A stretch of DNA of 64,000 nucleotides, taken from NCBI RefSeq assembly GCF_012932565.1, contig NZ_JABBYJ010000001.1, positions 1,922,001 to 1,986,000 of the forward strand. The letters run 5' to 3'. Origin of the DNA: Sneathiella limimaris (lineage in GTDB: Bacteria > Pseudomonadota > Alphaproteobacteria > Sneathiellales > Sneathiellaceae). The first letter of the stretch is position 1. Each line of letters begins with the position of its first letter. The notes below the pieces were generated by a model that searched no databases, was not told where the DNA came from, and saw only the letters and a program-made list of their open reading frames with translations. The position numbers and the translations under genes are program-made. This document shows positions 1 through 64,000 of the stretch, one piece after another.

Positions 1-618
1 GCTGTCACCTTTCGGTGTTTTGAAATCTGCATCAATGGTCCAGTATTCTTCGGGCACAAAGGCTTCTATTTCAAGCTCCCGTTCACAAATCAAGCGGAGC
101 GCAACAGATTGCACGCGGCCAGCGGAGCGGGCACCTGGTAATTTGCGCCACAAAACTGGAGAGAGGGTAAAACCCACTAGATAGTCGAGAGCCCGCCGTG
201 CCTGTTGAGCATTGACAAGGTTCATATCCAGTTCACGAGGATTGGCAATCCCATCCAGAACGGCTTTTTTTGTAATCTCGTTAAAGACAACCCGACTGAC
301 ATGCGTGTCTTTCAGTTTTTTCTTTTCCTGCATCACTTGAAGAACATGCCAGGCAATGGCTTCGCCCTCACGATCCGGGTCAGTCGCGAGATACAGGTTT
401 TCAGCACCTTTTAGAGCGTCTGCAATAGCCTTGATGTGCTTGGTGGATTTAGCGTCATTCTGATAATGCATCGCGAAATCCTGATCCGGTTCCACTGACC
501 CATCCTTGGACGGTAGATCGCGGATATGTCCATAAGAGGCAAGTACGGTATAATCCTTACCAAGATACTTGTTTATGGTTTTTGCTTTAGCCGGGGACTC
601 AACAACGACGACATTCAT
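1..618 (-). CDS. topA: DNA topoisomerase I, N-terminal 206 residues (gene runs off the left edge)
   Basis: Type IA topoisomerase, which relaxes negatively supercoiled DNA by cutting one strand. The visible part is the N-terminal TOPRIM domain and the start of the core. It opens with MNVVVVESPAKAKTINKYLG, the TOPRIM glutamate/lysine signature, followed by the acidic TDPDREGEAIAWH motif near residue 100 and a core segment containing RALDYLVGF and GRVQSVALRL. The ATG at 616-618 is the natural start for the family. The catalytic tyrosine and the C-terminal zinc fingers lie outside the window. It is the last gene seen of a minus-strand run pyrB-pyrC-plsY-dprA-topA, an order common in alphaproteobacteria; 70 bp separate it from dprA. 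Confidence 0.97.
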   Translation of the reverse strand, partial: MNVVVVESPAKAKTINKYLGKDYTVLASYGHIRDLPSKDGSVEPDQDFAMHYQNDAKSTKHIKAIADALKGAENLYLATDPDREGEAIAWHVLQVMQEKKKLKDTHVSRVVFNEITKKAVLDGIANPRELDMNLVNAQQARRALDYLVGFTLSPVLWRKLPGARSAGRVQSVALRLICERELEIEAFVPEEYWTIDADFKTPKGDS

Positions 619-688
619 ATAAGACACCACAGGTTTTGTTCTGGTTCCAGTCACTCTTTCATATGGGTACTTGCCATATATAGAGACG

Positions 689-1810
689 CTAGTCGATCAA
701 GGAAACCCTGTTTCCAAAATGGCGTTCTAGTCTGCCTGCGAGTTCTAATTCAAGTAAAATCGTTAAAACAGTTGACGGGGGCAGTTCAGATTGCCGGATT
801 AAGTCATCCGTATTTATGGGGGTGTGACTTAAGAGAATACTTATGGAATCTCTTGCTTTATCTGAGATCTCTACTTCCTGTCTTAGGGTACTGAAAAGGG
901 GTAGAAGATCAGAGTCAGGTTCCCTCACTGGAGATTTAAGGGTGTGACTAATTTCTTGGAGTATTTCCTCAGCCGATTCAACAAGTAATGCCCCGTTTCT
1001 AATGAGATTGTTGGTTCCTCTCGCCCTGGGATCCATTGGAGAGCCGGGAATGGCAAAGACTTCCCTTCCTTGTTCAAGGGCCATTCGCGCGGTGATGAGG
1101 GAACCTGATTTAGGGGCTGCTTCCATGACAAGGATACCCAGACTAACGCCCGAAATTATCCGGTTCCGTCTTGGAAAATGTCTCGCCTGCGGTTGGGTGC
1201 CGAGAGGTTGCTCTGCGATGATGCAGCCACGATCCCGAATTTGTTCATAGAGTTCCTGATTCTCCTTTGGATACACAATATCAACGCCGCCTCCTACGAC
1301 GGCGAGGGTTCCTGTCTCTAAAGCTGCGAGATGGGCGGCGCTGTCTATACCTCTGGCCAATCCAGATGTGATGACCAGGTTTGCATGCCCTAAATCCCTA
1401 GAAAGGGTCTCTGTCAATTTCCTTGCGACAGCCGATGCGTTTCGAGAGCCCACTATTCCGATGCTATGTTTTTGTAGAAGTCCTTTATGCCCCAGAATAC
1501 TGATAACAGGTGGAGGGTCATAGATTTGACGCAGCCGGGGTGGGTAATCCGGTTCAATAGAAGTGATCAATTCCCCTCCCAGATTGATGAGTGCTTCCGC
1601 TTCAGCTTTTGTTTCTTTTCGAGAATGAATTCGGATTTTTCGCTTTGCGCCACCTTTTTCAGCAAGCTCCGGGATCCTATCTAGAGCCCGATCTGCGGTT
1701 CCATATTTTTCAATAAGATGATGAAAGGTCACTGGCCCCACATTCTCAGAGCGGATCAGTTGTAGCCAGTCCAGTTTTTCATCAGCAGATAACGTTTTTA
1801 CACTATTCAT
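689..1810 (-). CDS. dprA: DNA-processing protein DprA/Smf
   Basis: Single-stranded-DNA-binding protein that loads RecA on incoming DNA during natural transformation. 373 residues, the normal length. An N-terminal SAM/HhH-like segment (about 1-70) is followed by the Rossmann-like DprA core: GIVGSRNAS near 117, ITSGLARGIDSAAH near 147, AVVGGGVDIVYPKEN near 169, and FPRRNRIISG, where the ssDNA-binding arginines lie. The last 65 residues resemble the winged-helix DprA C-terminal domain (SILLSHTPINTDDLIRQSEL). Codon 1 is ATG at 1808-1810, with no clear Shine-Dalgarno sequence. It sits between plsY and topA. The cell may be naturally competent, but no other competence gene is visible here. Confidence 0.96.
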   Translation of the reverse strand: MNSVKTLSADEKLDWLQLIRSENVGPVTFHHLIEKYGTADRALDRIPELAEKGGAKRKIRIHSRKETKAEAEALINLGGELITSIEPDYPPRLRQIYDPPPVISILGHKGLLQKHSIGIVGSRNASAVARKLTETLSRDLGHANLVITSGLARGIDSAAHLAALETGTLAVVGGGVDIVYPKENQELYEQIRDRGCIIAEQPLGTQPQARHFPRRNRIISGVSLGILVMEAAPKSGSLITARMALEQGREVFAIPGSPMDPRARGTNNLIRNGALLVESAEEILQEISHTLKSPVREPDSDLLPLFSTLRQEVEISDKARDSISILLSHTPINTDDLIRQSELPPSTVLTILLELELAGRLERHFGNRVSLID

Positions 1811-1883
1811 AGCGGAAATAGTGTGAGATTAAAACCCGCGCGTCAACAACTTAAAATAAATATTATTTATTAATATCAATGGG

Positions 1884-2537
1884 TTATGAATTTTTTTTAC
1901 CGATTTTCGGCTCCTGCCCTTTGACCAGACGTCCAATGTTTTGATGATGACGGATAAAAATAAGAGCTGCCATGAAAACGCTAAGTTCAATGCGCTGCAG
2001 GTCTCCATAGAAAACAGTCTCGTCAACAGGATTTAGGGACAGGTAATATAGGTAAAGCGGTGACAACGTGGCTGAAACAAGCGCGGAGAGGGACGAAATC
2101 CGAAAAATCAAAGCAACAGCAAGCCAAGTTAAAGCCGCTGCAATTCCAGCCGGCCAGGATATGGCGAGCATGACTCCCAGAAAAGTGGCAACGCCTTTGC
2201 CGCCTTTGAATTTCAACCAGATGGGAAAAAGGTGCCCTAGAAACGCTGCTCCTCCTGCAAGCACGGCGTAATCTTGGGTCAAAAACAGGTTTGCCAGAAC
2301 GACGACAACTGCGCCTTTGCCGCCGTCGAGCAATAATGTCAGAAGTGCAAGAGACTTGTTGCCAGTTCTGAGTACATTTGTCGTGCCAATATTTCCAGAA
2401 CCGATCTTGCGGATATCGCCAAGACCGGCCAAACGCGTCAGGACAAGACCGAACGGAATGGAGCCGATTAGATACCCAATAATCGCTGCGGCCAGAAAGG
2501 GCCAGGTGTAGCTGAAGTCTCCAAGTGGCTCCGGCAT
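1884..2537 (-). CDS. plsY: glycerol-3-phosphate acyltransferase PlsY
   Basis: Integral inner-membrane acyltransferase that transfers the acyl group of acyl-phosphate to glycerol-3-phosphate, the first step of phospholipid synthesis. Its acyl-phosphate is made by PlsX, whose gene is at 61.8 kb in this window. About 217 residues with five or more membrane segments and the three family motifs: IGSIPFGLVLTR, GSGNIGTTNVLRT, and GGKGAVVVVLAN with a later FKGGKGVATFLG. I place the start at the ATG at 2535-2537 (MPEPLGDFSYTW) because GGGGGAAAATAG precedes it. That ribosome-binding site lies inside the end of the upstream dihydroorotase-like gene, whose stop is 1 bp away, so the two are probably translationally coupled. 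Confidence 0.95.
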   Translation of the reverse strand: MPEPLGDFSYTWPFLAAAIIGYLIGSIPFGLVLTRLAGLGDIRKIGSGNIGTTNVLRTGNKSLALLTLLLDGGKGAVVVVLANLFLTQDYAVLAGGAAFLGHLFPIWLKFKGGKGVATFLGVMLAISWPAGIAAALTWLAVALIFRISSLSALVSATLSPLYLYYLSLNPVDETVFYGDLQRIELSVFMAALIFIRHHQNIGRLVKGQEPKIGKKNS

Positions 2538-2538
2538 A

Positions 2539-3837
2539 CTATTTTCCCCCGTCAAAAATACATTTACCACCAACCCAAGTTTTCAGGACCTTTCCTTGCA
2601 AAAGGTGCCCATCAAAAGCGGTGTTTTTTGATTTTGACAGTAAATCAGTTCCGACAACTTGCCAAGGCTTGTCCAAGTTAATGAGACAAAGGTCAGCAGC
2701 TTTGCCTTTTTCAATGCGACCTTTATCAAGTCCCAGCAATTTGGCGGGAGCCACAGTCATGGTTCGAAGAAGCGGTAACAAACCCATTTGCTGGTTATGA
2801 TACAGGCGTAGGCTGACGGGGAGCATTGTTTCCAACCCGCTTACGCCAGGCTTGGCTTGCGCAAAGGGAAGGCGCTTGCTGTCTGCACTTTGCGGAAGAT
2901 GCTGGGATGAGATTACATCAATAGTTCCATCAACAAGGGCTTCTACCAAGGCCATTCGGTCTTCTTCAGTTCGAAGTGGCGGAGAGACTCGGGCAAAAGT
3001 TCTGTATTCCCCAACTTCAAGATCATTCAATGCGTGATAATGAGGGGCGGTTCCTGCTGTTACGGAAATCTGCTGATCCTTTGCCCGTCTTATGGAATTG
3101 AGGGCATCTGCTGTGCTCAAATGTGCAGCATGCCATTTGGCACCGGTCATTGCAGCTAGACGAATATCTCGTTCAACCAATATCGCTTCTGCGCAGGAGG
3201 GGATGGACTTGAGGCCCATAAAGGTTGCGGTGCGCCCGCCTGTAATCACGCCATCACCCGCAAGGTTTGGCTCCTCTGCGTGCACGATTACAGGTTTGTC
3301 AAAGAGTGTGGAATAAGACAATGCCCGCTTCATCAGGTTGATGTCACTGATAGCGAATTGACCATCGCTGAAGGCAACAACGCCAGCTTCAGATAACAGT
3401 CCTAGTTCGGCCATTTCTTTGCCGTCCAGGTTACGGGTGAGAGCACCTGTGATGCAGATATTGACTGGACAGGTTTCCAGCGCCCGACGTTTTACCATTT
3501 CGACCAGAGACGGATCATCAATCACAGGTTCTGTCGCGGGAAATGCATTGATGGTGGTGATACCACCTGCTGCAGCGGCAAGGCCTGCTGTTGCCATGGT
3601 TTCCCTGTGTTCCTTACCCGGCTCACAGAGATAAGCATGGGCATCAACAAGACCTGGGATCAGGCAGTGACCTTCAGCATCGATCACCTCTATTTCACTG
3701 GATAAGGCTTCCTTGTTCAGGTGGGCGCCCCAGTCTTTGACCAGGCCGTCTTCAACCAGTATTCCACCAATTGTGTCCGTGTCTGTTGCAGGATCGAGAA
3801 GGCGAGCATTTAGAATGGCGAAGCTGTTTTGGTTCAT
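2539..3837 (-). CDS. dihydroorotase homologue, probably non-catalytic (PyrC'/PyrX type)
   Basis: 432-residue amidohydrolase-fold protein of the class I dihydroorotase family, encoded directly after pyrB with a 4-bp ATGA overlap. Catalytic dihydroorotases carry a metal-binding D-x-H-x-H-x-R motif; here it reads [10 protein letters not shown] (residues 65-74), so the second His is Tyr69 and the substrate Arg is Cys71. The usual catalytic TDHAPH motif is replaced by SQHLPQ (311-316), which loses the Asp. His186 and the His236/His239 region remain. In Pseudomonas and related bacteria, such inactive homologues next to pyrB act as structural partners of aspartate transcarbamoylase. That role is likely here, and a working dihydroorotase should be encoded elsewhere. 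Loss of activity is my inference from the missing residues. Confidence 0.9.
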
Positions 3838-4781
3838 TGCGCATCTCCCCGTGTCAGCAAATCAAGACAGGCCATCCGCACTGCAACTCCCATTTCTACC
3901 TGTTCAGAGATCGCACTGATGTTTAGATCGTCCGCGAGCTCTGAGTCGATTTCTACGCCCCGGTTCATGGGACCGGGATGCATGATAAGGGCATCTTCCT
4001 TGGCAACAGATAGTTTCTGTTTATCCAAGCCATAGAAATGGAAGTATTCTCGAATTGACGGGACATAAGCCCCTTGCATCCGCTCGGTCTGCAGGCGCAG
4101 CATCATGACAATATCCGCGTCTTTAAGTCCTTCCTTCATGTTGTGGTAAACTTCCACACCCAAGGTTTTCGCGTTTGAAGGGATCAGCGTTGGAGGTCCA
4201 ACTATCCGAACACGCGCTCCCATAATGTTGAGAAGGGCGATATTGGATCTTGCTACCCGGCTGTGCAGAATATCACCGCAGATCGCAACTGTGAGCCCGG
4301 CCAGCTTTCCTTTTCGATTTCTGATCGTCAGGGCATCCAGCAGGGCCTGTGTTGGATGTTCATGGCTCCCATCTCCGCCATTAATAACTGCGCAATCCAC
4401 TTTCTGAGATAGGAGGTGAGGGGCGCCAGAGTCCGAATGACGTATGACCAGAACATCTGGGTGCATGGCATTCAACGTCATTGCCGTGTCTATGAGGGTC
4501 TCCCCCTTCTTTACGGAACTGGAGCTAACTGACATGTTGATAACATCAGCGCCAAGCCGTTTGCCCGCAAGTTCAAAGGATGTTCTGGTGCGGGTCGAGT
4601 TTTCAAAGAAGAGATTGATTTGGGTTCGTCCCCGCAACAGAGAAAGTTTCTTGTCGCCGGTTCGAGATTTGTCCACATAGGTTTCTGCTGTGTCCAAAAG
4701 TAGATTGATATCCCCTTCCGAAAGGCGGGCAATATCAAGCAGATGCCGGTGGGCAAATTGGTGTTTTGCTGTCTGTGTCAT
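3834..4781 (-). CDS. pyrB: aspartate carbamoyltransferase catalytic subunit
   Basis: Condenses carbamoyl phosphate with aspartate in pyrimidine synthesis; cytosolic. 315 residues. The carbamoyl-phosphate loop [20 protein letters not shown] lies near residue 54. [18 protein letters not shown] (about 133) is the second phosphate-binding segment, and [12 protein letters not shown] lies near the C terminus. No pyrI regulatory gene is adjacent; the partner is instead the pseudo-dihydroorotase that overlaps its stop codon (ATGA). The start is the ATG at 4779-4781, since no other Met fits upstream of the conserved HRHLLDI. The bases before it (CCCCTTTA) contain no Shine-Dalgarno sequence, and a TATAAT box ends only 9 nt upstream, which suggests a leaderless or nearly leaderless mRNA. 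Confidence 0.97.
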
Positions 4782-4790
4782 TAAAGGGGC

Positions 4791-4821
4791 ATTATATACG
4801 TTACAGTTTCATTTGGGGCAA
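4791..4821 (-). promoter_or_regulatory. predicted sigma-70 promoter of pyrB
   Basis: Reading the minus strand, TTGCCC (4821-4816) is followed after 17 nt by TATATA (4798-4793), which overlaps a consensus TATAAT (4796-4791). A transcription start 6-7 nt downstream would fall about 3 nt before the pyrB ATG at 4781. This is a sequence-only prediction; another promoter further upstream cannot be excluded. Confidence 0.5.
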
Positions 4822-5012
4822 TGTTAACTTTATCCAATCTTCGACAAAATAGAGAGCTTTAAGATGCGTGCATATTTTGCATTATAAATGTTTTATCTAA
4901 AACAATTTTGAATGCCGTTGATTTGGATCAATGTTGCAGATCTAGATTCAGAAATAAGATCCGCGCGATGGTAAGCTCAGGCTTGATTTTTAATTAGTGT
5001 TTAGGATGGTAC

Positions 5013-6560
5013 ATGTTTTTTGATCGCGCTGAAGTGGTGGAGACTTCGGTTGGGGATAGGTGTTTTCAGCCTTGCATTTCTAATCCTCATTCTGATCAGC
5101 AGGATTTATTGGATCACTTTCGAGTTTTAGCTGAGTTGAATGATTGTGGTGTTCTCATTCATGAAGAGGGGAAAGTTGTCTATGGAAATACAATGGCAGC
5201 TCAACTTCTCGGTTATGACTGTGGATTTTCCTTGGTTGGGGTTTTCTTGAAGGACCATGTTGATCCCGCTTTTGAAGCCCAGTTATTAAGGCGCTCCAGA
5301 GAGGTCCTTGGCTCAGACAAGATCACGCCTGCGATAGATTACGTGCTTCGTAATCTGGACCAAGAGCCAGTTTCTGTTGAAATTAAAAGCCAGGTCATAA
5401 CCTGGAATAAAAAGAAGGCAGTTCTATCCATTTTAAAGGACGTGACTGTCCGGAATTTCAAAAACGGGGCCTTACGCACTTTGACCAGGGTTGTTGAAGA
5501 AATGCCTGATGCCGTTGTTATTGCTGATCCTGAGTTGAAAGTTGAATATGTAAATCCTTGTTTTGAAGAGATGTTTGGTCGGAATCTTGAAGAATTTAAA
5601 GGCTCTGGCATGAACTTCTTTCTGAGGTCTGCCCTGAACACAGAAGATGCAATTGAGCTTTGGTCGTCCTTGGCAGAGAACTCAAACTGGAAAGGCCAAG
5701 TTTGTTTTCAGGGGACAGCTCAGAATAATTTATGGGTTAAACTTTCGGCTTCACCTGTTTTCGAGAAAGTTGGTGAAATCTCCTACTTCGTCTTTACGAT
5801 GAAGGACGTTACTGAATTGAAGACCACCGAAAATAAACTCCGGCAGGCGTTGGAGGATGCAGCTGCGGCCAGTAAAGCGAAATCAAATTTTCTAGCAAAT
5901 ATGAGCCACGAACTGAGAACACCTTTAAATGCAGTTATCGGCTTTAGTTCGCTTTTGAAAGACCCGCAAATCAAGTTTGCCAGTGCAACAGTTGAAGAAT
6001 ATGCCGAATATATTCATGCGGGTGGCCAAAATCTTCTGGAACTTATTAATGATCTTCTTGATCTGACACGCATGGAAGTGAATGAACTTGAACTGATAGA
6101 GGAAAGATTTGAATTGCTCTCTTACCTACGTGATCTCGTTGCGAGTTTGGAAAATCAACCTTGTTGTGGTCAGGTGAATTTGGCGGCTGACTGCCAGGAG
6201 GTCATGATACTTGCAGATAAAAGACGGTTTCGTCAGTCAGTTAAAAAACTCATAGAGAACGGGCTTAAGTTTTCTTCAGGCCGCGATGTGGACGTTGTGG
6301 TTTCCACTCAAGGGGCACTGCAAATCTCCATTAAGGATTCTGGGATTGGGATGAGTGGAGAAACTATTGCGCTGGCCATGGCTCCTTTCGGGCAGGCAGA
6401 AAAAAACAGCTATGCGAAAAATTATAATGGCGCAGGCTTAGGACTGCCGATTGCGCGGAAGCTTTTGGAAATGCACGGTGGTAGTCTGACTATCGAAAGC
6501 GAGCTTTTAAAAGGAACTGAAGTTAAATTGCAGTTACCTGAAAAAAGGCTGGTTGGTTGA
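5013..6560 (+). CDS. orphan soluble PAS-PAS sensor histidine kinase
   Basis: 515-residue histidine kinase with no membrane segment or signal peptide, so probably cytosolic. Two PAS-like sensor regions (about 35-145 and 160-270, the second with a PAC end, FTMKDVTELK) precede a short coiled coil. The HisKA dimerisation helix has the phospho-acceptor His299 in NMSHELRTPLNAVIGF. The ATPase domain has KKLIENGLKFS (N box), DSGIGMS (G1), PFGQ (F box) and GAGLGLPIA (G2), so it should be active. No response regulator lies beside it and there is no receiver domain, so its partner is unknown. TTAGGATGGTAC precedes the ATG. It runs towards ruvX (minus strand), with 8 bp between their ends. Confidence 0.92.
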   Translation: MFFDRAEVVETSVGDRCFQPCISNPHSDQQDLLDHFRVLAELNDCGVLIHEEGKVVYGNTMAAQLLGYDCGFSLVGVFLKDHVDPAFEAQLLRRSREVLGSDKITPAIDYVLRNLDQEPVSVEIKSQVITWNKKKAVLSILKDVTVRNFKNGALRTLTRVVEEMPDAVVIADPELKVEYVNPCFEEMFGRNLEEFKGSGMNFFLRSALNTEDAIELWSSLAENSNWKGQVCFQGTAQNNLWVKLSASPVFEKVGEISYFVFTMKDVTELKTTENKLRQALEDAAAASKAKSNFLANMSHELRTPLNAVIGFSSLLKDPQIKFASATVEEYAEYIHAGGQNLLELINDLLDLTRMEVNELELIEERFELLSYLRDLVASLENQPCCGQVNLAADCQEVMILADKRRFRQSVKKLIENGLKFSSGRDVDVVVSTQGALQISIKDSGIGMSGETIALAMAPFGQAEKNSYAKNYNGAGLGLPIARKLLEMHGGSLTIESELLKGTEVKLQLPEKRLVG

Positions 6561-6568
6561 GTTACTTT

Positions 6569-7024
6569 TCAAAGAGAATCGAGGGCACCTTGTAGAATAA
6601 AGGCAGCCGCCATTTTATCTACAACTTCTCCTCTTCGCTTTCGAGAGGCGTCAGCGTCCAATAATGTACGCGTGACTGCTACCGTCGAGAGCCGCTCATC
6701 CCAAAAGCATGCTGGCAGGTCAAAAGCCTCATCCAGATTTTTTTGAAACTGTTTGCACGAATGGACACGAGGACCTTCTGAGCCATCCATGTTGAGGGGA
6801 AGGCCAATAACAAAGCCGCCAATATTATGTTCTTCAACAATTTTCCGGATTTCTGCGACGTCATCGCGGAACTTTTTGCGTTGAATTGTCTTCAGTGGCG
6901 TCGCGACTTTTAGAGATGTATCCGAAATCGCAGTGCCCAAAGTTTTCGTGCCAGGGTCAAAGCCAAGCAGACGTTGGTCAAGAGCAATAAAATGTTTCAG
7001 ATGACTGGGGTTGCCGAGGAGCAT
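6569..7024 (-). CDS. ruvX: Holliday junction resolvase-like RuvX/YqgF
   Basis: RNase H-fold nuclease implicated in pre-16S rRNA 5' processing and proposed as a Holliday junction resolvase. From the ATG at 7024 it has 151 residues, the usual size. LLGFDPGTKTLGTAISD carries the first catalytic Asp, GGFVIGLPLNMDGSEGPR follows, then ACFWDERLSTVAVTR, and VVDKMAAAFILQ near the end holds the last Asp. An in-frame ATG at 7096 with an upstream AGAGG would add 24 residues, and the start is not certain. The gene is divergent from gatC. Confidence 0.93.
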   Translation of the reverse strand: MLLGNPSHLKHFIALDQRLLGFDPGTKTLGTAISDTSLKVATPLKTIQRKKFRDDVAEIRKIVEEHNIGGFVIGLPLNMDGSEGPRVHSCKQFQKNLDEAFDLPACFWDERLSTVAVTRTLLDADASRKRRGEVVDKMAAAFILQGALDSL

Positions 7025-7132
7025 TGGTTGCGCTAATTTGCGGCCATCGTCGGTTTGGCCTTCTGGAAATGAAAACTGCAGTTCCGGGCCGACCATCCGG
7101 AATACGCCTCTTAATACAACAAAGGGTGACAA

Positions 7133-7420
7133 ATGTCGCTTGATAAAGCCACTGTGGCAAAAGTAGCCAATTTGGCCAGAATTCGGGTTGAAGAAGAAGA
7201 CCTGGATCATTTGGCCAGCGAACTGAACTCCATCCTCGGCTGGGTCGAACAGCTGGGTGAGGTTGATACAGATAACGTCGCACCTATGACTTCCGTTGCT
7301 GAAATGCAATTGCGTTGGCGGGAAGATGAGGTCACCGATGGTGGGTATCAGGAGAAAGTCGTCGCAAATGCACCGTCTGAAGTGGATGGTTTCTTTGGTG
7401 TTCCGAAGGTGATCGAGTAA
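7133..7420 (+). CDS. gatC: aspartyl/glutamyl-tRNA amidotransferase subunit C
   Basis: 95-residue subunit that belts GatA and GatB together in the GatCAB enzyme, which converts Glu-tRNA(Gln) and/or Asp-tRNA(Asn) to the amidated forms. The sequence shows the family pattern: [20 protein letters not shown], then a helix ending in [15 protein letters not shown], then the conserved APMTSV segment. AAGGGTGACAA precedes the ATG. Its TAA overlaps the gatA ATG (TAATG), so translation is coupled. Confidence 0.96.
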
Positions 7421-8898
7421 TGAGTGATTTAACTAAACTGACAATCGCTGAAGCCCGGGATGGGTTGGCAGCGAAAAAATTCTCGGCCCGGGAATTGACT
7501 GCCGCTCATATCACGGCAATGGAAAGTGCTAAAGGCTTGAACGCGTTTATCACAGAAACCCCGGAAAAAGCGATTGAAGGTGCGACTGTATCTGATGATC
7601 GTTTGGCAAAGGGCGAGGGTGGTAAGATGGAAGGTATTCCAGTTGCCATTAAAGATCTTTTCTGTACAGAAGGCACGCTGACGACAGCGGCATCGCACAT
7701 TTTGGATGGTTTCAAGCCTCAGTATGAAAGCACAGTCACAACAAACCTTTGGAATGAAGGTGCTGTCATGCTCGGTAAGGTGAACCTTGATGAGTTTGCC
7801 ATGGGATCCTCCAACGAGACGAGTTACTACGGGAATGTAATTAACCCCTGGCGCCGGACTGAGGATGACCAGCCACTGGTCCCCGGTGGTTCCTCTGGTG
7901 GATCCGCAAGCGCTGTTTCCTCTCATATTGCAATGGGGGCAACCGGAACAGACACAGGTGGATCTATCCGTCAGCCAGCAGCCTTCACCGGGATTGTAGG
8001 TATGAAACCCACATATGGTCGCTGTTCCCGTTGGGGTGTGGTGGCTTTTGCGTCCAGCCTCGATCAGGCAGGACCCATGACGCGGAGTGTTCGAGATGCC
8101 GCCATCATGCTTGAAGCAATGGCTGGATTTGATCCAAAAGACAGCACCAGCGTTGATATGGCTGTTCCCAATTTTGAGGCAGCGCTAACAGGCGATGTTC
8201 GCGGGCTAAAAGTCGGCATTCCAAAAGAATATCGCATGGACGGCATGAGTGATGAGATAACTAAACTTTGGGATCAAGGCATTGATTGGTTGAAGTCAGC
8301 TGGTGCTGAAATTGTCGAGATCAGCCTTCCTCATACAAAATACGCTTTGCCAGCTTACTATATTGTGGCACCTGCCGAAGCTTCCAGCAACCTGGCGCGC
8401 TATGATGGTGTGCGCTATGGTCTTCGGGTTGAAGGTGAGGATCTTGCCGATATGTATTCTCGAACCCGGGCTGCTGGCTTCGGCGACGAGGTGAAGCGTA
8501 GAATTTTGATTGGAACCTATGCTTTGTCAGCAGGTTATTACGACGCCTACTACCTGAAAGCACAAAAAGTTCGGACGCGCATTGCAGATGACTTCAAGGA
8601 AGCCTTTAAGACTGTTGATACAATACTGACTCCAACTGCGCCGAGTGCGGCTTTCGCTATCGGTGAAAAGGGTGATGATCCTTTGGAAATGTATCTCAAT
8701 GATGTCTTTACAGTTCCCGCCAGCCTGGCTGGATTGCCTGGTATTTCTGTGCCTGCGGGTCTGTCGTCCAACGGATTGCCTCTTGGATTGCAACTACTTG
8801 GTCGTCCTTTTGATGAGGAAACCGTAATTCGGACAGCGGGTGTTCTGGAAGAAGCCGCTGACTTTACAGCAACACCAGATGCATGGTGGAGGGGCTAA
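7420..8898 (+). CDS. gatA: glutamyl-tRNA(Gln) amidotransferase subunit A
   Basis: Amidase-signature subunit that releases ammonia from glutamine and channels it to GatB. 492 residues. The Ser-cisSer-Lys triad is visible: the lysine in [11 protein letters not shown] near residue 77, and the two serines in [13 protein letters not shown] and [16 protein letters not shown] (about 150-190). The latter is followed by [20 protein letters not shown]. The gene starts within the last base of the gatC stop codon and ends 2 bp before the chosen gatB start, forming a gatC-gatA-gatB operon. Confidence 0.97.
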
Positions 8899-8900
8899 CA

Positions 8901-10355
8901 ATGGGTATGATTATTCAGGGCGCGACAGGTGACTGGGAAGTTGTCATCGGAATGGAAGTCCACGCTCAGGTCAGTTCCAAAGCAAAACTGTTTTCTGGTT
9001 CAGCAACAGAATATGGCGCGGAGCATAACACACAAGTGTCTTTTGTGGATGCTGCCATGCCGGGAATGTTGCCGGTTATTAACCGTAAAGCTGTCGAGCA
9101 GGCTGTGCGCACAGGGCTTGGTCTGAAAGCCAAGATCAACAAGTACTCGGTGTTTGATCGGAAGAACTACTTCTACGCTGACTTGCCGCAAGGTTATCAG
9201 ATCAGTCAGTTCCAGCAGCCTATTGTTGGTGAAGGGGTTTTGACGATCGATCTCCCGGATGGCGAGACTCGGGAAATCGGGATTACCCGCCTGCATCTGG
9301 AGCAGGACGCGGGTAAGAGTATGCATGATCAGCACCCAAGCATGTCTCTGATTGACCTTAATCGGTCAGGAGTTGCGCTAATGGAAATCGTGTCAGAACC
9401 TGATCTTCGCTCCCCCGAGGAAGCTGCAGCCTATATCAAGAAGCTGCGGAGTATTCTCAGGTATCTTGGTACTTGTGATGGTAATATGGAAGAAGGCTCT
9501 ATGCGGGCAGACGTGAACGTTTCTGTTCGTCGTCCGGGAGAGCCTTTTGGAACTCGCTGTGAGATGAAAAATATCAACTCTGTTCGTTTCATCCAGCAGG
9601 CAATTATCTATGAGGCCAATCGTCAGGTTGATATTATTGAAGCGGGCGGAACCGTAGATCAGGAAACCCGCCTTTACGACAGTGTGAAGGGTGAAACTCG
9701 GTCCATGCGCTCCAAAGAGGAAGCGCATGATTATCGTTATTTCCCAGACCCTGATTTGCTTCCACTTGAATTCGACGATGCGTTTATCGATGAGATTAAA
9801 GCGGACTTGCCGGAGCTTCCTGATGAGAAAAAGGAACGCTTTATCAGTAAACTTGGGATTAGTGCCTATGATGCTGGTGTTCTTGTGACTGAAAAAGAAG
9901 TTGCTGATTTCTTCGAAGCGGTTGCAAATGGACGTGATGCTAAATTGGCAGCCAACTGGGTGACAGGTGAATTGTTCGGCCATCTGAACAAGTCAGGAAA
10001 ATCTTTAAGTGATAGCCCAGTCTCAGCAGATGCACTTGGTGGCTTGATCGATCTGATCAAGGACGGCACGATCTCCAACAGAATTGCGAAAGAAGTTTTT
10101 GAAGACATGTTTGCGACAGGCAAAGCCGCGGCAGATATTGTTGAAGAAAAAGGACTTAAGCAGGTATCTGATACTGGGGCGATTGAAAAAGCCATTGATG
10201 ACGTCATGGCTGCCAATATGGATAAGGTAGAGGAATATCGCGGTGGTAAAGATAAGCTGATCGGCTTCTTTATGGGACAAGTGATGAAGGCAACTGGCGG
10301 CAAAGCAAACCCAGGTGTTGTTAATCAGCTCCTCAAACCGAAACTTGATGGGTAA
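8901..10355 (+). CDS. gatB: aspartyl/glutamyl-tRNA amidotransferase subunit B
   Basis: The kinase/transamidation subunit: it phosphorylates the tRNA-bound Glu or Asp side chain and adds ammonia delivered from GatA. 484 residues. It opens with [22 protein letters not shown] and shows [12 protein letters not shown] (about 130) and [20 protein letters not shown], which belong to the metal and ATP site. A YqeY-like tail follows and ends in [16 protein letters not shown], which contacts tRNA. I chose the ATG at 8901 because GGAGGGG sits 6 nt upstream. An in-frame ATG at 8883 overlaps gatA and has no such site. Confidence 0.97.
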
Positions 10356-10370
10356 ATGAAATACGGATGC

Positions 10371-10402
10371 AAAAAAGGGCGGAATAATTTCCGCCCTTTT
10401 TT
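10371..10402. terminator. bidirectional intrinsic terminator after gatB
   Basis: AAAAAAGGGCGGA pairs with TCCGCCCTTTTTT around a short AT loop, leaving a T-run on both strands. It can end gatB transcription on the plus strand and also that of the small minus-strand ORF at 10442-10567. Confidence 0.9.
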
Positions 10403-10441
10403 ATGCTGCAATGCAAATTTTTCATGCGTTCCTGGGGGGAG

Positions 10442-10567
10442 TCACACTTGGAAGGAAGCTACCGCCCACAAAACCATGAAAGCTGGAAATGCAAGAATGG
10501 CTACTTTGTCCTTGTAGCGGAGTGGGGCAGTAGTAATTGTTTTAAAAGACATTTTCTTTAAACTCAT
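10442..10567 (-). CDS. unrecognised 41-residue single-span membrane protein (candidate)
   Basis: A short open frame from ATG 10567 to TGA 10442, encoding 41 residues. It starts MSLKKMSFKTITTAP, is basic at the N terminus, and has one hydrophobic stretch at about residues 21-39 (VAILAFPAFMVLWAVASF). AGGA lies about 10 nt before the ATG. The frame ends 40 bp from the gatB terminator, which has a T-run in this direction too, so the layout is that of two convergent genes. I do not recognise the family. Short alphaproteobacterial membrane proteins of this kind exist, for example those made with respiratory complexes, but no neighbour suggests a role. Coding status rests on composition and context. 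Confidence 0.5.
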   Translation of the reverse strand: MSLKKMSFKTITTAPLRYKDKVAILAFPAFMVLWAVASFQV

Positions 10568-10772
10568 AACAAATCATCCTGTCACGATCACTTGGAAAGC
10601 AAAAAACCTGGGATCCTTATACAGGCTATTTCGCAGGTGCAACATTGATTTCAGTCAACTGCGACAATATGTCGTGAATTAGAAGGTTTAGAATGTTCTT
10701 TTCTTAACCACCTATTAAATCTCTTGCTCATATACTGACCATAGTAACAAAGACATGACTTAGGGTTTCAGA

Positions 10773-11147
10773 ATGTGTGCTGCTGTCACAAACGAAGGAA
10801 AAAGAAGACCTTTGCTGTTAGCAGTATCAATGGCACTAGCCGGCTTGTTAGTTCTGGGCTTTTTGCAGATGCGCCCATCAGAGAGTGAACAGAATTTGGC
10901 TCTAGTTTTCCCTCCCCAGAAGTCACTTACGGAAATTTATGGAGCACTTTCTAGTCTACCAGTGGATTTCGTTCGTACTGGATTTGCGGATTTCATAATC
11001 GTTGTTCGCCCTTCGCCTGAGATGGATTTACAGACGTTGCGGGATGCAGGGGCTTTGCTTGTTACAAGTGCATTTGTAGATGGTGGTTGTTTTTACCTGA
11101 GTAGTAGGTCAGGTGGTAAAGGAAATAAAGATGAACGCATTAGCTGA
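10773..11147 (+). CDS. unrecognised small membrane-anchored protein upstream of a chemoreceptor
   Basis: 124 residues: a basic N terminus, one membrane segment (about 13-32, [20 protein letters not shown]), then about 75 residues probably outside the membrane. Reading that domain by eye gives beta (LALVF), helix ([12 protein letters not shown]), beta (VDFVRTGF), beta (FIIVVRP), helix ([10 protein letters not shown]), beta (LLVTSAF), a pattern compatible with a ferredoxin-like fold; this is inference. Its 3' end overlaps the start of the chemoreceptor gene by 17 bp, so the two are probably translated together. TTAGGGTTTCAGA precedes the ATG. I cannot assign a function. Confidence 0.75.
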
Positions 11148-12669
11148 ACTGAGATCGTCAGTTTCAAAGTATTTGCTTGCGATACTTTGGGTCCATGTTC
11201 CCGTAACGCTGGTCGCAGCGTTGGTGATTGGCGGAAGTTGGTTGGAAGCAACACTGGCATCGGCGATATTTGCTGGTATCACGACTTTCTTTTATTTCAG
11301 AGACAAGCTTTCTCAGGAATACAGATACTCTGTCGCTGTAACCTACATGATCCAGATCGGACTGATCGTTTATGAATTCAGTGGTCACCCGTGGCAAATT
11401 GATATTCATATGTACTTCTTTGCAGGCTTAGCCATCGTGGCTGTTTTCTGCTGCTGGACGACTATTCTGGTGGCGACGGCGACGGTTGCGGTTCATCATC
11501 TGGTACTGAATTTCACTCTACCTGCTGCCGTTTTCCCTGACGGTGCCGATTTTTTCCGTGTTGTTTTACATGCGGTAATCGTGGTCTTCGAAGCAGCAGT
11601 TCTTACAGTTCTCGCATTTCGTCTTGTGAAGGCATTCGCGGCATCTGAAGAAGCTATCCAAGCTGCAGCGAGCGCTCAACGATTGGCTGAAGATGAAAAA
11701 CAAAAAGCTATCCAGGCCTCAGAAGAGGCCAAGGAAGCGGCGGAACGTGTGAGTGCGCTCAAAGCAGAAGCCGATAAATTGAATGAGGAAAAACTCAGAG
11801 CAACCGAAGAGGAGAATGAGCGTCGCCGTAAAGAACGGCTTGATATTGCAGCTCAATTCGAGCAGAGCGTGGGCGGAGTCCTCAAGAAGGTTGGGGAAAA
11901 TACACATAAGCTCACGGGCTTGGTCAGCACAATGAAGTCTATATCAGATGATGTAGCTGGACGTGTGGATCAAACGAGCGGCGTTGCAGAAGATATGACG
12001 AATAACGTCCAAGCGGTCAGTGCGGCAACAGAGCAGTTAAGCGCTTCCATTCGAGAGATTTCATCGCAGGTTAATCAGTCAAACCGGGTTGCGAGTGATG
12101 CGTCTGATCGTGCGACTGCAACAGCAGGTACAATGGAAAGCCTCACAACAGCTGCGAAAGAGATTAGTGAGGTGATCAACCTTATTAATGATATCGCAGA
12201 ACAGACTAACCTTTTGGCACTGAATGCAACGATTGAGGCCGCACGTGCCGGTGAGGCTGGAAAAGGCTTTGCTGTTGTGGCAAGTGAGGTGAAAAACCTA
12301 GCGACTCAGACCGCTCGGGCTACTGAGGAAATTGCGACGCAAGTTTCTGATATTCAGAGAGTGAGTGATCAGGCGGCTGAGGAAATTGGTGCTATTCTGG
12401 GAATTATTAAAGAGATTAATGCCACGACGACTTCTGTTGCGGCGGCCGTTGAAGAGCAATCAGTGGCAACAAATGAAATCTCTCAAAGCACCAGAGGTGC
12501 CTATGATGGAACTGTTCGTCTTAAAGGCGAGGTAACTGATATAGAGCAGTTCGCCAATCAGTCTTTGGATGCTTCTGAATCAGTGCTTGTTTCAATTAAT
12601 GATCTTGCCAATGACACTGACAGTGTTTTGAATGAAGTTTCGGAGTTTATGAAAAAATTCCGGGCGTAA
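11131..12669 (+). CDS. methyl-accepting chemotaxis protein with multi-span membrane domain
   Basis: Chemoreceptor of about 512 residues. The N-terminal 180 residues hold about six membrane helices with very short loops and no periplasmic ligand domain. They include [18 protein letters not shown], similar to the membrane sensor half of many alphaproteobacterial receptors. A long Ala/Glu/Lys-rich coiled coil (about 175-240) leads to the signalling hairpin, whose tip is the conserved [20 protein letters not shown] followed by [14 protein letters not shown] chose the ATG at 11131 because AAAGGAAATAAAG precedes it; an upstream in-frame codon at 11113 lacks such a site. It overlaps the preceding small gene by 17 bp. 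No che genes are nearby; motAB lies 17 kb away. Confidence 0.93.
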
Positions 12670-12689
12670 CTTCCCACAACACAGGTTAC

Positions 12690-13010
12690 TTAAATCAGGA
12701 AAAGCTCCAGTCGATATGGGGCTTTTTCTTTGATTTGTATAAGTTCCATGTCGTTATGGGTGGGTGTTGATTTCTTGAACTGAACGCCCCAAGAAGTGAC
12801 ACTGATTGTGCAGATCAACCCATTATACTTTAGTGCAATTTCATATCCAGAAGACGGACCACTACAGGTACATCTGCAATACTGGAAAGGGCGTAGCTTA
12901 TCTGGAGGGGGAGTGTGCCATGAGAAAGCCTCTGGATCATTTAGATCTGAATAAACAAGTTCCTGATCCTCAATGGTATTTATCATGGCAATCTCGACAT
13001 CCAACGGCAT
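12690..13010 (-). CDS. hypothetical protein, 106 residues (candidate)
   Basis: Open frame on the minus strand with a good ribosome-binding site (TGAGG, 6 nt before the ATG at 13010). The protein starts MPLDVEIAMINTIEDQELVY, has a central Cys/Pro-rich stretch (CRCTCSGPSSGYEI) and ends in a charged tail, with no membrane segment or signal peptide. I do not recognise a family. Its last codons lie within a terminator-like hairpin (12700-12726). It is the only plausible gene between the chemoreceptor and recO, and it is not certain to be real. Confidence 0.45.
   Translation of the reverse strand: MPLDVEIAMINTIEDQELVYSDLNDPEAFSWHTPPPDKLRPFQYCRCTCSGPSSGYEIALKYNGLICTISVTSWGVQFKKSTPTHNDMELIQIKEKAPYRLELFLI
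12700..12730. terminator. terminator-like hairpin after the chemoreceptor
   Basis: AAAAGCTCCA (12700-12709) pairs, with one G-T wobble, with TGGGGCTTTT (12717-12726), followed by T-rich sequence. It lies 30 bp after the chemoreceptor stop and inside the 3' end of the candidate minus-strand gene. Confidence 0.6.
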
Positions 13011-13112
13011 GTATACCTCATTCAGCTTTTTCTATCAGACGGTGAACTGACGATTGATGTGAGCCTGTTTGCACAGATATACTGATTTTCTGGAAAGCTT
13101 GTTGGGATTACG

Positions 13113-13856
13113 ATGCACTGGATTGATGAAGGGATCATATTATCTGCCCGGAAATATGGGGAAAATAGTGTTATTGTTCAGGCTTTAACCCGAGAACATG
13201 GTCGTCATTCCGGTTTGGTGAGAGGCGGAAGTGGCAAGCGCCTTCGTGGAATATTACAGCCTGGTAATGAAGTGGGACTTCGCTGGTCTGGGCGCTTAAG
13301 TGAACATCTGGGTAATTTCAGCGTGGAAGCTAAAAACTCGCGATCAACTCTATTGTTCGATCGTCCGTTAAATTTGGCCGCTATTTCCGCAATTTTGGGT
13401 TTCTTAGAAGTTGCCCTTCCGGAGAGGGAAGCTCATCCAAAAGTCTATGATGCCAGTCTTATTCTTTTTGAGGGGTTGGACGAGGAATTATCATATTGGG
13501 GGCCTATGCTGGTTATGTGGGAGCTTGGGTTGCTCAAGGAATTAGGGTATGGGCTTGATCTCAAAAAGTGCGCCGTTACCGGATCTGCGGATAATCTTAA
13601 ATTTGTATCCCCGAAAACAGGACGCGCCGTGTCGCTCGAGGCGGCTGGACCTTATGCCGAAAAATTAATTCCGCTCCCCAGGTTCATGGGAGGTTTGAGT
13701 TCGGCAATAGACGAGAGTGTTACGAAAGACGATGTCCTGCAAGGGCTATTTTTAACCGGTTATTTTCTCAATAAGGCGGTTCTCTCTCAGCTGGGGGATC
13801 AGTCTTTACCAGCAAGGGAGCGCTTGATTGCCTTGCTTCAGAAACAGGCAGAGTGA
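13113..13856 (+). CDS. recO: DNA repair protein RecO
   Basis: RecF-pathway mediator that helps RecA displace SSB at gaps. 247 residues. The N-terminal OB fold starts MHWIDEGIILSARKYGENSV and continues VQALTREHGRHSGLVRGG, typical of alphaproteobacterial RecO. The middle is helical, and GYGLDLKKCAVTG marks the point where zinc-binding homologues have a cysteine cluster; here only one cysteine remains in that motif. The start is the ATG at 13113. parC follows after 83 bp on the same strand. Confidence 0.94.
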   Translation: MHWIDEGIILSARKYGENSVIVQALTREHGRHSGLVRGGSGKRLRGILQPGNEVGLRWSGRLSEHLGNFSVEAKNSRSTLLFDRPLNLAAISAILGFLEVALPEREAHPKVYDASLILFEGLDEELSYWGPMLVMWELGLLKELGYGLDLKKCAVTGSADNLKFVSPKTGRAVSLEAAGPYAEKLIPLPRFMGGLSSAIDESVTKDDVLQGLFLTGYFLNKAVLSQLGDQSLPARERLIALLQKQAE

Positions 13857-13939
13857 TCTTCCAAATAAATCTCAAAAATCTTTCTCCGAGACAGTAATTT
13901 GGGTGGTCACTTTTGACCTGCCAGTGATATAAAAAGAGC

Positions 13940-16192
13940 ATGAGTGAACAGTCTACAATGAATACCGGTGATAGTCGCAAGACATCACTGAAGGAGGCCA
14001 TAAGCGAGCGATATCTTGCTTATGCCATGTCAACCATTATGTCCCGTTCGTTACCAGATGTGCGCGATGGTTTGAAACCTGTCCATCGACGACTTCTATA
14101 TGCGATGCGCTTACTCAAACTGGATCCCGGATCTGGCTATAAAAAATGCGCAAGGGTTGTAGGTGATGTGATCGGTAAGTATCACCCTCATGGTGACACT
14201 TCGGTATACGACGCTTTGGTCCGCCTGGCCCAGGATTTTGCACAGCGCTATCCATTGGTAGATGGGCAGGGGAATTTTGGCAATATTGACGGCGATAATG
14301 CTGCTGCCATGCGGTATACCGAAAGCCGGATGACTATCTTTGCCGAACTTCTATTGCGGGATCTCGATCAGGATACGGTTGATTTTCGAGCGACTTATGA
14401 TGGTGAAGATAAGGAGCCTGTGGTTCTCCCGGCAGCTTTTCCAAACCTGCTAGCCAACGGATCTTCCGGGATTGCTGTGGGAATGGCGACTTCTATTCCA
14501 CCGCACAACGCAAGTGAACTTTGCGAAGCGCTGCAGTATCTGGTGAAGTACTACACTGAAGATCCGGAAGCTAAACCAAAGGATCGGCTTGATAAGCTGC
14601 TCCAGTTTATCCCTGGGCCTGATTTTCCAACTGGGGGTGAACTGGTTGAAAAGCCAGAGAATATTCGGGAAGCATACTTAACGGGCCGTGGCGGTTTCCG
14701 CATGCGAGCTAAATGGGAAGTTGAGCAGGGCGCTCGAGGGACCTACCAGATTGTTGTGACCGAAATTCCCTACATGGTTCAGAAAGGCAAATTGATTGAG
14801 CGAATTGCTGAATTAATCCAGACGAAAAAACTGCCTCTGCTCAGTGATGTGCGAGATGAATCTGCTGAAGATATCCGACTTGTTTTGGAACCTCGGAGCA
14901 AGAACGTAGAGCCTGAAATTTTGATGCAGGGTCTTTTCAGATTAACTGATCTGGAAAGTCGTTTTTCGTTAAACCTGAATGTGCTTGATGCTACTCAGAC
15001 CCCACGCGTTATGGGTCTCCAGGAGGTCTTGGAATCGTTCCTGACACACCGTTTCGAAGTCTTGAGACGGCGTTCCCGTTTCAGACTGGACAAGATCAAG
15101 AACCGACTGGAAGTTCTCGAAGGTTATTTGATCGTTTTCCTCAATCTTGATGAAGTTATTCGGATCATTCGGGAGGAGGATCATCCCAAGCAAGAGCTGA
15201 TCAAGACCTTCAAACTCACTGATGTTCAGGCAGAAGCAATTCTGAATATGCGACTTCGTTCTCTTCGTAAACTTGAAGAAATGGAGTTGCGTACAGAACA
15301 TACAGAACTTTCTGAAGAAAAAGCGGGTATTGAAGCCCTGCTTGGGAGCGAAGAGCTTCAGAAAGAAGCTATTTCCAATGAGATTAAGGAATTGAAGAAA
15401 ATCCTTAAAGGTGTTCCTGAGGTTGCAAATCGCCGGACAGTTATTGGCGAAGCACAGGAGCTTCCCGAAGTGCCACTGGAAGCCATGATCGAGAAAGAAG
15501 CCATTACAGTCATTTGTTCTGATAAAGGTTGGATCCGCGCTTTGAAAGGTCATGTCGCTGAAACAGGTGAAGAAAAATACAAAGATGGCGATAAAGGCAA
15601 ATTCTGGATCCAGGCTGAGACGACGGATAAGCTGATCCTTTTCGCAACGAACGGACGTTTTTATACAATCGGGGCTGATAAGCTCCCTCGCGGTCGAGGT
15701 CATGGCGAGCCAGTTCGTCTGATGATTGATCTTGGAAACGATCAGGATATTGTCGCCTTGTTTGTTCATAAACCAGGTCGCAAGCTATTGATCGCTTCAA
15801 CCGATGGGCGTGGGTTTATTGTTGATGAAAATGGGGTCATTGCCCAGACTCGAAATGGTAAGCAGACCTTAAACGTATCCGGGGATGTTGAAGCTGCCTT
15901 CTGTGTTGAAATGGAAGGGGATTCAATTGCGGTTATTGGTGAGAACCGGAAACTAAACTGTTTTGCTACTGAAGAGGTTTCTGAAATGACCCGTGGACGG
16001 GGCGTGACGTTGCAGCGGTATAAGGATGGCGGTCTCTCTGATATCAAGACCTTCAATAAAAGTGAGGGTCTAACCTGGAAATCTGGAGAGAGAACCCGAA
16101 CCGAAGAGGATTTGACAGGCTGGTATACGCGCCGCGGAAATGCTGGGCGATTGGCACCGCGAGGGTTTAACCGGAACAACAAATTCAGCTAA
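13940..16192 (+). CDS. parC: DNA topoisomerase IV subunit A
   Basis: Cuts and rejoins DNA to unlink sister chromosomes, together with ParE. 750 residues, shorter than GyrA and without a GyrA-box tail. The catalytic Tyr lies in [12 protein letters not shown] near residue 120. The quinolone-determining segment reads [17 protein letters not shown], with Thr and Asp at the positions equivalent to E. coli ParC Ser80 and Glu84. [23 protein letters not shown] is typical of alphaproteobacterial ParC. The C-terminal third is a degenerate beta-pinwheel with repeated GRF/GRG motifs. It ends 18 bp before the acyl-CoA synthetase gene. Confidence 0.96.
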
Positions 16193-16210
16193 ATAAATAA
16201 GGCCTAGGGG

Positions 16211-17827
16211 ATGCAAACACTATACGAAGCCTTTCAAGGAACTGTCTCTGCTTATCCAGATAATGCGTTTCTTTGTGTTCCGCCATTAAAGGGGCGATCA
16301 TATTATGAAAACGGTGCTGAATTTACCTATAAACAAGTAGCTGATGCAGTTGAGGCGCTTCGCGTCGCCTATCTGGAAGCAGGGTATGGGTATGGTCAGC
16401 GTGTTGGCTTCCTTTTAGAGAACCGTCCCCAGTATGTTTTTCATTTGCTGGCCCTAAATGCAATTGGGGCATCTGCAGTCCCGATAAATCCTGATTATCG
16501 GCACGACGAAATTCTCTATCAAATGACACATTCAGAAGCAGTTCTTGTTGTCACAATTGAGAGTCGCTATGAGGATTTGCTGGCAGTCGCTAATGATCGG
16601 GAGGCGCCTTTGCCGGTTGTTACAGATACCGATTTTCTGGATTGCCTGCCAGGTGCCATAGAAAAAGCGCCAAACGGGACGCCTTGCCTTTCTACAGAAG
16701 CTAGCCTGCTTTATACATCGGGCACAACAGGACGGCCTAAGGGCTGTATGCTGACCAATGAATACCATTTAACTTCTGGTCAGTGGTATGCAGATATGGG
16801 AGGGCTTGTGGATATCCGAAAAGGGCAGGAACGCCTTTACAATCCGCTGCCTCTTTTTCACATGAATGCGGCTTGTGTATCTCTTGGATGTATGTTGTTG
16901 ACGGGTGGGTGTTTGATTATTCCTGATCGTTTCCATCCAAAAAGTTGGTGGCAGGAAGTGTATGATACCAAGGCAACGATTATACATTATCTGGGCGTTG
17001 TTCCACCTATGCTGCTTAATCAACCCGTTAGCGAATTTGAGAAAACCCATTCAGTTCTTTTTGGAATTGGTGCAGGTGTTGAACCTGAACTCCATGGTGT
17101 ATTTGAGGAGAGGTATGGTTTTCCCCTTCTCGAAGTCTGGGGAATGACTGAAACCGGTCGTATCTATGGAGTGCGTGAAGAACCTCGCCATATTGAGACA
17201 CGGGCGTTTGGCCGACCCTATGGTGGATTTGAAGCTAAGGTAGCGGATGAGACCGGAAACGAAGTGCCTCGTGGGGAGCAAGGTGAGTTGCTTGTCCGGT
17301 TTGCTGGAGACAATCCCCGCAAAGGTTTTTTTGCGGGCTATTTAAAGAATAAAGAAGCGACCGAAGAAGCATGGAAGGGTGGATGGTTCCATACAGGAGA
17401 TACAGTCACCCAAGATGAAAGCGGGATGCTTTATTTTGTAGATCGAAAGAAAAATATTATTCGTAGATCTGGTGAGAATATCGCAGCTGCCGAGGTTGAA
17501 GCCATTTTACAAAGTCATGATGCCGTTGCGCAAGTTGCGGTAATTGCTGTTCCGGATGAAGTTCGTGAAGAAGAGGTCATGGCCTGTATTGTACCTATGG
17601 AAGGGTTTGAGCCTGGCGATAATCTGGCGAAGGAGCTTTTTGATTTCGCCTTTGATCGCCTGGCATATTTTAAACCACCAGGCTGGCTTTTGTTTCTGGA
17701 GAAGCTGCCAACGACGGGCACCCAAAAAATTCAGAAAACACAGATTTTTGGATCTGACATAGATCCGCGTGAGTCAGATGGAATTTATGACTTCCGACCA
17801 CTCAAGAAAAAGAGCCGGGTTGCTTGA
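16211..17827 (+). CDS. AMP-dependent acyl-CoA synthetase/ligase
   Basis: 538-residue member of the ANL superfamily, which activates a carboxylic acid to acyl-AMP and then acyl-CoA. The phosphate-binding loop is LLYTSGTTGRPKGCMLTN (about 165-180), the A5 motif is EVWGMTETGRI, and the A7/A8 hinge reads GWFHTGDTVTQ and FVDRKKNIIRRSGENIAAAEVE. The C-terminal catalytic lysine is probably in TGTQKIQKTQI. The substrate cannot be read from sequence; crotonobetaine/carnitine-CoA ligase-like and medium-chain acyl ligases are possible. It follows parC by 18 bp and ends at a strong terminator. Confidence 0.88.
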   Translation: MQTLYEAFQGTVSAYPDNAFLCVPPLKGRSYYENGAEFTYKQVADAVEALRVAYLEAGYGYGQRVGFLLENRPQYVFHLLALNAIGASAVPINPDYRHDEILYQMTHSEAVLVVTIESRYEDLLAVANDREAPLPVVTDTDFLDCLPGAIEKAPNGTPCLSTEASLLYTSGTTGRPKGCMLTNEYHLTSGQWYADMGGLVDIRKGQERLYNPLPLFHMNAACVSLGCMLLTGGCLIIPDRFHPKSWWQEVYDTKATIIHYLGVVPPMLLNQPVSEFEKTHSVLFGIGAGVEPELHGVFEERYGFPLLEVWGMTETGRIYGVREEPRHIETRAFGRPYGGFEAKVADETGNEVPRGEQGELLVRFAGDNPRKGFFAGYLKNKEATEEAWKGGWFHTGDTVTQDESGMLYFVDRKKNIIRRSGENIAAAEVEAILQSHDAVAQVAVIAVPDEVREEEVMACIVPMEGFEPGDNLAKELFDFAFDRLAYFKPPGWLLFLEKLPTTGTQKIQKTQIFGSDIDPRESDGIYDFRPLKKKSRVA

Positions 17828-17850
17828 TTTAAAGCCTTAGCACACTGAAT

Positions 17851-17890
17851 AAAAAAGGCCGTCGATATGATAATCGACGGCCTTTTCTTT
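17851..17890. terminator. bidirectional terminator between the acyl-CoA synthetase gene and dctM
   Basis: AAAAAAGGCCGTCGAT pairs with ATCGACGGCCTTTT around a loop of about six bases. It is A-rich on one side and T-rich on the other, placed between the convergent ends of the synthetase (plus) and TRAP permease (minus) genes. Confidence 0.92.
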
Positions 17891-17906
17891 TGTCCCTTAT
17901 CTCCCG

Positions 17907-20009
17907 CTAATTTGCGGGTAGGAGTTCAGGTAGCAGGGTTGTGATGCTCGGGAAGAACCAGAGGATCAACAGGCCGATAACCTGAATGATTACAAATGGG
18001 ATAACGCCCCGGTAAATATCCATAGTTGATACCTCTGATGGTGCAACTCCTCGGAGGTAGAACAGGGCGAAACCGAACGGTGGCGTAATAAATGATGTCT
18101 GCAGATTAACCGCAATCAGGATTGTTATCCAGGTTGGCGGCATCAGGGTAGGATCAGCTGCATAAATCACGGGGCCGACAATCGGAATCACGATGAAGAT
18201 GATTTCAATAAAGTCGAGAACAAATCCCAGTAAGAACAGAACAATCATTACCACAATCAGGAGCGTTCTTGGATCATCGAACGAGTGCAGGAATTCCTGA
18301 ATGTAATGTTCACCCCCGAATGCCCGGATCGTCAGGCTTAGGAAGAGGGACGAAATCAGGATCACAAAAACCATCGAGGTAACTTTTGTGGTTTCCCGCA
18401 CAACCTGTGACATGACCTTCTCGCGGAACAAGATCCAGCAGGAATAGAGCAAACCAAAGAAGGCAACATGAAACGCGATAAGCGTGACAAAAATGGCAAG
18501 CTTGTCATCGAAAGCGATGTCTTCCATGGTCATGCGCAGATCGAAGTTACCACGTGTCAGCAACATCACCACGATGCCGAGAGAAGCCCAAATTACAGGC
18601 TTGCTAGATTGGTTTTGATCCTTCAGTCGCCGGTTTGCCGCCAGCATGATCGCACCAGCGGCACCCAAAGCTGCAGCTGCAGTCGGGTTTGTAACCCCAC
18701 CAAGGATGGATCCCAGAACGGCAACAATCAGAATGACTGGAGGTGAGACAACACGGATGACTTCGATCTCAGTTACACGGACAATTGCGTGCTTCAATCC
18801 ATAAACCATCATGGCTGCAGGAATAAAGTAAACAAGTGTCTTAGTCCCACCGCTTGCATCACCAGCAACAAACAGCCAGTCAAACAAAACGATCAGGAAG
18901 GTTCCGATCAATCCAACAACGATTGGGGTGAGCGAGTAACTTGGTCGAACCGCCATGGCAAAAGTGAGAAGGAAGCCTGACAAAACAACAAGTGAGTAAG
19001 TTCCACCTGACAGCACACCATAAGTCGTTACATCGTCAACGGTAACATCTCCAATGACACCTGTGCTGGCGAAGATGATCCACAGAAGGATCAGAACCAA
19101 GCCAGGTCCAAAAGCAGCACCCAGAAGAAGCCATGGATTATTTTTGTAGTAAGAAAGTAGGCCATAACTATCTGCGCCACTTAAGTGAACGGGTGGAGCC
19201 TTTTCACGGTTCAGCAGAGCAAACCCTAGGGCATAAAGCGCATAGAGAGAAGCCAGCATTACACCTGGAATAAAGGCCGCTTTAAAAAGGGTTCCTGTAG
19301 ACAGAACTGCCGGTTCACCCAGCATTTCCAATACAGTCATACCCAGCTTGTCAGCGCGTGTTTCCTGACCGATAGCGTACATATCGCCAACGATGGACCC
19401 AAGCAGAACAATCACGATAGATGGTGGGATAATCTGACCCAGTGTACCTGAGGTCGCGATAACACCTGTTGCTAGCGATTTAGAATAACCATTTCGAAGC
19501 ATGGTTGGCAGGGCAATCAAGCCCATGGTTACAACTGTTGCACCAACAACGCCTGTTGACGCAGCAAGGAGCGTTCCCACCAAAACAACAGAAATAGCCA
19601 GACCACCAGGCATGGAACCAAAAAGCTTCGCCATGGTTGTGAGCAGATCTTCTGCAATGTTGGAGCGTTCCAGCGCAATACCCATCAACACGAACAGAGG
19701 AACAGCCAGCAGAGTTTCAACGTTACCACCGAAGGCACGGGAGAATACCCCTTGAGCCCAGGTCGACTCCGTTGCCAATACGGCATGTTCCCATCCCCGT
19801 TCAAAAACAGGGACTTTCTGCATCTGACCACCGATCTCCTGCATGGTGTAGAGGAGCCCGGCTTCGTTTAAGACCGCAATGACGGCAAAGCTGACAAATG
19901 CTGAACCTGAAATGGCGAATGCCACAGGATAGCCTGACAGAATGCCCCCGAAGAGTGAAATAGCGACAATAATCAGCGAGATTTCAACGCCGTTTAGACC
20001 AAATAACAT
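17907..20009 (-). CDS. dctM: TRAP transporter large permease (DctM), enlarged
   Basis: Membrane subunit of a tripartite ATP-independent periplasmic transporter, which moves solute using an ion gradient. TRAP-M signatures are present: the opening GGILSGYPVAFAISGSAFVS, GLALLVG-type GGLAISVVLVGTLLAAS, and TLGQIIPPSIVIVLLG near residue 175. Family members are usually about 430 residues; this one has 700. The excess lies in an insert after the first membrane pair (about 45-95, a soluble loop) and in a block at about 290-560 with several extra hydrophobic segments. Regular TRAP-M sequence resumes near FVILISSLFLSLTIRAFGG and LGFVLDFIEIIFIVIPI. Substrate unknown; large permeases of this kind are often annotated for mannitol, haloaromatic or other organic acids. 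GGAGAG precedes the ATG. Confidence 0.9.
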   Translation of the reverse strand: MLFGLNGVEISLIIVAISLFGGILSGYPVAFAISGSAFVSFAVIAVLNEAGLLYTMQEIGGQMQKVPVFERGWEHAVLATESTWAQGVFSRAFGGNVETLLAVPLFVLMGIALERSNIAEDLLTTMAKLFGSMPGGLAISVVLVGTLLAASTGVVGATVVTMGLIALPTMLRNGYSKSLATGVIATSGTLGQIIPPSIVIVLLGSIVGDMYAIGQETRADKLGMTVLEMLGEPAVLSTGTLFKAAFIPGVMLASLYALYALGFALLNREKAPPVHLSGADSYGLLSYYKNNPWLLLGAAFGPGLVLILLWIIFASTGVIGDVTVDDVTTYGVLSGGTYSLVVLSGFLLTFAMAVRPSYSLTPIVVGLIGTFLIVLFDWLFVAGDASGGTKTLVYFIPAAMMVYGLKHAIVRVTEIEVIRVVSPPVILIVAVLGSILGGVTNPTAAAALGAAGAIMLAANRRLKDQNQSSKPVIWASLGIVVMLLTRGNFDLRMTMEDIAFDDKLAIFVTLIAFHVAFFGLLYSCWILFREKVMSQVVRETTKVTSMVFVILISSLFLSLTIRAFGGEHYIQEFLHSFDDPRTLLIVVMIVLFLLGFVLDFIEIIFIVIPIVGPVIYAADPTLMPPTWITILIAVNLQTSFITPPFGFALFYLRGVAPSEVSTMDIYRGVIPFVIIQVIGLLILWFFPSITTLLPELLPAN

Positions 20010-20031
20010 GGGTGATACTCTCCGTTACTGA

Positions 20032-20913
20032 TTAAAGCGGATGTGCGGGTGTCTTGGAGCCCATGTCTCCGTGCACCTCGTCAATCGTATAATGTGTGGG
20101 GATTTCTTTATTCTTCTCAAGCAGAGCCAGAATATTGCGAAGCAAGAAGCCAACAGCGCAAATAAACATGAGGCCCGCAAAAACCAGAACAAAAAACTTG
20201 AAGGCCCAGACCCATGTAAACTCGGCTGTTCCTGATGTTTCAAAACGGAAGTTTCTCCAACGGGTGGAGTCTGTCCAGACGTTCATCGGTTTTTGAGCAA
20301 ACATTGCGTTCATGGCGATAGGCCATGAGAACCACCAAAGCAGGATCGTGGAGGGAAGGAAGAAAAACAAAGTTCCCAGGAAATCAATCCATTGCTTGGT
20401 TCTGGTTTTACAGGACGCGTAGACCAGGTCAACACGTACATGGCCACCTTCAATAAACGTGTAGGCGGATGCCATAGCGATCAGGATAGTGTTGTAAAAT
20501 TTTAGCTGACCAGAAAGCCATTGAAGCTCTTCATCAATGAGCGTGATGCCAAGAGGCGCGATAAGAATTTCATTTCCTCGAAAGATTTGCCCAACTGCAA
20601 TAATTGCAACTTGTTGCAATGTCATAAGTAAAGCAAACCAAGCCGCGAATTGACCGATACGGCCATTAAAGATCTCCAAAGCATGGACTGTTCCCTGCAA
20701 GAAGTTCCTTTTCAGCAGACCAACTACGATCAAAACGATAATGAGTGCAACGACGACAAAGAAAAACTCATGAGACATACCGATGTATGTCAATTGATTC
20801 ATTTTTTCTTTCAAGGTTCCCAATGTAGCCCAGTTGTAGATGTGCCAAGGGAGAATGAGGAGGTTCACAAACCCCATCAGAAAATTAAGTAAAAAAGTTC
20901 CAAGCGCTTCCAT
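20032..20913 (-). CDS. dctQ: TRAP transporter small permease (DctQ), extended
   Basis: 293-residue membrane protein; DctQ subunits are normally 160-220 residues. A hydrophobic N-terminal extension (about 1-70, with two membrane spans) precedes the DctQ core, which shows FIEGGHVRVDLVYASCKTRTKQWIDFLG near residue 150. This matches the conserved H-x-R-V-D motif after the second core helix. A further loop rich in Trp/Phe (WTDSTRWRNFRFE) precedes the last span. It lies 22 bp upstream of dctM in transcription order and 291 bp downstream of dctP. GGAAAG precedes the ATG. Confidence 0.88.
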   Translation of the reverse strand: MEALGTFLLNFLMGFVNLLILPWHIYNWATLGTLKEKMNQLTYIGMSHEFFFVVVALIIVLIVVGLLKRNFLQGTVHALEIFNGRIGQFAAWFALLMTLQQVAIIAVGQIFRGNEILIAPLGITLIDEELQWLSGQLKFYNTILIAMASAYTFIEGGHVRVDLVYASCKTRTKQWIDFLGTLFFFLPSTILLWWFSWPIAMNAMFAQKPMNVWTDSTRWRNFRFETSGTAEFTWVWAFKFFVLVFAGLMFICAVGFLLRNILALLEKNKEIPTHYTIDEVHGDMGSKTPAHPL

Positions 20914-21155
20914 AGCGGTTCTTTCCAGTAGCCACCGCGGGTTTATGAGAGTGCCATGATCGACGAAGAGCTATTGTATGGTTCACTATTAAGAACCTTT
21001 TATTTACGCCCATCCAGATCTTTTTTAGATCCGTTGATTACAGAAACAAACTGCAACCTTCACCTTGATTTGAGCTTTGTAACCGATTTTCGGATTTAAA
21101 TCTCAAATTCTGCACTAATTATAAAACCGTCACGGATATTCTGTATTTAAAGCGT

Positions 21156-21180
21156 GAAACCGGGCGAGAAGCCCGGTTTC
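21156..21180 (-). promoter_or_regulatory. hairpin between dctP and dctQ
   Basis: A perfect inverted repeat, GAAACCGGGC / GCCCGGTTTC, with a 5-base loop lies 25 bp after the dctP stop. In the direction of transcription it is not followed by a T-run, so it resembles an mRNA-stabilising or attenuating element rather than a full terminator. The 291-bp dctP-dctQ gap contains no gene. Confidence 0.6.
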
Positions 21181-21204
21181 TTGTTTAATCAACTCTTTTC
21201 CAGA

Positions 21205-22287
21205 TTACCCGAGAACACGTGTCCGCTGACGGGCATAAGCAACTGAAGAAAGTTCATCCCATTTCGCAGACTTCTTCATAGAAGTTTCGACAGATTCGCG
21301 AACTTTCTTGAAGAATGGATCATCCATGCTTTCATCCAGAGTTTCGATGGAAGCTTTGCCAAATGCATCCCAAACATCATTCGGGAATTCAAGCGTCTGA
21401 ACACCACCAGCCTGCAGGCGAGCGAGTGCTTCAGAGTTATTGGCAAGATACTGATGCAGGTTCCACTGGTTGGTTTCTGCACAAGCAACTTCGATCATTT
21501 TCTGGTGAGCTTTGCTCAGGCTGTTGAAGCGATCTGCGTTGATACCCAAAGCAAGACCAGCACCTGGCTCATGGAAACCAGAAGTGTAGTAGAATTTGGT
21601 GATTTCCTGGAAGCCTGCTTTTTCGTCGGCCCATGGACCAATCCACTCAGTACCGTCGATCGCACCTGAAGCAAGTGCTTGGTAAACCTCAGAGCCTGGC
21701 AGAGTCTGTACAGACGCACCAAGTTTACCAAGGGCTTTACCACCCAGACCTGGCATACGGAATTTCAAACCGTTAAAATCTGCAGCGGATTTGATTTCCT
21801 TACGGAACCAACCACCAGCCTGTGGGCCTGTGTTACCGCAAAGGAAAGAGTGAAGGCCAAACTCTTCACCGAGTTCCAGATGCATCTTGTGGCCATCACC
21901 ATGGTAATACCAGTTGTGGAGTTCTGTTGGTGTCATGCCGAATGGCACAGCTGTGAAGTAAGCGAATGCTGGATGCTGTCCAACATAGTAATAGTCCGCT
22001 GCGTGGTAGCAGTCTGCCTGACCAGATGTTACGGCGTCGAACACTGGGCCCAGACCGGAAACCAGTTCGCCTTGTGCTTTAACATCGATTTCAAGAGTGC
22101 CGTCAGACATTGCGTTTACAGATTCAGCAACATGCAATGCAGCGTCAAACACACCAGCTAGACCACGTCCCCATGCTGTTACCATTGTCAGCTTTTCACG
22201 ACCCTGCGCAATCGCAGGAGTTCCAATAGCTGCAGTGGCAGCAACGCCAGCCACACCAGCGCCTTTAATAAATTTACGACGATCCAT
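21205..22287 (-). CDS. dctP: TRAP transporter substrate-binding protein (DctP), Tat-exported
   Basis: Periplasmic solute receptor for the TRAP permease encoded downstream. 360 residues. The N terminus MDRRKFIKGAGVAGVAATAA is a twin-arginine signal (RRKFIKG), with likely cleavage after TPAIA. The mature part shows the TRAP-P pattern, including GLKFRMPGLGGKALGKLGAS, with the Arg that binds the substrate carboxylate, then VQTLPGSEVYQALASGAIDGTEW. The GTEW/GPW pattern occurs in the family of receptors for keto acids, lactate and mannitol or haloaromatic acids; the ligand is not certain. GGGAG precedes the ATG. Confidence 0.93.
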   Translation of the reverse strand: MDRRKFIKGAGVAGVAATAAIGTPAIAQGREKLTMVTAWGRGLAGVFDAALHVAESVNAMSDGTLEIDVKAQGELVSGLGPVFDAVTSGQADCYHAADYYYVGQHPAFAYFTAVPFGMTPTELHNWYYHGDGHKMHLELGEEFGLHSFLCGNTGPQAGGWFRKEIKSAADFNGLKFRMPGLGGKALGKLGASVQTLPGSEVYQALASGAIDGTEWIGPWADEKAGFQEITKFYYTSGFHEPGAGLALGINADRFNSLSKAHQKMIEVACAETNQWNLHQYLANNSEALARLQAGGVQTLEFPNDVWDAFGKASIETLDESMDDPFFKKVRESVETSMKKSAKWDELSSVAYARQRTRVLG

Positions 22288-22474
22288 AAATATTTTCTCC
22301 CTGTAAGTTAGAAGCTAAGGCTGCCCTGTGAAACAGCACTTACCCTCTAGACGGGCACACTACTTTTCCCCGCCTTCCGGGAACAGAGTATAAAATCAAT
22401 GTTTTGAAAGGCAACTGGTTAGTCGCTTAAATTTGACACTGATGTGCATTTTTTTGCTTAAATTTTGTGCAAAA

Positions 22475-23194
22475 TTAGGAGTTGTAAACTCTCCACCCCT
22501 CTTTTGTTAGAATTTCAGCGGGCTGAAATCTAGTCTTATAAGACATTTTTGGGCTTTCGGAGATCCAGTAACCTAAATAGACATGGGGATGGCCCATTCT
22601 TTGAGCTTGTTGAATATGCCAAAGAACCAAGTGAGTGCCGAGGCTCCGTTTGGTGAGGGTAGGATCAAAGAAGCTGTAAACTAGCGATAACCCATCTGCC
22701 ATCCGATCTGTTAGACAGACCGCAGCAAGTTGTCCGCTTTCGTTTCGGAACTCCGTCAGTTGGGTGGAAACCGGGCTATCCTCAACCATTGCCTGATAAT
22801 CCGCATAGTGCATATCAGACATCCCTCCATCTGAGTGCCTGGATTTCAGATATGTTTGGAAGAGGTTGAAGTGTTCCTCTGTTGCGAGAGCCGGTAACTC
22901 CCGGGCAGTGAGGTCTGCATTCGCTTTCAGAATACGCCTGAAGGATTTTTTGAAGAAAAACTGATCTGTTAGGACACGAATAGGAATGCAGGCGTTGCAG
23001 TCATCGCAAGCTGGACGATAGGCGAGATCCTGGCTTCGGCGAAAACCGGCAAGGCTTAATGTGTTATGTAAATCATCCGGATCTTTGCCTGCCAATAATG
23101 TAACGATTTTCTTTTCCAATTTCCCAGGCAAATAGGGACACGGCGTTGGCGGTGTCGAAAAAAAGAACCTGGATGGAATTTCAACTCGTTTCAT
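22475..23194 (-). CDS. bpt: aspartate/glutamate leucyltransferase (arginyl-tRNA-protein transferase family)
   Basis: Transfers leucine from Leu-tRNA to proteins with N-terminal Asp or Glu, marking them for ClpAP (bacterial N-end rule). 239 residues. The N-terminal ATE domain has TPPTPCPYLPG (Cys19) and the cluster CDDCNAC (Cys63, 66, 69) followed by IPIRVL. The C-terminal domain has the GNAT-like FDPTLTKRSLGTHLVLW and YLGYWISESPKMSYKTRFQP, both highly conserved in Bpt. It stands alone, between dctP and the SLC13-type transporter, all on the minus strand with gaps of 100-190 bp. Confidence 0.95.
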   Translation of the reverse strand: MKRVEIPSRFFFSTPPTPCPYLPGKLEKKIVTLLAGKDPDDLHNTLSLAGFRRSQDLAYRPACDDCNACIPIRVLTDQFFFKKSFRRILKANADLTARELPALATEEHFNLFQTYLKSRHSDGGMSDMHYADYQAMVEDSPVSTQLTEFRNESGQLAAVCLTDRMADGLSLVYSFFDPTLTKRSLGTHLVLWHIQQAQRMGHPHVYLGYWISESPKMSYKTRFQPAEILTKEGWRVYNS

Positions 23195-23296
23195 CTGTCC
23201 ACATTAGGAAGTTACATATTATCTAATTTGTACTGGCAGTAATTCAAAGAGACTAGACTCTAATGGTAGAGTTTATCTCAGCAAATCCTAAAAATT

Positions 23297-25147
23297 TTAT
23301 ACCAACCTATAATAAAAAGGGGCAAAAACAGAAAAAACGAGCCAGAGAAGGACAACGAGAGGGGCTCCTGCGCGCACGAAATCAAAGAATCGGTAGTGCC
23401 CGGGACCCATCACCAGTAGATTCGTTTGGTATCCCATGGGGGTCGCAAATGAACAGTTGGCCGCCAGAATGACGGCGACAACAAAGACCATCGGGTCTAT
23501 TCCAAGAGTCGTTGCAATCCCAATTCCGATTGGTGTGAAGAGAACCGCCGTCGCATTGTTGCTCAGGACATTAGTGATTACCGCCACAAGCAAGAAGAAG
23601 AAAGAGAGAATAACAGCGTTTGGCGCGCCAGAGAGTGCGGCTACGAGTGCCTCTGCTAAAAACAAAGCGCCCCCAGTTGCCTGCATGGCTGTCCCAAGTG
23701 CGAGGGCTGCCCAAATAAGCATCACGATGCGGCGGTCAATTGCACGACTTGCCTGATGAACATTGAGGCATCCGCTGACAACCATCGCGGCCGCTCCGCC
23801 AATGGCCGCAACGATTATTGGCAAGAGGCCTGTCGCGGCAGTCAGAACCACAGCGCCGAAAATCAGCCGGGCCCGCATTGCCATTGCAAGGGCAGGGAGC
23901 TCGCGAGTTGACCATTCCAGCAGTAAAACATCAGGATTGTTCCGAAGCCGCGTCATATTGGACCGGCTACCCATTAACAAGAGAACGTCTCCGGCCTCAA
24001 GACGAATATCGGTCATACGACTGGTCCGGATCATGCGGGATCGACGTTGAATCCCCAGAACAACGCAATGGGTTCTGTAGCGGAAATTAATCTGGTGCAG
24101 CGCGCGGCCAATCATCCGAGAAGCAGGAGCAATAACAACTTCTGCAACCATCTGGTCCTTTTCAAGGGAACCGGTGGAATTATCATCAATTGAGTTATCT
24201 TCAATATCCAGGAAGTCGCTCAACAGTTGCGGATTATCCGCAAATGAATCCGTAAGTGATTTGCGCGTACCTGCGAACACAACTGAGTCTCCGGGCCGAA
24301 GCATGAGATCGTCGAATGGCGGCAGTAGCAGCTTTTCATCCCGTTGGATAAATCGGATTGTGATATTTCTGAGACTGGGGAATTGACCTGCTACAGGTTG
24401 CTCGCCAACCAGAGGACTGTCAGCAGAGATTTCCAGTTGAACAATGAACTGTTTACCCGAAATGGCAGAGGTCGAGTCTGTAATGGCTTCCCGTTCAGGT
24501 AAAATGCGGGGAATAACATACAACGCATATCCTAATCCCACTATCGCAAGCACAAGTCCGGGTACCGTGAAATCGAAAAAGCCAATTGGCGCAAGTCCTG
24601 TATGTTCAGCAGATGTGGAGACCAGTAGGTTAGTCGATGAGCCAATTAACGTGGTCATCCCCCCAAGAATGGACACGTAGCTTAGCGGAAGCATAACAGA
24701 AGAGGTTGGCTTATTCAGCCGCTCTGCAAGTGCTGTCATGAGTGGAATGAAGATCACAACAACCGGGGTGTTGTTCATAAAGGCGCTAATGGCAAGGACA
24801 GCAGTCAAAACAACTGCGATCGCCATAAAAGGATGATGTCGCCGAAGCGTCACAATAAAACGAATAGGTTTTTCAAGCGCCCCCGTTCGCACAATACCTT
24901 GGCCAACAACCAGCAAACATAGAACCGTTATAAGTGCCGGATCGGCCAAACCAGCCAGCAAGCCTGTCGCAGTAAGCAGTGACTTTCCACTATCATCTTG
25001 AAGTGGATAGATATAGAAGAGCAGAAGTAAGCCAAAGATGACAGCAATAGAGGAAATTTCGAGTTCAATTCTTTCACTGGCGAATGCAAACATTGCGACA
25101 ACAATGAACGCAAAGACGAGCCACATGTGAAGTTGAGTTTCAATCAT
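23297..25147 (-). CDS. SLC13/DASS-type anion transporter with two TrkA-C domains
   Basis: 616-residue inner-membrane transporter. The first half has about six membrane spans with the family signature SAFMNNTPVVVIFIPL (about 121-136) and GGMTTLIGSSTNLLVS (about 162-177). Two soluble TrkA-C (RCK-C) domains follow at about 221-290 and 331-405, then the second membrane half with NVLSNNATAVLFTPIGIGIA and NCSFATPMGYQTNLLVMGPG. This architecture is shared with bacterial sulfate or dicarboxylate permeases; the substrate cannot be told. It is divergent from the FAD oxidase gene, from which 151 bp separate it. Confidence 0.9.
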   Translation of the reverse strand: MIETQLHMWLVFAFIVVAMFAFASERIELEISSIAVIFGLLLLFYIYPLQDDSGKSLLTATGLLAGLADPALITVLCLLVVGQGIVRTGALEKPIRFIVTLRRHHPFMAIAVVLTAVLAISAFMNNTPVVVIFIPLMTALAERLNKPTSSVMLPLSYVSILGGMTTLIGSSTNLLVSTSAEHTGLAPIGFFDFTVPGLVLAIVGLGYALYVIPRILPEREAITDSTSAISGKQFIVQLEISADSPLVGEQPVAGQFPSLRNITIRFIQRDEKLLLPPFDDLMLRPGDSVVFAGTRKSLTDSFADNPQLLSDFLDIEDNSIDDNSTGSLEKDQMVAEVVIAPASRMIGRALHQINFRYRTHCVVLGIQRRSRMIRTSRMTDIRLEAGDVLLLMGSRSNMTRLRNNPDVLLLEWSTRELPALAMAMRARLIFGAVVLTAATGLLPIIVAAIGGAAAMVVSGCLNVHQASRAIDRRIVMLIWAALALGTAMQATGGALFLAEALVAALSGAPNAVILSFFFLLVAVITNVLSNNATAVLFTPIGIGIATTLGIDPMVFVVAVILAANCSFATPMGYQTNLLVMGPGHYRFFDFVRAGAPLVVLLWLVFSVFAPFYYRLV

Positions 25148-25298
25148 TGATCAATCGATCTGCCAATTTGCTGCTACGAATTAAAATACTGATATTTATA
25201 AGGTATACATTGAGCCATAAAGTGGGTCAAAGCCTGAAGTTTTGTGTCTTGTTATTTGTAGATCTTCTAGGCTTTAGACTTTATTAATCGGTGCCTTC

Positions 25299-26567
25299 GT
25301 GAAAAAACACAAAAATTATTACTTTGCGACTAAAAATAGATCACTTTCCTTTTCAGCGCTTGAGGGAGACGCGAAGGCAGATGTTTGTATAATTGGTGCC
25401 GGATTTACTGGGCTTGGGGCAGCGCTTGAGCTCATAGGCAAAGGTTACAAAGTTGCCATCCTTGAAGCTGCTGAGGTCGGGCACGGGGCTTCCGGCCGAA
25501 ATGGTGGGCAGGTTGCATCTGGGTACTCTGCTGGAATGATGGAGGCTGCCCGCATTGTAGGGGCAGCGGATGCTGCATTGCTGTGGCAGTTTTCTGAAGA
25601 AGCCAAGGAAATACTGCACGCGAGGTTAGAGCAACATAAAATAGATTGTGATTTCCGTTGGGGGGAATACTACGCAGCCCCAAAGAAATCTCATTTGGAT
25701 TGGCTCAAAGCTGAGAGAGAGTTCGTCGAGAAGTCATACGGTTATGAAAAATATCGATGGGTTGATGAACCAGGAATGAGGGAAATCCTAGCAGGAGATA
25801 GATATATTGGTGCGCTTCTGGACCTTGAGGGGGGGCACCTTCATCCTTTGAATTATCTTCTTGGATTGGCAGAGGCTGTATCGACAAGGGGAGGGATGAT
25901 TTTTGAAAATTCCGCTGCAATTTCGTTCACCGAGGGGAAGTCTCTGAAAATCCAAACTGAAAAGGGTGAAGTATCTGCTGATGTTCTGATCCTTGCGGGC
26001 AACGCCTATTTGAAAAACCTAGCGCCGAAGCTGTTCAATCGCATGGTGCCGATAAAAAGCAGTATTCTGGCGACGGAGCCTCTGGGTAGCGAGCGAGCTG
26101 CGTCATTGATGAAGACAACTGCCTGTGTTGCAGACACGTATTTTGATTTAGACTATTTCAAGATGGCGCCAGATACGCGACTGATATATGGGGGACGTGA
26201 TTTTTCTTTTGGGCGCTCAACGCTTCAGAACAATGCGGTCAGGGATAATATGCTGAAAACTTTCCCAATGCTACAAAATGTAAAGATTGACTATTTATGG
26301 AGCGGTCAACTCAGCATAACCCGACAAAGGTTGCCAGACGTGGGCCAGTTACATAAAAACGTGTTCTATGCCCACGGATATTCAGGGCAGGGGGTGCCTC
26401 TTTCTGCGATTGTGAGCCGTGTTCTTGCTGAGGCAGTAGACGGGCAATTATCTCGTTTTGACGTCTTTAATCGAATTCCTCATAAAAAAGTACCGAGAAG
26501 CAAGGCCCTGCAAGTGCCACTTTATCACTTGGTTCTATTATGGAACCGCATCAAAGATATGCTTTAG
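25299..26567 (+). CDS. FAD-dependent amine/amino-acid oxidoreductase (PuuB-like)
   Basis: 422-residue DAO-family flavoprotein. The dinucleotide-binding motif ADVCIIGAGFTGLGAALELIG starts near residue 28, followed by GHGASGRNGGQVASGYS, which is characteristic of gamma-glutamylputrescine oxidase and relatives. The C-terminal FAD motif reads YAHGYSGQGVPLSAIVSRVLAEA. Gamma-glutamylputrescine or another N-substituted amino acid is a plausible substrate, but no puu genes are adjacent. The start is GTG at 25299 (GTGAAAAAACAC). The stop overlaps the convergent RDD gene by 4 bp. Confidence 0.88.
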   Translation: MKKHKNYYFATKNRSLSFSALEGDAKADVCIIGAGFTGLGAALELIGKGYKVAILEAAEVGHGASGRNGGQVASGYSAGMMEAARIVGAADAALLWQFSEEAKEILHARLEQHKIDCDFRWGEYYAAPKKSHLDWLKAEREFVEKSYGYEKYRWVDEPGMREILAGDRYIGALLDLEGGHLHPLNYLLGLAEAVSTRGGMIFENSAAISFTEGKSLKIQTEKGEVSADVLILAGNAYLKNLAPKLFNRMVPIKSSILATEPLGSERAASLMKTTACVADTYFDLDYFKMAPDTRLIYGGRDFSFGRSTLQNNAVRDNMLKTFPMLQNVKIDYLWSGQLSITRQRLPDVGQLHKNVFYAHGYSGQGVPLSAIVSRVLAEAVDGQLSRFDVFNRIPHKKVPRSKALQVPLYHLVLLWNRIKDML

Positions 26568-27067
26568 GCTTCCCGGACGCAACGGACGCCACTTGAGGTC
26601 AGATAGTCATGGAGCAAGCGGCCCTTATCATTGAATAGGGAGACGAGCAGGATTAGCGATGACGTAAGTGCCATGGATGCATAGAAAAGACCAGAATGCA
26701 GAAATGCAGTCAAATAGTCTGGCTCACCGCCATTATGAAGATAGACTTCTACTCCCATAACCCGCATACCAACTGTCGCGTTCCATTCGCTGCCAATCGT
26801 GAGCGTATGATAGGCGATTGGGATTAAAGCTAAACCGATAGCAAGGATTGGCGATAGCAGGCCAAGAGTAACAATTCCCATCAGTGTTGCGGCAATCGTT
26901 GCGACGAAACCGATGCAGGCGATCACGACAACATCAATCGCATACGCCACTAAGCGTCTGAACCGAATCCCATCATAATTGTAGGATTTGCTGGAAGGCT
27001 TCATTTGCTCAGCGTCTTCTCCTTTTAGAGAGGTGAGCTGGATGGATGAGTTGTTGTCTGGGGTCAA
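26564..27067 (-). CDS. RDD family membrane protein
   Basis: 167-residue protein with a soluble N terminus (about 1-35) and three hydrophobic segments. FRRLVAYAIDVVVIACIGF is the RDD signature (Arg near the first helix, Asp within it), and TVGMRVMGVEVYLHNGG is the conserved post-helix segment. The function of RDD proteins is mostly unknown; some are linked to Na+/H+ exchange or protein quality control. The longest frame starts with TTG at 27067, with AAGGAC 8 nt upstream; an ATG at 27004 would give a protein 21 residues shorter. It is convergent with, and overlaps, the FAD oxidase gene. Confidence 0.85.
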   Translation of the reverse strand: MTPDNNSSIQLTSLKGEDAEQMKPSSKSYNYDGIRFRRLVAYAIDVVVIACIGFVATIAATLMGIVTLGLLSPILAIGLALIPIAYHTLTIGSEWNATVGMRVMGVEVYLHNGGEPDYLTAFLHSGLFYASMALTSSLILLVSLFNDKGRLLHDYLTSSGVRCVREA

Positions 27068-27232
27068 GCAAATAGTCCTTATGTCGCTGACAAAAATACT
27101 TACGCAGTAAAGCCTGTATGTCTATTCGGATAGATGGTAAGTTTTGAAATCCGTTCAAGAAGAAGTCAAGAAACGCCTCATATAAGTGTTGATTTTTTAG
27201 TGTAGATAATTCTTCCAATAAATTGATTTAGA

Positions 27233-27997
27233 ATGAGTATTAACATCCCGCCTATCTTTATAGCTGCTTTGCTTCAAATTCTGTCATTTGGAATTTTGTT
27301 TACTGTGCTTCCGCTTTTGCAGCAGTCGTTTGGGTTTGCCATTCCCTTGTTTGCCAAGCTTACTTTGCAAGGGGTTTTAGCTGGTGTCGGGTCTTTGTGT
27401 CTTCGTCAATCTTACTGGTGGGTTGTTATCCAGCTCCTGTTTCCGTTCTGTATTTTTGCAGGGCTGCAGTATCAAATTCCGCTCTGGGTGTATCCTATCA
27501 TTCTATTGCTTTTGGCACTTGTCTTCTGGAATGTGGTGATTAACAGGGTTCCTCTTTATCTCACCAATCAATCGACAACTAATCAAATCGCAAAGCTCCT
27601 CCCCAAAAAGGGAGAGATTAAATTTGCCGATTTAGGAAGTGGCTTAGCCTCCACATTAAGAGGAGTTGCAAGTCAGAGAGCTGATGTGAAGTGCGTGGGG
27701 TATGAAACGGCCCCCATACCGTTTATTCTTTCGTGGCTGTTGGTAAGGATCAATCGGCAGCAAAATGTGAGCCTCAAAATGCAGAGCTTATGGTCAGCTG
27801 ATTTGGCCCAATATGATGTGGTCTACTGCTTTTTATCACCGGTGCCAATGGAACGTCTGTTTGAAAAAGCGAAATCGGAAATGAAACCGGGCAGCCTTTT
27901 TATTAGTAATAGTTTTTCGGTGCCGGGACAAAAACCAACACGCACGGTGCGGATAAAGGATGGGCGTCAGACCAAGCTCTTGATCTGGAAAATGTAG
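27233..27997 (+). CDS. membrane-anchored class I methyltransferase-like protein
   Basis: 254 residues in two parts. Residues 1-105 hold about four hydrophobic helices. Residues 120-254 resemble an SAM-dependent methyltransferase: motif I is IKFADLGSGLASTLRGVA, followed by an acidic end of beta-2 (CVGYETAPIPF) and motif IV-like YDVVYCFLSPVPM. In that motif the residue normally Asp/Asn-Pro-Pro is Leu-Ser-Pro. The sequence recalls small methyltransferases that modify mitochondrial or bacterial membrane carriers (FAM173/ATPSc-KMT-like), which is inference. No Shine-Dalgarno sequence is seen before the ATG. It ends 6 bp from the convergent ProC-like gene. Confidence 0.75.
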   Translation: MSINIPPIFIAALLQILSFGILFTVLPLLQQSFGFAIPLFAKLTLQGVLAGVGSLCLRQSYWWVVIQLLFPFCIFAGLQYQIPLWVYPIILLLLALVFWNVVINRVPLYLTNQSTTNQIAKLLPKKGEIKFADLGSGLASTLRGVASQRADVKCVGYETAPIPFILSWLLVRINRQQNVSLKMQSLWSADLAQYDVVYCFLSPVPMERLFEKAKSEMKPGSLFISNSFSVPGQKPTRTVRIKDGRQTKLLIWKM

Positions 27998-28003
27998 TTA
28001 GTT

Positions 28004-28798
28004 TCATGAAATTGATTTGGTCTTTTGGTAGGCTGCGGCAATTCCTTTTTGAACATCTTCAACGATGGACGTCTCTTTCATGATGTTAAGTCCTGCTGCC
28101 GTTGTTCCGACATAATCGATCATCTCCTGTACATAAGTCTCAGGGGCTTTCTCTGATTGTTCAAAAATTCGACCGCTTCCAGCAATAAGTTGGCGTACTG
28201 CCCGATTGGCAATGTGAACTGGAATTCCCTGGTTTTGGGCATAAAGAGACATGGCGTCTGCAAAGTATGCGACATAACCGGGGACGGGACCAGTTAATGC
28301 CGTAAAATGATCAACATGGTCTTCCGTCTCCACCTGATCAACAAGACCGCAGGAAGAGAAGAGTTTCTCAATGAACGCCTGGTCCAATTCAGAGACAGTT
28401 GGTCTGCAGCAATAGGCTGAATAGGCGGATCCCAAGTGAGCCGCTGGATTTGATATTGCTTTCACAATTCGTCTGGCACCTGTCTGTTCCGCGATCTGGT
28501 CGCTTGAAACGCCCGCCATGACTGAAATGACCAGCTTGTTTTTTGCATCTATCTGCACTTTGGAAAAGAGAGCAGGTGGGACACAAAGAATGAGTGTATT
28601 GACTTGATCAGCGAGGATCTGATTGTCGGTGGTAAAGTTTATATCTGGCCATGATATTAAAGTATCATTTTTTCCAGACCTGTTCGAGACCCAGAGTTTT
28701 TGAGGATTAATGGTCCCTGCCTTTAAAAAGCCCTTGATTAGGGAGCTGCCTAGCTCACCTGTCCCGCCGATCACGCCAACTGTATCAAGTTCACTCAT
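28004..28798 (-). CDS. pyrroline-5-carboxylate reductase family protein (ProC-like)
   Basis: 264-residue NAD(P)-dependent reductase. The Rossmann motif is TVGVIGGTGELGSSLIKGF, with GTGELG in place of the usual GGGNMG, and VISVMAGVSSDQI follows near residue 90. The C-terminal dimerisation domain shows TALTGPVPGYVAYFADAMS, corresponding to the ProC GSGPAY segment, which here is altered. VGTTAAGLNIMKE replaces the strict GGTTxxGL signature. The changes in both motifs suggest a paralogue acting on another imine or keto substrate rather than the housekeeping proline enzyme. AGGGAG precedes the ATG. Confidence 0.8.
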   Translation of the reverse strand: MSELDTVGVIGGTGELGSSLIKGFLKAGTINPQKLWVSNRSGKNDTLISWPDINFTTDNQILADQVNTLILCVPPALFSKVQIDAKNKLVISVMAGVSSDQIAEQTGARRIVKAISNPAAHLGSAYSAYCCRPTVSELDQAFIEKLFSSCGLVDQVETEDHVDHFTALTGPVPGYVAYFADAMSLYAQNQGIPVHIANRAVRQLIAGSGRIFEQSEKAPETYVQEMIDYVGTTAAGLNIMKETSIVEDVQKGIAAAYQKTKSIS

Positions 28799-28877
28799 GC
28801 CAAATCTCCCTATTCACTGGTAACAGGAGTTTAGCCTAGAGTGGGTAGGCATGAGGAGCAACAGGTGGCTGCTGATT

Positions 28878-29768
28878 TTATTTCAAATTGGCAGGTAGAA
28901 CCGGTGTTTCCCGAAGTAGGGTCAAACTGATCCTTCTATTTCCAGGATTTGAAGGGTCATCAATAATCATTGGTTCTGTGTCTGCTTTTCCAGATACACG
29001 TTCAATTCGATCCGGATCTAGCCCGACATCCAGCAGAGCTCGTCGACTTGAGTTAGCACGATCTGAAGACAGTTCCCAGTTTGAGTAGCTTGAATTGCTA
29101 GTCCCAGAACTGTCCGTATGCCCGTCGATGGCAATGTTATTCGGGAGATGAGCGATTGATTTCACGATCTTACCCATGAGTTTTTTGATCCGCGGTTTGA
29201 TCTCTATGCTGCCGGGTTCAAACATGCTCTCATCATACTGATCGACAATTTGGATACGTAATCCCTCGGGGGTCATATCAATAATAATGTTATCTTCCAA
29301 TCCAGCCATCTCAGGGTCGTTGGCGATGGCTGCCCGAATGTCGTCACGCGTTTCTTCAAAACTGGATTCTTCTAAAGCCGCCAGCTTTTCTAAGAATTCC
29401 GCTTCATCTATTTCACTCTTACCATCTTCATTGGCTTCATCTTTGGAGCCTTCTTCCGGGGGTGAAATACTGGAAACTACCGATGGTGTTCCAGTGTTTG
29501 AGGTCATGGCCCCATCTGTTTGCATACTTGTGCCGCCAAGCACCCCTCCTGCACCAGATTCGCTGGAGCTCGCAACAGTGGGAGAGAAATAGTCAGAAAT
29601 ACCCTGCTTTTGAACAGCATCGGTTACGTTCAAAAGCCAAAGAAGCAGGAAGAAGGCCATCATCGCTGTCACAAAGTCAGCATAGGCCACTTTCCAGGCA
29701 CCACCGTGATGTCCGTGGCCGCCTTTCTTGATTTTTTTGACAATTATGGGCGCTATTTCATCAGACAT
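28878..29768 (-). CDS. motB: flagellar motor stator protein MotB
   Basis: 296 residues; anchors the stator to peptidoglycan. A His/Gly-rich N terminus (KKGGHGHHGG) is followed by one membrane helix, AYADFVTAMMAFFLLLWLLN (about 30-49), with the ion-binding Asp. The linker is acidic and Ser/Gly-rich (about 60-125), and the OmpA-like C-terminal domain has AIDGHTDSSGTSNSSYSNWE and LSSDRANSSRRALLDVG. Mature proton-type MotB proteins share the Ala-Asp-Phe helix. It lies 24 bp after motA in the same operon. No other flagellar genes are in this part of the window. Confidence 0.95.
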   Translation of the reverse strand: MSDEIAPIIVKKIKKGGHGHHGGAWKVAYADFVTAMMAFFLLLWLLNVTDAVQKQGISDYFSPTVASSSESGAGGVLGGTSMQTDGAMTSNTGTPSVVSSISPPEEGSKDEANEDGKSEIDEAEFLEKLAALEESSFEETRDDIRAAIANDPEMAGLEDNIIIDMTPEGLRIQIVDQYDESMFEPGSIEIKPRIKKLMGKIVKSIAHLPNNIAIDGHTDSSGTSNSSYSNWELSSDRANSSRRALLDVGLDPDRIERVSGKADTEPMIIDDPSNPGNRRISLTLLRETPVLPANLK

Positions 29769-29792
29769 TGTCTGTTATCCGTCCAGTCTGTC

Positions 29793-30650
29793 TTATACGT
29801 TCGGGGCGTTGTTGCAAGCTTCCTCAACCTCCGCAAAGGTTGGGCGCTCGTGGCTGTAAAGAACTTTACGGGCAAATTCTACAGAAACAGCGGGAGCATA
29901 CCCTTGCAGATGGGCCAAAAGACCTTGCTTCATGCATTCATAGTATTTTCCATCAGCTTCAAAATATTGCTGAAGGTTAGTCCCGATTGGGGCAAATAAA
30001 CCATAGGCAACGAGAATACCAAAGAATGTACCCACCAACGCTGCACCAATCAGTCCACCAAGGACTTCAGGTGGCTCAGCGATCGACCCCATGGTCACAA
30101 TCACGCCGAGCACCGCGGCCACAATACCAAAAGCAGGAAGTGCTTCGCCAAGGGTGGTGACAGCTGCTGCCATCGCGTGATGCTCATGATGATGAGTTTC
30201 AAGATCCTGATCCATCAGGTTTTCCATTTCATGGGGATTTTCTGTCCCCATAGTCATCAACCGAAGATAATCACACATGAAATCCATGGCGTGATGATTC
30301 TTGGTAAAGGAGGGAAAGTTCTGAAAGAGAGCGCTGTCTTTTGGGTTTTCAATATGAGGCTCAAGGGCAATCATACCCTTAGTTTTTGCCAGTTTGAAGA
30401 TGGCATACATCAGGGTTAGGAGTTCTGAGTAGGCTTTCTTGTCGTAAGGAGCCCCTTTAAGAAGAGCGCCCATATTTGCCAAGGTTCCAAAAATCACCCA
30501 TTTAGGGTTACCTTGCAGGAAAGCGCCGATACCGGCACCCAGAATAATAAGGTATTCTAGTGGTTGAAATAGGACCCCAGCTTCACCATGAGGTAGATAA
30601 CCCCCGGCAACGGAACCAAAAACAACGACGACACCAATAATCCAAAACAT
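29793..30650 (-). CDS. motA: flagellar motor stator protein MotA
   Basis: 285-residue membrane protein of the stator channel. It begins MFWIIGVVVVFGSVAGGYLP and shows the MotA signature PLEYLIILGAGIGAFLQGN, a cytoplasmic loop with KAYSELLTLMYAIFKLAKTKG (conserved charged residues that interact with FliG), and the paired helices ALPAFGIVAAVLGVIVTMG and GGLIGAALVGTFFGILVAYG. I take the ATG at 30650, 10 nt after AAGGG, rather than the TTG two codons upstream. It is transcribed with motB. The upstream 250 bp separate it from the divergent flavin reductase gene. Confidence 0.95.
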   Translation of the reverse strand: MFWIIGVVVVFGSVAGGYLPHGEAGVLFQPLEYLIILGAGIGAFLQGNPKWVIFGTLANMGALLKGAPYDKKAYSELLTLMYAIFKLAKTKGMIALEPHIENPKDSALFQNFPSFTKNHHAMDFMCDYLRLMTMGTENPHEMENLMDQDLETHHHEHHAMAAAVTTLGEALPAFGIVAAVLGVIVTMGSIAEPPEVLGGLIGAALVGTFFGILVAYGLFAPIGTNLQQYFEADGKYYECMKQGLLAHLQGYAPAVSVEFARKVLYSHERPTFAEVEEACNNAPNV

Positions 30651-30910
30651 CCCCAAACAACCCTTGTTGCATATTCTTTCTCTAGCGTGGCGATATTGCG
30701 ATGAATTTGGTTAATAAACAGTGTGCAATTTGTCGAAGTTTTTACCATAACGGGTTTTAGGTCTAAAAAATTGACAAAAAAAGTGCATATGTCGATACAG
30801 TGTTAATCCGCTCGGTAGGCCTGAAAGCTAGAAAAAAGAGATGATTTTGGATGTCAGCTGTGGGAAGCTGCGCCCAACTTGGATGGATGTGAAAGAGTTC
30901 GCAAAGACAA

Positions 30911-31387
30911 ATGACTTTTGATGATCGGCAGTTCAGAGATGCACTTGGGTGCTTTGCAACTGGGGTAAGCGTTGTTACCTCGATGAATGCGAGTGGTGAG
31001 CCAATGGGCGTAACCGTTAATTCCTTTAGTTCGGTTTCACTAGAACCGCCCTTGATACTATTTAGTCTTGGTCATGGTGGTAGCCACTGTCAGGAATATA
31101 GTCAGTCAGGGAAATTTGCCGTGAATATTCTCAGCAGTCAGCAGATGCATCTATGCGAAAGGTTTGCCTCTCCAATTGAAGATCGCTTTAACGGGGTTGA
31201 CCACAACATCGGTGAAAACGGGGCCCCTGTTTTTGAAAACTGCCTTGCGGTTCTTGAATGCGAAACTTACGCTATTCAGGAGGCCGGTGATCATAAGGTG
31301 TTTATTTGCCAGGTTACGAATGTGGAGGCACATACTGAAGAGGACCCGCTCCTCTTTTATAAGGGCGCGTTTCCAAAGCTAACCTAA
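30911..31387 (+). CDS. flavin reductase family protein
   Basis: 158-residue flavin-binding split-barrel protein. It starts with FRDALGCFATGVSVVTSMN, then MGVTVNSFSSVSLEPPLILFSL (the FMN-binding segment), GKFAVNILSSQQ, and the final H-K-V-F-I-C-Q-V strand. Such proteins supply reduced FMN/FAD to a two-component monooxygenase, but no oxygenase gene is adjacent. It may have general use. Its end faces the Ntn-hydrolase gene 22 bp away. Confidence 0.9.
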   Translation: MTFDDRQFRDALGCFATGVSVVTSMNASGEPMGVTVNSFSSVSLEPPLILFSLGHGGSHCQEYSQSGKFAVNILSSQQMHLCERFASPIEDRFNGVDHNIGENGAPVFENCLAVLECETYAIQEAGDHKVFICQVTNVEAHTEEDPLLFYKGAFPKLT

Positions 31388-31409
31388 AGTCCGAAACTTA
31401 TCAGGTAAC

Positions 31410-33812
31410 TTAGTCCCCAGCCCATTCAGGTTTCAGAGTAAGGGTCCCAATACTGCCTGTCTCATAGTCGGCGGGGTTCATGGACATTTGTCTGTATTTC
31501 AGATTTGCCCAATCTTCCACCATATCGTCATAGTATGGGGAAAAGAAAATTCCTGACTGTCCTGTGGAATGAATGTAAAGGGATTCATCAAGATCGGAAA
31601 AATCATAAATCGCCCGTAAAGAAGCTGCATGCAGGTTGGTAAAGGGATATTTTTCGTCACGAATGTTGTGGCGACCAACATTGACGGTGAATGTATCACC
31701 CGGTGATTGAACCTTCAGATCAAATAATAGATTTAATGGGAATACCTTGGAGAAGGGGAGATGATCACTATGTGCCATGTGTGCCTGCCCCCAACTCCAA
31801 CTCTCCATGTCATCGCCATAACGGTTCGACAGATCTTTAAGGGCAGCCTCTAAAGAAGCCTGGAGGATGTCTGCACACGTTTCTCTGATATCTGTGTTTT
31901 TATCATCGCACCAGCGGGATTGGCCTCTGTAATCAGTCATGACATTCAATAAGAACTGAGGGCGTTGCCGAACGTAGGCTGGAGCCAGTCCTTTTAGCTC
32001 GTCTCCATAAACAGCCTTGTTGAGCTCTCGTAGCCAGGCAGTATAGAGAAGAGGCGCGACCTCATCCGATTTCATGCGTCCGTCCCAGATGGATAAAAGG
32101 GTCAGTGCCTCTCTCATATGGGGGGAGTTTGGTTTGGTCGTTTGCATGATGACCAGAAACTCTTCGGCAAGCCGCGAATAGATATCAGCTTGAATGTCCC
32201 GAAACGTCTCAACGGTGTGCTCATTTTCTTGCTCAAGCAGCTCCATAATCCGGCGCCAACGATAGGGCGTCGCCCAATCAAACGTGATATGGCGATCATA
32301 GTCAGGGCCCACAATTTTCTGGTTTGCGGTTGCTATTCTTCCACTTTTGGGCGCGAAATTCTGAGGAAGTTCTTCAAACGGGATAAACCCGTTCCAGTCA
32401 TAATCACTAACCCAGCCAGGAACCGGTAAGCGGCCCATTGCTGAGTTTTGCTCTTTACGAACTGGGATTAGTCCTGGTGCGTAGTAACCAATATTCCCTT
32501 CTCGATCCGCATAAACCATGTTTTGCTGTGGGCTTGTGAAATACTGGATTGCCTTCTTGAACTCTTCCCAGTTCTTCGCTCTCATCATGGGAAGCGATGC
32601 ATCGGGTGTTACATCTCGATCCGACAAGGAAGACCATGCTAGCGCTATCACCATACCATCTGGAAGTGCATCACTGTAGCCGCCAATAACATCAGAGATC
32701 ACCGGACCATGGCGCGTTGAGCGGATAGTGACTTCCACAGGGTTCGCATCTTTGACTTTAATGATCTCTTTTCTGGTTTCAAATTCCTGCCAGCCATCTG
32801 GTGTCTGATAAAAACCTGGGTTATCAGGTTTGACTTTCTCTAGGAATAGATCCTGAACATCAGGAGCTGTATTGGTGTAACCCCAGGCTATATGGTCATT
32901 CCGCCCGAGGATTATGCCTGGAAGTCCTGGCAGTGTTGCTCCCATTGTATTTAGGGACGGTGTTTTCAAATGCGCAAAATACCAGATGGAGGGTGCGGCA
33001 AGTCCCAGGTGAGGATCGTTAGCCAATAAGGGTTTGCCAGATCGGGTGTTTTCGCCGGAAATGACCCAATTGTTGGAACCGACACCTTCAGGTACACGTT
33101 CCCCCACAATATCTGCGAGTTGCTGCAAGGATGACTGGCTGAATTGCTCATATTCTTTGAAAATTGGAAGTGAGGGAGGTTGATCACCTGGATAGGGTGG
33201 TAGGAATTCCGCCAGTTGCGCTGGGCTCATTACCTTGAGTAGACGCATGCGCTCAAGTTCATCCCAGATATTTTTGCTCAGGTTCCAGGACATCATCTTC
33301 ATCCAGACAAGAGAGTCCGTAACTGTCCATGTTTCAGGTTCAAAGTTAAGCAATATAAATTCGGGAGGGAGTGCGCCCGTTCGTGTGCGGAGATAAGCGT
33401 TTACCCCATTTGTGTAGGCCTTCAAAACAGCCTGTGTTTCTTCTGTTAAGCGGTCGAAGGTCTCTGCAGCTGATTTATAAAAGCCGACTGTGCGCAGAAA
33501 TTTGTCACGTCCAACTGCCGCTTCTCCCAATATTTCCGAAAGCCGGCCAGCTCCAATCCGCCGGTTCATTTCCATTTGCCAAAGGCGATCCTGTGCATGG
33601 ACGTAACCGAGCCCAAAGGAAACATCCGCAATTGATTTGCCCTCAATGTGGGGGACAGCACTTTGATCTCTGACAATTCTGACCTCGCTGGAAAGGCCTT
33701 TTACCAGGATTTCTCCCTCCGTTTTTGGAAGAGAGGATCGGACATAGAAAAACAGCCCGGCAATGATCAGGATGGCAAGCAGGAGTGTTCCCAAGGAAAT
33801 TTTTTTAATCAT
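31410..33812 (-). CDS. penicillin acylase family Ntn hydrolase
   Basis: About 800 residues; family members are exported and cut autocatalytically into alpha and beta chains. The N terminus MIKKISLGTLLLAILIIAG is a signal peptide or anchor. The alpha chain has GLGYVHAQDRLWQMEMNRRI and GRLSEILGE. The junction reads GVGSNNWVISGENTRSGKPL, where the Ser in GSNNW should become the catalytic N terminus of the beta chain, followed by LLANDPHLGL. Substrates in the family include penicillins, acyl-homoserine lactones and other amides; none can be chosen here. The ATG at 33812 is preferred to one 11 codons upstream because it starts at the signal sequence. Confidence 0.92.
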   Translation of the reverse strand: MIKKISLGTLLLAILIIAGLFFYVRSSLPKTEGEILVKGLSSEVRIVRDQSAVPHIEGKSIADVSFGLGYVHAQDRLWQMEMNRRIGAGRLSEILGEAAVGRDKFLRTVGFYKSAAETFDRLTEETQAVLKAYTNGVNAYLRTRTGALPPEFILLNFEPETWTVTDSLVWMKMMSWNLSKNIWDELERMRLLKVMSPAQLAEFLPPYPGDQPPSLPIFKEYEQFSQSSLQQLADIVGERVPEGVGSNNWVISGENTRSGKPLLANDPHLGLAAPSIWYFAHLKTPSLNTMGATLPGLPGIILGRNDHIAWGYTNTAPDVQDLFLEKVKPDNPGFYQTPDGWQEFETRKEIIKVKDANPVEVTIRSTRHGPVISDVIGGYSDALPDGMVIALAWSSLSDRDVTPDASLPMMRAKNWEEFKKAIQYFTSPQQNMVYADREGNIGYYAPGLIPVRKEQNSAMGRLPVPGWVSDYDWNGFIPFEELPQNFAPKSGRIATANQKIVGPDYDRHITFDWATPYRWRRIMELLEQENEHTVETFRDIQADIYSRLAEEFLVIMQTTKPNSPHMREALTLLSIWDGRMKSDEVAPLLYTAWLRELNKAVYGDELKGLAPAYVRQRPQFLLNVMTDYRGQSRWCDDKNTDIRETCADILQASLEAALKDLSNRYGDDMESWSWGQAHMAHSDHLPFSKVFPLNLLFDLKVQSPGDTFTVNVGRHNIRDEKYPFTNLHAASLRAIYDFSDLDESLYIHSTGQSGIFFSPYYDDMVEDWANLKYRQMSMNPADYETGSIGTLTLKPEWAGD

Positions 33813-33979
33813 GCAGCGCCTGGTTTGGTGAAGCGGAGGCCGCATTCTGGTCTGTCATTTCACAAAATTCAAGAGCTGACGAAATTCCCACAAGGTGGAA
33901 AGCCATTGCCAATTTCTCCTTTCCAGCGCTGAGCATGTTCAGTAGAACAATAACAATGAATATTCAGGAGGTATTGGCA

Positions 33980-34861
33980 ATGAGCAAGACTGCGACGTTT
34001 ATTGGGCTTGGTGTAATGGGTTATCCGATGGCCGGTTTTCTGCAGAAAGCTGGATATGATGTAACTGTTTATAACCGGTCAACAGAAAAAGCCGAAAAAT
34101 GGGTTGCCGAATATGGCGGATCATTCGCGAAAACACCTGCGGAAGCCGCTGAGGGGTCTGACTTCGTGATGGCCTGCGTTGGCAATGATGACGACCTGAG
34201 AAGTGTCGTTTTAGGCGATGAGGGAGCTTTCGCTGGCATGGCTGAAGGCTCCATCTTTGTAGACCACACCACAGCTTCCTCTGATGTTGCGATGGAGCTG
34301 GCGGCAATCGGCAAGGAAAAGGGAATTGGCTTTGTTGATGCACCGGTTTCTGGTGGTCAGGCGGGTGCAGAAAACGGTGTGCTGACCGTTATGTGCGGTG
34401 GTGAGCAGGACGATTTTGATAAAGCAGCTGTCCCGATTGATTGCTACGCTCAATCGTGCAAGCTGATGGGTGGCGTTGGTGCCGGTCAGATGACCAAGAT
34501 GGTCAATCAGATCTGTATTGCGGGTCTGGTGCAAGGACTGTCTGAGGGAATTCATTTTGCTCAGAAAGCTGGCCTTGATGCTGAGAAAGTTATCGAAGCC
34601 ATCTCAAAAGGTGCAGCTCAAAGTTGGCAGATGGAAAATCGCTACAAAACCATGATTGCGGACCAGTTTGATTTTGGTTTTGCTGTCGATTGGATGCGGA
34701 AAGATCTGGGGATCTGTTTAGACACAGCTGATCGGATTGGCGCAACACTTCCCGTTACAGCGCTGGTTGATCAGTTTTATTCCGATATTCAAAATATGGG
34801 TGGGGGACGCAAAGACACGTCCAGCCTTGTAAGCCGACTTCGCCGGTTAAGTGATAACTGA
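33980..34861 (+). CDS. beta-hydroxyacid dehydrogenase (3-hydroxyisobutyrate dehydrogenase family)
   Basis: 293-residue NAD(P)-dependent dehydrogenase. The Rossmann motif is TFIGLGVMGYPMAGFL and is followed by VYNRSTEKAEKW, whose Arg suggests NADP preference. VDAPVSGGQAGAENGVLTVM holds the substrate-binding segment, and MTKMVNQICIAG contains the catalytic Lys. FAVDWMRKDLGICLDTA closes the active site. The family covers 3-hydroxyisobutyrate, tartronate semialdehyde, succinic semialdehyde and sulfolactaldehyde reductases. The valine-pathway genes lie 4.5 kb away, but the sequence is not clearly MmsB. AGGAGG 8 nt before the ATG at 33980 fixes the start. Confidence 0.88.
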   Translation: MSKTATFIGLGVMGYPMAGFLQKAGYDVTVYNRSTEKAEKWVAEYGGSFAKTPAEAAEGSDFVMACVGNDDDLRSVVLGDEGAFAGMAEGSIFVDHTTASSDVAMELAAIGKEKGIGFVDAPVSGGQAGAENGVLTVMCGGEQDDFDKAAVPIDCYAQSCKLMGGVGAGQMTKMVNQICIAGLVQGLSEGIHFAQKAGLDAEKVIEAISKGAAQSWQMENRYKTMIADQFDFGFAVDWMRKDLGICLDTADRIGATLPVTALVDQFYSDIQNMGGGRKDTSSLVSRLRRLSDN

Positions 34862-35266
34862 TCTTGTTTTCGGTAATAGTGGGGCGGCAAGAACTATGGT
34901 CCAGTAGTGGGCTGTTTGTTCGCCGTCTCTCGTGATACCGATACCGATTTCTGTAAAATTCGGATTGAGCAGGTTCTCCCTGTGCGGTGTACTGTCCATC
35001 CATAATGACGTGGAACTCATTGGATTGCCGTCACAAAGGGCTATATTTTCAGCGAGAATGCTGGCGTGATATCCAACTGCGTTCAAACGGTCCATGAGAG
35101 TGCTGTTATCTTTTCCAAGGTGACTGAGGGTGCCAGTGCTTGCCATGAAATCAGAATGCAGTCTTGCAGCTTTTGATAAAGACTGATTTAGTAACAGCCG
35201 CGTTAGATTCCTGATGTGTCTTTTCCCATTGATCAGCGACAATAGTTGTTGGCTGGTCGTAATCAT
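34847..35266 (-). CDS. CAP/SCP-domain protein
   Basis: About 139 residues, essentially one CAP domain of the YkwD type. Family features: LSKAARLHSDFMASTGTLSH, with the conserved His pair partners; DRLNAVGYHASILAENIAL; SLWMDSTPHRENLLNPNFTE; and IGIGITRDG. No signal peptide is visible, whether it starts at ATG 35266 or at the in-frame GTG at 35317, which is unusual because these domains normally act outside the cytoplasm. Role unknown. Its end overlaps the end of the dehydrogenase gene (plus strand) by 15 bp. Confidence 0.85.
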   Translation of the reverse strand: MITTSQQLLSLINGKRHIRNLTRLLLNQSLSKAARLHSDFMASTGTLSHLGKDNSTLMDRLNAVGYHASILAENIALCDGNPMSSTSLWMDSTPHRENLLNPNFTEIGIGITRDGEQTAHYWTIVLAAPLLPKTRSVIT

Positions 35267-35365
35267 TTGAAACTCTTGCCTTCCAAGTCTTGTTCGCGTG
35301 TTGAAGTGGTTTGGCACTTCAAATCAGGGACGGCAGAAGATTATTTTTGTGAGTAGGATATTGTT

Positions 35366-36511
35366 GTGACTAAAAAAAGCATTTCACCAGAGACTGCAAT
35401 TGCCCAGGGTATGGGTTGGATGGAAGAAAGCTTTAAGGGTGTTATTCCAGGTATTTACCCCAGCACAACGTATGAGCGGGAAATTGACGGCAGTTATCCC
35501 AATGGTCGTGTTTACACAAGGGATCAAAATCCAAATTATGATCAGCCACAGCAAATTCTGAGCAGTCTTGAGAAAGGTGCGGACAGCATGCTGTTCTCAT
35601 CCGGTATGGCTGCTGCTGTCACCGTTTTTCAAGGGTTAAAAGCTGGGGATCATGTTGTCGCGCCTAAAGTCATGTATTGGGCACTCCGAAACTGGATCAT
35701 GACCTTAGGGGCTGATTATGGGATTGAGGCAACTTTCGTTGAAAATGGGGATCTAGATGCCGTCAAGGCAGCTGTTATTCCCGGTAAAACCAAACTTCTC
35801 TGGATGGAAACGCCAGCCAATCCGACCTGGGTTGTGGATGATATTGCTGCTTGGGCGGAAATTGCCAAAAGCGTTGGCGCCATACTTGCCGTTGATAATA
35901 CAGTTGCAACGCCTATTCTTACGCAACCCCTAACGCTTGGCGCAGATATTGTCATGCATTCAGCAACCAAATATCTGAATGGCCATTCAGATGTTTTGGC
36001 AGGGACACTGACAACCCGTGAGGACAGTGAGTTTTGGCAGAGGCTTCGGCGCATCCGAAACGCAGGCGGAGCTGTGTTAGGCCCTTTCGAGGCTTGGCTT
36101 TTGATGCGCGGAATGCGCACTTTACATATCCGTGTTGAGCGGGCTTCAGAAAATGCACTCAAGATTGCAGAGGCCTTGAGTGGGCATGCGCAAATTGAAG
36201 AGGTTCTGTATCCGGGACTTTCGACTTGTCAGGGGTTTGAAGTGAGTGAGCGTCAGATGTCAGGTGGTTTTGGCGGGATGCTGAGCATTCGGGTAAAAGG
36301 CGGGGAGCAAGCCGCGATGGATGTGGCCGGGCGCTTAACACTTTTCAAGCGGGCAACATCGCTCGGTGGCGTTGAAAGCCTTGTGGAGCACCGGGCGAGT
36401 ATCGAAGGGGCAGGAACCCCATGTCCGGTCGACTTACTTCGCCTGTCGGTTGGTATTGAAACCGCGAGTGATTTGATCGACGACCTGAAGGACGCGTTGG
36501 AGGGAGCATGA
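35366..36511 (+). CDS. Cys/Met metabolism PLP-dependent enzyme
   Basis: 381-residue fold-type I enzyme. The Tyr/Arg pair appears in VYTRDQNPNYDQPQQIL near residue 50, the phosphate loop in LFSSGMAAAVTVFQGL, the Asp that holds the pyridine nitrogen in ILAVDNTVATPI, and the PLP lysine in DIVMHSATKYLNGHSDVLAG (near 205). LGGVESLVEHRAS fits the C-terminal motif of cystathionine gamma-synthase, beta-lyase and gamma-lyase. Which of these it is cannot be decided; beta-lyase or gamma-lyase seems likely. It starts at GTG 35366 with TAGGAT upstream. Its stop overlaps the next gene (ATGA). Confidence 0.88.
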   Translation: MTKKSISPETAIAQGMGWMEESFKGVIPGIYPSTTYEREIDGSYPNGRVYTRDQNPNYDQPQQILSSLEKGADSMLFSSGMAAAVTVFQGLKAGDHVVAPKVMYWALRNWIMTLGADYGIEATFVENGDLDAVKAAVIPGKTKLLWMETPANPTWVVDDIAAWAEIAKSVGAILAVDNTVATPILTQPLTLGADIVMHSATKYLNGHSDVLAGTLTTREDSEFWQRLRRIRNAGGAVLGPFEAWLLMRGMRTLHIRVERASENALKIAEALSGHAQIEEVLYPGLSTCQGFEVSERQMSGGFGGMLSIRVKGGEQAAMDVAGRLTLFKRATSLGGVESLVEHRASIEGAGTPCPVDLLRLSVGIETASDLIDDLKDALEGA

Positions 36512-37254
36512 CAGGAACTTTAATTGTTACTGGTGGAAGCCGAGGTATCGGTGCGGAGATCGCCAGAAAAGCTGGGTCTGCTGGCTATACGGTTTGTCTG
36601 ACATATCATAGTAATCGTGCCGCAGCTGACAAAGTGGTTTCTGAAATCGAAAAGCTTGGCGGTAATGCGCATGCTTTTAAGGCAGATGTGGCGATTGAGG
36701 CAGATATTCTTGCTCTTTTCAAATATGTTGATGAGAACCTGCCGCCGCTTTCCGCGCTGGTCAATAATGCAGGTATTCTAGAGACCCACTGCAGTATTGA
36801 AGATATGACTTTCGATCGTTTGCAGCGGGTTTTTACGACCAATATCACAGGCAGCTTTTTGTGTGCGCGGGAGGCCGTTAAACGACTTTCCAAAAAGCAT
36901 GTCGGGAATGGCGGCGGGATAGTCAATATTTCATCCGCAGCGGCACGGTTGGGATCACCTCATGAATATGTTGACTACGCAGCTTCAAAAGGGGCTATCG
37001 ATACCTTTACGATTGGCCTTTCCAAGGAGGTTGCGGATCAGGGAATTCGGGTCAACGCAGTGCGCCCTGGAGTGATATACACAGAAATTCACGCCCTTGG
37101 TGGGGAGCCTGATCGCGTAGATAGGGTGAAGGCGAATGTGCCGATGAAGCGAGGCGGCCAACCTGAGGAGGTGGCTGATGCCGCCTTATGGCTCCTGTCC
37201 GAAGAAGCCAGTTATATTACAGGCGCTTTGTTGGATGTTTCTGGTGGGCGCTGA
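36508..37254 (+). CDS. short-chain dehydrogenase/reductase, FabG-like
   Basis: 248-residue classical SDR. TGGSRGIGAEIARKA is the cofactor loop. NNAGILE follows near 85, the catalytic Ser is in IVNISSAAARLG, and Tyr/Lys are in DYAASKGAIDTF. LTYHSNRAAADKVV after the second strand suggests NADP(H). The end VTGALLDVSGGR is typical of FabG/glucose dehydrogenase-like SDRs. It overlaps the PLP-enzyme gene by ATGA, so the two are probably coupled and may act in one pathway. It ends directly against the convergent hemB gene. Confidence 0.9.
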   Translation: MTGTLIVTGGSRGIGAEIARKAGSAGYTVCLTYHSNRAAADKVVSEIEKLGGNAHAFKADVAIEADILALFKYVDENLPPLSALVNNAGILETHCSIEDMTFDRLQRVFTTNITGSFLCAREAVKRLSKKHVGNGGGIVNISSAAARLGSPHEYVDYAASKGAIDTFTIGLSKEVADQGIRVNAVRPGVIYTEIHALGGEPDRVDRVKANVPMKRGGQPEEVADAALWLLSEEASYITGALLDVSGGR

Positions 37255-38307
<1,053 letters not shown>

Positions 38308-38443
38308 CTAAGGGGCAAATTCTAATCTGATAAGAGATCGCTTGGATAATATATCTGAGTTTACCTAACAGTCGTTTGGTAAGCGTTGACAGGGCACGTC
38401 CAAGACCGTATCTCTATGGCAGGGAAATAGAGGAAACGAAAAC

Positions 38444-39583
38444 ATGGATTTCAATTTGACAGAAGATCAGCAGGCCTTTCAGGAAATGGCCCGGTCTTTC
38501 GCTGCTGACGTATTTGCCCCAAATGCAGAAAAATGGGATGAGGAAAAAATATTTCCTGTTTCAGAGCTGCAGAAAGCGGCTGAATTGGGATTTGCGGGCA
38601 TCTATGTAGGGGAGACATATGGTGGTTCTGCCCTTTCGAGGTTGGATGCCGCAATAATTTTTGAGGAACTGGCAGCAGGCTGTACGTCCACAGCAGCCTA
38701 TATTTCAATTCATAACATGGCGAGTTGGATGATTGATCGGTTTGGATCCGATGCAGTCCGTGCAAAATTTCTCCCGAAACTTACAACCATGGAGCATTTC
38801 GCCAGCTATTGCCTGACAGAACCGGGTGCTGGATCTGATGCCGCGTCTCTTAAAACCCGCGCGGTCCGGGATGGCGATCATTACGTCATTAATGGTGGAA
38901 AGGCATTTATTTCCGGCGGTGGCAAAGCCGATGTGTATGTGACGATGGTGCGAACAGGCGATGACGGCGCAGGTGGGGTAAGTTGTATCGCCATTCCAAA
39001 AGAAGCCGAAGGTCTGAGCTTCGGGGCACAGGAGCGGAAAATGGGCTGGAACTCCCAGCCAACAGCGCAAGTTCTTTTCGATGATTGCCGGGTGCCTGTT
39101 GAAAACCTGATCGGCGAGGAAGGGCAAGGCTTCAAGATCGCGATGATGGGATTGGACGGCGGACGTTTGAATATCGGTGCCTGTTCTATCGGGGCGGCAA
39201 AAGCCTGTCTTGAAGCGGCGTTGGAGTATACGTCTGACCGTAAACAGTTTGGTAAGCCCGTTGGCAGCTTTCAGGGGGTGCAGTTTTCACTCGCTGATAT
39301 GGCAACTGAGCTTGAGGCTGCCCGTTTGATGATCCGGCAGGCCGCCGCGAAATTGGATGCCAAGACACCTGATGCAACCCTATTCTGTGCGATGGCAAAA
39401 AGATTTGCCACAGATGTGGGATTTAATGTTTGCAATCAGGCGCTACAACTGCATGGTGGATACGGTTATCTACGAGACTTCCCGATTGAGCGTTTTGTAC
39501 GCGATACGCGGGTCCACCAGATACTTGAAGGAACAAACGAAATCATGCGGGTGGTAATCTCCCGCAAGTTACAGGATGGGTAG
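38444..39583 (+). CDS. acyl-CoA dehydrogenase, isobutyryl-CoA type
   Basis: 379-residue FAD enzyme. [22 protein letters not shown] and [20 protein letters not shown] are the ACAD signatures. The FAD/ADP segment [20 protein letters not shown] is followed by the C-terminal [20 protein letters not shown], where the Glu of EGTNE is the catalytic base. An N terminus of [20 protein letters not shown] and a 3-hydroxyisobutyryl-CoA hydrolase gene 10 bp downstream argue for isobutyryl-CoA oxidation in valine breakdown. Confidence 0.92.
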
Positions 39584-39593
39584 AAAGTAAGTC

Positions 39594-40652
39594 ATGTCAG
39601 AAATGCCAGAAATTGGATTTGAGCAGAAAGGTGAGTTGGGGATTATCCTGTTAAACCGCCCGAAGGCTTTGAATGCATTGACACATGAAATGGCGATTGC
39701 TTTGGATCAGAAGCTACAGGACTGGGCAACAGATCCGTCCATTTCGGCTGTACTGATCAAGGGAGCAGGGGAAAAAGCCTTCTGTGCTGGCGGTGACGTG
39801 GTAAAGCTCTATCAGGAAGGAAAAGCTGGTGGTGATTACCCTTACCGCTTCTATCATGATGAATATGTTTGTAACGCACGGGTAAAACATTTCCCTAAAC
39901 CATACATAGCGTTTATTGACGGGATTGTGATGGGCGGAGGCGTCGGCGTGTCCGTTCATGGAAGCCACCGGATCGCAACGGAAAAAACCCTGTTTGCCAT
40001 GCCGGAAACAGGTATTGGATTGTTCCCAGATGTAGGGGGAACCTATTTTCTGCCTCGTTGTCCAGGTGAAGTGGGTATGTATCTGGGGCTGACGGGGCAG
40101 CGTTTGAAAGCTGCTGACACCATTTATGCTGGCGTTGCAAATGCGTATGTAGAAAGCGCTAAACTAGACGCCTTAGAGGCGGAACTATCTGCGAAAGCCT
40201 ATTCCGATAATGCTCATGAAGACGTGAGCGCAATCATTGCTCAGTTTGAAAGTGATCCTGGCCCAGCAGGTCTGGAGACCATGAAGCTGATGATTGATCG
40301 GCATTTCTGTGCGTCTTCAGTCAAGGAAATCATTTCCGGACTTGATCAGGAAGATGACGAGTGGGCCGTTCGGACTGTTAAGGATTTGAAAGTCAAATCC
40401 CCAACAAGTCTGCAGCTGACTTTTCGTCAAATTCGGGAAGGTGCAACCAAAAGCTTTGATGAGTGCATGAAGCTTGAATGGCGCATGGTTAATCGCGTGA
40501 TCAAGGGCGTTGATTTTTACGAAGGTGTTCGTGCTCTTCTCGTTGATAAGGACCAGAAACCGAAATGGTCACCTGCGGAGCTGGATAAAGTCACCGATGA
40601 AGACATCAATGTCTATTTTGACCCATTGGCCGCAGGCGATCTGGATATCTGA
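39594..40652 (+). CDS. 3-hydroxyisobutyryl-CoA hydrolase-type enoyl-CoA hydratase family protein
   Basis: 352-residue crotonase-fold protein, about 90 longer than plain enoyl-CoA hydratases, as expected for 3-hydroxyisobutyryl-CoA hydrolase. ILLNRPKALNALTHEMAIAL and GAGEKAFCAGGDVVKLY form the oxyanion hole. IDGIVMGGGVGVSVHGSHRI is followed by FAMPETGIGLFPDVGGTYFL, with the catalytic Glu and Asp. The C-terminal extension contains LEWRMVNRVIKGVDFYEGVRALLVDKD, a family hallmark. It lies 10 bp after the acyl-CoA dehydrogenase gene in an apparent two-gene operon for valine catabolism. Confidence 0.93.
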   Translation: MSEMPEIGFEQKGELGIILLNRPKALNALTHEMAIALDQKLQDWATDPSISAVLIKGAGEKAFCAGGDVVKLYQEGKAGGDYPYRFYHDEYVCNARVKHFPKPYIAFIDGIVMGGGVGVSVHGSHRIATEKTLFAMPETGIGLFPDVGGTYFLPRCPGEVGMYLGLTGQRLKAADTIYAGVANAYVESAKLDALEAELSAKAYSDNAHEDVSAIIAQFESDPGPAGLETMKLMIDRHFCASSVKEIISGLDQEDDEWAVRTVKDLKVKSPTSLQLTFRQIREGATKSFDECMKLEWRMVNRVIKGVDFYEGVRALLVDKDQKPKWSPAELDKVTDEDINVYFDPLAAGDLDI

Positions 40653-40952
40653 TCAGCTTTCAGGATTATAGCCGTCCAGAATAACGAATTGGCCTGTTGC
40701 AGCTCCTTCTCGGGCGGCTTTAGCCCTTTGATATTCTGGGCTGTTATAAAAGGCTCTGGCTGTATCCATATCGTTGAATTTGACTAATACAACCCGTTGT
40801 GTTTGCTCGGGTCCTTCAAGGGTCTCCATTTCACCACCTCGGGTTAGATATTCACCTCCATATTTGTTAATCGCGATAGGGGCGAGGGCTTTGTACTGCT
40901 CATACTGTTCGGGATCTGTTACTGTGATGGTGGCAACCATATAGGCGGGCAT
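40653..40952 (-). CDS. DUF1330 family protein
   Basis: 99-residue dimeric alpha/beta-barrel (ferredoxin-like) protein. It starts MPAYMVATITVTDPEQYEQY and shows the family's YGGEYLTRGGEMETLEG and VVLVKFNDMDTARAFYNSPEYQ. The domain has no established enzymatic role. AAGGAAACGC precedes the ATG. Its stop lies directly against that of the convergent hydrolase gene. Confidence 0.92.
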   Translation of the reverse strand: MPAYMVATITVTDPEQYEQYKALAPIAINKYGGEYLTRGGEMETLEGPEQTQRVVLVKFNDMDTARAFYNSPEYQRAKAAREGAATGQFVILDGYNPES

Positions 40953-41034
40953 AAGCGTTTCCTTCCGTTGGGTCTTTTTTTCTATGACCCGGACTGATAT
41001 CGTGATGAAAAAAAGAACAATAAAGGGGATGAGT

Positions 41035-41829
41035 GTGACCTACAAGTATGTAACCGTGGAAAAAAAGGACCGGATTGCAACAGTACGTTTTGACCGGGGG
41101 CATCCTATGAATCCCTTATCGGTCGAGGCGATGGAGGAATTGACTGATGTCGCCAGGTCTTTTGAGCAGGATACAGAGACAAATTCTGTAATCCTCACAG
41201 GAAATGGCGAGAACTTTTCAGCGGGTTTTGATTTGAAAAGTCCGGCAGCCAAAGCCCGCATGCAAGCCAGTATATTGGAGCGACGCGTGATGCAGGCAGT
41301 AGGACCCCGGATGTGTCAGGCCTGGGAAGCAATTGAGCCGATGACCATTGCTGCAATTGATGGATATTGTATTGGCGGTGGGGTGGCTCTTTCCGTGGCG
41401 CTGGATATGCGCGTTGCCTCCAAGGGTGCTAATTTTTATGTGCCAGAGATCCGTAACGGAATGAACATGAGCTGGAATTCAATTCCCCGTATGGTCAACC
41501 TGATGGGACCCGCCCGTACCAAGCAGCTTTGTATTGTTGCGGATATCATTTCAGCTGAAGAAGCAAAAAGCTGGGGCCTGATCGAAGAAATAACGGAAGA
41601 GGGATCTGCTTACGATCTGGCCGTTGAATTTGCCCAGAAAATTGCAGCCCGCCCACCAATTCCAGTTCGAATGATCAAGAAGGGGGCAAGTGCCGCTGCC
41701 AACGCCTTGAACCAAGCAACCAGCTATATGGACATAGATCAGTTTACGTTAACCACTTTGACGGAAGACTATGCTGAGGGGGTTAAAGCGTTTCTTGAAA
41801 AGCGCGACCCAGAATTCAAAGGGCGATAA
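41035..41829 (+). CDS. enoyl-CoA hydratase/isomerase family protein
   Basis: Crotonase-fold enzyme of about 264 residues. VRFDRGHPMNPLSVEAMEEL and LTGNGENFSAGFDLKSP carry the oxyanion hole. MTIAAIDGYCIGGGVALSVALDMRVA is the CoA-binding core. At the catalytic position the strand reads FYVPEIRNGMNMSWNSIPRM, so one usual Glu is kept and the second is unclear. Substrate unknown. The start is uncertain: GTG at 41035 has AAGGGG 6 nt upstream and gives MTYKYVTVEKKD, while ATGs at 41029, 41005 and 40984 lack well-placed sites. Its stop codon is the loop of a perfect inverted repeat. Confidence 0.85.
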   Translation: MTYKYVTVEKKDRIATVRFDRGHPMNPLSVEAMEELTDVARSFEQDTETNSVILTGNGENFSAGFDLKSPAAKARMQASILERRVMQAVGPRMCQAWEAIEPMTIAAIDGYCIGGGVALSVALDMRVASKGANFYVPEIRNGMNMSWNSIPRMVNLMGPARTKQLCIVADIISAEEAKSWGLIEEITEEGSAYDLAVEFAQKIAARPPIPVRMIKKGASAAANALNQATSYMDIDQFTLTTLTEDYAEGVKAFLEKRDPEFKGR

Positions 41830-41841
41830 TCGCCCTTTGAA
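41815..41841. terminator. perfect inverted repeat around the hydratase stop codon
   Basis: TTCAAAGGGCGA (41815-41826) and TCGCCCTTTGAA (41830-41841) are exact reverse complements, separated only by TAA, the stop codon of the hydratase gene. There is no strong T-run afterwards. It sits between two convergent genes and may act as a terminator or RNA-end stabiliser for both. Confidence 0.65.
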
Positions 41842-41852
41842 GAGGGAATAAG

Positions 41853-42623
41853 TCAGTTTACTCCTAAGAAGCGATCACGGAGCTTTCGCATACCGCCGAG
41901 CCAACGGTCGTAATTGGCGGTTTTATTTCGCATATATTCCAGTACCTGTGGATGGGGAAGGATCAGGAATTCTTCCTTGTCCATCGTCTCCACGACGCAG
42001 TCAGCGAGCTCCTCTGGCTCTAAAGTCCCATCGACTGAGGCGACCTGATCCAAACGGCCTTCAGTCATGGCTGTTCGCACCTGTTGAGGGCAAAGAACGG
42101 AAACCCGAACCCCTTTGTCGCCATAGCGGATGGACATGCTTTCGGCAAAGGCAATAGCCGCATGTTTTGTGGTTGCATAAGTGGCAGAGTCGATCTGGCT
42201 GAGTAGCCCGGCAGCGGAGGCTGTGTTGACCAGATAACCTTCACCTCTGGCTGCCATCTTTCCGGCAAGGGCACGGGCGGCATAGACATGAGCCATCACA
42301 TGAACATCCCAGTTCAACTGCCAGATATCATTAGGGGTTTCCTCCCATCCATATCTAGCAAGGCCGGCGTTTGAGACAAAAATGTCAACGTCCCCATGTG
42401 CGGTTTCCGCTTTTTCAATGAGGTTGAGAATGTCTGCTTCTTTAGCCACATCGCAGACGACAGCTAATCCACCCACAGAATTAGCAACTTCTTGCAACGG
42501 ACCTTCCTGAAGGTCCGCGACTGTAATAGACTTGGCGCCCTCTTTATGAAAGCGCTCAGCTAATGCTTTGCCAATCCCGCTGGCGCCGCCCGTGATCACT
42601 ACATTTTTTCCGGAAATTTTCAT
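41853..42623 (-). CDS. short-chain dehydrogenase/reductase
   Basis: 256-residue SDR. VVITGGASGIGKALAERFH is the cofactor loop, followed by VADLQ at the end of beta-2 (an Asp, suggesting NAD). SNAGLARYGWEE matches the NAG motif, and the active site has LVNTASAAGLLSQIDSATYATTKHA, with Ser, Tyr and Lys. The C-terminal LILPHPQVLEYMRNKTANYDRWLGGM resembles SDRs annotated in acyl-CoA and aromatic catabolism. Substrate unknown. GGGGAG precedes the ATG. It is downstream of gcdH on the same strand but separated from it by a terminator. Confidence 0.9.
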   Translation of the reverse strand: MKISGKNVVITGGASGIGKALAERFHKEGAKSITVADLQEGPLQEVANSVGGLAVVCDVAKEADILNLIEKAETAHGDVDIFVSNAGLARYGWEETPNDIWQLNWDVHVMAHVYAARALAGKMAARGEGYLVNTASAAGLLSQIDSATYATTKHAAIAFAESMSIRYGDKGVRVSVLCPQQVRTAMTEGRLDQVASVDGTLEPEELADCVVETMDKEEFLILPHPQVLEYMRNKTANYDRWLGGMRKLRDRFLGVN

Positions 42624-42689
42624 GAAGTCTCCCCTTGTTTTTTTATTGTTCTATAGGAGCATGTTAGAGGCTTCAGAAGATCAGGCAAT

Positions 42690-42719
42690 AAAAAAGGCGC
42701 CAATGAAGGCGCCTTTTTT
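42690..42719. terminator. intrinsic terminator after gcdH
   Basis: AAAAAAGGCGCC pairs with GGCGCCTTTTTT around AATGAA. It has a T-run in both directions and lies 19 bp beyond the gcdH stop and 67 bp upstream of the SDR start. Confidence 0.92.
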
Positions 42720-42737
42720 GAAGGTGAAACTGATCTT

Positions 42738-43934
42738 TTAGGCAGTAAAGGATTGGATACCTGTCTGTGCACGGCCAAGGATCAAGGCATGCACATCATG
42801 AGTGCCTTCGTAGGTGTTGACTGCTTCTAGGTTCATCACATGACGGATCACATGGTACTCATCACTAATCCCGTTACCGCCGTGCATGTCACGTGCTGTC
42901 CGCGCAATATCCAGTGCCTTACCGCAGGAATTACGTTTGATCAGGGAGATCATTTCCGGTGCTGCGCGGTTTTCATCCCGAAGGCGACCAACGCGCAGGC
43001 AAGACTGCAGACCAATTGAGATTTCTGTTTGCATATCGGCGAGCTTTTTCTGGATCAGCTGGTTGGCAGCAAGTGGACGGCCAAACTGTTTCCGATCCAG
43101 TGTGTAGTTCAATGCAGCCTGCCAGCAGAATTCAGCGGCACCAAGTGCACCCCAGGCAATACCGAAGCGGGCGCTGTTCAGGCAGCCAAACGGACCTCCA
43201 AGTCCCTGAATATTTGGCATCAGGTTTTCTTCTGGAACGAAGACGTTGTCCATTACAATTTCACCCGTAATGGAGGCGCGAAGCGAGAATTTTCCTTCAA
43301 TTTTTGGAGCGCTCAGGCCTTCCATGCCTTTTTCCAGGATAAAACCACGGATGATGCCGTCATCAGTCTTGGCCCAAACAACAAAGACGTCTGCTACTGG
43401 AGCGTTTGTGATCCACATTTTTGCACCTGTCAGGCGGTAGCCACCATCAACAGATTTAGCGCGAGTGACCATGCTGCCAGGATCAGACCCGTGATCGGGC
43501 TCTGTCAGACCGAAGCAGCCGATCCATTCACCGGTTGCCAGCTTCGGAAGATATTTTTCCCGCTGCTCTTCGGTGCCATATGTGTAGATGGGATGCATGA
43601 CCAGACTGGACTGCACACTCATCATGGAGCGGTAGCCACTGTCAACTCGTTCAACTTCCCGGGCGATCAGGCCATAGGATACATAGGACATTCCTGCGCA
43701 ACCATAGCCGTCGATTGTTGCACCGAGCAGGCCGAGTTCACCCATTTCGCGGAATATGCTCGTGTCCATTTTTTCATGACGGTTGGCCTCAAGGACCCGC
43801 GGCATTAGTTTTTCTTGGCAATAATCGTGGGCAGTCTGTTTAACCAGACGTTCCTCTTCTGTCAGTTGATCATCCAAAAGAAAAGGATCAACCGGGTCAA
43901 ACGTCGGGCGGTGATTTGGAGGCGTACTGCTCAT
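42738..43934 (-). CDS. gcdH: glutaryl-CoA dehydrogenase
   Basis: 398-residue FAD enzyme that converts glutaryl-CoA to crotonyl-CoA in lysine/tryptophan-type catabolism. [21 protein letters not shown] is the family version of the ACAD signature (DHGSDP is typical of GcdH). [22 protein letters not shown] follows. The base is the Glu in [20 protein letters not shown], and [19 protein letters not shown] is also characteristic. CGGAGCC precedes the ATG. Crotonyl-CoA could be handled by the enoyl-CoA hydratase encoded 1 kb away. Confidence 0.93.
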
Positions 43935-44288
43935 TGGTGGGGCTCCGTGTACTGATCTAAGTTTTATTTGTTACTTATGATTTTGAGTCTGAGGAAACGT
44001 ATCTATCCAACTTTTGCAAAAAACTCAACATTTCGCTGCAGAGTTTCGTTTGACTTCAAATGAATGAAATCATCCTTATTCCTGAATTTGTTCTGATATC
44101 GATAGCAGTCAAGTTTTCCGGGATCGGACAAAGGCCTTTGCTTCCAAATAAAAAAATCAAGGTTTGAAGAAAAATGTAATAAAACTTTCAAGAGTGTTGA
44201 TTTTATATTTTATCTATTATTACATACTAAATAAGTACTAGGTATTTTTGGGGCGATGAAAGAATTATGACAATGGTGGGGTTAGCCG
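43935..44288. other. intergenic region upstream of the multi-cysteine protein gene
   Basis: 354 bp between divergent genes. I see no convincing gene. The right third (about 44190-44250) is markedly AT-rich with several TATTA/TAAATA stretches and probably holds the promoter of the gene starting at 44289. TGGGGTTAGCCG just before that ATG is its likely ribosome-binding site. Confidence 0.6.
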
Positions 44289-45938
44289 ATGAAGCGGTAT
44301 GTTTTAATATTATGTGCGTTTTTGATCTCAACTTCAGTTCAGGCTGGAGATTATTCTTCTTTATACAAGACTAATAATGCAATTGATCTTGAAAAGATTT
44401 TCCAGCAAGCTGATGACTTGCAAAACCAGTGTTCAAGGTCGGTTATTAAGCAAGATTGCATCAATCGCTGTCCAGCAGCGTCGGGCAATCTCAAAACCGC
44501 GGTTGATAAACTCCTCTCCCATCCAGATCCAATGAACGGCAGCACGCTAAGGATACGGCAGCAAATTGAGTTTAGCGTTGGAAGCTGTATGTTATTGTTC
44601 AATTTATCTGATGATAAACCAGATGCGTACTATGCATTGAACCAGTTTTTTGCAGAAATAAAGAAAGAACCTTTTACCTGGCCTGCAAAAAACACAGAGG
44701 TTGCGGCAACGCCGACTGCACCTGCTGAGGGTGCAACATCGGGTAAAGATTACGGCCCTCTGGTTACTGCTGATGGGAAACTAGACGTCCAAAAAGGCAG
44801 GGACCTCTATAAACAGGTTGAAAATCAATGTAAGACGACTGGTGATCGGAATTGCGCAGCCTGTGGCTCTTTCGCTGCATCACTTTATGGTAAGGTGAGC
44901 GGTGTTTTTGGTGCGCCGGGCTATGATGATGAAAAAGTATCTCAAACCAACGAGGGAAAAACATGGATTGGTAGCCTGAATAGATGCCGGCAAATTGTCT
45001 TAACTAACGGCTTGCAACCGGAAGAATTGAAGCCTCTTGAGCAGTTGGCAATCGCCATTTGGGGGCGTGAAGATATCCTCGTGTCCTATGCCTCAAAGAC
45101 GGCAGCACCCAAATCAACGGCACAGTCAGCCCCGAAAGCGGCGCCTCAAGCAACCACTAAAGCAGCACCCTCGGCACAGCCTTCAAGCAGTCTCGCTGGT
45201 CTTCCGGTCCAGCCGTATGGCTATTCGAATGCTGAGGTTACGACTCTCTATAACGTGACCAAGAAAACAATGACCGAAGAGCGGCAGATGGGTCTTTCCT
45301 TTTGTGCGCAGATGGACAGGCGGTTCGCAGATGCTTTGTTGTTTAACAGAGGACAAGCTATCCAACTTATAAATAACTGTGCGTCTTTCTCTCGAACAGC
45401 AGAGTTGAGGCAGACTGCACAAGCTTATTTGACGACACATACTCAACAGCAACAAGCGGCCATGAAGCCGAAACAACAGCCCCAAAACTCAGAGTTTAAA
45501 TTTACGCGTGAGGAGGTTGAGGTTTACCGTAAGAGGTTGTTTGAGCTGGAGCCCAGGATCAATGAGATTGCGTACAAAAGGTGCAATGGGAGACATTTGC
45601 ATCGTCCGACCACTGAAATGCTCACTAAAGATTATTTCCGGGTAACCAGTCATCCAACTTTTCCGGGCAATCATCCTGATAGATCCAAGCAAATTAGCAA
45701 TACTCATTTCGAGGCCTATCTTAACAAGGTCAAAAACTGCATCGAGCAGACTAGGCAAGCCGGACCGCATTTGTATGAAGGGATTGCTGGGATTATGAAG
45801 ACTAAGAAAAATCCTCCTCCTTTTGATCCTGTGCGAAACAAGAATTACTTGGAGCTGCAAAGTGATTACGAGCATTACTTCAAAGCGTATATGGCTACGC
45901 GGAAACAGGTATACCGGGACTACCGATCTGGGAATTAA
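44289..45938 (+). CDS. unrecognised secreted multi-cysteine repeat protein
   Basis: 549 residues. A Sec signal peptide (MKRYVLILCAFLISTSVQA) is probably cut after Ala19. I recognise no family. The mature part looks like three or four loosely repeated helical modules: Cys48-57-61-100, Cys181-189-192-233, Cys339-364 and Cys432-484. In modules 1, 2 and 4 the outer cysteines are exactly 52 residues apart, and both first modules share N-Q-C before the first cysteine. All ten mature cysteines could form disulfides in the periplasm. Modules 1-2 and 2-3 are joined by low-complexity Ala/Pro/Thr/Lys linkers (about 134-152, 268-302). Gln-rich stretch near 385-400. The region 315-550 is basic. No operon partner is obvious; a hairpin follows at 45969. 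Confidence 0.85.
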   Translation: MKRYVLILCAFLISTSVQAGDYSSLYKTNNAIDLEKIFQQADDLQNQCSRSVIKQDCINRCPAASGNLKTAVDKLLSHPDPMNGSTLRIRQQIEFSVGSCMLLFNLSDDKPDAYYALNQFFAEIKKEPFTWPAKNTEVAATPTAPAEGATSGKDYGPLVTADGKLDVQKGRDLYKQVENQCKTTGDRNCAACGSFAASLYGKVSGVFGAPGYDDEKVSQTNEGKTWIGSLNRCRQIVLTNGLQPEELKPLEQLAIAIWGREDILVSYASKTAAPKSTAQSAPKAAPQATTKAAPSAQPSSSLAGLPVQPYGYSNAEVTTLYNVTKKTMTEERQMGLSFCAQMDRRFADALLFNRGQAIQLINNCASFSRTAELRQTAQAYLTTHTQQQQAAMKPKQQPQNSEFKFTREEVEVYRKRLFELEPRINEIAYKRCNGRHLHRPTTEMLTKDYFRVTSHPTFPGNHPDRSKQISNTHFEAYLNKVKNCIEQTRQAGPHLYEGIAGIMKTKKNPPPFDPVRNKNYLELQSDYEHYFKAYMATRKQVYRDYRSGN

Positions 45939-45968
45939 TAGAATTCACTGATTTTGAAAAGTTATGTG

Positions 45969-45998
45969 ACAGGCCGCTAAATCATTTTTGCGGCCTGT
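45969..45998. terminator. probable terminator after the multi-cysteine protein gene
   Basis: ACAGGCCGC pairs with GCGGCCTGT around a 12-base loop, followed by TCCATTTT. It lies 30 bp after the stop codon. The T-run is weak. Confidence 0.6.
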
Positions 45999-46143
45999 TC
46001 CATTTTGACAGCTTTGCATCTGCAGTCATGCATTAGTGAACTTAAAGCAAAAGTGTGAGATTGGCCTTTGTGTTCAATCTGAAGAATTATATTATGCTCC
46101 TGAATGACAATGCAGTTCGCTTAAACCAATCGTTTGATTTTAC

Positions 46144-46380
46144 ATGAATGAACAAGAACTCATTATAGAATTTGTTCCAATAGGGAATTCAGTGAAGGTT
46201 TCTGTGATGGATCCCGTTTCCTTGACAGAAGTTTCCATTGTCGGTCCTAGAACCGCGAGTCAGCAGGAGTTGCAGCGGACAGCGGTTCAAAAGCTGCATT
46301 ATGTCTTGTCGCAGAAACAATCGGCTAAAGATAAAGCAGAAGAAAACAACGATAAGCCAGGACGCGGAATTATTGTCTAA
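46144..46380 (+). CDS. small conserved protein (DUF6898-like)
   Basis: 78 residues. The first 60 form a compact domain: ELIIEFVPIGNSVKVSVMDP, then TEVSIVGPRTASQQELQRTA and a helix VQKLHYVLSQ. The tail is Lys/Glu-rich and ends GRGIIV. The pattern matches small alphaproteobacterial proteins I associate with DUF6898, which have no known function; I could not confirm the family. The VKVSVMDPxSxTEVSIVGP strand pair looks like a beta-hairpin with an interacting face. Only cytosolic features are visible. Confidence 0.8.
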   Translation: MNEQELIIEFVPIGNSVKVSVMDPVSLTEVSIVGPRTASQQELQRTAVQKLHYVLSQKQSAKDKAEENNDKPGRGIIV

Positions 46381-46457
46381 AGGTGCCAGAAAAAACCCGA
46401 ACCATTAACATGATCCGGGTTAGTCAACGAGATACCGATACACTCTGGTTTTTTGTG

Positions 46458-46919
46458 TTAGCAAATAGGCCCCATCCGGGCGCCTTTCATCAGGATTTCA
46501 AAATCCCAGTCGGTAACATGGACAAGGTTTTCGTGATCTCCTGCCTCGAAATAGACATCTGAATTATTTTCTAGAGATTCGTCCATTAGAACGTTTAAGC
46601 CATAGGCGTTGCCAATGGGCGGGACGGCGCCTAATTCGCAATCGGCAAAGAAGGGGGAAAACTCTGTTTCGGATGAAAGCTCCATTTTCCGGTTCGTGAC
46701 TTTCTCAATTTTCTTGAGCGATATCTTTTTTTCACTGGGCACAACGGCGAGCAGGAAGCCTTTGTCATCTTTTAAGACAACGGCTTTAGCTACACAGTTT
46801 TTACGGATATGTGCTTTTTGGGCTGCTTCAACAATTGTTGCAGAAGGCTCATGCTGAACCATGTCGTAATCCACTCCAGCGTGGAGCATATAACTTTCAA
46901 GTGAAGTTGCCATTCCCAT
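46458..46919 (-). CDS. YbaK/ProX-type aminoacyl-tRNA deacylase
   Basis: About 153 residues of the YbaK/EbsC family, which hydrolyses misacylated tRNA in trans. VDYDMVQHEPSATIVEAAQ opens the domain, followed by NCVAKAVVLKDDKGFLLAVVPSEKKI with the conserved catalytic-region Lys, and LGAVPPIGNAYGLNVLMDESL with the GxxPP loop. It may act on Ala/Ser- or Cys-charged tRNA(Pro) or another tRNA; the subtype is uncertain. I chose the ATG at 46919 because AGGAGA lies 6 nt upstream; the frame stays open for 26 more codons. Confidence 0.9.
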   Translation of the reverse strand: MGMATSLESYMLHAGVDYDMVQHEPSATIVEAAQKAHIRKNCVAKAVVLKDDKGFLLAVVPSEKKISLKKIEKVTNRKMELSSETEFSPFFADCELGAVPPIGNAYGLNVLMDESLENNSDVYFEAGDHENLVHVTDWDFEILMKGARMGPIC

Positions 46920-47298
46920 GGGCTTCTCCTGTGTTTGGTTTGCGGAAATATTGGAGGCGATGACAGTAATCAGGTGAGGGAGGGCATACGCTGTCAACAG
47001 GCCGGTTTATTAACTTTCCATAATATACAGTAACATGCGCGTAATCCGCAAGGATAAAACCATCGGGTGCCTTGTAATCGAAACCCAACCGGTCTGCTTT
47101 GCGGAGAGTTTCAAAAGAAGGGGGAGATAGAGCTAGGAACTCAGGAAATGATGTGCTATCCAACCGGCGTTACTGGCGGAATCAGGCCAATAAGCTGTCT
47201 TATTAGACAGGTTTTAGTCGGATGGAGGCCAGTGTAATGAGCAGGAAGAAAATAACCTGCCTTTCGATTGGCGAGTAGTCGAACTTGGAGTGACCCGC
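46920..47298. other. intergenic region between ybaK-type gene and glyA
   Basis: 379 bp between divergent genes. A TTG-started open frame on the minus strand (46897-47163) overlaps the ybaK-type gene and has no good start signal, so I do not call it. The 120 bp next to glyA contain AT-rich sequence and GGAG before the glyA ATG. I recognise no riboswitch. Confidence 0.5.
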
Positions 47299-48594
47299 AT
47301 GAGCAAGCAGAGCCCGGAACAAATTGATTTCTTTAACGCAGATCTTAGCAAAACAGATGTTGAAGTTTTTGCTGCGATTGAGCAAGAGCTGGGGCGTCAA
47401 CGCGACCAGATTGAACTGATCGCTTCTGAAAATATTGTCAGCCCTGCTGTCATGGCGGCGCAAGGCTCTGTTCTGACAAACAAGTATGCGGAAGGCTACC
47501 CAGGGCGTCGCTATTATGGTGGCTGCGAATATGTAGATATTGTTGAAAATCTTGCAATTGAGAGAGCTAAAAAGCTCTTTGGGTGTGAATTTGCTAATGT
47601 CCAGCCAAACTCTGGCTCGCAAGCAAACCAAGGCGCGTTCATGTCATTGATCAAGCCTGGCGACACCATTTTGGGGATGTCACTGGCTGCGGGTGGTCAT
47701 TTGACGCATGGGGCAGCACCAAACCAATCCGGAAAATGGTTTAACGCCGTTCAATATGGTGTTCGCAAAGATGATCATTTGGTTGACTTTGACGAAGTTC
47801 GCGCACTCGCTCACGAACACAAACCTGCTTTGATCGTAGCGGGTGGTTCTGCCTACCCACGTATTTTTGATTTTGCCAAGTTCAGAGAAATCGCGGACGA
47901 GGTAGGTGCCTATCTGATGGTTGATATGGCGCATTTTGCAGGTCTTGTGGCTGCAGGCCTACATCCAAACCCATTTCCGCATGCGCACATCGCGACAACA
48001 ACAACTCACAAAACCTTGCGCGGACCTCGGGGCGGTATGATCCTCACAAATGATGAGGCGATAGCCAAGAAAGTGAACTCAGCTATTTTCCCAGGTATCC
48101 AGGGCGGCCCCCTGATGCATGTAATTGCTGGCAAGGCAGTAGCTTTTGGAGAGGCTTTGACACCAGAATTTAAGGGCTATGCAAAACGGGTCAAAGATAA
48201 CGCCAATATATTGGCTGAAACTCTCGTTAAGCATGGGCTGGATATTGTCTCTGGCGGAACAGATACACATTTGTTGCTGGTCGATCTGCGCCCGAAAAAG
48301 CTGACCGGTAAGGCAGCTGAGCATTCCTTGGAAAATGCAAATATTACCTGTAACAAAAACGGTATTCCGTTCGACCCTGAAAAACCAATGATTACCTCAG
48401 GCGTTCGTCTTGGATCTCCAGCGGCAACAACTCGTGGCTTTGGCGTTGAGGAATTTGCAAAAGTTGGTGACTTGATTGCCGAAGTTCTTGACGGATTGGT
48501 TGCAAATCCGGAGGATAATAGCGCAGTTGAGGCAAAGGTGCGGGCAGACGTCAAAGAATTGTGTGACGCCTTCCCAATTTATGCGTCTCTCTGA
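47299..48594 (+). CDS. glyA: serine hydroxymethyltransferase
   Basis: PLP enzyme that converts serine and tetrahydrofolate to glycine and methylene-THF. 431 residues. [41 protein letters not shown], the [13 protein letters not shown] segment, and the PLP lysine in [17 protein letters not shown] are all standard. The ATG at 47299 has GGAG 9 nt upstream; a GTG three codons earlier is less likely. It heads the run glyA-nrdR-ribD-ribE-ribB-ribH-nusB-thiL, with a hairpin before nrdR. Confidence 0.97.
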
Positions 48595-48611
48595 TCAGCG
48601 GGTATAATCAG

Positions 48612-48634
48612 TGCACCCGTTTGGAGCGGGTGCA
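48612..48634. promoter_or_regulatory. hairpin between glyA and nrdR
   Basis: TGCACCCG pairs with CGGGTGCA around a short loop and is followed by TTTAGATTTAG. It resembles a weak terminator or attenuator. A TATAAT (48603-48608) just before it could be a -10 box for nrdR, but no good -35 is seen. Confidence 0.5.
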
Positions 48635-48657
48635 TTTAGATTTAGGGGAGCAAGTAA

Positions 48658-49119
48658 ATGCGTTGTCCATTTTGTAACAGTGAAGAAACGCAGGTTAAGG
48701 ATAGTCGTCCAACTGGAGACAATACGGCTATTCGGCGTCGCCGGGCCTGCACAGATTGCGGAGCGCGTTTCACCACATTTGAGCGCGTACAGATCCGTGA
48801 ACTCACCGTCGTAAAGAAAAATGGACAGCGAAGCCCTTTCGAAAGAGAAAAGCTGGAGCGGTCAGTGATGATTGCAACACGCAAACGTCAAGTGGACCCA
48901 GAAAAGATCGACCGGATGATCAACGGGATCGTTCGCCAGTTGGAAAGCAGTGGGGATCAGGAAGTATCCTCTGAAAAAATTGGAGAGCTTGTGATGGAAG
49001 GGCTTTCCCATATTGACAGCGTCGCTTATGTTCGCTTTGCATCCGTGTATAAGGAATTCAGGGAAGCAAAGGATTTCGAAGAATTTATTGGCGATCTGCA
49101 CAGTGAAGTCACAAACTGA
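48658..49119 (+). CDS. nrdR: transcriptional repressor NrdR
   Basis: Zinc-ribbon/ATP-cone repressor of ribonucleotide reductase genes. 153 residues. The zinc ribbon is [19 protein letters not shown] plus [17 protein letters not shown] (four cysteines), followed by the ATP-cone starting [22 protein letters not shown] precedes the ATG. It overlaps the likely ribD start. Confidence 0.97.
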
Positions 49120-50227
49120 TCAGAAAAAAAGCGATCAAGATTATATGAAACTGGCCCTGCGTCTGGCGGCGCGAGGCTTAGGGCGTGTGGCCCCAAATCC
49201 CGCGGTAGGCTGTGTTCTTGTGAAAGACGGTCTGATTGTTGGGCGAGGCTGGACCCAGGATGGCGGCAGGCCTCATGCGGAAGTTGTTGCCCTTAAACAA
49301 GCTGGAAATAATGCAAAAGGAGCAACGGCCTACGTCACACTTGAACCTTGTTCTCATCACGGTAAATCACCCCCCTGTGCTGAGGCGCTTATCAAAGCTG
49401 GTGTGAAAAGAGTTGTTGCTGCGCTTCGAGATCCAGATGATCGGGTGGATGGCGAAGGTTTTTCTCTCTTGCAGGACGCTGGCATTGAGGTGCTTGAAGA
49501 TGTGCTTGAGCCTGAAGCGTTGGATACTAATTTAGGTTTCATACTCAATAAAACCATTAGTCGCCCCAAAGTCTCCCTCAAATTTGCAACAAGCCTGGAT
49601 GGGAAAATTGCAACAAAAACAGGGAGTAGCCAATGGATCACTGGTGGAGAAGCCCGGAGGTATGCACATCTTCTACGGTTGAAGTATGATGCTGTTTTGG
49701 TTGGAATTGGAACGGCGCTAGCCGATAATCCACGACTGGATTGCCGGTTAGCTGGGCTCAACAGTCATTCGCCTGTTCGAATAGTTGCTGATAGTCACTT
49801 GCGGCTCCCTTTGACAAGCGAGTTGGTGAAAACTGCCAAAACAATTCCGCTATGGATTATTACGGCAGCTGAAAATGATCAGGATCGTGTTGAAGCCTTC
49901 GAAGATCTTGGTGTTCGGATTATCGAAACAGATCCCGGTGATAGTGGTTATCCTGACATGAAATTGGCCCTGGAGCAGATTGCTGAGCTCGGAATTACCA
50001 GATTACTTGTCGAAGGTGGTTCCCATCTGCAGGCATCATTGGTAAAAGAGGGGCTTGTTGATCAAATATACTGGTTCAGAGCCTCCAAATTAATTGGAGG
50101 GGATGGTATCCCGGCAATGCAGTCAATTGGATTGACTGAAATTGCGGAGGCACCGTTACTGGATCAAATCGACAGCCGTCAGGTTGGAGAAGATCAAGTC
50201 GAAACCTATATTCTTCGGAACGAATAG
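49103..50227 (+). CDS. ribD: bifunctional diaminohydroxyphosphoribosylaminopyrimidine deaminase / 5-amino-6-(5-phosphoribosylamino)uracil reductase
   Basis: Second and third steps of riboflavin synthesis in one protein of about 374 residues. The deaminase domain has [14 protein letters not shown] and the zinc motif [22 protein letters not shown]. The reductase domain starts near [22 protein letters not shown] and has [20 protein letters not shown]. The start is uncertain: GTG at 49103 overlaps the nrdR end by 17 bp and gives the usual length before [11 protein letters not shown], while the ATG at 49145 gives 360 residues. Neither has a strong Shine-Dalgarno sequence. Confidence 0.95.
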
Positions 50228-50230
50228 AGC

Positions 50231-50821
50231 ATGTTTACCGGAATTATTACCGATGTAGGGAAAATTGCCTCCCTGGAAAAAAGTGGCGATACAAAGATAA
50301 AAATCACAACCGCTTTTGATACGGATGATATCGATATCGGGGCTTCCATTGCCTGTTCCGGTGTTTGCTTGACCGTTACCGATAAAGGTGAGGACTGGTT
50401 CGCAGCCGAAGCCTCTGACGAAACGTTGTCCTGTACCAATCTTGGAAACTGGAAAGTCGGTTCCCTGGTTAATCTGGAGCGAGCTCTGAAAATTGGCGAT
50501 GAACTCGGTGGTCATATCGTGACAGGGCATGTGGATGCTGTGATCGAGGTCAAGGCGCTGGAGACAATCAAGGACTCCACAAAAGTGACCTTCACGTTGC
50601 CAGCTTCTTATGCCGCCTTTGTCGCCGCAAAGGGATCTGTGACTCTGGACGGGATTTCTCTGACTGTAAATGAGGTTGGGGATGATTTCTTCTCTGTGAA
50701 CATTATCTCACACACTAAAGCCCATACGTCTTTTGCTACTTTGGAAGTCGGGCAGCAAATCAATATGGAAATTGATGTTCTGGCGCGCTATGTCGCTCGT
50801 ATGAATGAGGTTAAAAACTAA
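50231..50821 (+). CDS. ribE: riboflavin synthase alpha subunit
   Basis: Dismutates two 6,7-dimethyl-8-ribityllumazine molecules to riboflavin. 196 residues with two similar barrels. It begins MFTGIITDVGKIASLEKSGD (the MFTGII signature) and has SIACSGVCLTVTDKG in barrel 1. Barrel 2 repeats the motif as GHIVTGHVDAVIEV and GSVTLDGISLTVNEVGDD. The gene begins 3 bp after ribD and ends 1 bp before the ribB start. Confidence 0.97.
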   Translation: MFTGIITDVGKIASLEKSGDTKIKITTAFDTDDIDIGASIACSGVCLTVTDKGEDWFAAEASDETLSCTNLGNWKVGSLVNLERALKIGDELGGHIVTGHVDAVIEVKALETIKDSTKVTFTLPASYAAFVAAKGSVTLDGISLTVNEVGDDFFSVNIISHTKAHTSFATLEVGQQINMEIDVLARYVARMNEVKN

Positions 50822-50822
50822 A

Positions 50823-51935
50823 ATGTCAAAAATGGAAGGCCTCTCCAATATTGAAGAGATTATCGAAGATGCTCGCAACGGCAAGATGTTCATTCTTGTT
50901 GATGCCGAGGATCGGGAAAATGAAGGCGATCTTGTCATCCCTGCACAAATGGCGACACCAGATGCCATTAATTTCATGGCAAAATACGGCCGCGGGTTGA
51001 TCTGCCTTTCCATGACGGAGGAGCGGATCCGGGAACTGGACTTGCCTCTGATGGCGCAATCTAATGCGTCTCGTCTACACACTAATTTCACCGTCTCTAT
51101 TGAGGCGAGGGAAGGTGTGACAACTGGTATTTCAGCAGCAGATCGCTCACATACGATTTCGGTTGCGATTGATCCAACGAAAGGGCCGCAGGATATCGTC
51201 AGTCCTGGTCACGTCTTTCCGCTAGTCGCTCGTGAAGGCGGGGTATTGAGGCGGACAGGGCATACAGAAGCCGCTGTTGATATTTCGCGCCTTGCCGGTT
51301 TGATGCCTGCGGGTGTTATTTGCGAGATCATGAATGATGATGGGACGATGGCCCGTCTTCCAGATTTGATTGAGTTTGCAAAAACGCATGACCTGAAAGT
51401 CGGGACGATTGCTGACTTGATTGCGTATCGGCGGATTAATGACAGCCTTATTAGTCGGGAAGTCGAAGCTGATATTAGCAGTATTTACGGTGGAGATTGG
51501 AATATGATTGTTTATTCCAACAAACCGGAATATGCGGAGCATGTGGCGTTGATCAAAGGTGATATCAGCACGGATGAGCCGATTATGGTTCGAATGCATG
51601 CCATGAACCCGCTAGGTGACGTTTTGGGTGAGACAGACGAAAATCCAACTCTGCTCCAGGATGCCATGGCTCAGATTGATGAGGAAGGACGGGGTGTTGT
51701 CGTTCTCATTCGCGAACCACGTCCTATGGCGTTATCTGATAAAGTCCGAAAGAAAGTCGGAGAACCGCCCAAAACTCGGAATGATCTGCGGGATTACGGG
51801 ATTGGTGCGCAAATCTTGCTTGACCTTGGAGTGAAAGATATGGTCCTTCTCTCCAATACTGAAAGAAATATTGTCGGGCTGGATGGATATGGTCTTTCCG
51901 TTTCTGAGACACGGCCAATAAAGGTGAAGAATTGA
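50823..51935 (+). CDS. ribB: 3,4-dihydroxy-2-butanone-4-phosphate synthase with degenerate GTP cyclohydrolase II domain (RibBX-type)
   Basis: About 370 residues. The N-terminal half is a complete DHBP synthase: [67 protein letters not shown]. The C-terminal half has the fold of GTP cyclohydrolase II ([44 protein letters not shown]) but lacks its zinc-binding cysteines. Where RibA has a C-x10-C-x-C loop, this reads [20 protein letters not shown] (about 259-278). It therefore should not open GTP, and a real ribA should be elsewhere. This matches the RibBX variant known in Proteobacteria. The ATG at 50823 directly follows the ribE stop; an ATG at 50832 is possible. Confidence 0.93.
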
Positions 51936-52402
51936 TGAGTATGGAAGACATTCATGTCCTGATTGTCGAAGCCGACTTTTACCGCGATATATCGGATGCG
52001 CTTTTGGAAGGTGCTAAAAAAGAGTTGGATAAGGCTGGCGCGACTTACGATATCGTACAAGTCCCAGGATGTCTGGAAATTCCAGCAGCTGTCAGTATTG
52101 CAATGAAAGCCATGGAGTATACGGGTGGCCGCCGGCGTTATGATGCCTATGTTGCGCTTGGCTGCGTTATTCGGGGCGAAACCAGTCACTATGACACGGT
52201 ATCAGAAGAAAGCGCACGCGGTCTTCTGGACTTAAGCAAAGATTATTGTCTGGCCGTAGGGAATGGAATCATCACCTGCGAAAATGAAGATCAGGCTTGG
52301 GCCCGCGCTCGCCATACGGAAAAAGATAAAGGTGGCGGAGCTGCAAAAGCAGCACTTGCCATGCTGGCCTTGAAACAGAAATTTGGATTGTTCCCACGAT
52401 GA
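51935..52402 (+). CDS. ribH: 6,7-dimethyl-8-ribityllumazine synthase
   Basis: Condenses the RibB and RibD products to lumazine. 155 residues. It has a family pattern of [36 protein letters not shown], the substrate loop [20 protein letters not shown], and a C-terminal lysine-rich helix ([20 protein letters not shown]). The catalytic His is in TSHYD. The ATG at 51935 overlaps the ribB TGA by one base. Its end overlaps nusB by 4 bp. Confidence 0.96.
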
Positions 52403-52881
52403 GCAACAAATCTGAAAAACGGGGCGATAAACATAGTCGCCGGACACTGGCCCGCTTCAGTGCTATTCAGGCACTCTACCAGATGAGCATGGAACAGGTT
52501 TCCGCTGAGGAAATCGTGGAAGAATTCATGTCCTATCGGTTAGGGGCCGAAATTGATGGTTATCAATTTAAAGACAGTGATAAGCCTTTGTTTAAGGATC
52601 TGGTCATTGGAACGGACGAGCGGCTGGCACAGATAGATGAAGAAATCCAGGCGACTCTCGATAAGGATCGCAAATTTGAAAAACTCGATCATGTGATGAA
52701 GGCATGCCTTCGGGTTGCAGTCTATGAGTTGATTGCCCGAATTGATACGAAGGCGATTGTGCTCATTACTGAATATGTCGGGTTAGCGCGCATCTTCTTC
52801 AGCAGCAAAGAACCTCTATTTGTAAATGGTGTTCTCGATAAAGTTGCCCGCAAGCTTCGTCCAGGAGAGTTTGAAAATTAG
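52399..52881 (+). CDS. nusB: transcription antitermination protein NusB
   Basis: 160-residue all-helical RNA-binding protein that joins NusE at boxA of rRNA operons. [20 protein letters not shown] is the N-terminal Arg-rich RNA-binding helix, and [20 protein letters not shown] and [29 protein letters not shown] are conserved. The start overlaps the ribH stop (ATGA). thiL follows after 2 bp. Confidence 0.97.
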
Positions 52882-52883
52882 TC

Positions 52884-53873
52884 ATGGTTTCCGGATCTAA
52901 CACTTTCGGTGAATTTGATCTGATCAAAACCCTATTTGCGCCCCTTTCCGCTGAAGCGGAGGGGGCGTTTTCCTTGACAGATGATGCTGCTGTTTTCAGC
53001 CCTGCTCCGGGAATGGACGTTGTGCTAACAAAAGATGCGATGGTCGAGGGGGTTCACTATCTGGGGGGAAATGATCCTTTCGACATAGCTAGAAAATTGC
53101 TGCGCGTGAACATTTCCGACATTGCCGCAATGTGCGCAATTCCCAAAGGTTACTTGCTGGCTATTACATTAACGGAAGCTGCGACAGAAAGCTGGCTCAG
53201 GCGGTTTGCTGATGGGCTGAAGAGTGATCAGTTGAAGTATGGAATTACGCTATTGGGAGGAGATACCGTTTCATCGCCGGGTCCCATGGTGTTGAGTTTG
53301 ACGATGCTCGGGGAAGCGCCAAAGGGATCTGTGCTCAGGCGGAATGGAGCGCATCCCGGCGATCTAATATGTGTGAGTGGAACGCTGGGTGATGCGGCCC
53401 TAGGGCTTCTTTCAAGTTTGGGGCGGCTAGAGGTTTTTGACTCTGATAAAGAATTTTTAGAAGGGCGTTATGTGTTGCCGCAGCCCAGAAACCTTTTAGG
53501 ACCAGCCTTGAAAGGGGTTGCGAATTCCTGTTTGGATGTTTCTGATGGTCTTTTAGCTGACATTGGGCATCTATGTGTGCAATCCAATACAGGTGCACTT
53601 ATTGAACGGGCGAAAATTCCTTTATCCGATGCGGCGAGAAGGGTGATCCAATCCAATTCGTCTTTCTGGCAAAACATTGTTAGTGGGGGCGATGACTACG
53701 AGCTCGTTTTCACAATTCCAGACACCCAGAGAAGTCAACTTATTGAAATAGAAGAAAAAACAGGGGTCATGATTACGGTTGTTGGGAAAATGACTGAAGA
53801 AGAGGGCGTTCATCTGATTGATGAAGATGGCTCGAAGATACCTGTTGCGACAAAAGGCTGGACGCACAGATAA
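52884..53873 (+). CDS. thiL: thiamine-monophosphate kinase
   Basis: ATP-dependent phosphorylation of thiamine monophosphate to the diphosphate cofactor. 329 residues. It begins GEFDLIKTLFAPL and has the ATP/Mg motifs LTDDAAVFSPAPGMDVVLTKDAMVEGVH (DDAAV), LRVNISDIAAMCAIPKGYLL, and LLGGDTVSSPGPMVLSLTMLG. VSGTLGDAALGL is the glycine-rich segment, and CLDVSDGLLADIGHL holds the last metal Asp. It is the final gene of the rib-nusB-thiL run. Confidence 0.97.
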   Translation: MVSGSNTFGEFDLIKTLFAPLSAEAEGAFSLTDDAAVFSPAPGMDVVLTKDAMVEGVHYLGGNDPFDIARKLLRVNISDIAAMCAIPKGYLLAITLTEAATESWLRRFADGLKSDQLKYGITLLGGDTVSSPGPMVLSLTMLGEAPKGSVLRRNGAHPGDLICVSGTLGDAALGLLSSLGRLEVFDSDKEFLEGRYVLPQPRNLLGPALKGVANSCLDVSDGLLADIGHLCVQSNTGALIERAKIPLSDAARRVIQSNSSFWQNIVSGGDDYELVFTIPDTQRSQLIEIEEKTGVMITVVGKMTEEEGVHLIDEDGSKIPVATKGWTHR

Positions 53874-53990
53874 AGTTAGTCGGGTGACCTACTACAATCC
53901 TGCATGAGTGCTATGCAGATATGCATGTTGTTATTTTTTTATCATTTTGGAACACTCTGACCCCATTTTGAAGTGAATTTGGAGATGTTG

Positions 53991-54551
53991 ATGCTTGCAA
54001 TGCAGTATTCCGTCAAATTGCCGACAGAATATGACCTCAACAAAGTCGGTGAGCGTGTAGCTCAAAGAATGCCTAAATTTGAAGGGCGTCCTGGCTTGAC
54101 CCATAAATTTTACCTCTATGAGCCAGATGAAAATATCTATGCGCCAATGTATGTGTGGGAAAACACCCAGGCTGCACAGGATTTCCTGATGGATAGCCTT
54201 TTTGGGGATGTTGTCCAGGATTTCGGTCGCCCAAGGGTACGGACTTGGCAAATCCTTAACTTTGACTATGGGGTTTCTAAAACGGCTCCAGTTTCAATGA
54301 TTACAGAGGTCGACAAAGTCTCCTCTTCCAAATCTCTTCAAAACGTCATGAATGCGGAGATGGAAAACCATCAACAAATGGTCAAAAGGAATGATTTGAC
54401 TGCCCATATGGTATTGCTGGATCCAGATCGCTGGGAAATTTCCAGATGCAGCCTATGGTCCTCTTTGGAGCCATCATATGGACCTGAAATGGACTGTGTT
54501 TCCAGATATAAAGTGTTGAGTGACAAGTTTCCTCTTTCAGGCGCAGCTTAA
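53991..54551 (+). CDS. DUF4865-like protein
   Basis: 186 residues. MLAMQYSVKLPTEYDLNKVGERVAQR is followed by FEGRPGLTHKFYLYEPDENIYAPMYVWENTQAAQDFLMD. That matches the DUF4865 family, which resembles small monooxygenase-like ferredoxin folds (a duplicated dimeric alpha/beta barrel). The second half (about 105-186) is weaker and has no recognised motif. I chose the ATG at 53991 because GGAG lies 6 nt upstream; upstream in-frame ATG 53985 and GTG 53973 are less well placed. Function unknown. Confidence 0.75.
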   Translation: MLAMQYSVKLPTEYDLNKVGERVAQRMPKFEGRPGLTHKFYLYEPDENIYAPMYVWENTQAAQDFLMDSLFGDVVQDFGRPRVRTWQILNFDYGVSKTAPVSMITEVDKVSSSKSLQNVMNAEMENHQQMVKRNDLTAHMVLLDPDRWEISRCSLWSSLEPSYGPEMDCVSRYKVLSDKFPLSGAA

Positions 54552-54638
54552 AAAAAGTTTCTCAGCGTAACTTTTCCGTAAGTCTTCCTTGGCAGTATGT
54601 CATCAGGTTTTTTTGAGACATCTGTGAATGAGTAAGAC

Positions 54639-55082
54639 ATGCTAAGACTATTAGGGCTCTTCGGGTTAGTTGGACTGCTGACTGTTCTGGCACCAGTAAC
54701 AGGGATAAATTCGGCAACTGCAGCAGCGTCTTCTTCTGAAGAGGGAGAGGAAGTTATAGAAGAGGGGCCATTTTATTTAGAGATGAAGCCGCTGAGTGTT
54801 CCAATCCGAAGAAAAAGCGGTGCCATTAAATATTACATGTTTATCAGCATGAGCCTGGAGTTTGATGATCAGGACAAGAAGAAATACTCCCGAAAGATGA
54901 TCCCGCGACTTAGGGATGCTTTTTTACAAGATTTAAGTGGACAATCTGTTCTACATAAGGATAAAGCACGGGGTGTAGATTTTGAACTTGTGAAGCGCAG
55001 GCTCATTAAACAGGCATCCAAGGTTCTTGGCGATAAAGCGCCTATGGGCATGCATGTGGTCAAAGTCTTCAAAGGTAATTAG
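54639..55082 (+). CDS. FliL-like membrane/exported protein
   Basis: 147 residues. The N terminus MLRLLGLFGLVGLLTVLAP is hydrophobic and may be a signal peptide (TAAASSS) or an anchor. After a short acidic linker comes a domain with FYLEMKPLSVPIRRKSGAIKYYMFISMSLEFDD, similar in shape to FliL or to a family of FliL-like proteins in this class. FliL associates with MotAB stators; motAB lies 24 kb away and no flagellar gene is adjacent. The family assignment is inference. Confidence 0.65.
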   Translation: MLRLLGLFGLVGLLTVLAPVTGINSATAAASSSEEGEEVIEEGPFYLEMKPLSVPIRRKSGAIKYYMFISMSLEFDDQDKKKYSRKMIPRLRDAFLQDLSGQSVLHKDKARGVDFELVKRRLIKQASKVLGDKAPMGMHVVKVFKGN

Positions 55083-55116
55083 GGGCTGATCCATCGTCAC
55101 CCCTTCAGTAAAGGGA

Positions 55117-56313
55117 GTGACTACTTTGTCTGGAAGTCGAGTAAAACTGAGCATCCTGCTGATGGCAGGTGCTCAGGCAATGCTAAACAGCACCACCTCA
55201 ATTCTAATTAGCTCAGCATCTTTGGTGGCTCTTCTCCTGTTAGGAGAGGATAAGTCATTGGCAACTCTGCCTGTAACTGCTGTGGTGACTGGGACAGCAC
55301 TTGCGACTATTCCCGCTTCCATGATTATGAAGCGCGCAGGGCGCAAGCCCGGCTTTTATATGGGGATATCGTTAGGTATCCTTGGTGCCAGTCTTGCCGC
55401 TTACTCCATATATATTTCTAACTTTATCGGCTTTTCGATCGGGGCAATGCTGATTGGGATGAGTACGGCCTTTGGTAACTACTATCGTTTCGCCGCTGTC
55501 GATGTGGCTGGTCCGGAAAATCGCAGTAAGGCAGTTTCCTTTGTGATGGCAGGTGGCTTGATCGCCGGGTTTATCGGACCGCAGATTGCTAAAGGCACTA
55601 AGGAAATATTCCTGCCATATACTTATCTGGGTCCCTATCTTGCAATTATCGGGCTTGGCTTATTGGCCATGCTATTTCTTGTATTCGTTCAGATTCCCAA
55701 AATGAAGTCTGAGGCTCATGACGAGCCGGCACGGCCTCTTTGGGAAATTATTACTCAGCCAACGGCGGCTATCGCGATTATTAGTGCAATGGTCGGGTAT
55801 GCCGGGATGAGCTTTGTCATGACCGCAACACCGCTTGCCATTGTTGGTTGCGGTTTGACAGCCGATGATAGCTTTAATGTGATTAGTTGGCATGTGGTGG
55901 CCATGTTTGGGCCGAGTTTCTTTACAGGTTCTCTTATCGCCCGGTTTGGTGAATTCCGGATGATTGGAATGGGATCGCTGCTGGGAGTTCTCTGTGTGAT
56001 TATCGCGTTGATGGGCGTGGACATCGCCAATTTCTGGCTGGCGTTGGTTATGCTCGGCATTTCCTGGAACTTCATGTTTATCGGTGGGACAACGCTGTTG
56101 ACGACAACTTATCGCCCATCTGAAGCGTCAAAAGTTCAGGGGCTGAATGATTTCCTCGTCTTTGGTTCTGTCGCGACTGCTTCGCTGTCCGCTGGTATCT
56201 TGCAGCAGAAATTTGGTTGGGAAACGGTCAATTACACGGTTCTACCATTCTTCATAGCAATTGCGCTTCTAGCTTTTTATAAGAGCCGGCAACGGTCTGC
56301 CTTGGCGGCATAA
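55117..56313 (+). CDS. MFS transporter
   Basis: 398-residue membrane transporter with about twelve hydrophobic segments. The loop between segments 2 and 3 is IMKRAGRKPGFYMGISLGILG, close to the MFS motif A. TAFGNYYRFAAVDVAGPENRSKAVSFV is the corresponding motif for segments 4-5, and a central loop (FVQIPKMKSEAHDEPARPL) divides the two halves. Its substrate is unknown; relatives are annotated as YfkF/YitG-like. The start is uncertain: GTG at 55117 lies inside a hairpin with AAGGG very close; a TTG at 55126 has better spacing. A strong terminator follows. Confidence 0.85.
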   Translation: MTTLSGSRVKLSILLMAGAQAMLNSTTSILISSASLVALLLLGEDKSLATLPVTAVVTGTALATIPASMIMKRAGRKPGFYMGISLGILGASLAAYSIYISNFIGFSIGAMLIGMSTAFGNYYRFAAVDVAGPENRSKAVSFVMAGGLIAGFIGPQIAKGTKEIFLPYTYLGPYLAIIGLGLLAMLFLVFVQIPKMKSEAHDEPARPLWEIITQPTAAIAIISAMVGYAGMSFVMTATPLAIVGCGLTADDSFNVISWHVVAMFGPSFFTGSLIARFGEFRMIGMGSLLGVLCVIIALMGVDIANFWLALVMLGISWNFMFIGGTTLLTTTYRPSEASKVQGLNDFLVFGSVATASLSAGILQQKFGWETVNYTVLPFFIAIALLAFYKSRQRSALAA

Positions 56314-56327
56314 TTGCTAGAGGCATT

Positions 56328-56359
56328 AAAAAAAGCCGCTTGAAAAAGCGGCTTTTTTT
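56328..56359. terminator. bidirectional terminator between the MFS gene and ppa
   Basis: AAAAAAAGCCGCTT pairs with AAGCGGCTTTTTTT around GAAA. It is placed between the convergent stops of the MFS transporter and ppa. Confidence 0.93.
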
Positions 56360-56379
56360 AATTCTGAATCAGGATTTGG

Positions 56380-56913
56380 TTATCCAAGCAGAGCGTCTGT
56401 AACGAGAGACTTTTTGATCATCTCAGCGGCTTCATCAGCATCGCCCCAGCGAACGATTTTCACCCATTTACCCTCTTCCAGGTCTTTGTAATGCTCAAAG
56501 AAGTGGGAAATCTGATCCAGCAGTACGCCGCGTAAATCAGTGTAGTTCTCGATGTTGGAATAATAAGGGTGCAGGCTATCAACCGGAACACCAATGATTT
56601 TTTCATCCTGCCCAGCTTCATCTTCCATGATCAAGACCCCAACAGGGCGAGACCGTAGAACAGCGCCTGGGATTACCGGAATTGGGCCAGCAACCAGCAT
56701 ATCGGTTGGATCACCATCATCAGCCAGTGTATGTGGGATGAAGCCGTAGTTACAAGGGTAGTACATTGCGGTGTGCAGGAAACGGTCCACAAAAATGGCT
56801 CCAGAGTCCTTTTCAACCTCATATTTAACCGGAACACCGCCGATCGGAATTTCGATCACTACGTTTACATCCCATGGGACATCCTTGCCCGCCGAAATCT
56901 TGGAAATATCCAT
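56380..56913 (-). CDS. ppa: inorganic pyrophosphatase (soluble, family I)
   Basis: Cytosolic Mg2+-dependent hydrolysis of pyrophosphate. 177 residues, as in most bacteria. VVIEIPIGGVPVKYEVEKDSGAIFVDR is the N-terminal barrel, and YYPCNYGFIPHTLADDGDPTDMLV is the signature with catalytic aspartates. VGVLIMEDEAGQDEKIIGVP and ISHFFEHYKDLEEGKWVKI follow. It is divergent from hppA, encoding a membrane pyrophosphatase that acts on the same substrate. Confidence 0.97.
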   Translation of the reverse strand: MDISKISAGKDVPWDVNVVIEIPIGGVPVKYEVEKDSGAIFVDRFLHTAMYYPCNYGFIPHTLADDGDPTDMLVAGPIPVIPGAVLRSRPVGVLIMEDEAGQDEKIIGVPVDSLHPYYSNIENYTDLRGVLLDQISHFFEHYKDLEEGKWVKIVRWGDADEAAEMIKKSLVTDALLG

Positions 56914-57431
56914 TTCGAAATAAGCTCCTTATAAGCTTCCTAAATTAGCTGGCGTTCGCTTAGCACGTTCGGCTCGCAGATGCCACAGAACTCTTCATAA
57001 AACAGAGATTTTTTTGAAATTACCTGTCAAAACGACCAATAGAATTTAAAATAAGAAAATCAAAATATAGTAAAACCTAAATAATAAAATAAAAATATAA
57101 TTGTGGCAGTGCAGCAATGGAATTGTAGAGGGGGTAGTTTTCAGACTAAGACTTGCTAATTATCAAAAAGTAAAAACAAATAATCAATTATTATACTATA
57201 ATAAAATTATATTTACTTGGAGTTTGTTTGAAATATACATGAATTTTTTAAATTAAAAACTGATAAAAATATATAAAAAAACACAGTATTGCAGAACAAA
57301 TACTAATCTGTCATTCTTTCAACTGCAGTCGTTTACCCTGTGAAGTGCTTAATAGCTAAAATAGGAACATTAAGTTCCTGAATAATTTCTTTGTCGGGCA
57401 GATTGCCCGTTTGTGAATAGGGTGGGGTCAT
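56914..57431. other. AT-rich intergenic region between ppa and hppA
   Basis: 518 bp between two divergent pyrophosphatase genes, with no credible gene. The stretch at about 57030-57300 is very AT-rich (long A/T runs), far from the window average, with no repeats typical of an insertion sequence. Near hppA there is a small hairpin, CGGGCAGATTGCCCG (57395-57409), followed by GGTGGGG before the hppA ATG. It probably carries the promoters and upstream elements of both genes. Confidence 0.6.
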
Positions 57432-59537
57432 ATGTCAGAACTTTTGTGGATTCCGATCATCTGTGGGGTGATCGCGTTAGTTTACGGTGTGTATGCTGGT
57501 CGTTCTGTTTTATCGGCGGATGCTGGAACAGCCCGAATGCAGGAAATATCTGCGGCGGTGCAGGAAGGCGCAACGGCATATTTGAACAGGCAGTATTTGA
57601 CGATCGGTATCGTTGGCGTCGTTATTTTCGTAATATTATGGCTGTTGTTGGGAATTAAGGTCGGGATTGGGTTCTTTATCGGTGCCGTCCTTTCTGGTGC
57701 GGCCGGTTTCATTGGTATGAATGTTTCGGTGCGGGCAAATGTTCGAACCGCTGCTGGCGCAGCCAAAAGTCTGAAAGATGGTTTGGAAGTCTCCTTCAAG
57801 GCAGGTGCGATTACCGGGATGCTGGTCGTCGGGCTCGCATTGTTGGCTGTTGCGGGTTACTTTGTTGCCCTGCAGTTCATGGGGGCAGAAGGGCGCGAAT
57901 TGATAGATGCCCTTGTCGCCCTTGGGTTTGGGGCCTCCCTTATTTCCATATTTGCGCGGCTAGGCGGCGGTATCTTTACTAAGGGTGCTGACGTGGGAGC
58001 TGATCTGGTCGGCAAGGTCGAAGCCGGTATTCCCGAAGATGATCCACGGAATCCTGCTGTGATTGCTGACAACGTCGGTGACAATGTGGGCGACTGCGCT
58101 GGGATGGCGGCTGACCTCTTTGAAACATATGCGGTTACAGTTGTTGCGACCATGGTTCTGGCGTCTATCTATTTTGTCGACGATATGCGGATGATGGCCT
58201 ATCCCCTCATGATTGGTGGGGTTTGTATCATTACTTCTGTTATCGGAACTTTCTTTGTCCGTCTGGGTAGTAGTGAAAGCATTATGGGGGCTCTTTATAA
58301 GGGGTTCGCAGCAACGACAATTCTTTCTGCCATTCTTCTCTGGCCGATTACCTCCTACACAATTGGGATGGATACAGAATATAGCATTGGTGGAACGACT
58401 TTCACTGGAACCAGCCTCTTTTTCTGTGGACTGATCGGGCTAGTGGTTACAGGACTGATTATCTGGGTGACTGAGTATTACACATCCACCGAGTATCGTC
58501 CGGTTCGTTCCATCGCAAGATCGTCCGAAACAGGGCATGGAACCAACGTGATTCAAGGTCTCGCTGTATCCATGGAGGCAACAGCCATTCCCGCATTGAT
58601 CATTTGTGCAGGTATTGTTGTCGCTTACAACATGGCGGCGCTCTTCGGGATTGCAATCGCAGTGACCACTATGCTGGCCTTGGCAGGCATGGTCGTTGCG
58701 TTGGACGCCTATGGGCCGGTGACGGACAATGCGGGCGGTATTGCTGAAATGGCAGAAATGGACGAGGAAGTCCGTAAAACCACGGATGCGCTAGATGCGG
58801 TTGGCAATACAACGAAAGCCGTGACCAAAGGTTATGCGATTGGTTCCGCAGGCTTGGGTGCGTTGGTTCTGTTCGCTGCATATACTGAGGATCTTGCCTT
58901 CTTCATTAGTAATGCATCGCCAGATCAGTATAGCTACTTCCAGGGCGTAACCCTGAATTTCAGTCTGCAAAATCCCTTCATTGTTGTTGGGTTGATCCTT
59001 GGTGGATTGCAGCCATACCTCTTTGGGGCCATGGGCATGATGGCAGTCGGACGGGCAGCCGGTTCCGTTGTTCGTGAAGTGCGTCGCCAGTTCAAGGAAA
59101 TACCGGGTATCATGGAAGGAACCGGTAAACCTGACTATGGGCGTGCCGTTGACATGCTGACGAGAGCTGCAATCCGGGAAATGATTATTCCCTCCTTGCT
59201 GCCATTGCTTGCGCCTATTCTGGTGTTTGTGGTTGTTTTGCTGGTTGCTGATAAGTCAGCCGCTTTTGCGACAGTTGGTGCCATGCTGCTGGGTGTTATC
59301 ATCACGGGGCTTTTCGTGGCTATCTCGATGACTGCTGGTGGCGGTGCCTGGGATAATGCCAAGAAGTATATTGAGGATGGTAATCACGGGGGTAAGGGTA
59401 CAGATGCCCATGCCGCTGCGGTAACCGGTGATACGGTTGGTGATCCCTATAAGGATACTGCGGGGCCAGCCGTGAACCCAATGATTAAGATCACCAATAT
59501 TATAGCTCTTTTGATGCTGGCGGTTCTCGCTCACTAA
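57432..59537 (+). CDS. hppA: K+-insensitive pyrophosphate-energised proton pump (H+-PPase)
   Basis: Membrane enzyme that hydrolyses pyrophosphate and pumps H+ out of the cytoplasm (or into acidocalcisome-like vesicles). 701 residues with about 16 membrane segments. The active-site motif [22 protein letters not shown] is followed by [28 protein letters not shown]. The C-terminal site reads [26 protein letters not shown]. At the K+-selectivity site the sequence is [11 protein letters not shown]: the Lys (instead of Ala) marks K+-independent H+ pumps such as that of Rhodospirillum rubrum. GGTGGGG precedes the ATG. Confidence 0.97.
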
Positions 59538-59553
59538 TCAAAAGCTCTAACAG

Positions 59554-59585
59554 AAAAGCCCCCGGTTTTCCGGGGGCTTTTTTTG
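59554..59585. terminator. bidirectional terminator between hppA and bamE
   Basis: AAAAGCCCCCGG pairs with CCGGGGGCTTTTTTT around a TTTT loop, immediately beyond the hppA stop, before the convergent bamE gene. Confidence 0.94.
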
Positions 59586-59602
59586 TGATTTTTTTTGGGG
59601 GG

Positions 59603-60049
59603 TTACTGGCCTGGGTTAAAGCGGCCAAAGTTTCCAAACATCTGTTCGAAGAAGCCGAGCTCATTCCCGCCTGTTGGTGTCGTGCGTTCGACCAGATCAA
59701 CTTCGCGGGCATCATCCTTGTCATAATTCTTGATACTCTTGACCACTTCATTCTGATCAAATTCGATCACGATGACATTCTGCTCCAGCACCTTCTTCTC
59801 AAAAAAGGCAAAATGGGCCGTTTTCTTTCCGATATAATACCAAGCTTCTCCGGCCTGTGGGAAAGTGGAAATGGAAGAGGGAGAGCCCATCAACTCCAGT
59901 ACTCTGTCTTTATTGGTCGACCCGACTTCGAGCTGGGCGACCTGTTCTTGGTCCAGGCGATAGCCTTTTTCTTCACGCACCGGTTCGCAGGCCGCAAGGG
60001 TAAGGGCCACCAAACTAACTCCCAGTGTAAGTGAAAGGAATTTTTTCAT
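59603..60049 (-). CDS. bamE: outer membrane protein assembly factor BamE/SmpA lipoprotein
   Basis: About 148-residue lipoprotein. The signal peptide MKKFLSLTLGVSLVALTLAAC ends in a lipobox (LAAC). The BamE fold follows: QVAQLEVGSTNKDRVLELMGSPS near residue 42, then WYYIGKKTAHFAFFEKKVLEQNVIVIEF. The C-terminal tail is Gly/Phe-rich. In alphaproteobacteria this gene is usually found beside the cytochrome bc1 chaperone gene, as here. I start at the ATG at 60049; an ATG 12 codons upstream is not preceded by a signal-peptide-like region. Confidence 0.92.
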   Translation of the reverse strand: MKKFLSLTLGVSLVALTLAACEPVREEKGYRLDQEQVAQLEVGSTNKDRVLELMGSPSSISTFPQAGEAWYYIGKKTAHFAFFEKKVLEQNVIVIEFDQNEVVKSIKNYDKDDAREVDLVERTTPTGGNELGFFEQMFGNFGRFNPGQ

Positions 60050-60199
60050 AAATGCGTACTGCCTGTGAAAGACTTCATTCTGCAAAGCAGAGGCCGCTAG
60101 ATCTCAATGTTGACTTTGATATCACAACCCCTTAACTCAAGGAGTATAAATGGCATTTTCGATGGGGAAATGTCAATTCTTTCCAGAGTAGGCTGGTGT

Positions 60200-60748
60200 A
60201 TGATTTTCAAGAAACTTTTCGGTGACAAAGCGCTGAAACAAGCCGCTGCTGATCTTTATGACGGGATTGTTGCACAGGCGAGGCAACCGGTTTTTTATTT
60301 GAAAGCAGACGTTCCCGATACTGTAGACGGACGCTATGAGATGGTGTCCCTGCATGCGTTTCTGGTTATGCGGCGGTTGAAGAAAGAAGGTGAAGAGGGG
60401 CAGGAGCTGTCACAGGCGGTTTTTGATCGTATGTTTGTCGACATGGATCATTGTCTTCGTGAAATCGGTGTAGGTGATTTGAGCGTCGGGAAGCGGATCA
60501 AGGCGATGGCGCAGGTTTTTTACGGCCGTATCGTCGCCTATGAAACAGCTTTAGAGGGAAGTGGTGAAGAAACCCTGGAACAGGCATTGGCCCGGAATCA
60601 CTATGGCACTCTGGAAACATCACCCAGTGAGTCGGTCTTGAAGGAGTTGGCGGATTATATCCGCCGTGCGGACGCGCATCTAACAGGTTTGTCCTATGAA
60701 GGATTGAAAAAAGGGCAGGTCTCTTTTGTTCCTTATAAGCTGACTTAA
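60200..60748 (+). CDS. ubiquinol-cytochrome c chaperone family protein
   Basis: 182 residues, related to mitochondrial Cbp3/UQCC1, which assist cytochrome b insertion into complex III. Conserved blocks are MIFKKLFGDKALKQAAADLYDGIVAQARQPVFY, DTVDGRYEMVSLHAFLVMRRLK, MFVDMDHCLREIGVGDLSVGKRIKAMAQVFYGR and DAHLTGLSYEGLKKG. The ATG at 60200 has AGG 9 nt upstream; the frame is open for 31 more codons. It is divergent from bamE and upstream of the DUF177 gene. Confidence 0.93.
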   Translation: MIFKKLFGDKALKQAAADLYDGIVAQARQPVFYLKADVPDTVDGRYEMVSLHAFLVMRRLKKEGEEGQELSQAVFDRMFVDMDHCLREIGVGDLSVGKRIKAMAQVFYGRIVAYETALEGSGEETLEQALARNHYGTLETSPSESVLKELADYIRRADAHLTGLSYEGLKKGQVSFVPYKLT

Positions 60749-60937
60749 AACTCTCCTTCGGGAGTAGTGGGTTAAGTTTTTGTTTTTATTCGTTTATTCA
60801 ATAAGTTTGCAGAAGGCTGTAAAATCAATTGACCCGGAGGCCGGAAACGCCTATTTTCGCGCCTTCGAATCGAAGACCGGACGATTTTCAGCAACACTCG
60901 GTCATATTGGATCAAGAAGAGTTGGAAAGGACGCTCC

Positions 60938-61510
60938 ATGCAGAATGCCGGAGCAGAATTTGTAAAATGGATCAAGGTCGATCGCCTGAAGCGCGATCCC
61001 ATTGAATTCCAATTTACAGCAGATGAAAACGAACGGGCGGATTTGGCGAAACGGCTCGGAATTCTTGGACTGAATTCTCTGGATGTCAAAGGTGTCATCA
61101 AGAGAAAAGATGGCAGCAAATTCCTTGAGTTGTCAGCGAACATGAAAGCCGAAGCGGTGCAGGAATGCGTGGTTAGTCTTGAGCCAGTACCGCAGAAAAT
61201 TGATGTTGAATTCGCCTTGTGCTACACGTTCGACAAAGAGGACACGGTTCCTACCGAAGTCGAATATGTGTTCAGCAAAGACGAAGTAGACCTTCCCGAG
61301 CTAGTGGAAGGGGGTCAGATTGATGTAGTGCAGGCCGCGAGCGAGCAGATTGCACTTGCATTGGACCCCTATCCTCGTGCAGAAGGGGCGTCAAATTCTG
61401 ACAGCGCAAAGTATCTGCAGCAGTCGGAAGAGGATGAGCAAGAGGGTGAACCAGAGCAGGAATTCTATAAGCCCTTTGCCAACCTGAAGGACTTGATGAA
61501 TAAGAAATGA
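60938..61510 (+). CDS. DUF177 (YceD) family protein
   Basis: 190 residues. The N-terminal half starts with VKWIKVDRLKRDPIEFQFTADENERADLAKRLG, then the conserved AVQECVVSLEPVPQKIDVEFALCY, where Cys and the following strand are the DUF177 core, and a DLPELVEGGQIDVVQAASEQIALALDPYPR segment. Homologues are linked with 23S rRNA accumulation and usually precede rpmF, as here. AAAGGA precedes the ATG. Confidence 0.93.
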   Translation: MQNAGAEFVKWIKVDRLKRDPIEFQFTADENERADLAKRLGILGLNSLDVKGVIKRKDGSKFLELSANMKAEAVQECVVSLEPVPQKIDVEFALCYTFDKEDTVPTEVEYVFSKDEVDLPELVEGGQIDVVQAASEQIALALDPYPRAEGASNSDSAKYLQQSEEDEQEGEPEQEFYKPFANLKDLMNKK

Positions 61511-61576
61511 GACCGGTGAAAGCACTGGTGGAGTTTGTTAGTCACCCGTAAGGGTGCATGAGTGAGAGATAGAGAA

Positions 61577-61762
61577 ATGGCAGTACCTAAAAGAAAGACG
61601 ACCAAGTCAAAACGGAATATGCGCCGGGCCCACGACGCTCTTGGCGGAACTCAGGTTCAGGAATGCACAAACTGCGGCGAATTGAAACGCCCTCACCACG
61701 TTTGTGATTCTTGTGGTTTTTATGGTGATCGCGAAGTTGTGGACACAGCAGAAGTCCTCTAA
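61577..61762 (+). CDS. rpmF: 50S ribosomal protein L32
   Basis: 61-residue ribosomal protein with the standard start [20 protein letters not shown] and a zinc-ribbon [30 protein letters not shown] lies before the ATG at 61577; an ATG five codons upstream is not favoured. It is placed between DUF177 and plsX genes, its usual place. Confidence 0.97.
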
Positions 61763-61808
61763 ACTTCCTTATCCCTGTTAAACCAATTATAAAAAACCGG
61801 ACTTTAGG

Positions 61809-62906
61809 ATGAGCGCGACTGTTGTTATTGCCCTTGATGCAATGGGGGGAGATAATGCCCCGGACATTGTTATCAAAGGCGTAGACATTGTCCGCGTTCA
61901 GTTCCCTGACGCCCGGTTTTTGCTGTTTGGTGATGAAGCCCGCCTGAAGCCTCTCCTGGACAAATATCCAGGTGTTGCCGCAGTTAGTGAGATCCGTCAT
62001 ACGGATCAGGCGATCAAGGGCGAAGACAAACCAAGCCATGCCCTCCGTAAAGGACGCAAAAGCAGCATGCGGCTTGCCATCGATTCTGTTCGGGATGGCG
62101 AGGCAAGAGGCGTGGTGTCTGCGGGTAATACCGGCGCCTTGATGGCGATGGCCAAATTCTCTCTAAAAACCCTTCCAGGTATTGATCGTCCGGCAATCGC
62201 TTCCGTTCTTCCCTCTCCAAAAGGGGAAACGGTGATGCTCGATTTGGGCGCTAATATCGAATGTGATGCTGATAACCTGGTGCAGTTCGCAGTGATGGGT
62301 GCAGATTTTTCCCGCGCTGTTCTGGGGCGGGTTCCGCCGCGCGTTGGCCTTCTCAATGTTGGAAGTGAGGAGCTCAAAGGCAGCGACACTATCAAGGAAG
62401 CGGGTGAGCGCCTTAGGGATATGGAAAACGCTCCCTTTGAATATTATGGCTTTATTGAAGGCGATGATATTACCCGCGGTGTTGTAGATGTGGTGGTCAC
62501 AGACGGTTTTACCGGTAATGTTGCCTTGAAAACTGCGGAAGGGGTCGCCACCTTGTATGCAGACTTCCTGCGTCAGGGGTTTCGGAGTTCGATTCTGACC
62601 ATGATCGGGTATCTTTTGGCTCGTAGTGGCTTGAAAATGTTGAAAGATCGACTGGATCCCCGCGGATATAATGGCGGCGTTTTCCTTGGTCTAAACGGCA
62701 TTTGTGTGAAGAGCCATGGCGGGACCGACGAGCACGGCTATGCGAATGCGATTGCGGTTACAATTGAAATGATCACTGATGGCATGATCGATAAAATGAT
62801 TGATCATTTCAAAGAGTTTGCGGTTCGAATGAGTAACAGTGGTACAACTACTCCCGCGGCGGAGAAGTCGAGTGAAAACCCATCCGAGGTCGCTACGGAC
62901 ACCTGA
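61809..62906 (+). CDS. plsX: phosphate acyltransferase PlsX
   Basis: Converts acyl-ACP to acyl-phosphate, the substrate of PlsY (2.2 kb). 365 residues, peripheral to the membrane. The family features are VVIALDAMGGDNAPDIVIKG, KGRKSSMRLAIDSVRDGEARG, VSAGNTGALMAMAKFSLKTLPGIDRPA, VGLLNVGSEELKGSD and VVVTDGFTGNVALKTAEG. Its tail is Ser/Thr/Pro-rich and is variable. The start ATG at 61809 has TTTAGG close by; spacing is short. fabH follows 51 bp later. Confidence 0.96.
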   Translation: MSATVVIALDAMGGDNAPDIVIKGVDIVRVQFPDARFLLFGDEARLKPLLDKYPGVAAVSEIRHTDQAIKGEDKPSHALRKGRKSSMRLAIDSVRDGEARGVVSAGNTGALMAMAKFSLKTLPGIDRPAIASVLPSPKGETVMLDLGANIECDADNLVQFAVMGADFSRAVLGRVPPRVGLLNVGSEELKGSDTIKEAGERLRDMENAPFEYYGFIEGDDITRGVVDVVVTDGFTGNVALKTAEGVATLYADFLRQGFRSSILTMIGYLLARSGLKMLKDRLDPRGYNGGVFLGLNGICVKSHGGTDEHGYANAIAVTIEMITDGMIDKMIDHFKEFAVRMSNSGTTTPAAEKSSENPSEVATDT

Positions 62907-62957
62907 TTGTGTGAAGAAAAATAAGTGCTGAAGTCTGTCTTCAGAGAATAGGGAATT

Positions 62958-63929
62958 ATGCGTCGTTCGATTATTACCGGAACAGGATCTTATCTGCCAG
63001 AACGTGTCGTCACCAATGATGAGCTGGCGGAGAGAGTAGACACTTCTGATGAATGGATTGTCTCCCGCTCTGGTATTCGTCAACGGCATGTTGCTGCAGA
63101 AGGTGAAGTCACTTCTGATCTTGGAACTAAGGCTGCCTTAAAAGCGATGGAGGCCGCTGGCGTAACGGCCGATGACATCGACATGATTATACTGGCAACA
63201 GCCACACCTGATCTGACGTTCCCAGCATCAGCAACGACTATCCAGAAGAACCTTGGGATGACCCATGGGTATGCATTTGATATCCAGGCTGTTTGCACCG
63301 GGTTTATCTATGCGCTTGCAACCGCGGATAATTTTATCAAAGCAGGACAGGCCGATCGGGTATTGGTCATCGGCGCTGAGACATTCTCCCGTATTCTGGA
63401 TTGGAAGGATCGAACCACATGTGTTCTTTTCGGGGATGGAGCTGGTGCAATTGTGCTGGAGGCTGATGAGCAACCGGGCACAAATCAAGATCGGGGAATG
63501 CTGACAAGCCACCTGCATGCCGATGGACGCCACCGTGATCTTCTCTATGTGGATGGGGGACCTTCCTCGACCCAGACAACAGGTTTTTTGAAGATGGAAG
63601 GCCGTGAAGTCTTTAAGCATGCGGTTACTAATCTGGCCAATGTGGTTGGCGAAGCTTTGGAGGCAACGGGTCTCTCAGCTGACGATATCGATTGGCTGAT
63701 CCCGCATCAGGCCAATAAGCGGATCATCGATGGTACAGGCCGGAAACTTAAAATGGATCCGACAAAAGTCGTAGTCACTGTTGATCGGCATGGCAATACG
63801 TCAGCAGCATCTGTTCCGCTTGCTCTAGACGAAGCTGTTCGAGATGGCCGTATCAAAAAAGGTGATTTATTACTGCTTGAAGCAATGGGTGGCGGTTTTA
63901 CGTGGGGTTCCGCACTAGTGCGATTCTAG
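62958..63929 (+). CDS. fabH: 3-oxoacyl-ACP synthase III
   Basis: Starts fatty acid synthesis by condensing acetyl-CoA with malonyl-ACP. 323 residues. The catalytic triad is visible: Cys in [18 protein letters not shown] near residue 113, His in [11 protein letters not shown] and Asn in [14 protein letters not shown]. The start is [23 protein letters not shown], with AGGGAATT upstream. The gene is the last in the window; 71 bp after it show nothing recognisable. Confidence 0.97.
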
Positions 63930-64000
63930 TTATTGGTGATTCTGTAAATTAAGATTCGTTTTTACAGACTTTTTCCTTCGACTATTGGCTAATTCGACAT

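Follow-up and report, generated by a model that had tools for sequence, protein, structure and literature searches.

A predicted exported orphan protein of Sneathiella limimaris with a probable internal domain duplication, encoded at an insertion site

The window analysed here, a stretch of 64,000 nucleotides from Sneathiella limimaris (contig NZ_JABBYJ010000001.1, positions 1,922,001 to 1,986,000), contains an open reading frame (ORF) at 44289-45938 on the + strand, which starts with ATG and encodes a protein of 549 amino acids, as originally predicted. The chance of an open run of 549 codons is 2e-14 at the ORF's own composition, and the ORF is real. Its GC3 of 0.455 is ordinary for the region (mean 0.466 over 34 window genes), and its codon preference (-0.011) lies about 2 sd below the gene mean (0.075, sd 0.042, n = 34 window genes), the lowest value among these genes being -0.030. 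A terminator-like hairpin of 10 pairs (45968..45999, + strand) starts 30 bases beyond the stop codon and is shortly followed by four T; the segment 45955-46012 around it has a folding energy of -22.5 kcal/mol (z -4.7). This hairpin is absent from the consensus terminator scan. No sigma-70-like promoter was found by consensus scan upstream of the ORF on the same strand, and an Rfam scan of 43900-46500 returned no matches.

The ORF lies between an acyl-CoA dehydrogenase gene at 43934, which we take to be gcdH-like, and a small gene of 78 amino acids (46144-46380, + strand). A close match of the gcdH-like gene was found in 21 of 23 congeners (all except G012 and G016), and in 20 of these 21 loci the small gene adjoins it; the remaining locus, L023, is truncated and shows no small gene. 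In the 20 loci holding both genes, the gap between them is 124-191 bp, while their starts are 2210 bp apart in S. limimaris. The inserted DNA is bracketed by a 79-bp imperfect direct repeat (70% identity, E 1.7e-4), whose right copy (46130..46208, +) covers the upstream edge and the 5' end of the intact small gene and whose left copy (44046..44124, +) is a degenerate remnant of the same 5' end, with early stops. The start codon of the left copy lies 126 bp from the gcdH-like gene, approximately where congeners have the real start of the small gene. With a repeat period of 2084 bp, 2210 minus 2084 also leaves 126 bp, close to the 124-bp gap of L003, whose gcdH is the most similar among the congeners (95%), indicating that a unit of about 2.08 kb was inserted or integrated at this site. 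Either its insertion duplicated the site, or the unit brought along a 5'-end copy of the small gene and integrated by recombination through it. Since the unneeded left copy has degenerated and the 549-codon frame is still open, the site suggests that the ORF has been kept by selection, and our best reading is that it was gained or born at the insertion site and kept.

Beyond the small gene lies a gene on the - strand (46458-46997), presumably YbaK-like, with a terminator-like match of a 12-pair stem just past its end (46394-46421, - strand). A match of this gene was found in 7 of the 22 gcdH loci (L002-L023). The loci L002 (that of S. limimaris) and L023 end short of its position, and 13 further gcdH loci have about 1.5 kb of that flank with no YbaK-like match, L015 and L019 having glyA nearby instead.

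The N-terminus of the protein, MKRYVLILCAFLISTSVQA-GDYSS, reads by eye as a typical Sec-type signal peptide at residues 1-19 (44289..44345, +), in agreement with the original prediction. C9 is within the hydrophobic part of this signal peptide, which does not have the look of a lipobox. The genome of S. limimaris has 9 matches to the DSBA family, which also includes other enzymes, so that its members need not all be oxidases, and 1 match to DsbB, making disulfide formation after export feasible. An export signal and an oxidising machinery, as a disulfide-bonded exported protein would call for, are thus both found. From these features, the 549-residue protein is predicted to be exported and its cysteines are predicted to form disulfides.

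Cysteines occur at positions 9, 48, 57, 61, 100, 181, 189, 192, 233, 339, 364, 432 and 484, that is, 12 after the signal peptide and 13 with C9. The original prediction had counted ten in the mature protein, although the groups that it listed (48/57/61/100, 181/189/192/233, 339/364 and 432/484) add up to twelve and agree with the positions seen here. Module 1 (residues 21-135; 44349..44693, +) has the pattern C-x8-C-x3-C-x38-C with C48, C57, C61 and C100, and module 2 (residues 153-269; 44745..45095, +) has C-x7-C-x2-C-x40-C with C181, C189, C192 and C233; the Asn-Gln-Cys motif said to be common to them is indeed present at C48 and C181. A low-complexity linker at residues 270-307 (45096..45209, +) leads to module 3 (residues 308-385; 45210..45443, +; C339 and C364), and a second linker at residues 386-401 leads to module 4 (residues 402-518; 45492..45842, +; C432 and C484). 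The linkers are as low in complexity as described earlier, their composition being rich in Ala, Pro, Thr, Lys and Gln.

The feature that first drew attention to the protein was the exact 52-residue spacing of the outer cysteines in modules 1, 2 and 4. This spacing is real, but it is not significant alone, because 12% of 20000 random placements of 12 cysteines contain some spacing of at least 20 residues that recurs at least three times. Moreover, C9 and C61 are also 52 residues apart, showing that such a spacing arises easily. More telling is the recurrence of the four-cysteine pattern between modules 1 and 2, which was reached in a fraction of 0.00074 of 50000 random trials at tolerances of 1, 1 and 2 residues that were picked after the data had been seen. 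Anchored on their cysteines, the two modules align better than shuffles, both ungapped (P 0.0006) and gapped (P 0.004), and hhalign placed them at 1 of 200 cysteine-fixed shuffles, the best of the six module pairs tested. By plain Smith-Waterman, in contrast, they score no better than shuffled sequence (P 0.24). Their MAFFT alignment has 19% identity, with D-Y near the start and NQC at the first cysteine in common, and with P, L, Q and I in both modules after the last cysteine. Together, these data suggest that module 2 is probably a diverged copy of module 1.

In the same tests, the likeness did not extend to modules 3 and 4, neither of which beat shuffles when compared with modules 1 and 2, be it by Smith-Waterman (P 0.41-0.85), hhalign (31 to 170 of 200) or profile comparison. 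Module 4 in particular was at chance level in ungapped comparison with modules 1 and 2 (P 0.35 and 0.26) and stood at 170 and 56 of 200 in hhalign, and three equivalent 52-residue modules were rejected on its account. Its sole likeness to modules 1 and 2 is two cysteines 52 residues apart, and the cysteines of module 3 are 25 residues apart, so neither is upheld as a repeat copy; kinship of these modules with modules 1 and 2 is unproven at the sequence level. Between themselves, modules 3 and 4 gave 14 of 200 in hhalign and P 0.11 by Smith-Waterman.

Structure prediction was carried out for the whole protein and for module 1. The single-sequence model of the whole protein is nearly all helix and, with a pLDDT of 39, unreliable. 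At this pLDDT, it has neither helix nor strand at residues 268-329, continues a helix of the module 4 region to residue 546, and places the first cysteine of each module at or beside a helix end and the last in a later helix. For module 1, with module 2 supplied as a single extra alignment row, AF2 gave a four-helix bundle of moderate confidence (pLDDT 65, pTM 0.54), whose helices span module residues 14-30, 34-55, 65-86 and 92-105. In this model, helix 1 has C48 close to its end, helix 2 carries C57 and C61 one turn apart, and helix 3 carries C100, an arrangement that would allow either a C48-C100 bond plus an inner pair, or a helix 2 stapled to helices 1 and 3. Module 4 lacks inner cysteines, which would favour pairing of the outer cysteines with each other if module 4 were homologous. 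Judging from the models, the fold may well be helical, and the disulfide-stapled helical repeat originally proposed fits modules 1 and 2, given the recurring four-cysteine pattern and the almost entirely helical AF2 model of module 1, but not a repeat of three or four copies.

Fold searches were run with the module 1 model alone. Foldseek returned no match at E 0.001, the best being E 0.058 (PDB) and 0.37 (BFVD). The best match in VIA-align was an unrelated large helical protein (Z 10.2, rmsd 3.5, 115 aligned), at a level where helical bundles (below Z ~13) may have only a common arrangement. The lack of a fold match for this model is no proof of a new fold.

Searches with the whole protein at E 0.001 found it in its own genome alone, both among 60 relatives and among 398 genomes of the phylum. 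Among 385 genomes of the class at E 0.01, four other genomes matched (E 0.003-0.009), and these were rejected as chance or low complexity, with three overlapping the linker at 270-307 and the fourth (residues 308-442) having 2 stops. In the genus at E 10, weak pieces were found in 8 of 23 congeners (best E 0.007), and 5 of the 8 overlap the linker at 270-307 or that at 386-401. With a profile of modules 1 and 2, matches at E 0.1-0.8 turned up in 6 of the 23 congeners and at a third place in the own genome; below E 0.1, the protein itself was the only match. In the class, the same profile matched five other genomes of 385 (E 0.001-0.04). Two of these matches (L063 and L066) were dismissed as chance matches, as their frames look by eye like known enzymes (UDP-glucose dehydrogenase-like and amino-acid biosynthesis, respectively); so was that in L062, with a stop inside the match, and those in L064 and L065 also have stops inside. 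The genome samples overlap and hold one genome per species, and in the class and phylum searches with the whole protein at most three candidates were scored per listed genome.

No relative was found in phages, plasmids, viral contigs or genome contigs, collections from which records of or near the own genome may be absent. The profile search called for by the original prediction brought no family: no cut-off was reached in Pfam, where the modules were also scanned apart (lowest E 0.4 for the whole protein and 0.063 for the modules), and none in NCBIfam (lowest E 0.095). The best matches in PHROGs and in PDB sequences were at E 0.53 and 0.86. In the parts of the literature available to us, we found no paper on such a protein or domain. 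The 549-residue protein thus has no convincing relatives in the genomes, phages, plasmids, viral contigs, family libraries and PDB sequences searched.

We propose, at about even chances, that the ORF encodes an exported binding protein, found in one genome alone among those searched, whose helical modules are braced by disulfides and connected by flexible linkers. Modules 1 and 2 would be an old internal duplication of a helical domain of about 115 residues with four cysteines, and modules 3 and 4, each with two cysteines, would be additional helical segments. Sec would carry the chain out of the cytoplasm, the signal peptide being cleaved behind residue 19, and in the periplasm DsbA/DsbB would oxidise its cysteine pairs, so that rigid helical domains with flexible linkers between them result. 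Its most likely role would be the binding of some ligand or partner, either at the cell envelope or outside it, with several domains adding avidity or reach; the surface or periplasmic ligand of the original prediction is a plausible inference. Against this explanation count the plain local alignment of modules 1 and 2, the poor whole-protein model, the coding-frame codon preference, which is no better than that of one of the ORF's own alternative frames (-0.013), the neighbouring genes, which look housekeeping by eye and indicate no binding partner, and the failure to find relatives that a conservation test could use. A further-reaching proposal, that modules 1 and 2 represent an undescribed four-cysteine helical domain, present as a tandem duplicate in an exported protein with a new binding role at the envelope or outside the cell, which a single species acquired through a single-gene insertion with repeat ends and retained under selection, is one that we put forward tentatively and with more doubt than belief.

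Three other explanations were weighed. One holds that there is no repeat and that the ORF encodes a single orphan protein with coincidental cysteine spacing, as the Smith-Waterman result for modules 1 and 2, the 12% chance of a recurring spacing and the failure of the tests run to relate modules 3 and 4 to the first two would allow; we consider it unlikely in view of the four-cysteine recurrence, both cysteine-anchored alignments and the hhalign result, which all point the other way. Somewhat less probable still is a periplasmic metal or thiol protein, in which the inner cysteines (C57xxxC61 and C189xxC192) would bind copper or zinc or be redox-active. DUF326 is linked with copper storage proteins (Csp), and a DUF326 match over 11 residues of module 3 speaks for this idea, as do Csp among the Foldseek rows and the location of CxxxC and CxxC each inside one predicted helix; however, the match is below the cut-off (13.6 bits against 20.4), the Foldseek rows are at chance level (E 1.9 and 2.1), the periplasm is an oxidising compartment, and inspection of the neighbouring ORFs by eye revealed no gene for metal handling.

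We give an equally small chance to a secreted factor that acts against other microbes or phages and arrived with a mobile fragment; it might be an envelope protein blocking a phage, a bacteriocin or lysozyme. A single-gene insertion seen in this genome alone, the signal peptide and the want of a housekeeping family match would all suit such a factor, but PHROGs gave no significant match and none was found in phages or plasmids. Furthermore, the other ORFs of at least 80 amino acids in the insertion are all antisense inside the ORF, which leaves no apparent gene for a partner or an integrase.

We take the ORF to encode a real orphan, predicted to be exported, whose internal domain duplication is modest but probable. 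The original observation is thereby confirmed in part, and its interpretation is supported in part. The wider importance of the protein is modest. It offers a long, predicted exported orphan whose insertion site is readable against 20 congener loci, which means that its origin, by transfer or gene birth, can be studied, and the four-cysteine helical module, if a new domain, would be a small stable binding scaffold.

Among known systems, the LprI-type lysozyme inhibitor domain, which we take to be Pfam PF07007, is exported, small and helical with cysteines near both ends, and the four-cysteine modules described here, predicted to be exported and helical, share these traits. Different from LprI, they carry three cysteines towards the N-terminus and one towards the C-terminus, and PF07007 did not appear among the matches up to E 10 with either the whole protein or the separate modules, HMMER filters dropping most matches above ~0.1. 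In the helical bundle of Csp, cysteines are spaced by one turn along a helix, an arrangement also predicted for module 1, whose model is helical at the pLDDT given above; here, however, there are at most four cysteines per module. The protein also resembles lineage-restricted exported orphans in its signal peptide, its low-complexity linkers and its lack of detected relatives. To our knowledge, most orphan proteins are shorter, and the present one differs from such orphans in its apparent internal domain duplication.
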